Assembly: GCA_021816955.1 (NCBI GenBank)
Contig: JAKAWP010000008.1
Span: forward strand, 1 to 39,643
Direction: 5' to 3'
DNA from: Thermoplasmata archaeon
GTDB taxonomy: Archaea; Thermoplasmatota; Thermoplasmata; Lutacidiplasmatales; UBA184
Length of the DNA stretch: 39,643 bases
Shown here piece after piece: positions 1-39,643 of the stretch. Each line of letters begins with the position of its first letter. Positions within the stretch are counted from its first letter, which is position 1. The notes below the pieces were generated by a model. The model did no database searches, was not told where the DNA came from, and worked only from the letters and a program-made list of their open reading frames with translations. Both the position numbers and the translations under genes were made by a program.

Positions 1-240
1 CATCAGCCACTCCGCCGCACGCACCGGCCCACCCGTGGGAGCGAGGTCGTCGGTCGGTTCAAAGACGGTACCTATCGGGTATCCATTCGGCGACGACCCG
101 TCCGTCGGACCGAGACGCGCCGCCGCGACATCGGAGGCCGGCGCGAATCGCATCGCGTGGGCGAGGAGTTCCCGGGCGCGATCGGTCGACGCTCCGGGGG
201 CGGACGGCTCGACCACAAGGACCCGGCGAGGCTCGGTCAT
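1..240 (-). CDS. etfA: Electron transfer flavoprotein alpha subunit, N-terminal part (partial)
   Basis: The reading frame opens with ATG at 240 and is still open at the left edge, so only about the first 80 residues are present. The visible part begins MTEPRRVLVVEPSA and is rich in Ala and Arg, as expected for the weakly conserved N-terminal domain of EtfA. The FAD-binding C-terminal domain lies outside the window. The identification rests mainly on position: its ATG overlaps the etfB stop as ATGA (237-240), a junction typical of translationally coupled ETF subunits. Together with EtfB it would carry electrons from acyl-CoA dehydrogenase to the respiratory chain. No diagnostic EtfA motif can be seen in this fragment. 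Confidence 0.7.
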   Translation of the reverse strand, partial: MTEPRRVLVVEPSAPGASTDRARELLAHAMRFAPASDVAAARLGPTDGSSPNGYPIGTVFEPTDDLAPTGGPVRAAEWLM

Positions 241-1025
241 GGCAGTACGTGCGCCTCGTCCCGCAAAAGTCGTACCAGCTTCTCGGCGACTTCGTCCGGT
301 GTCTGGCCGTCGATGATCTTAGCCCCGGTCCGGGGGGAAGGGAGTTGAAACCGGAATCGCTCGATCCGAGCATCCGATGGGTGTTCGCCCGCGAGGTCGC
401 CGATCGCGACCCGCTCGATCGGAAGGCGACGGGACTTGAGAATGTTCGGAAGCTTCGCCGTCCTCGGGTCGTTCCACGCCTGTTGGAGGCCGATGACGAT
501 CGGCACGGAGCTCTCCCACGATTCGACGCTGTCGGCGAGCACGCGGTCGAACGTCACGCCGCCGGCCGTCGACCACCTTAGATTCGTGACGCCGCCAAAG
601 CCGGGCACACCAAGCATCGCCGCGAGGGCCAGGGGGACAACGCCCGACTCCTCGTCCAACGACTGCTTGCCGGCGATCACGAGACCGATCGGTTCTCGCC
701 GCAAGAAAGCGGCGAGCGCCCGCGCGACCCCGACCGGGTCGCCGAGCGCTTCGGCCGGGGCCTCGATCCAGCTGGCCCGATCGCAGCCGAGGGCGAGCGC
801 GCTCCGCAGGACCTCCTCCGTTCGGGGCGCGGGTCCGAGGCTCAGCGCCCGTACGGTGGTCCCGGGCGCGCTTTCCTTCAAGAGGAGCGCCTGTTCGACC
901 GCGGATTCGTCGTAGCCGGCAAGGACGAATTTCACCCCCTCTTCGTCCCAGCGACGGCCGTCCGCGCTGGGCCGCAGACGCGTCTCGGCTTCGGGGACCG
1001 GCTTGATGAGGACGACGACCTCCAT
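237..1025 (-). CDS. etfB: Electron transfer flavoprotein beta subunit
   Basis: This 262-residue protein has the usual EtfB length. It starts MEVVVLIKPVPEAE, the typical opening beta strand, and contains AGKQSLDEESG (about residues 118-128), matching the conserved GKQ-x-x-D segment near the nucleotide site. In ETFs the beta subunit binds AMP or FAD and pairs with EtfA to accept electrons from acyl-CoA dehydrogenases. It lies 15 bp downstream of the acyl-CoA dehydrogenase on the same strand and overlaps etfA by 4 bp, so the three are almost certainly one operon. Whether it is a simple respiratory ETF or a bifurcating type cannot be decided without the EtfA C-terminus. Confidence 0.9.
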   Translation of the reverse strand: MEVVVLIKPVPEAETRLRPSADGRRWDEEGVKFVLAGYDESAVEQALLLKESAPGTTVRALSLGPAPRTEEVLRSALALGCDRASWIEAPAEALGDPVGVARALAAFLRREPIGLVIAGKQSLDEESGVVPLALAAMLGVPGFGGVTNLRWSTAGGVTFDRVLADSVESWESSVPIVIGLQQAWNDPRTAKLPNILKSRRLPIERVAIGDLAGEHPSDARIERFRFQLPSPRTGAKIIDGQTPDEVAEKLVRLLRDEAHVLP

Positions 1026-1040
1026 TGCGAGGCGCCTCCC

Positions 1041-2189
1041 TCAGGCGTACGTCGCCAGCAATTCCCGAGCGATCACCAGCCGTTGGATCTCGTTCGCGCC
1101 TTCGTAAATCTGGGTCAGCTTGGCATCGCGCAACAGCTTCTCCACGGGATACGACTTCATGTACCCGTACCCTCCGAACGTCTGGATCGCCTCGTCGGCG
1201 ACCTCCATCGCCGTGTCGGAGGCGAAGCACTTTGCGATCGACGATTCGAGCGTACCGCGGGCGCCCGCGTCGATTGCCGCGGCGGCCTGCCAAGTAAGCA
1301 GGCGGGCCGCGCGCACGCGCTGGACCATGTTGGCGAGCTTGATCTGGATCGCCTGATGCTCGGCGATCGGGCGGCCGAACGACCGACGCTGGAGGGCGTA
1401 GCGGGCGGCGTGGTCGAGGGCGGCCTGGGCGATGCCGGTCGCGAGGGCGCCGATCGGCGTGCGGGTCTGGTCGAGGGTCCGCATCGCGAGAGCGAACCCT
1501 TCGCCCTCCGCACCGAGCCGATTTTCGGCGGGGACCCGAACCTGTTCGAATCGAATGGTGCTTGTCGAGCTCGCCCGGTGCCCCATCTTCTCCTCATCCG
1601 GGCCGGGCGTGATGCCGGGCGTCGAGCGGGGCACCACGAACGCCGTGATGCCTCGATGCCGCTGGGACGGATCGACCGTGGCAAACACGGTATAGAGGCT
1701 GGCGTGAGGAGCGTTCGTGATGAAGCACTTCTCGCCGTCCAACAGATAATCGGAGCCGTCCCGTGTCGCCCGCGTGCGCAGCGCTCCCGCATCGCTCCCG
1801 CCCGTCGGTTCGGTCAGGCAGAAGCTCGCGAGCTGGTACTTCGCGCAGAACGGTTTCAGAAACCGTTCGCGTTGCTCTACCGTCCCCCCGAGGAGGATCG
1901 GCTCGAGGGCGAGACAGTTCGCGATGATCGACGTCGTCATCCCGGCGCAGGCGTACGCGAGCTCTTCGACGATCAAGCATTGGTCGAGGAGCGAAAGGCC
2001 GCTGCCGCCGTACTCCTGCGGGACGTTGAGGTTCACGAGGCCGGCGTCGAACGCCTTACGGTAGATCTCTTCGGGGAACCGACCTGTCCGGTCGCACTCG
2101 GCGGCTTGGGGCGCCATCACGGTCCGGGCAAATTTCCGGGCGAGGTCGACAAGGCTGACCTGTTCGGGGGAGAGGGAAAAATCCGGCAT
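1041..2189 (-). CDS. acd: Acyl-CoA dehydrogenase
   Basis: A 382-residue flavoprotein of standard family length. It shows the N-terminal helical domain (about 1-120), the middle beta domain with the FAD-contacting segment [13 protein letters not shown], and the C-terminal helical domain. The catalytic base is visible as Glu363 in [11 protein letters not shown], the position used by short- and medium-chain and glutaryl-type enzymes. [20 protein letters not shown] is the usual C-terminal FAD-binding stretch. It oxidises an acyl-CoA to the 2,3-enoyl-CoA and passes electrons to the ETF encoded immediately downstream. Chain-length specificity cannot be read from sequence. It starts at ATG 2189, about 33 bp from a TATA-like element shared with the divergent gene. 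Confidence 0.95.
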
Positions 2190-2218
2190 GGGCCCGGTCG
2201 GCCGCTCACCGAAACGCG

Positions 2219-2226
2219 CTATATGA
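2219..2226. promoter_or_regulatory. TATA-like element between acd and larB
   Basis: CTATATGA stands out in GC-rich DNA. It lies about 25 bp before the GTG at 2246 on the plus strand and about 33 bp before the acd ATG on the minus strand. That spacing fits archaeal TATA boxes for short-leader or leaderless mRNAs. Use in both directions is inference. Confidence 0.5.
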
Positions 2227-2245
2227 TGGCTTGGGTGTTCCGGCC

Positions 2246-2995
2246 GTGGCCCGCCGATCCGCGCTCGTCCGCCGTCCCGTGCCCGCTCGGCATCGGTCCC
2301 GGGTCGTCCGAGTCGGCTCGGTGGCCCGATTCGATTGGGATCGGGGCCGGCGGATCGGTGCGCCCGAAGTGATCCTCGGCGAAGGCAAGCGGGCCGACGA
2401 CCTCGTAGCGATCCTCTGGCGGCTCGCTCATGAGAATCGAGGGGCGCTCGTCTCTCGTATCACTGAGCGGCAGCGGCGCCGCCTCGAACCCGAGATCCGC
2501 CGCGGGCTTCCGCTCCGCTTCCTGGCCGGGGGCCGGGTGGCGCGGCTCGCCGGACCGCTCGGGGTGCCCCCAAAGACGGGGACCGTGGCCGTGGTCGCGG
2601 CGGGCACGAGCGACGTGCCGGTGGCGGAAGAGGCCGTTGCGATTCTGCGCGAGCTCGGCGTGACAGTGGTGACGGCGTACGACGTCGGGGTCGCGGGGCT
2701 CCACCGGTTGATGGCGGCCGTCCGCCGGCTGTCGCGCGCCCGCCCCCGGGCCTACCTCGTCTTCGCCGGAAGGGAAGGCGCCCTTCCGACGGTGACCGCC
2801 GGGCTGGTGGGTGCCCCGGTCCTCGGCATCCCCACGTCGGTCGGCTACGGACGAGGCGCACGCGGCCGGGCCGCCCTCAACGCGATGCTCCAATCGTGCG
2901 CGCCGCTCGCCGTCTTCAATATCGATGCAGCGACCCCCGCCGCCCTCTTTGCCGCGCAGTGGCTATCGTTCCCCGGGCCGAGGGCCCGGGCGTGA
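2246..2995 (+). CDS. larB: LarB-like protein (nickel-pincer cofactor synthesis family, PurE-like fold)
   Basis: The protein, about 249 residues, carries the LarB signatures in order: [20 protein letters not shown] near the N-terminus, [35 protein letters not shown] and GIPTSVGYG. The C-terminal half has the fold of the AIR carboxylase PurE. LarB carboxylates and hydrolyses nicotinic acid adenine dinucleotide in the first step of nickel-pincer nucleotide synthesis. LarA, LarC and LarE are not visible in the window. An upstream TTG at 2231 also opens this frame; the GTG at 2246 was chosen because a TATA-like element lies about 25 bp before it. Family assignment is firm; cofactor synthesis in this organism is unproven without LarC/LarE. 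Confidence 0.85.
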
Positions 2996-3027
2996 GACCC
3001 GTCCCATTCGGCCATTCCTCTCCCTCG

Positions 3028-3471
3028 CTACGGCGAGATCGTCGTCGATCGACGGCGTTGGATCTCCTCGGCCCACAATAACCAGCCCCCGCCGAGCACC
3101 AGCGCACCGAGCAGCACGTCGAACGGGTCGTAGATGTCGCCGACGACCTTCACGACTCCGCTCGCCATCGCCACCAAGCCCAGCGCGATCGTGGCGGCCC
3201 GGGCGGACCGAGGGAACGGCCGTCCCGCCGCCCGCCAGGCGAACAACGCGGCGAGGAGAAGCCCCACGGCCGCCAACTCGAGGTCGCCCGGGTCCGTGAA
3301 GTCCGTGTACGCCTTCACCGCTGCCAGGGCGCCCACCGCCGCGGCGAACCCGGCGAACCGGTCGCTCGCCTTCGGAAACGAAAGGCCGATCACGAGGAGG
3401 ATCGGAACGACCGCGGCCGCCACCCCGGTGAGCAAGGGCGTGATCCCCGGGGAGAGGTTGAAGCCGGACAC
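3028..3471 (-). CDS. Small membrane protein, function unknown
   Basis: I do not recognise this family. The chosen start is GTG at 3471 (VSGFNLSPG), giving 147 residues; a longer open frame runs upstream through the antisense of the next gene and is not credible. The product shows about four hydrophobic segments: LLTGVAAAVVPILLVIGL, AGFAAAVGALAAVKAY, LELAAVGLLLAALFAW and TIALGLVAMASGVVKVV, then a final LLGALVLGGGWLLWAEE. It ends with a basic tail, QRRRSTTISP. It is divergent from the coiled-coil gene at 3547, and the CTACATGTAG around 3504-3513 may serve as promoter for one or both. Confidence 0.6.
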   Translation of the reverse strand: MSGFNLSPGITPLLTGVAAAVVPILLVIGLSFPKASDRFAGFAAAVGALAAVKAYTDFTDPGDLELAAVGLLLAALFAWRAAGRPFPRSARAATIALGLVAMASGVVKVVGDIYDPFDVLLGALVLGGGWLLWAEEIQRRRSTTISP

Positions 3472-3546
3472 GGTCGGTGCCCCAAGGTCGGGAGAGCCGG
3501 TCCTACATGTAGCTAGGCGTCCGATCGGTCCGGTCGAAGGGGTTTT

Positions 3547-4482
3547 GTGAAGCCGGCGTTCGGTTCGAACGTGTCGCGCCGGGACGTTCTCTCCGAGAGC
3601 GACGAAGCGGCGCAACGCGAATCTCGCGAGCGGTTGCATCGGCTCGACATCGAGATCCGCCGGCTGCGCGAGCGCCAAGCCGCGCTCGCCGAGCGGATGC
3701 GAGCGACCGGGGAAGAGCAGCGACGCCGGCTCAACGAGCGGGACGGTCCCGCCCAAGCGGCGGAGCAGGCGCACGGCCGCCACCGAGAGCTCGTCGCGCG
3801 TCTGGCCGAGCTTCGCGAGCAACGGCAAGCCGCCCGGCAGCGACTGGAAGGCGCGGTCGCCCATCTTCGGGAGGTGCGAGCGAGCCACCGCGGGCTGGCA
3901 CGGGAGAATCCCGAGAAGATCCGGGCGGAGATTCAAATGCTCGAGACCCGCCAGCAGACGCAGGCGCTCTCGCTCAAGGAAGAGAACGAGCTGTTGGACC
4001 GTCTCCGGGAACGGCTCAAAGCCCTCGCGGTGGCCGAGGCGGGCCAGGCGGAACGGGCGGCCGCGACTGCCCGGGAACAGGCCGCCGTGCGGGAGGTCGA
4101 GGCCGCCCGCGAGGAGCTCGAGCGGATCGACGGGGAGTTGGCCCGGGCTCGTGCCGATCGCGACGCCGCGATGGCGGAGGTCCGCGCCCGGCTCCAAGCC
4201 GCGGGGGCCGCGATCGGCGCGCTCCGCGAGCTGGCGGCCGAGCGTCGAGCGATCTACCTCGAGCTCAAGCGGCTGGACGGGGAGGTGCGCCGCTGCGAAG
4301 CCGAGGCCCGTCGTCTCCTCGCGCTGGAGCGGGCGCGCCGGGCCGAGGCGCGCGCGCTGATTCGCAGCTACTCCCCGGCGGCCCGCCGGGCGGCGGAGCG
4401 ATCGGCCGCGGAGGCGGAGGCCGATGCGCGCCTCGAGGCGCTGCTGCGGGCGGGGAAAGTGACCCTCGGCGGAGGGGCCTGA
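3547..4482 (+). CDS. Archaeal coiled-coil protein, COG1340-like
   Basis: A 311-residue protein made almost entirely of charged heptad-type sequence rich in Glu, Arg, Ala and Leu, from about residue 20 to 295, so a long coiled coil. The segment IRAEIQMLETRQQTQALSL (about 128-146) matches the most conserved stretch of the archaeal COG1340 family, which was once mislabelled as phosphoserine phosphatase. No enzymatic motif is visible. The function of the family is not established. The start is GTG at 3547; the CTACATGTAG element about 40 bp upstream is a possible promoter. Ala, Arg and Glu richness makes the opposite frames open as well, but only this one has a family-specific motif. Confidence 0.8.
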   Translation: MKPAFGSNVSRRDVLSESDEAAQRESRERLHRLDIEIRRLRERQAALAERMRATGEEQRRRLNERDGPAQAAEQAHGRHRELVARLAELREQRQAARQRLEGAVAHLREVRASHRGLARENPEKIRAEIQMLETRQQTQALSLKEENELLDRLRERLKALAVAEAGQAERAAATAREQAAVREVEAAREELERIDGELARARADRDAAMAEVRARLQAAGAAIGALRELAAERRAIYLELKRLDGEVRRCEAEARRLLALERARRAEARALIRSYSPAARRAAERSAAEAEADARLEALLRAGKVTLGGGA

Positions 4483-4515
4483 TCGCCAGCGTGGGCCGGG
4501 TCCGATCGTCCCGCG

Positions 4516-5460
4516 TCAGCGGGGAGGATAGATGTCGAGGACCGTCAGCGTAAACAGAAGGTTTGCCCCGACCGTCTCCGGATTGTAATTTTCCGTGAAC
4601 GTTCCCTGCGTCGGATCGACCGACGAAACGATGAACTGGGATTGGCCGCAGACTTTCGCGCCGCCTCCGAGCGTTCCTCGGACGAGTCCCGCGTCGCTGG
4701 TGGTCAGATCGTTGTGAAGGACGATCTGGTTCGACGCGGGAGCGATCGCCGTCACGGTCACTGGCCAGCCGTTCGGGGAGGCCGTCCAACCGACGGTCGG
4801 CAGGTTCACCAGGCTCACGAACGTGCCCGTGGCCGTCGCGTTGACGCTCAGCACCACGACCGGCCAGCCGTACGTCGGTTGGCTGAACGTCGTGCCGGCG
4901 GCCGCCGTCACGTTTGGGTACGCCGCCGTGAATTCGGCGAGCGTGAGGTTCTCCTGGTACGGCACGGTGTAGGTGAGCGATCGGGTCACGAGGCAGGCGG
5001 GATTGAGCGGGCCGTACCCCAGATTGACCGGCACGTAGACTTCGGTCGTCTTGTTGCCCGGCAGTCCGATCAGTCCCTGCCAGAACCCCGCGATCGCCGA
5101 CGTGAACGTCAGGTTGCCCACGACGTATCCGCCCGCCGGCGTGGTGGGGCCGACGTGCACGGCGAAGGGGGTGTAGGCGCTGCGGTTCCCGCGGAACGTA
5201 AATTCCAGGGATTTGGGGTACGTCGCGTTGTTCGTCGCCACCGAGTAGATCGACGTGTCGAAGACGCGGCCGGCCTGAGGGCCGTCCGGGAACGAGCCGA
5301 TGTAGTTCACCGTCACGTTGTCGCCTTCCGCGACGGTCAGGATCGTGCCCGCGGTCGCCGGGCGATGGGTGAGGTAGACGTATCCCGCGGCGCCGCCCGC
5401 CCCCGCGACCACGAGGACGATCAACAGGATGAGGGTGAGCGGCTTGTATCCTTGCGCCAT
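4516..5460 (-). CDS. Membrane-anchored extracellular FKBP-type peptidyl-prolyl isomerase-like protein
   Basis: The 314-residue product begins with a hydrophobic segment (about 8-28, LTLILLIVLVVAGAGGAAGY) that acts as anchor or uncleaved signal; the rest should be outside the cell. Residues about 43-155 show FKBP features: GDNVTVNYIGSFPDG, VFDTS, and FWQGLIGLPGNKTTEVYVP followed by LGYGP, the counterpart of the AYG turn. A second, Asn/Thr-rich beta domain follows and ends with LLFTLTVLDIYPP, resembling the last strand of an archaeal FKBP. Several N-x-T/S sequons fit N-glycosylation. Proline isomerisation or chaperone work on exported proteins is inferred. The TTTATA-type element at 5562-5569 would give a leader of about 80 nt. 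Confidence 0.75.
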   Translation of the reverse strand: MAQGYKPLTLILLIVLVVAGAGGAAGYVYLTHRPATAGTILTVAEGDNVTVNYIGSFPDGPQAGRVFDTSIYSVATNNATYPKSLEFTFRGNRSAYTPFAVHVGPTTPAGGYVVGNLTFTSAIAGFWQGLIGLPGNKTTEVYVPVNLGYGPLNPACLVTRSLTYTVPYQENLTLAEFTAAYPNVTAAAGTTFSQPTYGWPVVVLSVNATATGTFVSLVNLPTVGWTASPNGWPVTVTAIAPASNQIVLHNDLTTSDAGLVRGTLGGGAKVCGQSQFIVSSVDPTQGTFTENYNPETVGANLLFTLTVLDIYPPR

Positions 5461-5561
5461 CGTCGACTCGAAAGGGGGTGGGGGTCAGCTCGTCGTTCGT
5501 CTCGTCACGGAGTCGGAGAGACAGGTGTTCTTCATTCCCCCGCCCGGCAGCTTTGGACAGC

Positions 5562-5569
5562 TATAAATC
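5562..5569 (-). promoter_or_regulatory. TATA-like element for the FKBP-like gene
   Basis: On the minus strand this reads GATTTATAGC, one of the best TATA matches in the window. It lies about 100 bp before the ATG at 5460, so the mRNA would have a leader of about 80 nt, longer than most in this window. Confidence 0.4.
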
Positions 5570-5608
5570 TCCGGCTAGGGGCCCAAGGACGGGTCGGACG
5601 GCGGCCGG

Positions 5609-6505
5609 TTACGGCCGGCGAAACTTGCCGACCAGTGGTTCCTCGACGCTGCCGGCCCCTTCGAGCCGCTCGAGCAGCGATTCGGCTCGAGCCGCCGGAA
5701 TACCGCGCTCGGCGAGCCGAGCGAACAGCTCCTTCGCATCGGCGTACCCGTCGACGCTCCCCTCGGCGATCTCGTCGAGGATCGCGAGGACCAATCCTTC
5801 GGTCGCGGGATCGGGACCGTGTCGATCCAGGTCGGGGGAGCGAGCGACGCGGTCCCGCAGGGCCGGCGGCGGATTCGCGGCCGCCACCGATCCCTCTCGC
5901 CCCGGCCGAGCGACCGCCTCGAGAACGGCCCGGAGCGACCGGCGGTACGCCTCCCGATCGACGTTCGGGTATCGGGCGAGGATCGCGCGGGCCGCGGTGA
6001 GTTCCGGTGCCGAGCCGGCCTCGCCCGCCGATCCCGAATTCTCGAGCTCGCGCAATCGGTCGAGCCGGTCGAGCGTCTGCTCGGCGGTCTCGATCAAGTG
6101 GAGGTGATACCGGGCCGGGTCGATGGGGCGCAGGCCCTCCGCCCGCACGGAAACGTACCCGACGCCGTCCCGGCCCCGGTAGAGATGGGTCCGGCCGACC
6201 ACGAGGGCCAGAGTTCCGGTCGAGATCGCTCGCAGCTGCGCGAGCGCACGCGGTTGGTAGACGCCCGCGGTGACGGTAATCGTGCCGGTCGGGTCGGTCA
6301 GGCGGCTTCGCAGCCACGGCGCGTTTCCGTCCTCGCCGGAGGTCTCCGCCGGCGTGAGCTCGCCGGCGACGAGGACCCGGCTCATCCGGCTCCCATACGG
6401 GCTGAGCAAGTAGGCCGCGACGCGATCACCGGGGGGTCGGTCTTCTTCCAAACTCGCGAGCAACTCGGCCGCGAAAACCCGGTACGCGACTTCACGCGGC
6501 GGCAT
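5609..6505 (-). CDS. RPA-associated protein (COG3390)
   Basis: The product begins MPPREVAYRVFAAELLASLEE; REVA-x-RVFAAE is the hallmark opening of archaeal RPA-associated proteins encoded next to RPA, for example in haloarchaea. Residues about 20-170 form an OB-fold-like region (YLLSPYGSRMSRVLVAGELT, LTDPTGTITVTAG). The C-terminal part (about 185-298) is helical and resembles a winged-helix end. The start at 6505 was chosen because of the family match and the 14-bp overlap with the RPA gene; a longer in-frame opening exists but lies within RPA. The pair is expected to bind single-stranded DNA in replication and repair. Confidence 0.85.
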   Translation of the reverse strand: MPPREVAYRVFAAELLASLEEDRPPGDRVAAYLLSPYGSRMSRVLVAGELTPAETSGEDGNAPWLRSRLTDPTGTITVTAGVYQPRALAQLRAISTGTLALVVGRTHLYRGRDGVGYVSVRAEGLRPIDPARYHLHLIETAEQTLDRLDRLRELENSGSAGEAGSAPELTAARAILARYPNVDREAYRRSLRAVLEAVARPGREGSVAAANPPPALRDRVARSPDLDRHGPDPATEGLVLAILDEIAEGSVDGYADAKELFARLAERGIPAARAESLLERLEGAGSVEEPLVGKFRRP

Positions 6506-7670
6506 CGCCGGACCTCCCGATCCGCTCCTCCACCCGCCGGCGTCGAGCCTCGAGACTCGGTGGCGCTTCTTCGGCCGAGAACGGATAGACGGTGAGGCCG
6601 AAATCATCGACCGATCCGCGGCCGGCGATGCGCCACTGCCGGCCGAACATCGCCTCGAACAGCTGTTCTTCCAATCGGCTTGGATCGGGGGTCGCGCGTA
6701 GGGTCGCGAGCGCGTCTTCCAACCGGAGGCCGGTCATCCGTTCGACCCACTCCCGGGAGGCGGCGACCGTAGCGGTCCCGCGGCCATCGTCGATCACGAT
6801 CCGGGCCGATAGGTCCGGCTCGGCGGCCACCATTCCGTGGGAGCGGCACGCCCCGCTCACGGTCGTTCGCCGACAGGTCGGGCAGCGGTAGACGACGCCG
6901 CTCGGCGGAAGGAGCGCGACCACGGTCCCTTCCGCCACGACCGGGTCACCTCCACCCTCCCGCAGCCATTCGGCGAGCGGTCGCGGCTCGGACGGAAGGA
7001 GCGCCGCGACGTCGGGGAGATCCGACACGGACAGGCGCTCCACGCGGCAGCGGTCGTCGAGGATGAGCTGCGGGCGCCGTCGGAACGATTTGACATAGGC
7101 GCCCGACACCCGGATGGCATCGCCCACTCGGAGCGAAAAGTCCTTCCAGGCCGTGAACCCGATCGAGCCGGACCGGTCCGCAACCCACCCTTCGAAGAGC
7201 TCCTTTGTCTCGGATGCGACGGTCACCCGCTTCGGATCGCAACGGGTGACCCGCACCTCGAGTCGAAACCCTTCGTCCGGGGCGACCAGTTCCCGGACCG
7301 ACCGCATCGGGAGCTCCTCGGCCCCGAGGGAGGGAAGCTCGACCTCGCTCGCGGGCTCGGCCCGCGTCTTCCAAGTGAAGACCAGTTCGGGCCGACCTTG
7401 CCACTCTCGCATCTCGACGTTCGTCGCTCGAAGCACCGTACCGCGCTCCACGCCTTCCCGCGGCGGGTCCCACCAGGTGAAGCGCATGGTCGCAGTCCCG
7501 TCGCTCAACAGGCCGGAGAGCACGGGCCGGTGCTGGCCATCGGACTTGCGGACGACCTCGCGTCGTTCGGCGTACACGACCCGCGCAACGAACGCGATCG
7601 GGGAGCCCGGCCGGGCATCTCGCAAACGGACTTCTCGGGCCCGCTCCGGGGAGGGTTCCAGCTCGGTCAT
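6492..7670 (-). CDS. rpa: Replication protein A (single-stranded DNA-binding protein)
   Basis: A 392-residue protein with successive OB-fold regions: about 22-105 (ending WQGRPELVFTWK), about 135-205 (GWVADRSGSIGFTAWKDFSLRVGDAIRVSGAYVK) and a third carrying a zinc-finger motif, Cys263-x2-Cys266-x8-Cys275-x2-His278. This layout is typical of euryarchaeal RPA. It coats single-stranded DNA during replication, repair and recombination. The start ATG at 7670 lies about 33 bp from a CTATATCC element at 7699-7706 on the minus strand, which supports a short-leader mRNA and rules out the longer open frame reaching 7919. It is translationally linked to the RPA-associated gene by a 14-bp overlap. Confidence 0.88.
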   Translation of the reverse strand: MTELEPSPERAREVRLRDARPGSPIAFVARVVYAERREVVRKSDGQHRPVLSGLLSDGTATMRFTWWDPPREGVERGTVLRATNVEMREWQGRPELVFTWKTRAEPASEVELPSLGAEELPMRSVRELVAPDEGFRLEVRVTRCDPKRVTVASETKELFEGWVADRSGSIGFTAWKDFSLRVGDAIRVSGAYVKSFRRRPQLILDDRCRVERLSVSDLPDVAALLPSEPRPLAEWLREGGGDPVVAEGTVVALLPPSGVVYRCPTCRRTTVSGACRSHGMVAAEPDLSARIVIDDGRGTATVAASREWVERMTGLRLEDALATLRATPDPSRLEEQLFEAMFGRQWRIAGRGSVDDFGLTVYPFSAEEAPPSLEARRRRVEERIGRSGDAAA

Positions 7671-7834
7671 CGGGTCGGTGGGCGGGAACGACCGAGGGCG
7701 GATATAGCGGCCCCCCTCCCTCCGGACGGTGCTTGTTCCAAAAGCCCGGTCGTTCACCGTCCCGGGACCGGGACGAGCGTGCGGGGGTCGTCGTCCGCCG
7801 AAACGGTTTTCCGCTTGGGGGCCCCCGCTTCCGC

Positions 7835-8698
7835 GTGTCCGAGCAATTCGTCGACCGCCTCGACCGTTGTCAGATCCGGGCCGACTCGCTTTTGTCGGTC
7901 GGTCTCGATCCCGACCCATCGCGGTTGCCCCGGGCCTTGGCTCGGCTCCCTCCGAAGCAGCGGCTGCGGAGCTTTATCGAAGGCGTCGTCGCCCACACCC
8001 GAGAAGTGGCCGCCGTCTACAAGGCCCAGCTAGCGGCGTACCTTGCGTTCGGAAGCCCGGGCGTCGAACTGCTGTTCGACCTTCCCAAGATCGTCGGGCC
8101 CGATCGGCTCACCATTCTCGATCTCAAGGCGAACGACATCCCGAACACGATGCGGCTGTACCGGGAGGGCCTGCTCCGGCCGGGCCGGTTCGACGCGATC
8201 ACCGCGACGCCGTGGGCGGGGTGGGATTCGATCGAGACACTGCTAGCGGATCCGGGCCGGGGCGTGTTCGTGGTCGTTCACACCTCCAATGCGGGTTCGC
8301 GTGACCTTCAGGAACTCCGGGGGACGCGCGGCCGGCCGATCTGGTTGGATGTCGCCTGTCGCGCGGCTCGGCTCGGCCGGCCGCGCGGGAACGTCGGGGT
8401 CGTCGTCGGGGCCACGTATCCCCGGGCAATCGCGCGCGTCCGCGCCTCCGTCGGTGCCTCCGTGCCGATCCTGGCGCCGGGGATCGGCGCGCAGGCCGGC
8501 GATCTCGAAGCGACCGTACGAGCCGGAATCAACCGATCCGGCCGGGGTCTCCTCGTCAACGCCTCGCGAAGCGTGCTGTATGCGCGCGGGTCGGGCGACT
8601 GGACGGCCCGGGTGGGCCGGGCGGCCGCCGCGCTCTGCGGCGCCATCAACGCCGCTCGCGAAGCAGCCCTTCGTACAGGGCGAAGAGCCGCTGGGTGA
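7835..8698 (+). CDS. pyrF: Orotidine 5'-phosphate decarboxylase, subfamily 2
   Basis: The 287-residue product is longer than classic archaeal PyrF and matches the PyrF2 subfamily: LLSVGLDPDPSRLP near the N-terminus, VYKAQLAAYLAFG, the catalytic LDLKANDIPNT (Asp/Lys/Asp triad), and APGIGAQAGD for the phosphate site. It converts OMP to UMP, the last step of pyrimidine synthesis. GTG at 7835 is preferred; the longer frame from 7733 adds residues that look like antisense of the RPA upstream region. The 3' end overlaps the convergent glycosyltransferase gene by 53 bp (8646-8698), and both frames look real there. Confidence 0.85.
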   Translation: MSEQFVDRLDRCQIRADSLLSVGLDPDPSRLPRALARLPPKQRLRSFIEGVVAHTREVAAVYKAQLAAYLAFGSPGVELLFDLPKIVGPDRLTILDLKANDIPNTMRLYREGLLRPGRFDAITATPWAGWDSIETLLADPGRGVFVVVHTSNAGSRDLQELRGTRGRPIWLDVACRAARLGRPRGNVGVVVGATYPRAIARVRASVGASVPILAPGIGAQAGDLEATVRAGINRSGRGLLVNASRSVLYARGSGDWTARVGRAAAALCGAINAAREAALRTGRRAAG

Positions 8699-9788
8699 CC
8701 GGAGCGATTCCGTACCGCTCCTCCGCCCGCGCGCGGGCCTGCCGTCCCATCGCTTGCCGACGGGGCGCGTCCTCGAGGAGTTCGCGGGCCTTCGTCGCGA
8801 TGTCCTCGGCGTTCAGCGGGTCGATCAGGAGGCCTTCCCGGCCCGGCTCGATAACCTCGCGAACGCCCGGCATGTCGGCCGCAAGCACCGGTAGGCCGCA
8901 GGCCATCGCCTCAGCCAGGGCCAGGCCGAACCCTTCGAGGCGGTTGCGGCTCGGATAGACGTAGAGGTCCGCGAGCGCGAGGTACGACGGGAGGGCTTCG
9001 TCTGCGACGTCAGGGCAGAATCGCACTCGGGTCTCGACGCCGATGCGTCGCGCCAAGGCCCGAAGCGCGCCGAGCCGCGGGCCGCGCCCCACCACGACGA
9101 GCGCGACGGACTCGGGCAGCTGGCGAAGGGCAAACAGCAGGACTTCTACGCCTTTGTGCGGCACCAGACGTCCCGAGAACAGGAGGAGTTGGCGACCCTG
9201 AAGCCGAAGCTTCTCTTTGAGCCCGTCCGCCGGGACGGCGGGCGTGAAGCGGTCGAGGTCGACCACGGACGGGATGACAATCGGCTCCACGCTCCGCAGG
9301 GCCGCCGAGGTGAGGCCGTAGCTGCGCGTGTGTACGATGACGCGTTGGGCGTGGCGCAAGAGCTGGGGCAAGAAGATCCGTTCGTAGAGGCCCGTGAGCA
9401 GCATCCCGTGGACCCCGGGTAGATAGAGGTCGCAGTGGTAAGTGAGAACGGTCGGACCGAGGCGCCCCAACCGCTCGAGCGCGCGCGTCGCGAGGTACGG
9501 GGTGACCGGGGGTGGGTAGTGGAGGTGGTAGACGTCCCCGTCCACGCGTTCGAGCCATCGGCCAACCCCGACGTCGACTGGGGTGTTGAAGACGGTGAAC
9601 AAGGTGCTGCTCCGCACGATCCGGTAGCCGTCCCGATGCTCCTCCGTGGGCAGCGATCGTCGGTAGCGGGACGTGACGACGGTCACCTCGTGTCCTTGGC
9701 GGGCGAACGCCGTCGCCAGGGTGCGGACATGCGACTCGACCCCCCCCGTATGCGGCGCGAAGAACGGGCAGACGTGTACGATCTTCAC
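8646..9788 (-). CDS. GT4-family glycosyltransferase
   Basis: A 380-residue protein with the two Rossmann-like domains of GT-B, family 4 retaining enzymes. The N-terminal domain begins MKIVHVCPFFAPHTGGVESHV, including the glycine turn that follows the first strand. The C-terminal domain has LLLFSGRLVPHKGVEVLL, VVGRGP and EGFGLALAEAMACGLPV, the E-x7-E nucleotide-sugar motif. It should transfer a sugar from an activated donor to a lipid or glycan acceptor; the exact sugar cannot be read. It lies 55 bp downstream of pdxS on the same strand, with no clear TATA element between, so co-transcription is plausible though functionally unexplained. Confidence 0.9.
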   Translation of the reverse strand: MKIVHVCPFFAPHTGGVESHVRTLATAFARQGHEVTVVTSRYRRSLPTEEHRDGYRIVRSSTLFTVFNTPVDVGVGRWLERVDGDVYHLHYPPPVTPYLATRALERLGRLGPTVLTYHCDLYLPGVHGMLLTGLYERIFLPQLLRHAQRVIVHTRSYGLTSAALRSVEPIVIPSVVDLDRFTPAVPADGLKEKLRLQGRQLLLFSGRLVPHKGVEVLLFALRQLPESVALVVVGRGPRLGALRALARRIGVETRVRFCPDVADEALPSYLALADLYVYPSRNRLEGFGLALAEAMACGLPVLAADMPGVREVIEPGREGLLIDPLNAEDIATKARELLEDAPRRQAMGRQARARAEERYGIAPVTQRLFALYEGLLRERR

Positions 9789-9843
9789 GAGCCCTCGGGG
9801 GCGAACGCCGCCGCGTCGGGATTACGGCCGGCCACGGCTGAGC

Positions 9844-10782
9844 TTACGCGGGATCTTTCGAGGAGGCCAACGCAACCGGTCCACTCTCGCGTGTCTGGAG
9901 CAGCGCGCTCGGCGGAAGGTCGGTCAGATCGACCCCCTTCATCGCGGCCCCGAGTCCGCTGCTCACCCGGGCGAGCAGTTCCGCGTCGTCGTAGTGGGTC
10001 GACGCTTCCACGATCGCGCGCGCGACCTTCGCCGGATTCTCCGACTTGAAGATCCCGCTCCCGACGAACACGCCGTCGACCCCGAGCCACCGGCAGAGCG
10101 CGGCGTCCGCGGGGGTAGCGATCCCTCCCGCGGCGAAGTTCACGACGGGCAGCCGTCCGAGATTGCGGACGTCTCGCAGCGCCGCTTCGCTCACGCGCTC
10201 GTTCCGGGCCCACTGGCGCGCCTTCGGCCATGGGAGCCGACGGACCCGCTCGATGTCGTCGGCCAGCTGGCGGATGTGGCGCACCGCCTCGACCACGTTA
10301 CCCGTCCCGGCCTCGCCCTTCGTACGGATCATCGCCGCCCCTTCGTCGATCCGGCGGAGTGCCTCGCCGAGATTCCGGGCCCCGCAGACGAACGGAACGG
10401 TGAAGTCGGTCTTGCGGACATGGTGGAACGGATCGGCGGGCGTGAGCACCTCTGACTCGTCGATCATGTCGACCCCCAAGGCTTCGAGGATGCGGGCCTC
10501 CGCGGTGTGGCCGATGCGGCATTTGGCCATCACCGGGATCGACACCGTCTCCTGGATCTCGCGAATCTTATGGGGGTCGGCCATCCGGGCGACGCCGCCG
10601 CTGGCGCGGATGTCGGCGGGCACTCGCTCGAGCGCCATGACCGCGACGGCCCCCGCCTCTTCGGCAATCGCGGCCTGTTCGGCCGTCGTCACGTCCATGA
10701 TCACCCCGCCCTGTTGCATCCGGGCAAACCCCCGCTTCAACAGCTCGGTGCCGTGCCGAAGCTCCTCGAGTCGCGTCGCCAT
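9844..10782 (-). CDS. pdxS: Pyridoxal 5'-phosphate synthase, synthase subunit
   Basis: The product is 312 residues, a little longer than usual. It carries the PdxS active-site elements at the expected spacing: Asp30 in GGVIMDVTT, Lys87 in [10 protein letters not shown] and Lys155 in [11 protein letters not shown], plus [14 protein letters not shown] and [11 protein letters not shown] for phosphate binding. PdxS builds PLP from ribose 5-phosphate, glyceraldehyde 3-phosphate and ammonia supplied by the glutaminase PdxT. No pdxT is visible in this window. The start is ATG 10782, with CAAATAGG about 38 bp upstream. The open frame that extends this gene to 12549 runs through the insertion sequence in antisense and is an artefact. 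Confidence 0.95.
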
Positions 10783-11212
10783 CGGTCGTCCTAGCGAACA
10801 GTTACCGTTCCAGCCTATTTGACCTTGGGCCCCGGACGTCAGGGCAGCCCGTGTTCCCCGCTCCGCGCCGGGAGTCGAACGGGTTACCTTCGCCGCGGGC
10901 CGACGAGCGGTTTCGTGCCTGGACGCTCGATGACCTGAGCCGGCCCCCAGGAGAGCGGATTGTGGCCGAAGCGGGAACGCGACCGTCGCCCTGGCCCCGC
11001 CCGATCGAACAGTCGATTCATTCCGGCCTTTTGTGAGCCGACCCGCGCGGCCGCGGCTGCGATGCGTGCGGTCCGCCCTCCCCACAAGAGCCCCGCGGAC
11101 TCGGGCCGCCCAAGGACGGCCCTCGTCCCTGTGGCGGAACCCCGCATCCTTTGCGTGGAGGCGCTCGTCCCTCGGGAAGACGATCGCCTCCACGGTGGTC
11201 TTCCTTTGATTG
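10783..11212. other. Gene-free stretch between pdxS and the insertion sequence
   Basis: About 430 bp with several short open frames on both strands, none with recognisable motifs; all look like GC-driven chance frames. Apart from the pdxS promoter region at its left end (CAAATAGG on the minus strand around 10820), I see no RNA gene, repeat or clear promoter. It may be the original upstream region of the thiamine transporter operon, now separated from it by the insertion sequence. Confidence 0.5.
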
Positions 11213-11215
11213 AAT

Positions 11216-11249
11216 CGTAAGGGGGTCTGGCCGCGCCGTCTCTTCGAGC
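11216..11249 (+). repeat. Left subterminal inverted repeat of the IS
   Basis: CGTAAGGGGGTC (11216-11227), then a 7-nt insertion TGGCCGC (11228-11234), then GCCGTCTCTTCGAGC (11235-11249). The two blocks match the reverse complement of the right repeat perfectly over 12 and 15 nt; only the left copy has the 7-nt insertion. Confidence 0.85.
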
Positions 11250-11279
11250 GCGACCTCGGACTCAGACACCGAGGTCGCG
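11249..11279 (+). other. 11-bp hairpin just before the transposase ribosome-binding site
   Basis: Arms 11249-11259 and 11269-11279 (CGCGACCTCGG and its exact complement) enclose a 9-nt loop. A strong Shine-Dalgarno, GAGGAGGA (11283-11290), follows at once, then ATG at 11293. Insertion sequences often use such hairpins to block translation from read-through transcripts; that role is inference here. Confidence 0.6.
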
Positions 11280-11292
11280 GACGAGGAGGAAC

Positions 11293-12384
11293 ATGCGCAG
11301 GAACAAGAGACCCAAGCGGGTGAACCCGGTGATGCCGACAGTGGGAATCGACCTCGGAGAGACGATGAGCCATGCCACGATCCTGACGAACGACGGGGCG
11401 GAGACGTTCGAGTTTCCGATGAGCGAAGATGGATACGCCCTGCTGAAGACGAAGGTGGCGTCGGATGCCCGCATCGCCTTCGAGTCGTCGGGCACGGCCT
11501 ATCCGTTCTATCGACAGCTTCGTTCGATGGGGTACACCGACCTCACCGTGGCCCATCCCGCGGAGCTGGCGTGGATCGTGAAGTCGAAAAAGAAGAACGA
11601 CCGGCTCGACAGCGTCAAGCTGGCCCGTCTCCACAGCGTGGGAATGTTGCCCGAAGCGCACCTGCTCGAGCGGGAGGAGCAGCTCGCGCGCGACCTCCTC
11701 CTCCAGCGGCTCAAGCTCGGCCAAGAGATCGGCCGGCTGAAGTCGACCATCATCGGGTACCTCAAGCGGGAAGGGGTCTACCAGGACCTGCCCGACTCGA
11801 CCGATCACTTCTCCGTGCTTCGACGCACCTCGATCCGTGGGCTCTCCTTCGGCGATGAACGCGACTTGGTGCTCTCGAGCCTGATGGACCGGCTGGAGTT
11901 CGCCGAGAAGCTCGCGGACCAGTTCGAGGAGCGGATCCGACAGCGCGCGAAGGAGAAGGACGATGTGAAGCTCCTGATGACGATTCCCGGTGTGAACTTC
12001 TATCTCGCGTCGATGGTGAGTTCCTTCGTCGGGGATGTGCGACGGTTTCCCGACGCCGATCACCTGGCCAGCTTCTTCGGGATCGTGCCGACGGAGAAGA
12101 ACAGTTCCTCGCTGAAGCGGGTCGGTCATATGTCGAAGAGCGGACCCAGCGAGGGCCGGTGGGCCCTCTCGCTCATGGTCGACACGATCGCGAAGTACGA
12201 GCCGCACGTTCGGGCGTACTACGCGAAGTGCAAGGCGCGCACCGGGAGTGGCAAGATGGGCCACGTCCTGACGATGAAGAAGCTGGTGCGGATGATCTAC
12301 GCGATGCTCAGCCAACGCGAATCGTGGCGGTGGGAGCGGGAATCGCTGACGGAGCAGAAGCTGGCAGCCCTGAGGGCGAACTGA
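11293..12384 (+). CDS. IS110-family (IS1111-type) transposase/recombinase
   Basis: A 363-residue protein with both IS110 domains. The N-terminal RuvC-like domain has the DEDD residues visible as Asp20 (VGIDLG), Glu64 (AFESSG) and Asp103/Asp106 ([12 protein letters not shown]). A coiled-coil segment follows (about 120-225). The C-terminal Tnp domain has [14 protein letters not shown] (about 227-240) and [17 protein letters not shown], in which Ser271 is at the expected place of the catalytic serine, then HMSKSG. Family enzymes excise the element as a circle and insert it at sites chosen by an element-encoded RNA. The frame looks intact. Its strong Shine-Dalgarno differs from most neighbours, which suggests separate ancestry. 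Confidence 0.93.
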
Positions 12385-12402
12385 GGTGGCGGAGCTTCCT
12401 GG

Positions 12403-12535
12403 GATCGGGCGTCCGATCGAACCGCTGGTGCTTCGATTGCCGTCTGACGGCTTTCCTTTGAATGCGGTCGTTCGGTATCCGTTGGAGACTCTGTCTGCAC
12501 CGTCGAGTGCTTGTGTCTGTGTGCGGGAAATACCG
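12403..12535 (+). ncRNA. Candidate bridge RNA/seekRNA of the insertion sequence
   Basis: The 3' non-coding end of the IS folds by eye into three units. A 6-bp hairpin occupies 12403-12418. Next is a two-stem unit: an outer stem of 12418-12425 with 12464-12474 (three bases bulged, 12469-12471) and an inner hairpin GCCGT-CTG-ACGGC at 12439-12451, with internal loops at 12426-12438 and 12452-12463. A second such unit has outer stem CGGTAT (12473-12478) with ATACCG (12530-12535) and inner hairpin 12497-12510. Two stem/internal-loop units in a row is the known bridge RNA layout (target loop, donor loop). The 3' loop of the first unit carries TTCCTTTGAATG (12453-12464), matching 11 of 12 bases of the left flank 11201-11212. 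The two units compete for 12473-12474. RNA ends are estimates. Confidence 0.6.
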
Positions 12536-12611
12536 GACCGGTTGGACACTACCCCCGGCTCTCAAGCAGCCCCAGTGAGCTTCATGAGGGGGTGAGGGTG
12601 TGTAGCCCCGA

Positions 12612-12638
12612 GCTCGAAGAGACGGCGACCCCCTTACG
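12612..12638 (+). repeat. Right subterminal inverted repeat of the IS
   Basis: GCTCGAAGAGACGGC (12612-12626) followed directly by GACCCCCTTACG (12627-12638). It is the exact inverse of the left repeat apart from the 7-nt insertion in the left copy. Confidence 0.85.
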
Positions 12639-12739
12639 TGTCGATCGATGACGATCTCGATCGACCGGCGCGGCGACCGTCGGGTTATCGAGCGGCCCTC
12701 AGGACGCGTAAAGTTGAAGTGGGACCGGTGGATACCGAA

Positions 12740-12830
12740 AATGGGGGAGCTGTGGACCGGCTGAGAGGACGAGAGACCCTCGTCGACCCCAAGAACCTGA
12801 TCGGGGTAATGCCCGCGAAGGGACAGAAAT
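12740..12830 (+). promoter_or_regulatory. Thiamine pyrophosphate (TPP) riboswitch, THI element
   Basis: The conserved THI-box blocks appear in order: GGGGAGC (about 12744-12750), GGCTGAGAGG (12759-12768), a variable hairpin GACGAG/CTCGTC (12768-12773 with 12779-12784), GACCCC closing P2 (12785-12790), then AAGAACCTGATCGGGGTAA and TGCCCGCGAAGGGAC (to about 12825). The CTGAGA and CCTGAT...GGGTAAT...GCG...AGGGA motifs are the pyrimidine and pyrophosphate sensor cores. Spacing and order match bacterial and Thermoplasma examples. The closing stem P1 is weak by eye. It lies upstream of a thiamine-type ABC transporter, so ligand binding should repress transport genes when TPP is plentiful. Confidence 0.93.
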
Positions 12831-12849
12831 GCGGGGAGTAGCGTTGCGT

Positions 12850-12869
12850 TCGGTCGGTCCTCCGACCGA
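12850..12869 (+). promoter_or_regulatory. Start-site hairpin, likely expression platform of the TPP riboswitch
   Basis: An 8-bp perfect stem (TCGGTCGG, 12850-12857, with CCGACCGA, 12862-12869) and loop TCCT ends 3 nt before the thiB ATG. The loop side contains CCTCC, which could instead pair with the purine-rich GGGGAG at 12832-12837 just after the aptamer. Switching between the two structures would expose or hide the start region. This points to control of translation rather than transcription; no U-tract is present. The mechanism is inference. Confidence 0.55.
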
Positions 12870-12872
12870 CGG

Positions 12873-14042
12873 ATGATTCCGACGGATCGTCTTCCCGGTC
12901 CCCGCCCGTGGCGACCCGGTCGACTGGGCCGCCAGATCGTGGCGGTCGCTATCGCGGTGGTCGTCGCCTTGGTCGGCTACGGCATCTACACTAACGGCGG
13001 CCTCTTCGGCGGCGGGGGGCGGGCCGGCGCCCCTACGCTCACCATCTACACGTATCCGAGCCTCTTCGGGGGGAATTGCGGCGGAACCCCCCAGTTCAAC
13101 GAGACGTTCGGCGGCTTCGAGGCGAAGTACCATGTGTCGATTCAGGTGGTCTGCCCGACGATTTCGCTGGTCGGCGCCTTGCTCGCCCAACGAGGCAGTC
13201 CGGGGGCCGACCTCGTGATCGGATTGGACGAACTCACCGCACCGGTGGCGCAGGCCGACGGCCTTCTGATCCCCTACGAACCGCCCGCCGCGGCGTTCAT
13301 CAACGGGACGCTGGCGGCGGAACTCAGCCCGACGTGGGGCGTGGTCCCCTACGAGTGGGGCTACTTGGGGATCGATTACAATACGACCTTCAACTCGGCC
13401 CAAGGAGGGTCGATCGCCCACCTTAGTTTGGACAGCATCGCCCAGAATCGGACCCTCGCCTCGAACTTCCTCTACGAGAACCCGACGACGTCGATCACCG
13501 GCGAGGAGTTCTTGGCCTGGGAGGTCTTGTACTATCAGGACGTCCTTCATCAGCCGTGGGAATCGTTCTGGAACGCGACGCTCGGTGTCGCGCCGACGTC
13601 ACCGGATTGGGGGGACGCGTTCTCGGCGTTTGTCGCCGGCCCGGGCGCCCCGGGCATGGTCGTGAGCTACACGACCGACCCCGCGTGCGCCGCGTTCGCG
13701 CCGAGCTACTGCGGGGCCCCGGGATCGTACAACTCGACGGTCTCGTGGTTCCACGGAGTTCCGTACGGATGGCGGACCGTCTACGGGATTGGGATCGTGG
13801 CCGGCACCACCCACCCGACGCTCGCGGAGGAGTTTGAGAACTGGTTCCTCGGTCCGACGGTCCAATCGCTGATCCCCACCTCCGAATGGATGTACCCCGC
13901 GAACTCGACGGTGGCGCTGCCCAGCGTCTACGACGCGGCCCCGAATCCGGCGTCGTTCGTTCCCCTGAACGATGCGCTCGCGCCGTCGTCCCTCGCGCAA
14001 GCGATGCTAGGATGGCTCGATACGTGGCAGAGCCTGTCGTAG
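12873..14042 (+). CDS. thiB: Thiamine-type ABC transporter substrate-binding protein
   Basis: A 389-residue protein with a hydrophobic N-terminal segment (about 20-42, QIVAVAIAVVVALVGYGIY) that would anchor it in the membrane, followed by a Gly/Ala linker and a periplasmic-binding-protein fold. TLTIYTYPSLFG is the typical first strand and loop of the ThiB/TbpA and iron-binding group; GADLVIGLDE, WGVVPYEWGYLGIDYN and TTDPACAAFAP are further conserved stretches. No lipobox cysteine is seen. Several N-x-T/S sequons occur. Thiamine (or TPP) as ligand is inferred from the TPP riboswitch directly upstream. It overlaps the permease start by 31 bp. Confidence 0.85.
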   Translation: MIPTDRLPGPRPWRPGRLGRQIVAVAIAVVVALVGYGIYTNGGLFGGGGRAGAPTLTIYTYPSLFGGNCGGTPQFNETFGGFEAKYHVSIQVVCPTISLVGALLAQRGSPGADLVIGLDELTAPVAQADGLLIPYEPPAAAFINGTLAAELSPTWGVVPYEWGYLGIDYNTTFNSAQGGSIAHLSLDSIAQNRTLASNFLYENPTTSITGEEFLAWEVLYYQDVLHQPWESFWNATLGVAPTSPDWGDAFSAFVAGPGAPGMVVSYTTDPACAAFAPSYCGAPGSYNSTVSWFHGVPYGWRTVYGIGIVAGTTHPTLAEEFENWFLGPTVQSLIPTSEWMYPANSTVALPSVYDAAPNPASFVPLNDALAPSSLAQAMLGWLDTWQSLS

Positions 14043-15676
14043 GTCGGCGCGGATTCCCGACGTCCCGAGGGGAGTCCCTGCTCCCGATGCTCCCGCTCGT
14101 CGGCTTCGTGGTGATCTTCGGATTCGTCCCGGTCGCCGTCTATCTGATCGGGGCCGCGATGGCGCCCGGTGCTGGCGCGACTTGGTCGAGCGTCGTGGCC
14201 GATCCGTTGAACCGCGAAGCGCTCGAGAATTCGATCACCCAAGGAGGCGCCTCGGCCGCGGTGGCGCTCGGGCTCGGTTATCCGGTGGGCATCTTCCTGG
14301 GCCGATACGCTGTCCCGGGCCGCGAGATGGCGCGGGCGCTGTTGCTCGTCCCGTTCCTTCTCCCGTCTCTCGTGATGGTCGAGGGAGTCCGCGAGCTCTT
14401 CGGTCCGTCCGGCGTGGCCGCGCCGTACGTTCCGCTCTTGGCGGGTCCTTGGGGCGGGTGGGTGGGGATCATCGTGGTGAACGTCGCCTTCAACACGCCG
14501 ATGGTCGTCCTCTTCACGGCCGCCGGCTGCGACCGGTCGTACGTGGAACTCGACGAAGGCCTCGCGACCTTGGGAGCCTCGCCCCGTCGGAGGTACCGGG
14601 AGGTCTGGGGACCTCCGACCTGGGTCGGGGCCGCCCAAGGCGCGCTCCTCACGTTCCTCTTCTCGGCCATGGGCTTTGCGGCCCCGCTGCTGTTTGGCCC
14701 CCAGTACTTCACCCTCGAAGCGCGGATCTACAGCCTCCAAGTGGTCTATCTCGAACCTCAACGGGCGGCCGCGCTGGCGCTCATCGCGGTCGCGTTTCTC
14801 GCGATACCGACCGTCGCCTACCTGGCGTTGCGCCGCTCGTCCGCGCCGCGAGGCGGTCGTCGACCGTTCCGTCCGGTGCCCCTCTCCGCGCGCGATCCAT
14901 GGGTCATCGGCGGGGCGGTCGGGACCGCGGTCTTGGCGGCGTTGGAGGGATCGATCGCCTTCACCGTGCTGTACCGGTCGGTGACCCTACCGACCGGCGC
15001 GTGGTACGCCGGTTGGACGACCCTTTTTGGCCCGGCCACGACGAACGCCCTCGGGGGACTCTCGATGGTCGGCGCGACCATCAACACGCTCTGGTTCGCT
15101 GCCCTCGCCGCCGCGATCGCTATCCTCCTGACGTTCGGGGGCGCGTTTTCGCTCGCCGGGCGCCCTCGCGCTTCCGTTCTCGTCCATCTGTATCTGTTCG
15201 TGCCTCTGTTGGTCTCCCCGTTGATCCTCGCCTTGGCGCTCGCCGCCTTCTGGCGATCCGTCCTCACCGGACCGGCCACCGTCTGGGTCTTGATCGTAGT
15301 CAGTCAGTCGATGCTCGGGCTACCGTTCGCTCTCCAGAGTTTCGAGGCGCCGCTCGTTACCCTGTCCGCGGCGCCGCGGGAAGCGGCGAGAACGCTCGGC
15401 GCGAGCGCGTGGTCGGCGTTCACCGATGTGGATGTACCCCGCATCCGTTCGGGGCTCGTGACCGCGGGCTTGTTCGCGTTCGTGATCGGGCTCGGGGAGT
15501 TCACCGCGACGAACTTCCTCGCCACGCCGAAATTCGCCACGATCTCCGTCGCGATCTACGAGCTCCCCGCGGATCGCCTTCCGTTCGCGGCGGAGACCGC
15601 GAGCGCTTGGCTGTTGATCGTGAGCCTCGCCGCGATCGCCGCGTTGCTTCTCGGGGGGTTCCGTGGCCGCCGGTAG
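14012..15676 (+). CDS. thiP: Thiamine-type ABC transporter permease, fused two-domain
   Basis: About 554 residues from ATG 14012, close to the length of bacterial ThiP, with around twelve hydrophobic segments in two homologous halves. Each half has the cytoplasmic EAA loop that contacts the ATPase: ELDEGLATLGASPRRRYREV and EAARTLGASAWSAFTDVDVP. The start is not certain; GTG at 14024 is an alternative. It overlaps thiB by 31 bp and the ATPase gene by 14 bp, which indicates a tightly coupled operon. It forms the membrane channel for the substrate delivered by the binding protein. Confidence 0.88.
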   Translation: MARYVAEPVVGRRGFPTSRGESLLPMLPLVGFVVIFGFVPVAVYLIGAAMAPGAGATWSSVVADPLNREALENSITQGGASAAVALGLGYPVGIFLGRYAVPGREMARALLLVPFLLPSLVMVEGVRELFGPSGVAAPYVPLLAGPWGGWVGIIVVNVAFNTPMVVLFTAAGCDRSYVELDEGLATLGASPRRRYREVWGPPTWVGAAQGALLTFLFSAMGFAAPLLFGPQYFTLEARIYSLQVVYLEPQRAAALALIAVAFLAIPTVAYLALRRSSAPRGGRRPFRPVPLSARDPWVIGGAVGTAVLAALEGSIAFTVLYRSVTLPTGAWYAGWTTLFGPATTNALGGLSMVGATINTLWFAALAAAIAILLTFGGAFSLAGRPRASVLVHLYLFVPLLVSPLILALALAAFWRSVLTGPATVWVLIVVSQSMLGLPFALQSFEAPLVTLSAAPREAARTLGASAWSAFTDVDVPRIRSGLVTAGLFAFVIGLGEFTATNFLATPKFATISVAIYELPADRLPFAAETASAWLLIVSLAAIAALLLGGFRGRR

Positions 15677-16664
15677 CCCCCCCGTCCTCTCCGTTCGCGA
15701 CGTCTCCGTGGAACTGGGGGGGCGAGCGGTCGTCCGGTCCGCGTCGTTCACGCTGGCGCCGGGCGAACTGCTCGTGTTGATGGGACCCAACGGAAGCGGA
15801 AAGTCGACCTTGTTGCGAGCGCTCGTCGGGTTTGAGCCGATTCGCGCGGGCGCGATTGATCTCGAGGGCCGCGACATCCGCCGGGTCCCCCCCCACCGTC
15901 GGGGCCTCGTCCTCTTGGGCCAGGATCCGGGCCTATTTTCTCATCGGACCGTCTACGATAACGTCGCCTACGCCCCCCGCCTGCGGCGTTCGGACGAATC
16001 GACCGTCTCGGTGGAAGTCGGACGGGCGCTCGAGCTGGTGCGCCTCTCGGGATTCGAGCGCCGTCTCGTCGACCAGCTTTCCGGTGGAGAGCGTCAGCGC
16101 GTCGCTCTCGCCCGCGCCCTCGCGGCCCGGCCGTCCGTGCTTCTGCTCGACGAACCGTTCGAGGGGCTTGACCCCGATGTGCGCGGGGAGCTCCGCACGG
16201 AGTTTCGCGAGGCGCTCCGCGCCGCCCGGGTCGCCACCGTCTTGGTCACTCACGACCGGGAGGAAGGACTGCGCATGGGAGACCGGACCGCCCTCCTCTT
16301 TGACGGACGGATCGTTGCCGAGGGTCCCACGGAGGCGATCTTTGCTCACCCCCCCTCGCCGGTCGCGGCCCGGTTCCTGGGCTATGCGGTCTGGTCGGTG
16401 GACGGCATTTCGATCGCCGGACACCCGTCCGACGCGCGGTGGGGGGATGGGCGTCTGGCGTCGGGTCTCCCGGCGACCGTTATCGACTCCACGGTCCGTG
16501 GCTCGAGGGGGTGGCTCCGGGTGCGACTGTCGACCGGCCCGTCGATGGAGCTTGAACTCGATCCCAACGAGCGAACGCCGGAGCCGGGAACAACCGGCAC
16601 GGTCGACTTTCGCCGCCTCGTCCGATACCCCCGCGACCGGCCCGAGGATCGACCGCTCGCCTGA
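15663..16664 (+). CDS. thiQ: Thiamine-type ABC transporter ATP-binding protein
   Basis: A 333-residue ATPase with all ABC motifs: Walker A GPNGSGKST (about 41-49), Q-loop LLGQDPGLF, signature LSGGERQR, Walker B VLLLDEPFEGLD and the switch histidine in LVTHDREEG. The C-terminal extension (about 250-330, VDGISIAGHP to GTVDFRRLVRYP) looks like a TOBE domain, as in FbpC/PotA-type importers and longer than E. coli ThiQ. It starts with GTG inside the permease gene (14-bp overlap). It powers import by the preceding two proteins, and the operon is under the TPP riboswitch. Confidence 0.9.
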   Translation: MAAGSPPVLSVRDVSVELGGRAVVRSASFTLAPGELLVLMGPNGSGKSTLLRALVGFEPIRAGAIDLEGRDIRRVPPHRRGLVLLGQDPGLFSHRTVYDNVAYAPRLRRSDESTVSVEVGRALELVRLSGFERRLVDQLSGGERQRVALARALAARPSVLLLDEPFEGLDPDVRGELRTEFREALRAARVATVLVTHDREEGLRMGDRTALLFDGRIVAEGPTEAIFAHPPSPVAARFLGYAVWSVDGISIAGHPSDARWGDGRLASGLPATVIDSTVRGSRGWLRVRLSTGPSMELELDPNERTPEPGTTGTVDFRRLVRYPRDRPEDRPLA

Positions 16665-16709
16665 CCGCGGGGCGCGGGTCCGGGCCCATCCAGAGCCCGG
16701 ACGATGCGG

Positions 16710-18128
16710 CTAGGCGGAGTGCCGTCCGTCGCCCGTCGGGGCGGTCGACCGGGAGGCGAGCCGCTCGACGGTCTCCTTCACGGCCGCGACCGCCCGGTTC
16801 GCCAGTGATTGGGCGGTCGACCGGTCGTGGGCTTCGGCAAAGACGCGGACGAGCGGCTCCGTGCCGCTCGGGCGCACCAGGACCCACGTCGCGCCGAAAT
16901 ACGCCTTCACCCCGTCGAGCGTCACCACGCGGTCGCTCCCCCGGCCGAATGTCGCCTCGAGTTCGGAGATGACTCGCTCTCGTAGCGTCGCCGGGCAGGC
17001 GACCTTCTCCTTGACCAGCGCCCGCTCGGGCAGTTCGCGAACAAGTTCGCCGAGATCCCGGCCCGTCCGCGCCAGCAGCTCGAGCACGCCCGCGGCGCTC
17101 CGCAGTCCGTCGCGGGCCAGCTGAAAGGTCGGGAAGATCAGGCCGCCGTTCTCCTCCCCCCCGAAAACCGCGCGGCGGTCTCGCATCTCACGGCAGACCG
17201 ACGGCGAACCGACGCGCGTGTACACTACGGACCCTCCGTTCGCGGCGACCGCTTCTTCGACGATCGACGAGGTCGTGACGGGGGTGACGACGACGCCGCC
17301 CTTCCGGGCGATCACCGCCTCTCGCGCGAGGAGCGCGAGCAGCTTCTCGCCGGGAACGTATTGGCCGGTCCGATCGATGAAGACGGCCCGGTCGGCGTCG
17401 CCGTCGTGGGCGATGCCGAGATCCGCGCCCAGCGCCGGGACGGCCCGGGCGAGGTCGACCAGGTTCGCCTCCGTCGGTTCCGACAAATGACCGGGGAACG
17501 TTCCGTCGAGGTGGCCGTTCAGCGTCACGACGCGGCAGCCGAGCCGCCGAAGCAGGTACGGGGAGCTGACGACGGAAGCGCCGTTCCCGCAATCGAGCAC
17601 GACCGTAAACCGGCGCCGACGGATCTCGTCGGCGGCGACCGATCGTTCGATCCCATCGGAGTAGGTTCGCGCGCCGTCGTCGCGAGCCGTGCTCGCTCCG
17701 ATCCGGTCGAACGGCGCCGACGGATCGACGGCTCGCTCCATCGCCGTTTCGATCGCCCCTTCCACGGCAGGGGTCGCCTCGAGCCCGTCGGCGCCAAAGC
17801 ACTTGAACCCGTTGAACTCCGGCGGATTGTGCGACGCCGTGACGACCACGCCAAAGACGGCGCCCCACCGGGGGAGCAGGTACTGGTGGGCCGGCGTCGG
17901 TAGCACGCCCGAGTCCACCACAAAGTGGCCCGCGAGGGTGAGGACCGATCGCACGATCGCGGACAACGCTTCGCTCGACGTACGACCGTCGCGACCGACT
18001 AGGATCGGATGCTCCGGCGAAGACGGCGGCGCGGTCGCGGCCACGGCGCTCGCAAACGTCCGGGCGAACGCCGGCGTGAGCGTCTCTCCCACTACCTCCC
18101 GGATGCCGTTCGTGCCGAACCGAGGCAT
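16710..18128 (-). CDS. Phosphohexomutase (phosphoglucosamine/phosphomannomutase family)
   Basis: A 472-residue alpha-D-phosphohexomutase with all four signature loops: phosphoserine loop VVTASHNPPEFNG (Ser99), metal-binding DGDADR (242-247), sugar-binding GEENGG (324-329) and phosphate-binding RPSGTEP (419-425). It starts MPRFGTNGIREVVG, typical of archaeal GlmM-like enzymes. It moves phosphate between C1 and C6 of glucosamine, mannose or glucose; the substrate cannot be settled from sequence. The ATG at 18128 lies about 30 bp from a TTATAC element on the minus strand (around 18158), supporting a leaderless or short-leader mRNA. It is divergent from aconitase. Confidence 0.9.
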   Translation of the reverse strand: MPRFGTNGIREVVGETLTPAFARTFASAVAATAPPSSPEHPILVGRDGRTSSEALSAIVRSVLTLAGHFVVDSGVLPTPAHQYLLPRWGAVFGVVVTASHNPPEFNGFKCFGADGLEATPAVEGAIETAMERAVDPSAPFDRIGASTARDDGARTYSDGIERSVAADEIRRRRFTVVLDCGNGASVVSSPYLLRRLGCRVVTLNGHLDGTFPGHLSEPTEANLVDLARAVPALGADLGIAHDGDADRAVFIDRTGQYVPGEKLLALLAREAVIARKGGVVVTPVTTSSIVEEAVAANGGSVVYTRVGSPSVCREMRDRRAVFGGEENGGLIFPTFQLARDGLRSAAGVLELLARTGRDLGELVRELPERALVKEKVACPATLRERVISELEATFGRGSDRVVTLDGVKAYFGATWVLVRPSGTEPLVRVFAEAHDRSTAQSLANRAVAAVKETVERLASRSTAPTGDGRHSA

Positions 18129-18225
18129 GCGCGCTGCCCCTTCACCCCCTTCGAGAGTATAAGCGTGACAACGGCCGCTCGATCCCCGCCGCAGGGGCCA
18201 TAAGCGGCGGTGCCGTGCGAGCGCC

Positions 18226-20916
18226 ATGACCGGCGAGCAAGCGGCCAAGGCGCGCACCCTCCTTCGGGTGGGCGACGAGACGGCATGGGTCTATTCGATC
18301 GACGGGCTCGAAGGGGTCGACCCCGCCCGGCTGACCCGCCGCCCGCGCACGGTGCGCCTCTTGCTCGAGAACGCCGTGCGGAACGCGGCGAAGAGCGGGG
18401 TCGATCGCGCCGCGCTCGTCGCGCTCGCGGAGGGACGTCCGATCGCGGCCGGCACCGAGCTCCCGTTCTTCCCGACCCGAGTCCTGCTGCAGGATTTCAC
18501 CGGCGTTCCGGTGCTGGTCGACCTCGCGACGTTGCGAAGCGCCATGGCTCGCTCGGGCGAATCGCCGCACGCGATCAACCCGACCGTGCCGGTCGACCTG
18601 ATCGTCGACCACTCGGTTCAGGTCGACAGCTACGCCTCTCCGAAGAGCCTTCTGATCAACCTCGACCGCGAGTACGACCGCAACCACGAGCGCTACCGAC
18701 TGTTGCGGTGGGCGAAGGATGCGTTCGACCGATTGACGGTTGTTCCTCCGGGGAACGGCATCTGCCACCAGGTGAACCTCGAGCACCTCGCCACCGTCGT
18801 GCACCGCGAGGACGGCCCGGACGGCCCCCTCCTTTCTTGGGATACCCTGATCGGAACCGACTCGCACACGACGATGGTGAACGGTCTCTCGGTCCTCGGC
18901 TGGGGCGTCGGGGGGATCGAGGCCGAAGCCGTGCTCTTGGGCGAGCCGTACTTCCTGCCCCCACCGATAGTCGTGGGAGTGGAGCTGACCGGGACCCTAC
19001 CCGAGGGAGCGACCGCGACCGACCTCGTGCTGACGATCACCCACCGCCTGCGCGAGCACGGCGTGGTCGACAAGTTCGTCGAGTTCTGCGGGCCCGGGGT
19101 CACCGCCCTCAGCGTACCGGACCGAGCGACGATCGCCAACATGTGCCCGGAGTACGGCGCGACGGCGGCGTTCTTCCCGGTCGACGACGCCACCCTCGCC
19201 TACCTCCTAGGGACCGGACGGCCGGAATCGCTCCGGCGGCGCGTGGAAGCGTACGCGAAGCTCCAAGGGGTCTGGGGCTCACCGGACGCGAGCGAGCTCG
19301 ACTTCGACGAGCGGCTTCGGATCGACCTCGGATCGATCGTCCCGACCATCGCCGGGCCGAAGAATCCGGAAGAGAGCATCCCGCTCTCCGAAGCGAAGGC
19401 GGCGTTCGAACGGGCCCGACAGTCGTATCGGGCCGCGCATCCGCTCCGCGCCGCTCCGCCGTCGAACGGGAAGGCGGGCCGGCCCGTCGTCTCCGATGGT
19501 TCGGTCGTGATCGCGGCGATCACGAGCTGCACGAACACCTCCAACCCGACTGTCATGGTCGGGGCCGGACTCTTGGCTCGGAAGGCCCGGGCCCTCGGGC
19601 TTTCCGTGCCGCGATACGTGAAGACTTCGCTCGCCCCCGGCTCCAAGGTCGTGACGGCCTACTTGGAGCGGGCCGGACTGCTCGACGACCTTTCGGCGCT
19701 CGGATTCTCCGTCGTCGGGTACGGATGCACGACCTGCATCGGCAACTCCGGGCCGCTGCCGCCGGAAGTCGCCGCGGCGATTGAGGCGCAAGATGCCTAC
19801 GTGGCCGCGGTCTTGAGCGGGAACCGCAACTTCGAGGCGCGCATCCACAACCAAGTGCGGGCGAATTACCTCGCCTCCCCCATGCTCGTCGTCGCCTACG
19901 CGCTGGCGGGTCGCATGGACATCGACCTCACGCGCGAGCCGCTCGGGACCGTCGACGGCGGCCGTCCGGTCTTCCTGAAGGACGTCTGGCCGACCGGCCG
20001 GGAGGTCCGCGAACTCGTCGATGCCTCCCTCGACCCGAAGATGTTTGTTGAGAAGTACCGACAGATCGACCGAGGGGACGCGCACTGGGAGGCGCTCGAC
20101 CCCCCGTCGGGCGATCTCTACCCGTGGGATCCCCGCTCGACGTACGTGGCCGAGGCGCCGTATCTCGACCTGCCGCCCGTGTGGGGAGCGGACGGCCGGA
20201 TCGCCGTCGACGGCGCCCGCGCGCTCGCGGTCTTCGGCGACCGGGTGACGACCGACCACATCTCCCCGGCCGGGGAGATTCCCCCCGATACCCCCGCGGG
20301 TCGCTATCTCTCCGAGCGCGGCGTGCCGCCCGGGGCGTTCAACACCTACGGCTCGCGCCGGGGCCACCACGAGGTGCTGATCCGCGGAACGTTCGCGAAC
20401 GTCCGACTCCGCAACGAGCTCGTCGCCCCGAAGGAAGGGGGGTGGACGCGTCACTTCCCCGACGGCGAAGTGATGACGATCTACGACGCCGCGATGAAGT
20501 ACCGCGCGGAGCGCGTCCCGCTCTTGATCGTCGCGGGGCGCAGCTACGGGCAAGGCAGTTCGCGGGACTGGGCAGCGAAGGGGCCCCGGCTGCTCGGCGT
20601 CGGAGCGGTCCTCGCCGAGAGCTTCGAGCGGATTCACCGCAGCAACCTTCTCGAAATGGGGGTGCTCCCGCTCCGGTTCGACGCCGGCGATTCGTGGCGG
20701 TCGCTCGGGTGGACCGGTTCGGAGCGGTTCGCGTTGGAATCCGGCCCGCTCGCCCCCAAGATGCCGGTGGCGATTACGGCTCGCCGACCCTCGGGGGAGA
20801 CGGTCCGGTGCACCGCGATCGCCGAGCTGAACTCTCCGGTGGAAGTGGAGTATTACCGGGCGGGCGGAATCTTGCCGTACGTGATGGCCCAGCGGTTCCG
20901 ACGCTCCCCCGGTTAA
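18226..20916 (+). CDS. acnA: Aconitate hydratase (AcnA/IRP type)
   Basis: An 896-residue protein, the normal length for AcnA/IRP-type aconitase. The [4Fe-4S] ligands are Cys435 (ITSCTNTSNP), Cys501 and Cys504 (GYGCTTCIGNSGPL). Substrate-site stretches include DSHTTMVNGL, SLAPGSKVV and, in the swivelling C-terminal domain, YGQGSSRDWAAKGP. It converts citrate to isocitrate. CATAAG at about 18199-18204 lies 25 bp before the ATG, which fits a leaderless transcript. Its stop overlaps the convergent GtrA-like gene by 4 bp. The isocitrate dehydrogenase further along (34432-35541) would use its product. Confidence 0.97.
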   Translation: MTGEQAAKARTLLRVGDETAWVYSIDGLEGVDPARLTRRPRTVRLLLENAVRNAAKSGVDRAALVALAEGRPIAAGTELPFFPTRVLLQDFTGVPVLVDLATLRSAMARSGESPHAINPTVPVDLIVDHSVQVDSYASPKSLLINLDREYDRNHERYRLLRWAKDAFDRLTVVPPGNGICHQVNLEHLATVVHREDGPDGPLLSWDTLIGTDSHTTMVNGLSVLGWGVGGIEAEAVLLGEPYFLPPPIVVGVELTGTLPEGATATDLVLTITHRLREHGVVDKFVEFCGPGVTALSVPDRATIANMCPEYGATAAFFPVDDATLAYLLGTGRPESLRRRVEAYAKLQGVWGSPDASELDFDERLRIDLGSIVPTIAGPKNPEESIPLSEAKAAFERARQSYRAAHPLRAAPPSNGKAGRPVVSDGSVVIAAITSCTNTSNPTVMVGAGLLARKARALGLSVPRYVKTSLAPGSKVVTAYLERAGLLDDLSALGFSVVGYGCTTCIGNSGPLPPEVAAAIEAQDAYVAAVLSGNRNFEARIHNQVRANYLASPMLVVAYALAGRMDIDLTREPLGTVDGGRPVFLKDVWPTGREVRELVDASLDPKMFVEKYRQIDRGDAHWEALDPPSGDLYPWDPRSTYVAEAPYLDLPPVWGADGRIAVDGARALAVFGDRVTTDHISPAGEIPPDTPAGRYLSERGVPPGAFNTYGSRRGHHEVLIRGTFANVRLRNELVAPKEGGWTRHFPDGEVMTIYDAAMKYRAERVPLLIVAGRSYGQGSSRDWAAKGPRLLGVGAVLAESFERIHRSNLLEMGVLPLRFDAGDSWRSLGWTGSERFALESGPLAPKMPVAITARRPSGETVRCTAIAELNSPVEVEYYRAGGILPYVMAQRFRRSPG

Positions 20917-21416
20917 CCGTCGGGGGCCACAGCCGGCGTCGACGTGCCGCGGAAGTTGAGCGTTCGGTTTCCGACGAAGCCGATGACGCTCCCCGCGACG
21001 ATCCCCGCGGCTTGGGCGAGCAACGGCGCGTATCCCCACGCGAGTCCCGCCGCAAGCACGGCCTCGTTCACCCCGAGCGAAAGTGCGGCGAACCCGAAGT
21101 AGATTGCAAAGTGCTGCGCGGGATGGGCGGATCGGAGCGGCGCGAAGGTCCACCGCCAGTTCCACGTGAAGTTCCAACTCGTCGCGACGAGGAAGGCGAC
21201 CACGCTCGCGACGAACGCGACGGCGCCCAGCGTAAGCGCAGCGTCGAACACGACGAGGTTGACGGCGACCCCCGAGAGCCCCACGAGGGCAAACTTAGCG
21301 AATCGAACCGGCTCGTCTCGCCAGCGCCGGAGGACCTCCCACGCGGCCTCGGTGGCGCCGTTATGCGTATCGGCCAGCCCCGACCACGGGGCTCGCCGGC
21401 CAAGCGGTCTGGTCAC
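20913..21416 (-). CDS. GtrA-like family membrane protein
   Basis: The product has four hydrophobic segments and the GtrA signature: RFAKFALVGLSGVAVNLVVFD at the first membrane segment, then SWNFTWNWRWTFAP and the C-terminal VIGFVGNRTLNFRG, the NR-x-x-x-F ending typical of the family. GtrA-like proteins are thought to help move polyprenyl-linked sugars across the membrane. GTG at 21416 (167 residues) was chosen since a GCTTAAGTC element lies about 45 bp upstream on the minus strand; the only ATG, at 21536, lies beyond that element. Start is uncertain; family is firm. Confidence 0.8.
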   Translation of the reverse strand: MTRPLGRRAPWSGLADTHNGATEAAWEVLRRWRDEPVRFAKFALVGLSGVAVNLVVFDAALTLGAVAFVASVVAFLVATSWNFTWNWRWTFAPLRSAHPAQHFAIYFGFAALSLGVNEAVLAAGLAWGYAPLLAQAAGIVAGSVIGFVGNRTLNFRGTSTPAVAPDG

Positions 21417-21646
21417 GCCGGACGTGGAGGGTCCCCCCGCACCGTGGACCGGCTCGGGACTTAAGCGCTTTCTGTCAGAGACCGCGCGATCATACGGAAC
21501 GAGCCGGCCGCCTAGGTGCCCGGCTTCCCTCGACATTCGCGAGCCGAACCGGTCCGGTGGCGAGGCGGGTCGGGACGTGGTCGCCTTCCATCAAGGTGCG
21601 GTCGCTGGGGCGAAATGGTCAAGACCGGGGATCTCTTCGTTCCTCC

Positions 21647-22189
21647 ATGACCGGCCCGCGGCTATTTTGTCGGTTTCAACCGGATCGGAAGTTCTCGCCC
21701 GCGATTCACGAGATCCCGCCGGAAGGGTTCTGTCTCGATGTGTTTTGGGTGGTCCGGCGGCGCGACGCGCCGAACCAGGTGCTGCTCGGCCAGATCGAGC
21801 CGCGCGAAGTCTGGCAAGAGGTGGGGGGGATCATGCCGAGCCGACTAGCCGAGGTGGCCGAGGGGTGGATGCTTCCGTCATCGCACCTCGTGTACGGCGA
21901 GTCTCCCGACGCGGCGGCGCGTCGGGTCGCGTCCGAGCAGCTCGGTCTATCCCTGGAATTCCCAACTATCGAGCGCGTCGTCTCCGAAACGTACCGGCCG
22001 TCCTACTACCCCCACGGGGGCGACCACTGGGACCTTCAGTTCATCTACGGGACGCGCGCGGATCCCGAGACGATTCGCCCCCCGAGCGGCTTGTGGCGAC
22101 GGCTTGAATTCCGCTCCCGCTCGGATCTCGACGGTCGGCCGATCGTCCGATCGCACGGGGATATTCTCGACTACGTCGGCGTCCGTTGA
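21647..22189 (+). CDS. Nudix-like protein with degenerate Nudix box
   Basis: A 180-residue product from ATG 21647. The region HLVYGESPDAAARRVASEQLGL resembles a Nudix box in spacing (G-E-S at the front, R-x-x-x-E-x-x-G at the back), but the REx2EE core reads R-V-A-S-E-Q, so at least two metal-binding glutamates are replaced. The surrounding pattern, FCLDVFWVVRR before and a Tyr/Pro-rich loop (ETYRPSYYPHGGDHWDLQFIYG) after, fits the Nudix fold and resembles GDP-mannose hydrolase relatives, which also deviate from the motif. Activity is therefore doubtful and the substrate unknown. No strong promoter element is seen. Confidence 0.55.
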   Translation: MTGPRLFCRFQPDRKFSPAIHEIPPEGFCLDVFWVVRRRDAPNQVLLGQIEPREVWQEVGGIMPSRLAEVAEGWMLPSSHLVYGESPDAAARRVASEQLGLSLEFPTIERVVSETYRPSYYPHGGDHWDLQFIYGTRADPETIRPPSGLWRRLEFRSRSDLDGRPIVRSHGDILDYVGVR

Positions 22190-22276
22190 GCGGCCGCCCG
22201 ACCCGGGAGATTCCACGGGGAGGCGGGAGCGGTCATCGGGTTTCCGAGCATCGCGAAAACCAGCTGCTTCCCCGAA

Positions 22277-22385
22277 CGCCCGTGCTGGGATTCGAACCCA
22301 GGTCTGAGGCTCCGCAGGCCTCTAGGATAATCCATCGTAGCGAACGGGGGTCGCTTCCCCTCGCTCGTAGCTACCCCACACGGGC
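22277..22385 (-). tRNA. tRNA-Arg (anticodon GCG) with probable D-loop intron
   Basis: Read on the minus strand, acceptor arms GCCCGTG (22379-22385) and CACGGGC (22278-22284) pair fully, with discriminator G at 22277. The T-arm is CTGGG-TTCGAAT-CCCAG. The anticodon arm GAGGC-CTGCGGA-GCCTC gives anticodon GCG, decoding CGC and CGU. The whole is 109 nt. The excess lies in the D-loop: TAGC (nt 13-16) pairs with GCTA (45-48), flanked by 3-nt bulges TAC (17-19) and CGA (49-51), and a stable hairpin sits inside. That is a bulge-helix-bulge motif; cutting in the bulges removes 32 nt and leaves a 77-nt tRNA. No CCA is encoded. The tRNA call is firm; the exact intron borders are inferred. Confidence 0.88.
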
Positions 22386-22427
22386 ACGGAGGAGCACGGC
22401 ATCACTTCGCGGTCGAGCGGCGCGCGG

Positions 22428-22434
22428 TATAAAA
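22428..22434 (-). promoter_or_regulatory. TATA box for tRNA-Arg
   Basis: TATAAAA on the plus strand reads TTTTATA on the minus strand. It lies about 46 bp before the tRNA 5' end, leaving a leader of about 20 nt. On the other side it is too far from gatD, which has its own element near 22509. Confidence 0.55.
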
Positions 22435-22504
22435 CGGATGGCTCACCTCCGCGCGCGCCGCGCGCGCCCCTCCTCCGCCGCGCCGCGGCTTCCCCCGCGT
22501 CATA

Positions 22505-22512
22505 CTTTATAG
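22505..22512 (+). promoter_or_regulatory. TATA box for the gatD operon
   Basis: CTTTATAG is a good archaeal TATA match, about 46 bp before the gatD ATG at 22555, giving a predicted leader near 20 nt. Confidence 0.55.
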
Positions 22513-22554
22513 CGCGCCCTCCTCCCGGGTAGTCGAGCGGCGGAGTTTCAAGCG

Positions 22555-23889
22555 ATGGACCGACCTCGGGCCCGGGACGCCGGCGATCCGCTCGCGGCGT
22601 TCGCCCCCGGCGACGCTGTCGAGATCCGAGAGCCGACCGGCCGCGTCTGGCGCGGCGTTCTCATGCCCCGGTCCGAATTCTCCGGCGACCGGATCGTGAT
22701 CCTGAAACTGGACAGCGGCTACAACGTCGGGATCCGCTTGGTCTCCGGCGCGACGGTGAGTCGCGGGGAGCGGCCGGGCGCCCCGACGCCCGCCATCGAA
22801 TCGACGGCTCCTCCGTCGCTGGCGGCGACGGCGAGCGACCGCTCGTCCCCAACGGGACCCCCTGTCGCGGTGCTGACCACGGGAGGAACGATCGCGTCGC
22901 GCGTCGACTATGAAACCGGTGGCGTTCGACCGGTAGAGAGTGCGGACGAACTCCTCCGTTTCTATCCCGACCTTGCTGGTCGGTCGACGATCCAGCTCGT
23001 CCCGGTCTTCGATCGGTTGAGCGAGAACCTCACCCCGGACGATTGGGTTACGCTCGCTCGAACGACGGTGGCGGCGTTCGCCCGAGGGGCCCGCGGCGTG
23101 GTCGTGACCCACGGAACGGACACGATGGCGTACACCGCCGCCGCCTTGGCGTTCCTCCTCGAAGAACTCCCGGGGCCGGTCGTGCTGACCGGCGCCCAGC
23201 GTTCACCCGACCGGCCGTCGTCCGATGGTGCCTCCAACCTGCGCGCGGCGCTCCGCCTCGCGAGCGAGGCGTCGTTCGGCGAGGTCGTGGTGGTGATGCA
23301 CGCCGGGTTGTCGGATGATCGGTTCGCGATCCATCGCGCGACCCGCGTCCGCAAGATGCACTCGAGCCGGCGCGACGCCTTCGCCTCGCGCAACGTTCCT
23401 CCGCTCGGATTCGTCGAAAATGGGACGGTCCGATGGACCTCCGACGTCCGGCCCGCCCGAGCCGGGCCGCCGCGCCTCTCGGGGCCCCTCGAGAGCCGGG
23501 TGGCGCTCGTCTGGGCGTACCCGGGAATGGACCCCGATCGGACCGAAGCGTTCGTCCATGACGCCCGAGGGGTCGTCGTGGCCGGGACCGGTCTCGGCCA
23601 CCTGCCCGAAAATCAGCTCCCGTGGATCCGGCGGGCGGTCGATCGCGGCACCGTCATCGCGATGACGACCCAGTGCCTCGAAGGACGAGCGGATCCGTTC
23701 GTCTACGCCACCGGCCGCGAACTCGTCCGCTCCCAAGTCGTGTTCCTCGACGAGATGTTGCCCGAGGTCGCCTACGTCAAGATGGCTTGGGTCCTCGGCC
23801 GGACGAACTCGCCCGCCGAGGCGCGCGCGCTATTGTTGGCGGACCGGACCGGGGAGATCGGCGGGCGCCGGGTGGGAGCCGACGGATGA
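22555..23889 (+). CDS. gatD: Glutamyl-tRNA(Gln) amidotransferase subunit D
   Basis: A 444-residue protein with the two parts of GatD: a small N-terminal beta domain (about 15-70, GDAVEIREPTGRVWRGVLMP) and an L-asparaginase-like domain. The asparaginase motifs are VLTTGGTIAS (about 106-115, catalytic Thr) and VVVTHGTDTMAYTA (about 183-194, second catalytic Thr/Asp pair). It releases ammonia from glutamine for GatE, which converts Glu-tRNA(Gln) to Gln-tRNA(Gln), the archaeal route to glutamine tRNA. It overlaps gatE by ATGA at 23886-23889, so the subunits are translationally coupled. The N-terminal domain separates it from free asparaginases. Confidence 0.95.
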   Translation: MDRPRARDAGDPLAAFAPGDAVEIREPTGRVWRGVLMPRSEFSGDRIVILKLDSGYNVGIRLVSGATVSRGERPGAPTPAIESTAPPSLAATASDRSSPTGPPVAVLTTGGTIASRVDYETGGVRPVESADELLRFYPDLAGRSTIQLVPVFDRLSENLTPDDWVTLARTTVAAFARGARGVVVTHGTDTMAYTAAALAFLLEELPGPVVLTGAQRSPDRPSSDGASNLRAALRLASEASFGEVVVVMHAGLSDDRFAIHRATRVRKMHSSRRDAFASRNVPPLGFVENGTVRWTSDVRPARAGPPRLSGPLESRVALVWAYPGMDPDRTEAFVHDARGVVVAGTGLGHLPENQLPWIRRAVDRGTVIAMTTQCLEGRADPFVYATGRELVRSQVVFLDEMLPEVAYVKMAWVLGRTNSPAEARALLLADRTGEIGGRRVGADG

Positions 23890-25766
23890 AAGCCGGCCTC
23901 GAAGTTCACGTCCAGCTCGCGACGGGCAAGCTGTTTTGCCGGTGCCCGGCGGAGCTCACCGAAGAGGTGCGCGGCACGTTCGTCCGGTCGCTCCGCGCGG
24001 TTTCGGGAGAGAACCGGCAGGTCGACGTCGCCGCGCGCTTCGAGTTCGAACGGTCCCATCGGTTCCGGTACGAGATGACCGGGTCGGACTGCCTCGTGGA
24101 AGCAGACGAGGAGCCTCCGCTCGGCCTCGACGAAGCGGCGTTGGACGCGGCGTTACGGCTCGCCAGTTGGCTCCATGCCCGGATCGTGGACGAAATCCAA
24201 GTGATGCGCAAGATCGTCGTGGACGGTTCGAACACCTCAGGCTTTCAGCGGACGGCGCTGGTTGCGGTCGACGGTCGGTTGGCGGTCGGGGGGCGTGACG
24301 TGTCGATCCCGACGATCTGCCTCGAAGAGGACGCGGCCCGCCGGATCGCGCAAGAGGGCGAGACGGTGACCTACCGGCTCGACCGACTGGGAATCCCGCT
24401 CATCGAGATCAGCACCGGTCCCGAGCTCGCGAGCGGGGAAGAGCTGCGCCTCGTCGCCGAAGAGATCGGCTCGCTCGTCCGGGCGACCGGACCCGTCCGC
24501 CGAGGACTCGGCTCGATTCGGGAGGACGTGAACGTGTCGATCCCCGGCGGGAGCCGGGTCGAGATCAAGGGAGTCCAAGAGCTCCGGGCGGTGTCGACCT
24601 TCGCCGACGGAGAAGCGGCCCGCCAGCGGTGGCTGCTCTCGCTCCGCGACGCCCTCGTCGCGCGCGGGACGCCGCCGCGGCCGGGGTCCCCCGTCGCCGT
24701 CGACGGCGAGCTCGCCGACGTCGAAACGGGGCCGATCCGCCGAGCGCTGACCAGCGGCGGCGTCGTGCTCGCGATGGCGCTTCCGGGTTTCGCGGGGCGA
24801 CTGGGACGGAGCTCCGATCAACCGTTCTGGTTCGGTCGAGAACTGGCGGACCACGCTCGCGGCGCAGGCGTCGGCGGCATCATCCACTCCGACGAGTTGC
24901 CGGGCCACGGGATCACCTCCGTGCAGGTCGAGCGGCTTCGTCGGCGCCTTGCGCTCGACCCGCCCGACGCGTTCGTCCTCGTAGCCGACCGAGATCGCAC
25001 CCGGGCCGAGCGGGCGCTCGAGCGAGTGCGGCGCCGCGCCGAGCAAGCGTTCGAGGGCGTTCCCGGGGAGACCCGAGACCCGCTCCCGGACGGCACCACG
25101 CGGTTTTCCCGTCCCCTCGCGGGCCAGGAGCGGATGTACCCCGAGACGGACATCCCTCCCATCGCCCTCTCGGACGCGCGGATCGCTCGCGCGGCCGCCC
25201 CGCGGCCCAAGGGCGCCGCGGAGCAGCGGGAGTGCCTCCAACGAGAGTTCGGCCTTCCGGCCGAGGTGGCCCGCGTGCTCGTCGCGGACGGCGAGGCGCC
25301 GGCGTTCGCGGAATTGGTCCGACGCGGCCACGAACCCGCGGTGGTCGCTCGACTCCTCACTCAAGACATCGCCGAGGCGGCCGACGGGCGGGAGCGGGTC
25401 CCGGCGTTCTCCCTGGACGTCCTCTCGAGCCTCCTCGAAGCGCTGCGCGCGGGACGGTTCAGCAAGGAAGGGAAGCCCGCGGTCCTCCGCGCACTTCTCG
25501 ACGGCGCTCCCTCGGTCGATGCCGCGATCGCCGCGGCCGGCCTCACGGAGTTGTCCGAGCACGATCTGGAGGCGATGGTTGCCCGGATAGTCGCGACGAA
25601 CCGGCCGTTGGTCGAGGCGCGCGGCCTCGACGCGTTCTCTCCCCTGATGGGGGATGTGATGCGGGAGGCGCGTGGGCGCTACGATGGCGAGCGCGTCGCC
25701 GCCGCCCTTCGAGCCCAGCTCGAGCGGTCGATCCGTTCCGCTCGGCCCGGCCCCCCGCACGGATGA
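23886..25766 (+). CDS. gatE: Glutamyl-tRNA(Gln) amidotransferase subunit E
   Basis: A 626-residue GatB/GatE-type protein. It starts MKAGLEVHVQLATGKLFCRCP, the typical GatE opening with the Cys residues of the zinc site. Conserved kinase/transamidase stretches include DGSNTSGFQRTALVA, IPLIEISTGPEL and GSIREDVNVSI. A central segment (about 275-420) is the AspRS-like insertion that distinguishes GatE from GatB; a helical tail/YqeY-like end follows, with KPAVLRALLDG. It activates Glu on tRNA(Gln) with ATP and amidates it with ammonia from GatD. Its stop overlaps the next gene by ATGA. Much longer open frames in this region are antisense or shifted shadows. Confidence 0.95.
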   Translation: MKAGLEVHVQLATGKLFCRCPAELTEEVRGTFVRSLRAVSGENRQVDVAARFEFERSHRFRYEMTGSDCLVEADEEPPLGLDEAALDAALRLASWLHARIVDEIQVMRKIVVDGSNTSGFQRTALVAVDGRLAVGGRDVSIPTICLEEDAARRIAQEGETVTYRLDRLGIPLIEISTGPELASGEELRLVAEEIGSLVRATGPVRRGLGSIREDVNVSIPGGSRVEIKGVQELRAVSTFADGEAARQRWLLSLRDALVARGTPPRPGSPVAVDGELADVETGPIRRALTSGGVVLAMALPGFAGRLGRSSDQPFWFGRELADHARGAGVGGIIHSDELPGHGITSVQVERLRRRLALDPPDAFVLVADRDRTRAERALERVRRRAEQAFEGVPGETRDPLPDGTTRFSRPLAGQERMYPETDIPPIALSDARIARAAAPRPKGAAEQRECLQREFGLPAEVARVLVADGEAPAFAELVRRGHEPAVVARLLTQDIAEAADGRERVPAFSLDVLSSLLEALRAGRFSKEGKPAVLRALLDGAPSVDAAIAAAGLTELSEHDLEAMVARIVATNRPLVEARGLDAFSPLMGDVMREARGRYDGERVAAALRAQLERSIRSARPGPPHG

Positions 25767-26494
25767 CGGCGCTCCGATCGCGTCGCCCGGTCGTCGTCAC
25801 GGACGTCGACGGCACCCTCACCGAGGCCGACCGACGCTTGAACGGATCCGCCGTCACCCTGGTCCGGCGGCTCGAGCGCGCCGGGATCCCGGTCGTGCTG
25901 GCCACCGGGAATGTCCTGCCGGTCGCACTCGCGCTCCACCGCTCCCTCGGACTGACCGGGCCGATCGTGGCCGAGAACGGCGGCCTGATCCTCGAAGCTC
26001 CCTCGTCGGCTCGACCGAAGCTGCACCGGCTGGCCCGCCGGGCCGTGGCGCTCGAGGCGTATCGGCATCTGCGGTCGAGCGGGCTCCCCGTCCGCCGGCT
26101 GTTCACCGACCGCTGGCGGGAGACGGAGGTCGCGCTCGAACCGTCGGTGCCGGTCGGCGCGTTGCGCCGCGCCCTGCGCGGCCGGCCGGTCTCCGTCGAG
26201 TCGACCGGGTATGCCATCCACCTTATGGAGCGGGGCGCCGGTAAGCTTCCCGCCGTCCGGAGAGCGCTCGCCTCGTTCGGCCGAACGATGGCGGATGCCG
26301 TCGTGCTCGGCGACGGCGACAACGACGTCGGCATGCTCCGCGCCGCCGGCTTCTCGGTGAGCTTTCCGTCCGCGAGCGAACGAGCTCGGGCAGCGGCGAC
26401 GTACGTCACCCGAAGAGGATTCGCCGCGGGATTCGTGGAGGGAGTCCGCGCCAGCGGTCTTCTGGTCCACTCAGGCCACCGGAGACCGCCATGA
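25763..26494 (+). CDS. HAD-superfamily phosphatase, archaeal phosphoglycolate phosphatase-like
   Basis: A 243-residue HAD enzyme. Motif I is VVVTDVDGTLT (Asp14 nucleophile, Asp16 acid/base), motif II VLATGN, motif III a lysine in GAGKLPAV, and motif IV LGDGDNDVGM. The type-IIB cap lies between motifs II and III. Length and motifs match the Thermoplasma acidophilum TA0175 type, described as phosphoglycolate phosphatase; sucrose-phosphate phosphatase and Cof-like enzymes are relatives, so the substrate is not certain. It is the third gene of the gatD operon, joined by ATGA overlaps on both sides, with no obvious functional link to tRNA amidation. Confidence 0.85.
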   Translation: MTALRSRRPVVVTDVDGTLTEADRRLNGSAVTLVRRLERAGIPVVLATGNVLPVALALHRSLGLTGPIVAENGGLILEAPSSARPKLHRLARRAVALEAYRHLRSSGLPVRRLFTDRWRETEVALEPSVPVGALRRALRGRPVSVESTGYAIHLMERGAGKLPAVRRALASFGRTMADAVVLGDGDNDVGMLRAAGFSVSFPSASERARAAATYVTRRGFAAGFVEGVRASGLLVHSGHRRPP

Positions 26495-26676
26495 TCACCC
26501 GCCCGTGCTCGTTCTGCGGCGAGCCGGCCCCGGCGAGTTGCCCGATCTGCGGCCGCCCGGTCTGCCGTCGATGTGCGGGGCCGGGCCGCGGGCGCTGCCC
26601 GTCGTGCGCGGGTCCGACGGCGGAGGAGAGCCGTCGCCCGCCCTTCCAGAGGACCGGCCGGCCGCCCGATCAGTAG
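26491..26676 (+). CDS. Small four-CxxC zinc-binding protein
   Basis: A 61-residue protein starting MITRPCSFCGEPA, with four CxxC pairs (CSFC, CPIC, CRRC, CPSC) in the first 40 residues, enough for two zinc sites in a B-box- or double zinc-ribbon-like arrangement. The basic, Pro-rich tail is probably disordered. The gene is coupled to the phosphatase by ATGA (26491-26494), which supports translation. It overlaps the convergent membrane protein gene by 7 bp. Function unknown; a nucleic-acid or protein adaptor role is possible. Confidence 0.75.
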   Translation: MITRPCSFCGEPAPASCPICGRPVCRRCAGPGRGRCPSCAGPTAEESRRPPFQRTGRPPDQ

Positions 26677-26987
26677 TCGGCCCCCGGGAGGAGGAACGGT
26701 CCCTTCGGCGTGGCCCGCCCGATCGCGAGCAGCGTCACTCCGACGATCCCGGTCCCGAGTCCGAGCCCGAGCGTCAGCCACGCGTAGGGACCGAGCGTCG
26801 GAAAGATCCGAACGGTGCCGATCAGCCAGCCGCTCGCCGGCGCGAGCCGGTGGATGAGGATGTTCGCGAGGACGGCCAGTCCCCATCCGATTCCGATCAA
26901 GAGCCCGCCCGCGATGAAGTAACCGAGCCGAGGGTTCCCTCCTTCCGGAGTGACGGGCACGGCCGGCGTCTCTTGAAGGTCCACCAC
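26670..26987 (-). CDS. Small membrane protein, function unknown
   Basis: The 105-residue product has two clear hydrophobic segments, YFIAGGLLIGIGWGLAVLANIL (about 23-44) and LGPYAWLTLGLGLGTGIVGVTLLAIG (about 65-90), with a soluble N-terminus of about 20 residues. CTAAATGAGG near 27008-27017 lies about 25 bp before the ATG and suggests a leaderless mRNA. I do not recognise the family. Confidence 0.6.
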   Translation of the reverse strand: MVDLQETPAVPVTPEGGNPRLGYFIAGGLLIGIGWGLAVLANILIHRLAPASGWLIGTVRIFPTLGPYAWLTLGLGLGTGIVGVTLLAIGRATPKGPFLLPGADY

Positions 26988-27102
26988 GGCGTTCGAACCG
27001 GTCGTTCCTAAATGAGGGTTACGCGGCGTTCATCCCAGCATCACCCCGGCACGCGCTCGCCAGTTCGGCCCACGTCCGGGACTGCGCAGTGGGCGAGAAT
27101 AG

Positions 27103-27133
27103 TTATTATTATATAGTATCGCAAACATACTAT
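27103..27133 (+). promoter_or_regulatory. hsp20 promoter with dyad operator
   Basis: A run of A/T (TTATTATTATATAG, 27103-27116) forms the TATA box. It overlaps a perfect 7-bp dyad, ATAGTAT (27113-27119) and ATACTAT (27127-27133), with a 7-nt spacer, lying between TATA and the predicted transcription start near 27136. A dimeric repressor bound there would block polymerase, as heat-shock regulators such as Phr do in other archaea. The dyad sequence itself does not match any site I can name. Confidence 0.6.
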
Positions 27134-27164
27134 TTTTGTCCGAACGGACGAGGAGGGGTGCAAT

Positions 27165-27644
27165 ATGACGACGGAAATCGTGGACGTGAGCGGACGGTAC
27201 CCGTGGACGGAGTTCGACCGGGCGTTCGAGGAGATGCGGAGCCGGTTCAACGACTGGTTCCGAGGGTTCGCCGACTTTCCCGAAGTGAGCGGGGACGGCT
27301 CGAAGGCGCCGCTTCGGCTCGCCCGGGCCGACATCGCGGAGACCCCGAACGCCTACAAGATCATCGCCGAGGTCCCGGGGATTCCGAAGGACCGTGTCGA
27401 CATCCGGATTCGCGGGTCGACCGTGGAGATCCGGGGAGACGTCGAGGAGTCGAAGGAGAGCCGCGAAGGCGAGTACCTCCACCAAGAGCGGAGCCGGACC
27501 GGCTTCTTCCGCCGCTTCGAACTCCCGGAGAACGTGAAGGCCGCGGAGGCGAAGGCCCACGTGAAGGACGGTCTCTTGGAGCTCGAGCTCCCGAAGGAGA
27601 CCCCGGCGCCGGCCGCGGACGAAGTCCGGGTGGCGATCGAGTAA
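27165..27644 (+). CDS. hsp20: Hsp20-family small heat-shock protein
   Basis: A 159-residue protein with an N-terminal helical part (WTEFDRAFEEMRSRFNDWF) and an alpha-crystallin domain from about residue 50 to 145: ADIAETPNAYKIIAEVPGIPKDRVDIRI, GEYLHQERSRTGFFRRFELPENV and the G-x-L core in VKDGLLELELPK. Small heat-shock proteins form oligomers that hold unfolding proteins. Unlike most genes here it has a strong Shine-Dalgarno (GAGGAGGGG, 8 nt before ATG) and a leader, an AT-rich promoter with a dyad, and its own terminator. This looks like a stand-alone, highly expressed and regulated transcription unit. Confidence 0.95.
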   Translation: MTTEIVDVSGRYPWTEFDRAFEEMRSRFNDWFRGFADFPEVSGDGSKAPLRLARADIAETPNAYKIIAEVPGIPKDRVDIRIRGSTVEIRGDVEESKESREGEYLHQERSRTGFFRRFELPENVKAAEAKAHVKDGLLELELPKETPAPAADEVRVAIE

Positions 27645-27657
27645 ACGGCCCGATTCC

Positions 27658-27691
27658 CCCCGGGGGGGCCACCCCCGGGGACTTTCTTTTT
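27658..27691 (+). terminator. Intrinsic-type terminator after hsp20
   Basis: A perfect 9-bp GC stem (27658-27666 with 27672-27680) and 5-nt loop is followed by a T-rich tract, TTTCTTTTT (27683-27691). It ends the hsp20 unit 14 nt after the stop codon. Confidence 0.75.
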
Positions 27692-27716
27692 GGGCGATCC
27701 TCTTCGGCCGAAGCGT

Positions 27717-28016
27717 TCAGCCGAACCCCGGGATCGCCTGCTGGTCGCGACTCCCCGGTCGAAGGGGGGGTTTGCGAAGTTCCTTCGGCGACTCGACCAA
27801 GCGCACGATCGGCGCGGATTGGACGATGTAGGACGGTAGCCCGGTGTTGGGGTCGTTGCCGGCCCGTAGGATGTTCGTGATCAACAGACGAACTTCGATC
27901 ACCGACCCGTCCTTTAGCTTCAGTCGGACGCGGGCATCCGGTCCTTCGATCGGCTCGTAATCGACGATCTCGGCATTCGAGAGGTCGGGAGGCCCGGCGG
28001 GTCCAGCGCCGATCAT
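27717..28016 (-). CDS. Small protein coupled to rpl11, function unknown
   Basis: A 99-residue product from ATG 28016, whose start overlaps the rpl11 stop as ATGA. The core is beta-rich and charged (AEIVDYEPIEGPDARVRLKLK, GSVIEVRLLITNILR) and the C-terminus basic and Pro-rich. The phrase VRLKLKDGSVIEVRLLI resembles a small beta-barrel. Being last in the ftsZ-secE-spt5-rpl11 operon suggests a link to translation or transcription, but I do not recognise a family. A longer open frame to 28088 lies within rpl11 and is not used. Confidence 0.7.
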   Translation of the reverse strand: MIGAGPAGPPDLSNAEIVDYEPIEGPDARVRLKLKDGSVIEVRLLITNILRAGNDPNTGLPSYIVQSAPIVRLVESPKELRKPPLRPGSRDQQAIPGFG

Positions 28017-28477
28017 GCCGCGCCTCGACGCCGTCGCAACAGCGCTCGCGGGTCCTCGCCCCCGACCGTGAGCCCGAGCGAGACGCACGTGCCGATCACT
28101 TGGTTGACCTTCTCCTCGATAGTTCGGCCGAACATGTCGTCGGATTTCGCCTCGGCAATCCGCCGGACAGCCTCGAGCGAGACGTCGCCGACTGTCTCGG
28201 TCTTCGGCTTCCCGGATCCCTTCTCCTTCCCCGCCTCCTTGAGGAGCAACGCGGTGACGGGGGGTCGGCCGACCTCGAGGGTGAACGACCGCGTCGCCGC
28301 GTCGACCTTGATGACGACCGGGACCTTGAGGCCGGCGAACTGCTTCGTCTGCTCGTTGATCTTCTGGACGACTTGTCCCACGTTGACGCCGAGGGGGCCG
28401 AGGGCCGCGCCGAGCGTCGCGCCCGCGGCGGCCTTGCCCCCCTCCACGAGCACGCTCACCTCATCCGCCACTCGCAC
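28013..28477 (-). CDS. rpl11: Large ribosomal subunit protein uL11
   Basis: A 154-residue uL11 of archaeal type. The N-terminal domain shows EGGKAAAGATLGAALGPLGVNVGQVV, the Gly/Pro-rich stretch that binds thiostrepton-type antibiotics in bacteria. The C-terminal RNA-binding domain includes KSDDMFGRTIEEKVNQVIGTCVSLGLTV. It binds the GTPase-associated centre of 23S rRNA. It overlaps spt5 by 17 bp and the downstream gene by 4 bp. The order secE-spt5-L11 is conserved in archaea and bacteria (as secE-nusG-rplK). Confidence 0.97.
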   Translation of the reverse strand: MRVADEVSVLVEGGKAAAGATLGAALGPLGVNVGQVVQKINEQTKQFAGLKVPVVIKVDAATRSFTLEVGRPPVTALLLKEAGKEKGSGKPKTETVGDVSLEAVRRIAEAKSDDMFGRTIEEKVNQVIGTCVSLGLTVGGEDPRALLRRRRGAA

Positions 28478-29471
28478 CGCCTCCGCTGCCCTTCTCGATC
28501 ATCCGGACGTGATCCCCGCGGACCGTGACCGGAATCGGCACGACCGCTTCAATGAGTTCCACCGTGATCTCCTCCTTGCCCCGGTCGATCTTCTTGACCC
28601 GGGCGCGCTCGCCCTTGAACGGACCGGCGACCAGTTCCACGATCGCCCCCTCGACAAAGCCTTCGACGGTGACCTTCGGTACGAGGAGCGGCTCGACCTC
28701 CTTGAGCGTCGTTTCGCCGGCCACGAGTCCGCGGGCTTTGCGGATGCCGCGCAGCATCTCGTTGACCCCTTCGAAGCTCATCCCCTCCGCGAAGACGTAT
28801 CCCCGCAGCGCGGACGGGACGAGAAGGGCGAACAGGACGTCCGGCTTATCCTCCGCACGGGCGAGGAGGGTGTCGGCCACCTCCCGCTCGTAGCCGCGAG
28901 AGGTCTTGATCGCCAGCACCGCTTGGCGGGCGACGCACGCGAGCGTCACTCGCGCCGGAGCCCCTTCGTTCGGCGCTCGAACCGATAGCCGCACCTCGAG
29001 TCGATCCCCGTAGCGAACGCCCACGGGCGTGGTGACTTCGAATGACAGCGGAACCGAGGACCCGGGCCCGAGCGTGAGCGTGAGCTTCTGGTGCGGCACG
29101 ACGATCTCCGTCCACGTTCGCTTGCCCGGCGGGATCCACGAGACCGGCCACTCGGCCCCTTCTCCCGGATAGGTGGAGGCGTAACCGATCTCGACCGACA
29201 GCTCGGCGACCACCTCCGAGCTGTCGCCGTTCGATAGCACCGCGCTCAAGGTCGCCACGGTCCCGGCCGTGACCTCCCGCACCGGCTCGTCGGCCGCCTT
29301 CAGGGTCACTCGACCGGCCGATGCCACCGACGGGGCGGACGGCGGCGACGGGGGCGGTGCGGCCGCGGAGGCCGGGGAGGATTCGGGGGTGACCGGCGTC
29401 TCCGCCGGCGGGGCGGGCGGAGGACCGCCCGACAAGAGGCCGATTCCTTCGTCGCCCGGTTTGTTTGCCAT
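28461..29471 (-). CDS. spt5: Transcription elongation factor Spt5 (NusG homologue) with long N-terminal extension
   Basis: A 336-residue protein, about twice the usual archaeal Spt5. The C-terminal half is standard: NGN domain about 184-275 (AVLAIKTSRGYEREVADTLL ... ALRGYVFAEG) and KOW domain about 279-333 (GAIVELVAGPFKGERARVKKID). Spt5 binds the RNA polymerase clamp and promotes processivity, together with Spt4. The N-terminal half is unusual: residues 1-50 are Pro/Ala/Ser-rich and probably disordered, and 52-182 are a beta-rich region resembling CARDB/Ig-like folds (VTLKAADEPVREVTAG, PGSSVPLSFEVTTP). The frame is continuous and lies between secE and rpl11, so the extension is part of the gene. 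Its role is unknown. Confidence 0.92.
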   Translation of the reverse strand: MANKPGDEGIGLLSGGPPPAPPAETPVTPESSPASAAAPPPSPPSAPSVASAGRVTLKAADEPVREVTAGTVATLSAVLSNGDSSEVVAELSVEIGYASTYPGEGAEWPVSWIPPGKRTWTEIVVPHQKLTLTLGPGSSVPLSFEVTTPVGVRYGDRLEVRLSVRAPNEGAPARVTLACVARQAVLAIKTSRGYEREVADTLLARAEDKPDVLFALLVPSALRGYVFAEGMSFEGVNEMLRGIRKARGLVAGETTLKEVEPLLVPKVTVEGFVEGAIVELVAGPFKGERARVKKIDRGKEEITVELIEAVVPIPVTVRGDHVRMIEKGSGGGASGG

Positions 29472-29499
29472 CGATCGTTGCCTCAGAACGGCCGCGGGG

Positions 29500-29745
29500 C
29501 TACAGCCCCTGGAAGTAGTTCGCCCACAGCCACGGGCCGGCTTGCGTGAAGAAGATGTAGATCGCGAATCCCGTGAGCCCGATCAGCACGGCGCCGATCC
29601 AGGTCACCTCGAGCACCCGAATATATTCGTCCCGGCTCGGACGGCGGGCCATGCGAAGGATCCGACCGTACTTCCCGTGCCCGACGTTGCGGAGGCGGCT
29701 GTCGACCCCGTCCTGAACGCGCCGCGCCCGGTCCAAGAATGCCAT
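29500..29745 (-). CDS. secE: Preprotein translocase subunit SecE
   Basis: An 81-residue protein with a basic amphipathic N-terminal helix and one membrane segment near the C-terminus (about 47-68, VTWIGAVLIGLTGFAIYIFF), the normal archaeal SecE/Sec61-gamma plan. RPSRDEYIRVLEVTWIG is the conserved hinge before the membrane helix. It clamps SecY in the translocon. It is 12 bp downstream of ftsZ and 28 bp upstream of spt5 in the same operon. Confidence 0.92.
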   Translation of the reverse strand: MAFLDRARRVQDGVDSRLRNVGHGKYGRILRMARRPSRDEYIRVLEVTWIGAVLIGLTGFAIYIFFTQAGPWLWANYFQGL

Positions 29746-29757
29746 CGGCTCTCCTCG

Positions 29758-30870
29758 CTAACGCACCCGGTCGATCGACGGCTCGCCCGTCCCGCCGCCC
29801 GCCGAGGGCCTTCCACCGAGAATCTGCGGGGATTTAACGCCGGTGACCACGAGCATCACCCGGATCGTGCTCTGCATCGTCGGATCGATCGCCGCCCCCC
29901 AGATGATGCGCGCGTCCGGGCTCAGCTCCTTCTGAAGAACTTCGGCCGCTCGCTGCGCCTCGCTCACCGTCATATCCGGCCCGCCGGTGACGTTCACGAG
30001 CGCGCCCGTCGCTCCGTGGATGTCGACTTGGAGTAACGGAGAATGGATCGCTTCGTTGACGGCGTCCTCGGCCCGGGTCTCGGTCTCCGACTCCCCCATC
30101 CCGATCAGCGCCACCCCGCCGCCCTTGAGGATCGTGCGCAAGTCGTTGAAATCCAGGTTCACGAGGCCGGGACGCGTGACGATTTCGGTGATCCCCCGAA
30201 TCGCGCGGGCCAGGACCGAGTCGGCGACCTTGAACGCGGTCTGGACCGGCAGCCGGGGCACCAGCTCGAGCAATCGGTCGTTCGGAATGGTGATCACCGT
30301 GTCGACGGCCGTGCGGAGCCGCTCGAGTCCCCAGTATGCGTTCTCGGCGCGTACCTGGCCCTCGCTCGTGAACGGGAGCGTGCAGACCGCGATCGTCAGT
30401 GGGTCACCGGGGTTCGCTTCGCGCGCCGCCTTCGCCACGATCGGCGCCGAGCCGGTCCCGGTCCCACCGCCCAGCCCGAGCGCGATGAACACCATATCGG
30501 AGCCCGCGAGCGCCCCGCGGAGTTCTTCCTCCGCCTCGAGAGCCGCCTTCGCGCCCACTTCGGGAAGCGCGCCCGCCCCGAGCCCCCGGGTCAATCGACG
30601 GCCCAGGAGGATCTTCCGGGTGGCGTGTACCGTCAACAGGTGTTGCGCGTCGGTGTTGCATGCGATCATCTCGGCTCCGGTGAGCCCTTCCTCGGTGAGC
30701 CGGTTGATCGTGTTGCAACCGCCGCCGCCGCAACCGACGACTTTGATGTTCGTCTTCAGCGACGCCAGGACCGCTTCGAGTTCGGCGTCATCGCTCGAGG
30801 GGGGCGGGGGGGGAGGGGCCGGTCCCCGGCTGGGGAGTCGCGAGAGAATCTGGTCTGCCAGCGGTGCCAT
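29758..30870 (-). CDS. ftsZ: Cell division GTPase FtsZ
   Basis: A 370-residue FtsZ. The nucleotide-binding signature is [16 protein letters not shown] (41-56), the tubulin signature GGGTGTGS (134-141), and the synergy loop [10 protein letters not shown] (about 241-250) supplies the catalytic aspartates. The first 35 residues carry a poly-Pro stretch and are probably disordered. FtsZ polymerises at mid-cell to direct division. It opens the operon ftsZ-secE-spt5-rpl11-small gene. A TTTATAAC element at 30906-30914 on the minus strand lies about 40 bp before the ATG. Confidence 0.97.
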
Positions 30871-30904
30871 CGGACACGCCTTCCGAGGTCGGGAGCATTG
30901 GCCG

Positions 30905-30914
30905 AGTTATAAAT
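30905..30914. promoter_or_regulatory. Shared TATA region of ftsZ and the divergent mptE-like gene
   Basis: GTTATAAATC reads as a TATA box on both strands. It lies about 40 bp before the ftsZ ATG and about 35 bp before the GTG chosen for the gene on the plus strand, with predicted starts near 30884 and 30936. Use in both directions is inference. Confidence 0.5.
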
Positions 30915-30944
30915 CGTTGCGTACGTGAGCGGTCCGGGTTCCCT

Positions 30945-31697
30945 GTGGAGTACGGCCGCTGGGCGCCGGTCTACGAACAGATCCGGGCGGAGCTTGGCTA
31001 TGCGTGGGAGCTCGAGACCGCGGCGGCGACGTGGCTCGAAACCGCGCTCACCGGGCGCGCACCGCCGGCCCCGCTCGAACGGCTTCGCCGCCGTCTTTCG
31101 GGACGCTCCGTGGTCGTCGTCGGGCGGGCCCCCCGCGTCGGGCCCCCTCCGATTTGGCGTCTCGGCCAACGGATGGGCCGGTGGGCGATCGTCGCCGCCG
31201 ACGGCGCGACCGGCCCGTGCTTGGAAGCGGGGCTCGTGCCGGAGGTGATCGTCACCGATCTGGATGGGCCGGTCCCGACCGAGATTGACGCCAACCAGCG
31301 GGGAAGTTATGTGGTCGTCCATGCCCACGGCGATAACTTGCCCGCGCTCCGAGAGTGGGTACCCGCCTTTCCGGGGGAGTTGGCGGGATCGTGGGCGGGT
31401 GCGCCGACGCCGACCCTCCTGAACGTCGGGGGCTTCACGGACGGTGATCGAGCCGCCTATCTCGCCGAACACGTCGGGAGCGGCGAGATCATCCTATGGG
31501 GGTTCGATTTCGACCTCCCGGCGCTCGAGGAAGCCGGACCGAGAAAGGCGGCCAAGCTCCGGTGGGCCGAGCGAGCGCTCGATCACCTCGCGGCGACGAG
31601 CCGCTGCCCCATCTGGCGATGGAAGAGCGACGGGAGCCTCGAACCGTACCGGGGGCGATCCGCTCAGCCCGAAAAGAGAGCGGCGTCGACGAAGTAG
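30945..31697 (+). CDS. mptE: MptE-like 6-hydroxymethyl-7,8-dihydropterin pyrophosphokinase
   Basis: The 250-residue product matches the archaeal MptE/COG1634 family: VVVVGRAPRVGPPP, WAIVAADGATGPCLEAG, PEVIVTDLDGPVPTEIDAN (acidic metal/ATP site), YVVVHAHGDN, LLNVGGFTDGDRAAYLA and IILWGFDFD. The enzyme activates 6-hydroxymethyl-dihydropterin for folate or tetrahydromethanopterin synthesis. GTG at 30945 was chosen because it follows the TATA region by about 35 bp; the upstream ATG at 30864 lies inside the ftsZ coding region. The 3' end overlaps the convergent membrane protein gene by 34 bp. Confidence 0.85.
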   Translation: MEYGRWAPVYEQIRAELGYAWELETAAATWLETALTGRAPPAPLERLRRRLSGRSVVVVGRAPRVGPPPIWRLGQRMGRWAIVAADGATGPCLEAGLVPEVIVTDLDGPVPTEIDANQRGSYVVVHAHGDNLPALREWVPAFPGELAGSWAGAPTPTLLNVGGFTDGDRAAYLAEHVGSGEIILWGFDFDLPALEEAGPRKAAKLRWAERALDHLAATSRCPIWRWKSDGSLEPYRGRSAQPEKRAASTK

Positions 31698-33472
31698 ACG
31701 GCTTCGAGCCCGTTCTGGTAGACGAGCACAAACGGCGGTCGCTCGAACCACCGCTGGGCGGCCGCGCTGAGCGGCAAAGCGGGAGCCGACGGGTTGAGGG
31801 CGACGCCCGTGTACATCGTCGCATCGACGGCCACCGCGTTGATCGGCGCGATCGAGTGCGGAGCGTCGGAGCCGTTCAGCTCCGCGAGGGCCGCCGAGAA
31901 GTTTGACCCGGTGAACAGCGCCGGCGTTGAATCCCAGGTCGCTCGATTCCCGTCAAATCCGAAGATCATCGAGCTCAGCCGATGGTCCGAGGCGATGACG
32001 AACGTTATCGGCACGCCGAGGCCGATCCACATCCATAACGCGGCGTCCCCGTGCGTGAGTCCCTCCTGAAAGCCACCGAAATCCGACGGGGGCGGATAGA
32101 CGATCGCGGCGTTCGCCGCAACGAGGACGACCAATCCGATCGATGCCGCGAGGAGCGCGCGGCGGCCTCCTCGGTCTCCGGCGCGCAAGGCGAGTCGAGC
32201 ACCGCCGACGGCGAGCAAGAGGCCGAGCGGGATGAACAGGTATTCGGCGTGTCGCGAGGGGGGAATCGCATTGACAAAGCCGGCGACGGATGGTCCGACC
32301 TCGGCGAGCAGGAGCGTGGCGATCGCGGAGAGCCCAATCGCTCCGAGGAGCGTGAGGCTCCACGGACCCAGCCGAGCCGTGGTCAACGCGCGACGGCTAC
32401 CGGCGGCGAGCATCGCGGCCCCGAGCAGCGGCGCGAACCAGAGGAGGGCAGCGGGAGCGACCGTTTGGCTCGTCCCCGGCAGCGGAACGAAGACGAGCAC
32501 GCCGATCGCCCCGAAGACGACGAGCCCGATGATGAGCGCATCCCGTGCGAGGCTGCGCGTCGTGGGGACCCGCACCCATGACCCCTTCGTACCTCCCACG
32601 CGGCGCCGCGCGAGCAGAAGAGCCCCGGTCCCTAGGAAGGCGAGCAGGACGACGGATTCCAACCCGACGAACGTGCCGAGCGGGCTCGAGCCGAGGCCGG
32701 GGACCAAGACGTCCGACACGAAGGTCGGCGCGCCGTAGAACCAGTAGGCGAGTGTCGCCGTTGAGAGCGCGGCCAGAAACGTCCATTCGCGAGCGGGGAA
32801 TCGTCCGCTCCAGAGGCGCGGTCGCCAGAGTTCGAGCAGGACGATCCCACCGGCCCCGCCGACGACGAAGAGGTACGTGGAGAGGTGGTGGGTGACGACG
32901 AGCGCGGCGCTCGCGAGACCGAGCGGGAAGAACCATCGCCGGTCGCGTCGACTCTCGACCAGCATCCACCAACCGGCGACGCACAAGAAGTCGCCGAGGG
33001 CGAGCGGTGCGGGGTGGGCGAGCGAGAACATCCGAGGCATCGCGACCGTCGCGAGTGTGGCGCCGAGGAGCGCGACCGAATCGCGAGGGTAGAGCCGCCG
33101 GAACAACTGGAAGAGCGGGAGGATGCTCAAGGCGGCGACGCTCGGGATGACCCATGTAAGGGCGCTGAGCGGCGAGAGGCCGAGGGCGCCGGCGCTTGCG
33201 CCGGAGAGCAAGAAGATTCCCGGGAAATCGGGATACGCCGTGCCCCATCCGAGATAGGCCGAGCCGAGAGGAAGGTGGCCGGTCGTCACCAGCGCGCTCG
33301 TGAGGCGGAAGTACTCGCCGGTGTCCGAGCCAAATAAGGCGAACGACAAGTACGGCTCCAGCGCGAGGAAGACGACCAGGGCGGACGCTCCGGCGAGCCA
33401 GAGGACGATCTCGGGGCGCATTCGCCGCGCCGAATCCGATTCGGTTGTCGTCGTCGCGCCCGCCGGGTCCAT
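31664..33472 (-). CDS. Polytopic membrane protein, possible GT-C glycosyltransferase
   Basis: A 602-residue protein with roughly a dozen hydrophobic segments and a soluble C-terminal part of about 100 residues. After the first membrane segment comes FALFGSDTGEYFRL; an aspartate in that first outer loop is typical of GT-C enzymes that use lipid-linked sugars (STT3, PMT families). VTHHLSTYLF and PPSRHAEYLFIPLG carry further His/Arg residues in loops. The C-terminal part ends WFERPPFVLVYQNGLEAVYFVD. GT-C membership is a suggestion, not proof. A CTATAC-type element on the minus strand about 31 bp before the ATG suggests a short leader. Confidence 0.6.
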   Translation of the reverse strand: MDPAGATTTTESDSARRMRPEIVLWLAGASALVVFLALEPYLSFALFGSDTGEYFRLTSALVTTGHLPLGSAYLGWGTAYPDFPGIFLLSGASAGALGLSPLSALTWVIPSVAALSILPLFQLFRRLYPRDSVALLGATLATVAMPRMFSLAHPAPLALGDFLCVAGWWMLVESRRDRRWFFPLGLASAALVVTHHLSTYLFVVGGAGGIVLLELWRPRLWSGRFPAREWTFLAALSTATLAYWFYGAPTFVSDVLVPGLGSSPLGTFVGLESVVLLAFLGTGALLLARRRVGGTKGSWVRVPTTRSLARDALIIGLVVFGAIGVLVFVPLPGTSQTVAPAALLWFAPLLGAAMLAAGSRRALTTARLGPWSLTLLGAIGLSAIATLLLAEVGPSVAGFVNAIPPSRHAEYLFIPLGLLLAVGGARLALRAGDRGGRRALLAASIGLVVLVAANAAIVYPPPSDFGGFQEGLTHGDAALWMWIGLGVPITFVIASDHRLSSMIFGFDGNRATWDSTPALFTGSNFSAALAELNGSDAPHSIAPINAVAVDATMYTGVALNPSAPALPLSAAAQRWFERPPFVLVYQNGLEAVYFVDAALFSG

Positions 33473-33600
33473 CGGATGCGCCTCGTACGATTTGCTCCGC
33501 TATACGTCTGCCGGGCGGCGGTGCGGCATCGCAACACCCTGTCTCGTTCCATACGCATAAATAGGGGACCTCGGTCAGGGCCGAATCGAGGTCGTCACCG

Positions 33601-33981
33601 ATGCCCGATCGGAGTCGGTCCCGGCGCGCTGCGTCCCGTCCGCGGACTGGCCCCCGGCCGACCCGCCGGAAGACAGTGCCCGCGCCCCCCCGAGGCGCGT
33701 CGTCCTCCTCGGCTCGGAGGACGCGGCCGTTGCCCCCAGCCCCTGCCCCGACTCCGGCCGCCCGGTCGTCGGCACCGGCGTCATCGGCCGTCCCGACTGC
33801 GCCGGTCGGGACGACCCCTCCGGCGCGTCGGCACCTGCTCTCCCTCTCGTTTGTCCGGGACGGGGACGATTACCTCGCGAGGATCGAGACGGATTCCGGG
33901 CAGATCACGGAGCTCAAGCACCGGGCCCTCGATCAGCTGTTGACGCTCGTGGCGGGGGAACTCGAAGACCTGCTCGAGTGA
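33601..33981 (+). CDS. Small protein with disordered basic N-terminus, function unknown
   Basis: A 126-residue product. The first 75 residues are a low-complexity mix of Arg, Pro, Ser, Ala and Thr, clearly disordered and strongly basic. The last 50 ([30 protein letters not shown]...) look like a small folded beta-alpha unit. ATAAATAG near 33556-33563, about 40 bp upstream, is a good TATA element and supports expression. The stop overlaps the region just before yjbQ. I do not recognise the C-terminal domain. Because low-complexity frames are common in GC-rich DNA, the call leans on the promoter and the C-terminal sequence. Confidence 0.6.
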
Positions 33982-34010
33982 GACAAGGAGACGGTCCGCT
34001 CGGTGGTTCG

Positions 34011-34442
34011 ATGCCCAGTCGGACAGAATACCTTTGGTTTGAGACGGCGTCGCGACGGGAATTCGTTCGGATCACGGACCAAGTTCGCCGGATCGTCCGC
34101 GACAGCGGCGTCGCGGAGGGGTTTGCGCTCGTCTCCGCGATGCACATCACGGCGGCCGTGTACGTCAACGACAACGAGGCCGGTTTGATCCACGATATCG
34201 AGCGCTGGGCGGATCGCCTGGCCCCGGTCGCCGACTACGAGCATCACCGTTCCGGCGAGACCAACGGGGACGCCCACCTCAAGCGGCTGCTCTTGGGACA
34301 CCAGGTCGTCGTGCCGGTGACCGGCGGCGATCTCGACCTCGGCCCGTGGGAGGAGATCTTCTACGCGGAGTTCGATGGCCAGCGACGGAAGCGAGTGGTC
34401 GTGAAAGTGATCGGAGACGGACCGTCGCCCGTCACTCCATAA
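34011..34442 (+). CDS. YjbQ/UPF0047-family protein
   Basis: A 143-residue protein of typical YjbQ size. Conserved elements include [48 protein letters not shown] with the metal-binding histidines, and [14 protein letters not shown] near the end. E. coli YjbQ has weak thiamin phosphate synthase activity, and the family is often labelled a secondary thiamin-phosphate synthase; the true role is unsettled. ATG at 34011 was chosen over GTG 33978, since [18 protein letters not shown] fits the family start. The 3' end overlaps the convergent isocitrate dehydrogenase by 11 bp. Confidence 0.85.
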
Positions 34443-35541
34443 GGTGGGAGTCGATGGCCGTGCTCGCCTCGACCCGTCGTTTCGGAAGCGGCCGAGTGAG
34501 GTCGACCAAGGGTACCTTCCGGGCGATCTCCTTCGCCATCGCGGAGCACGACGACGGTGGGACTGGTCGCTGGGTATAGCCGGGGAGCGCCAGGTCGTAG
34601 GTCACGACCTTCTTTTCGAGAATCGTCTCGTAGACCGCCCGGAAGACCCGATCCGCCGCCTCCGTCTCGCCGATGTACCGCAGCAATAGCTCTAGACAGA
34701 GGATCTCGGCGACGGGGTCGGCCTTGTCGAGGCCCGCGTACTTCGGGGCCGAGCCGTGCACCGGCTCGAAGACCGCGATGTTCTCCCCATACAGCGCGCC
34801 CGGGGCGATCCCAAGGCCCCCGGCGAGCCCCGCACAAAGGTCCGAGAGGATGTCACCGAAGAGGTTCGTGGTAACGATCACATCGTACTCCTCGGGCTTC
34901 TTGGCGAGCTGCATGCACATGTTGTCGATCAGCCGTTCTTCGGAAGCGATGTCGGGGTACTGGCGGGCGATCTCCCGGAACGCCGTCTGGAAAAGACCCC
35001 CGGTGGTCTTCATGATGTTCGCCTTGTGCACCGCAGTCACCTTGCGCCGGTGTTCCCGGCGGGCGAGCTCGAACGCGAAACGAATGATGCGGTCGGAAGC
35101 TTTCCGCGTGACGACCGCGACGCTCTCCGCGGCGGTGTGGTCGCGATCGACCCAATGCTCGACCCCCGAGTACAGGCCCTCCGTCGCCTCACGGACCACG
35201 ATCAGGTCGACGTCCGGATATCGGGTCCCCTCCCCCGCAATCGCCCGGGCCGGTCGGACGGAGGCGTAGAGGTCGAGTTGCTGACGGAGCGCGACATTGA
35301 CGCTGCGGAATCCTCCGCCGATCGGGGTCGTGATCGGTCCCTTCAACGCAAGTCGGGTCCGTCGGATCGACTCGAGCACCGTCTCCGGAAGCGGGGTCCC
35401 CTGCGTGCGGATGGTTCGCTCGCCCGCCTCGACGACTTCCCATTCGAGTGGAACGCCGGTTGCGTCCGCCACTAGGCGAGCCGCCTGGGTGACCTCTGGA
35501 CCGATCCCGTCGCCCGGTATCAATGTCACGAGCCGCGACAT
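34432..35541 (-). CDS. Isocitrate dehydrogenase, decarboxylating (isopropylmalate dehydrogenase superfamily)
   Basis: A 369-residue beta-decarboxylating dehydrogenase, starting [67 protein letters not shown] and [19 protein letters not shown] are substrate- and metal-binding stretches, and [13 protein letters not shown] is the cofactor loop. The S-x-N-x-x-x-R pattern and EGLYSGVEH fit isocitrate dehydrogenase of the short eukaryote-like NAD type better than isopropylmalate or homoisocitrate dehydrogenase, though the latter cannot be fully excluded. It turns isocitrate to 2-oxoglutarate, downstream of aconitase. ATG 35541 follows an AT-rich element (around 35577) by about 36 bp. Confidence 0.85.
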
Positions 35542-35923
35542 CTCATCCTCGGGGGCGCGAGCCGTATTGGGGAATAATGATTGCCCGTGCCCCCAGGGGT
35601 GCGAGAGCGGTATCACCGAAGGGGAGGATCGCCCCGCGAACGAAGATCATCCGCTGAGCTCGCCCCGAAGTCCGCCGGCCGGTCTTGCTGAGCACGCCAC
35701 CCGCGGTCTGGGTCCCGGATGGCCCGTCCTCCCTCTCCCCCTCTCGCCCGGGTTCCCCCGATCGGCCGATACCGGCGCCAATCGGCGGCTTGATCCTTTC
35801 GTTGGTTTCGGCGGTCGATCTCGGGTGCGGCCCCGCGCGCCGCGTCATCCCGGGATCGGCCATGGGTAGTTGTGAACTATGAAATATAGGTATTCTTATA
35901 GTCGATTGTATTCAAGTGTCGTG
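35542..35923. other. Intergenic region before the Orc1/Cdc6-like gene
   Basis: A divergent intergenic region of 382 bp. The left end holds the isocitrate dehydrogenase promoter. The middle is GC-rich with short open frames on both strands that have no recognisable motif. The right 55 bp (about 35869-35923) are strikingly AT-rich for this window and hold TATTCTTATAG (35891-35901), the likely TATA box for the gene at 35924. Replication origins often lie beside orc1/cdc6 genes, but I found no origin-recognition-box repeats here. Confidence 0.5.
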
Positions 35924-37183
35924 ATGGTCGCGGTCGTGCGAGCGGACGTTCTGTCCGCGGATTGGTTGCCGCCGGTGGCGCTCGGGCGGACGAAAGAGAT
36001 CGAAGCGTTGGTGCGGCTCCTCGAGCGGCGAACGGAAGACACCAGATCCCGAGTCGTCTTTCTGGCCGCGCCGAGAGGGGCCGGCTCATCCACCGTGGCC
36101 CGGATCGCCGCTCGGGTCGCGGCCGACTTGGACGCTCATCACCGGGGCGGGGGCCGTCCCCGCATTCTCACCGTACGCACCCGCTACTACCGGGGACCGC
36201 GCGGGGTGGCGGCGGCCCTGCTACGGCATTACGACGACGCCCTCGACGGGCGGGGATTCCCCACGGCGGAGCTGCTGGCCGGCTTCTTCCGTCGGTCTCG
36301 CCGAGCGAACGTCCCGGTGATCGTCGTCCTCGACGATGTCGCGGTCGGCGGACCGGAGCTCGAAGGAATCGTCCGTGCGTTCCGACACCCGGACCGCTTC
36401 CTCCCCGAGGGCGAAGACGGACTTCCCCCGATCGATTGCGTCGTGGTCGGAACGTGGGAAGGGCTTCGGAGCACCGTGAAATCCGAGTTCCTGCGCGCGG
36501 TGGATCACACGGCGGTCTCGATACCGCCGTACTCCCCGGCAGAGATCCGACGGATTCTCGCGGACCGCTTCGCCCGGGCGGTCGGATCGCCGGCGCCCCC
36601 GGCCGTGCTGGACCGGCTCGTCGCGCGCACCGAGCTGGACGGGGGTGGGGCGTCTCGCGCCGTCGAGCGTCTGCGGCAGGAGCTTATCGGAGTCCCGGCC
36701 GCGGACCGGCTCGACGCGTCGTACGAGCGACGGGAGGCGCTCCGCGTGGCGCTCGAACCGCACCTGTGGGAGGCGATCCACGATCTCGCCCCTCGACGGT
36801 CGGTCGGTGTCCGGGACCTGCGAGAGGCGGAGCGAACCCGGGCGCAAGCAACCGGCGCGCCCCGCCTCGCGACGACGACGTTTTGGCGCCGGCTGGTACA
36901 GCTCGAACGCGCCGGATATCTCGCCCGCGAGGTGAGGTTCGGCGGAGGCGGCGGTACGCGGTCGCAGATCCGGTTTCTCCGTCCGGTGCCCGAGTCGGTC
37001 AGGGTTCGTGGGCCGGAAACTCCTCGAGGGTTCGGGCCGGCTTGCGAGCGTTGGGGGTCCGACCGGACGTTGCCGGTGACGGTCGAGCCGCCGTATCGGA
37101 GTCCCGGGACGGCTTCCCTCCCTTCCCGGTGGACGATCGACCCAACTGGCGAAGCACCATCTCGGCAAGGGAGCGTGACCTGA
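35924..37183 (+). CDS. Orc1/Cdc6-like AAA+ protein with defective Walker A motif
   Basis: A 419-residue protein. ALGRTKEIEALVRLLERR (19-36) is the typical Orc1/Cdc6 entry, followed by VVFLAAPRGAGSST (44-57), where the Walker A lysine is replaced by Ser55, and VIVVLDDVA (122-130), where the Walker B glutamate is Asp128. VVVGTWEGL resembles sensor 1. Residues about 250-345 form the C-terminal winged helix (LATTTFWRRLVQLERAGYLAREV). The last 65 residues are Pro/Arg-rich and lie antisense to the end of Hel308. ATG 35924, about 28 bp from a TATA element, is preferred over 35879. The missing lysine suggests no normal ATP use; a DNA-binding or regulatory paralogue is likely. Confidence 0.75.
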   Translation: MVAVVRADVLSADWLPPVALGRTKEIEALVRLLERRTEDTRSRVVFLAAPRGAGSSTVARIAARVAADLDAHHRGGGRPRILTVRTRYYRGPRGVAAALLRHYDDALDGRGFPTAELLAGFFRRSRRANVPVIVVLDDVAVGGPELEGIVRAFRHPDRFLPEGEDGLPPIDCVVVGTWEGLRSTVKSEFLRAVDHTAVSIPPYSPAEIRRILADRFARAVGSPAPPAVLDRLVARTELDGGGASRAVERLRQELIGVPAADRLDASYERREALRVALEPHLWEAIHDLAPRRSVGVRDLREAERTRAQATGAPRLATTTFWRRLVQLERAGYLAREVRFGGGGGTRSQIRFLRPVPESVRVRGPETPRGFGPACERWGSDRTLPVTVEPPYRSPGTASLPSRWTIDPTGEAPSRQGSVT

Positions 37184-39314
37184 GAGCCTGCTCCACCCGA
37201 TCGATCGGTGCCCCCCGCAGGGATTCCCGGTCCGGGAATCCGGCCGCATACAGCGCCCGAGCTCGGACGCGTCCGATGCCGCGCAGCCGGACGAGGTCGA
37301 GGAGTTCTTCCCGGACGCCGTAGCGGACCCTCAGGGCGAGGTCGTCCAAGCGGTTCGCCAATCGACGCTGGTAGCGCGCGGCGATCCGGCCGGCCGCGAA
37401 CAACAGCCACTCGGCATCCTCGGCCTTGGCGCGGAGGTCCCCAGCTCCGATGCCGAACGTTTCGGTGAGCTCGAGGAGCGGTCGCTCGTCGAGCCATGCT
37501 TCGAGGACGGCGGCGGTCTTGAGGGTCGCCAAGAACAGCTCGAGGTCGAGATGGAGCGGCGGCTCGTCCGGGTGAACGAGGAGGGACGAGGCCTCCTCGG
37601 TGTACCGCGCGAGGAGGCTCGGTCCGTCCGGGCGCCGAAGAAACAGCGGCGGCAGGTCGGGCGTCGCGGCGACGGCGGCGAGCAGCGGAAACGTGCCGAC
37701 GGTCGCGGGGGCCTGTTCCAAGACCCGTCGCAAGAGGTCGGCGCTCACCGGGTCGAGGTAGAGGTCCGACGTCAATCGCCCGAACGGGGTCGCCTCGAGC
37801 GCGCTATCGGCCGTCAAGAAACCGTGTTCGGTCAGGTAGCGGCGCGCGTCGTCGAGCGTGGCGTGCAGGTCGTCGAGCGCCAAGGTGTGGCCATAGAAGG
37901 TCGCCTCGAAGAACTCGTTCAGCTCGCGCTCCGTGGTCACCGCACCGCTCGCGACCAGCGCGAGCAAGTGCATGCGCAACGCCGGCTCCGCCGCCAGTCG
38001 GCTCTGGACATCCTCGGGGGTCGCCGACAGGTAGTCGTCGAACAATCGCTCTTGGTCCTCCGGCCGTCGGGCGAGGAGGATCGCCTCGCCGACCGAATCG
38101 AACCGGGGCCGGCCGGCGCGACCGAGCATCTGCTGGATCTCGAAGGTCGGGATCGGCGCTTGCAGCCCCAGGCGATCGTCGTAGCGGCTCGTGTCGCGGA
38201 CCACGACCCGTCGAGCGGGGAGGTTGATGCCCGCCGCCAGCGTAGGGGTCGCGGCGAGCGCCTTGAGAATCCCTTCCTTGAACCCGCGCTCGATGAGCGT
38301 CCGCTCCGCGTGCGTGAGGGAAGCGTTGTGGAAGGCGACCGCGTGAGGAAGCAAGCCAGAGAGCCGTCGGACGCCTTCGGTCGTCTCCTCGGAAACTTCG
38401 GATAGCTCGGCCGCCAGGCGACGGGCGCGCTCGCGGTCGGCCGGCGCCAACCGAGCCTCGACCACCGGCACGAGGGCCTCCGCGACCGTCTCGCTGCTCT
38501 TCCGGCTGTTGACGAAGACGAGCGTCTGGCCGTTGCCGGCCAACGCGTCGGCCACGAGGGATCCGACCGGGTCCCGCCCGGTCTCCAGGTCCCGGGTCCC
38601 CCCGTCGGTGTAGGTGATCCGTCCGTCGTGGTAGACCCCCCGGCGGAGCGGAACCGGGCGGAAACTGCTCGTGAGATGCACGGCGTCGAGCCAATCGGCG
38701 ACGGCCGCCGAGTTGCCGACGGTCGCCGACAGCGCGACGAACTGCAGCGAGGTGCGCCGCCGACGGAGCCGGGTCAGCGCCACCTCGAGCGTGGGGCCCC
38801 GATCGGGGTCGCCCAGCAGGTGGACCTCGTCGGCGACGACCACTCCGAGCCGGTCGAGCCAGGGGACGTTACGGCGCAAGAGGGCATCGGCCTTCTCCAC
38901 CGTCGCGACGAGCACATCGCATCGATCGAGGCGCTCGGACGGCAGGTCGAAATCCCCGACCGAGACGGCGACGCGCAGGCCGAGCGATTCGAAGGCGCGC
39001 AGCTCCTCCGCCTTTTCGTGCGCGAGCGCCCGCAGGGGAACGAGGTAGAGGGTGGTCCGCCCGCGGGTCCAAGCCCGCCACGCGGCGAGGTAGGCGACCA
39101 ACGACTTGCCGCTCGCCGTCGGGCACGCGAGCAGCACGTTCTGGCCGGCGAGGACCGGGACGAGCGCCTCGGCTTGGGGAGGGTACCAGCTCGTGACTCC
39201 GTGGCCTTTCAGGATCGCGCGGACCGGCTCGGGTAGCTCCACGACGTCCAAGGGCACGCGCGCATGGGGGCTGGACGGGTCGCTGTCGGCCACCGGCGAG
39301 GCGTCCGCTACCAT
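36999..39314 (-). CDS. hel308: Ski2-like DNA helicase Hel308
   Basis: A 771-residue helicase of Hel308 length. Motifs: Q-motif-like WYPPQAEAL, Walker A CPTASGKS, motif II ADEVHLLGD, motif III LSATVGN, motif IV VFVNSRKSSE, motif VI QMLGRAGRPRFD. A winged helix and ratchet domain follow, then LVRLRGIGRVRARALYAAGF, the helix-hairpin-helix that ends Hel308, and a Pro/Ser/Arg-rich tail. It unwinds forked DNA 3'-5' at stalled replication forks. ATG 39314 lies about 32 bp from GCTTAGTACT on the minus strand; ATG 39329 is an alternative. The tail overlaps the Orc1/Cdc6-like gene by 185 bp. Confidence 0.95.
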   Translation of the reverse strand: MVADASPVADSDPSSPHARVPLDVVELPEPVRAILKGHGVTSWYPPQAEALVPVLAGQNVLLACPTASGKSLVAYLAAWRAWTRGRTTLYLVPLRALAHEKAEELRAFESLGLRVAVSVGDFDLPSERLDRCDVLVATVEKADALLRRNVPWLDRLGVVVADEVHLLGDPDRGPTLEVALTRLRRRRTSLQFVALSATVGNSAAVADWLDAVHLTSSFRPVPLRRGVYHDGRITYTDGGTRDLETGRDPVGSLVADALAGNGQTLVFVNSRKSSETVAEALVPVVEARLAPADRERARRLAAELSEVSEETTEGVRRLSGLLPHAVAFHNASLTHAERTLIERGFKEGILKALAATPTLAAGINLPARRVVVRDTSRYDDRLGLQAPIPTFEIQQMLGRAGRPRFDSVGEAILLARRPEDQERLFDDYLSATPEDVQSRLAAEPALRMHLLALVASGAVTTERELNEFFEATFYGHTLALDDLHATLDDARRYLTEHGFLTADSALEATPFGRLTSDLYLDPVSADLLRRVLEQAPATVGTFPLLAAVAATPDLPPLFLRRPDGPSLLARYTEEASSLLVHPDEPPLHLDLELFLATLKTAAVLEAWLDERPLLELTETFGIGAGDLRAKAEDAEWLLFAAGRIAARYQRRLANRLDDLALRVRYGVREELLDLVRLRGIGRVRARALYAAGFPDRESLRGAPIDRVEQALRSRSLAEMVLRQLGRSSTGKGGKPSRDSDTAARPSPATSGRTPNARKPARTLEEFPAHEP

Positions 39315-39410
39315 CGGCTCGCGGAGCACGACGGCCGCCGAGTACTAAGCAGTGCGTGCACCGGGGGATTGACGCCAGACCCGGCCGGTCCTCGGCGTTC
39401 GGTCGACCGC

Positions 39411-39643
39411 CTACTCGACCTTGAGGTAGCGGCTGGCGACCCAGGTTCCGATCCCGACCATGGCGAGCGCGAACGCCGCCAAGTATCCGAGGTACGTCCA
39501 ATCCGCGACCCCGCTCACGACCACGCCGCGGCCGAACAACGCCGCGTACGTCACCGGGTTCCAATTCGAGATGACGGCCATCCAAACGGGGAAGTTCGCC
39601 GACGGAAAGAGCGCGCCGCTCGCGAACATGAGGGGCATCAGAT
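39411..39643 (-). CDS. ABC-2 type transporter permease, C-terminal part (partial)
   Basis: The frame is open at the right edge and ends at 39411, leaving about 77 residues. LMPLMFASGALFPSANFPVWM is the signature loop of ABC-2 permeases near the fifth membrane segment, ISNWNPVTYAALFGRGVVV follows, and YLGYLAAFALAMVGIGTWVASRY is the last membrane helix. Such permeases pair with an ABC ATPase to export drugs, polysaccharides or lipids; the ATPase would be expected upstream, beyond the edge. It lies about 97 bp past the start of hel308 on the same strand. Confidence 0.85.
   Translation of the reverse strand, partial: LMPLMFASGALFPSANFPVWMAVISNWNPVTYAALFGRGVVVSGVADWTYLGYLAAFALAMVGIGTWVASRYLKVE

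Follow-up and report, generated by a model that had tools for sequence, protein, structure and literature searches.

Insertion sequences (ISs) of the IS110 family raise the question of how an insertion site is chosen, and for an element in the genome of an uncultured Thermoplasmata archaeon we asked whether this is done by an RNA that the element itself encodes. The element lies on the window contig (JAKAWP010000008.1; "window" denotes the whole stretch of 39,643 nucleotides that was analyzed) of the 1.42-Mb host genome. It is an IS110-family, IS1111-type IS with its core at 11207 to 11208 and its body at 11209 to 12642. According to the original prediction, its noncoding 3' end folds into two successive stem and internal-loop units, one loop of which matches the insertion site. 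Based on sequence comparison, namely the fold, the matches and covariation between guides and DNA, and the crossover position in relatives, the window element with its predicted bridge RNA is very probably (probability of about 0.93) an RNA-guided IS110-family IS of the IS1111 type. Its DNA features, all on the forward strand, are as follows.

11199 to 11206, forward: left target (LT), TCTTCCTT, with TTCCTT the same as in the left-target (B) guide
11207 to 11208, forward: left core dinucleotide TG, with the crossover set by the empty sites of the relatives L003 and L013
11209 to 11216, forward: 8-bp extension of the left end, ATTGAATC, with an A that is invariant across all relatives
11217 to 11227, forward: left sub-terminal inverted repeat, GTAAGGGGGTC
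11234 to 11249, forward: inner inverted repeat, CGCCGTCTCTTCGAGC, with its partner at 12612 to 12627
11293 to 12384, forward: recombinase gene, 363 amino acids, with PF01548, PF02371, and NF033542 above cut-off
12627 to 12637, forward: right sub-terminal inverted repeat, GACCCCCTTAC
12638 to 12642, forward: right end extension, GTGTC, 5 bp
12643 to 12644, forward: right core position, with a deviant GA in place of TG
12645 to 12652, forward: right target (RT), TCGATGAC

The sub-terminal repeats GTAAGGGGGTC and GACCCCCTTAC match perfectly over 11 bp (12 with one flanking pair), and a 242-bp noncoding region (NCR; 12385 to 12626) follows the transposase gene (tnp). Repeats near the ends and an NCR behind the gene constitute the IS1111 layout (PMC11187229), and the element shares with the IS1111 subgroup the sub-terminal repeats of about 11 to 13 bp and the long NCR downstream of tnp. 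NF033542 is the model of IS110-family RNA-guided transposases. The protein carries the DEDD_Tnp_IS110 and Transposase_20 domains with the DEDD residues and the SG-motif serine that define the IS110 family; D20, E64, D103, and D106 (DEDD) as well as S281 of the SKxG motif were invariant in an alignment of 10 proteins. The window element has kept an intact open reading frame with all catalytic residues. Relatives in the PDB were IS621 and ISCro4 only, no relative was found in viral contigs, and order-wide and phylum-wide protein searches added little to the class-wide search. A second copy of the IS was not found in the host genome; a 33-bp stretch elsewhere in this genome (L002; G000:C31:615-647) shares 88% identity with a segment of the recombinase gene.

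The exact crossover position was taken from empty sites. L003, the closest relative, sits inside a serine-recombinase gene (PF00239), and in five uninterrupted genes of this kind the homology to the right flank of L003 starts exactly at TG (right junction, TTAC-GTATC-TG-TTGCG). In I-plasma, the L013 site occurs empty in three copies with the sequence CACTTC-TG-TCCCAATGTC, compared to CACTTA-TG-IS-TG-TCCCAATGTC at the site occupied by L013. The empty sites of both relatives thus identify TG, which occurs at either edge of the element, as the dinucleotide where crossover takes place, and the prediction that the mechanism makes for empty sites holds in these two cases. Under the published 7/3 extensions, TGA stood at the left edge of nearly every relative; the ends initially set by this rule were dropped, as the empty sites shifted the crossover to TG and gave extensions of core plus 8 bp on the left and 5 bp on the right. 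This suggests that a fixed 7/3 rule may misplace element ends. TG is found on the left in 16/16 elements and on the right in 14/16, the window element with its GA being one of the two exceptions. The ends originally proposed are corrected accordingly: the flank match TTCCTT-TG on the left stands, but of the 12 bases compared there only 11201 to 11208 lie outside the IS, everything from the following A onward belongs to it, and the element ends at 12642. L003 and L021, close relatives from two genera, each interrupt a serine-recombinase gene where it encodes its NMLAALAEFERE motif, and their guides match this site. A left end considered for L021, an end of the same group at a contig edge, was discarded; its flank differs and its repeat is not quite the same, so it is probably part of a different copy. 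L013 has inserted into a multi-copy sequence of I-plasma (L092, L100, and L105), which may be the terminus of a further mobile element.

An empty site of the window copy itself was not found among 78 genomes of the same genus, whose flanks could not be aligned except for a TPP riboswitch. This riboswitch (RF00059, 55.5 bits; 12733 to 12841) precedes a thiamine-type ABC transporter set (12873 to 16664), and the IS is located between it and a divergent pdxS-like gene on the left. Several congeners have about 130 bp between pdxS and the riboswitch, versus about 480 bp here after subtraction of the IS (10823 to 11206 and 12645 to 12732), so that further DNA besides the IS seems to have been gained. 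A 16-bp inverted repeat (94% complementary, 9-nucleotide spacer) at 11154 to 11194 stops 12 bp short of the insertion core, on its left side.

The putative RNA and its guides, again on the forward strand, are arranged in the NCR as follows.

12419 to 12541, forward: core region of the predicted bridge RNA (seekRNA), two units; covariance model match, 51.2 bits, E = 1.4e-10
12431 to 12438, forward: right-target (T) guide, CTTCGA and core-facing TT, of which TCGA can pair with top-strand positions 12645 to 12648, a weak match alone
12439 to 12451, forward: target-loop hairpin, GCCGT-CTG-ACGGC
12453 to 12461, forward: left-target (B) guide, TTCCTT-TG-A
12490 to 12493, forward: left-end donor guide, TCTG, which covaries with LE2-4 in relatives and here has one mismatch and one wobble
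12497 to 12510, forward: donor-loop hairpin, GCAC-CGTCGA-GTGC
12513 to 12519, forward: right-end donor guide, GTGTC-TG, the same as the right end extension GTGTC plus core

The fold was derived from 17 archaeal NCRs (the window element, two close relatives represented by partial sequences, and 14 further elements whose recombinases share 50 to 65% identity), which were aligned by MAFFT without structure and then analyzed by RNAalifold. The two stem and internal-loop units were recovered as originally described: in unit 1, ACCGC/GCGGT encloses GCCGT/ACGGC, and in unit 2, CGGTATCCG/CGGGAAATACCG encloses GCAC/GTGC. Double compensatory changes occur at 13/15 pairs, and 94.1% of the paired cells can pair, versus 76.4% after shuffling and 24 to 53% with the partners slid. 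A single-sequence minimum free energy fold was set aside because it blends both units, which the alignment-based fold keeps separate. A covariance model was trained on 14 elements, to the exclusion of the window element and its two nearest relatives. In the window, it matched the core region listed above and nothing else; in 103 family genomes it matched three places, each directly behind this recombinase. The two-unit fold thus passed the covariation test clearly, in the pair changes, in the shuffle and slide controls, and with the left-out model. The latter did not match at distant archaeal IS110 loci (about 27 to 31% identity). Rfam, searched at gathering score, held no family for the bridge RNA; its one match in the window was the TPP riboswitch. 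The RNA had been correctly located in the 3' NCR, with its boundary at about 12541 and that of the element at 12642.

Within the window element, TTCCTTTGATTG (11201 to 11212) and TTCCTTTGAATG (12453 to 12464) are identical at 11/12 positions, as had been counted. The match of the TTCCTTTGA loop to the left flank is real, and TTCCTT-TG represents the target plus core; the single mismatch arises because the constant A after TG, like the bases that follow, belongs to the IS and not to the flank. Taken alone, the left match ranks within the best 6 of the 2,841 window 8-mers that precede TG, with six contiguous exact bases and a wobble, and the right-end guide matches at 5/5 positions. The right target offers TCGA, four contiguous core-adjacent bases, plus scattered pairs, and 5.5% of all window 8-mers score equally; the left end has one mismatch. 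The similarity noted earlier between the loop at 12426 to 12438 and the right flank holds for TCGA, weak as it is, while the proper relation is complementarity (to 12645 to 12648) and not identity.

The guides (window 12431 to 12460) imply TTTCCTT-TG-TCGAAG as the best target. The window copy might accordingly be RNA-guided in type and yet represent a secondary-site or decayed insertion, which either used a partially matching site whose core is not TG or mutated afterward. This would fit the GA at the right core, the right-target mismatches beyond TCGA, the mismatch in one donor guide, and the presence of a single copy. We regard it as unlikely, although it deserves more weight than any other alternative: the reading frame is intact with every catalytic residue, six contiguous left-target bases and all five right-end bases match, and a better target was not identified, as the pattern TTCCTTTGTCGAAGC gave chance-level matches only in the 103 family genomes. 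TCCTT-NG-TCGA occurs antisense over STKE/STKD codons in some serine recombinases, which is suggestive only and may be chance.

The reading as an RNA-guided IS1111-type element draws most of its support from relatives, since those at other sites have different loops that match those sites. In 13 non-redundant elements, the matches of guides to their own flanks exceeded all 20,000 permutations for the left target (z = 6.0), the right target (z = 6.7), and the right end (z = 6.8), each analyzed separately. The elements are related, and this evidence is hence partly dependent; the guides still vary by element, following the flanks. The registers of left target and right end were fixed by invariant bases, and that of the T guide was chosen by eye from the structure, with L009 and L044 fitting poorly. 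The left-end guide covaries as well (CTG/CAG, TTG/CAA, and CAG/CTG; P = 0.007). The 3' strand of the target loop is identical to the left target, and its 5' strand is complementary to the right target. The donor loop carries the 5-bp right extension and then TG on its 3' strand, and a complement of the left end on its 5' strand. By comparison across relatives, target and donor loops are therefore complementary to both DNA strands, as is characteristic of the IS110 family, and the top-strand match precedes the bottom-strand match in the RNA, as in the IS1111 subgroup. L007 and L009 lie about 11 kb apart on one contig and differ in their guides and, correspondingly, in their flanks.

A flank match alone would fit equally well if the recombinase itself read the DNA site and the flank-like stretch of the NCR were a copied old target with no role as a guide. 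We consider this very improbable, because in many elements the two strands of each loop, set within a conserved fold, match four different DNA segments in correct order and register, and because experiments identified the NCR RNA as the guide in IS1111 elements (PMC11187229). A chance match within an unstructured 3' tail, for which one could cite that a lone 11/12 match within 1.4 kb is not compelling by itself and that the right-flank match is weak, is refuted by the left-out covariance model (E = 1.4e-10) and the permutation tests.

For the RNA-guided element, we propose that the bridge RNA encoded behind the recombinase gene would contain a target loop and a donor loop. To the right of the insertion point, the 5' strand of the target loop would pair with the top strand; to the left, its 3' strand would pair with the bottom strand. 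The 5' and 3' strands of the donor loop would pair with the left and right IS ends, respectively. The RNA would thereby join the target and a circular donor, and the DEDD/serine recombinase would exchange strands at the common TG, so that an inserted element would normally have TG at both edges. RNA production, protein binding, the circle intermediate, and the chemistry are presumed by analogy to IS621 and ISEc11 (PMC11208160, PMC11208158, and PMC11187229).

Archaeal IS1111 elements have already been said to use such RNAs (PMC11187229); they and their guide RNAs are thus known in principle, and the window element is a new, well-documented member. The TG core and the longer extensions are probably subgroup features. 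The balance tips slightly toward a distinct IS1111-type subgroup formed by the elements of Thermoplasmatota and Nitrososphaerota, with a TG core, extensions of core plus 8 and 5, donor-loop strands that co-evolved with both IS ends, and some members targeting genes of other mobile elements (e.g., the serine-recombinase gene). IS110-family recombinases underlie programmable DNA insertion tools. The archaeal set combines RNA loops with the corresponding IS ends, targets, and several empty sites, so that both the rules of loop-to-DNA pairing and the core dinucleotide can be deduced from natural variation and tested.

Among known systems, IS1111 elements with a seekRNA (ISEc11, ISPa11, and ISKpn4; PMC11187229) share with the window element the sub-terminal inverted repeats, the NCR downstream of tnp, and a T guide that precedes the B guide with a hairpin in between. 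Their published extensions are 7 bp on the left and 3 bp on the right, compared to core plus 8 and 5 here, although the published numbers may follow another convention; because of this difference, we use the label IS1111-type instead of strict IS1111. Bacterial IS1111 members from a plasmid collection show about 30% recombinase identity or less. One ISPa11-like bacterial element (L112), read without empty sites, has the same guide order and long matches to both flanks, with its repeats nearer the ends. Haloarchaeal IS110-family transposases (e.g., from Halorubrum and Natrinema plasmids), compared by protein alone, belong to the same protein family and were the best plasmid matches, at only 28 to 30% identity. 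IS621 of the IS110 group (PMC11208160 and PMC11208158) has in common a bispecific bridge RNA with target and donor loops, a core dinucleotide in both target and donor, and a related recombinase (8wt6). It differs in that its RNA is located upstream instead of downstream, the guide order is reversed, and the core is CT instead of TG; long sub-terminal repeats are a feature of the window element and not of IS621.
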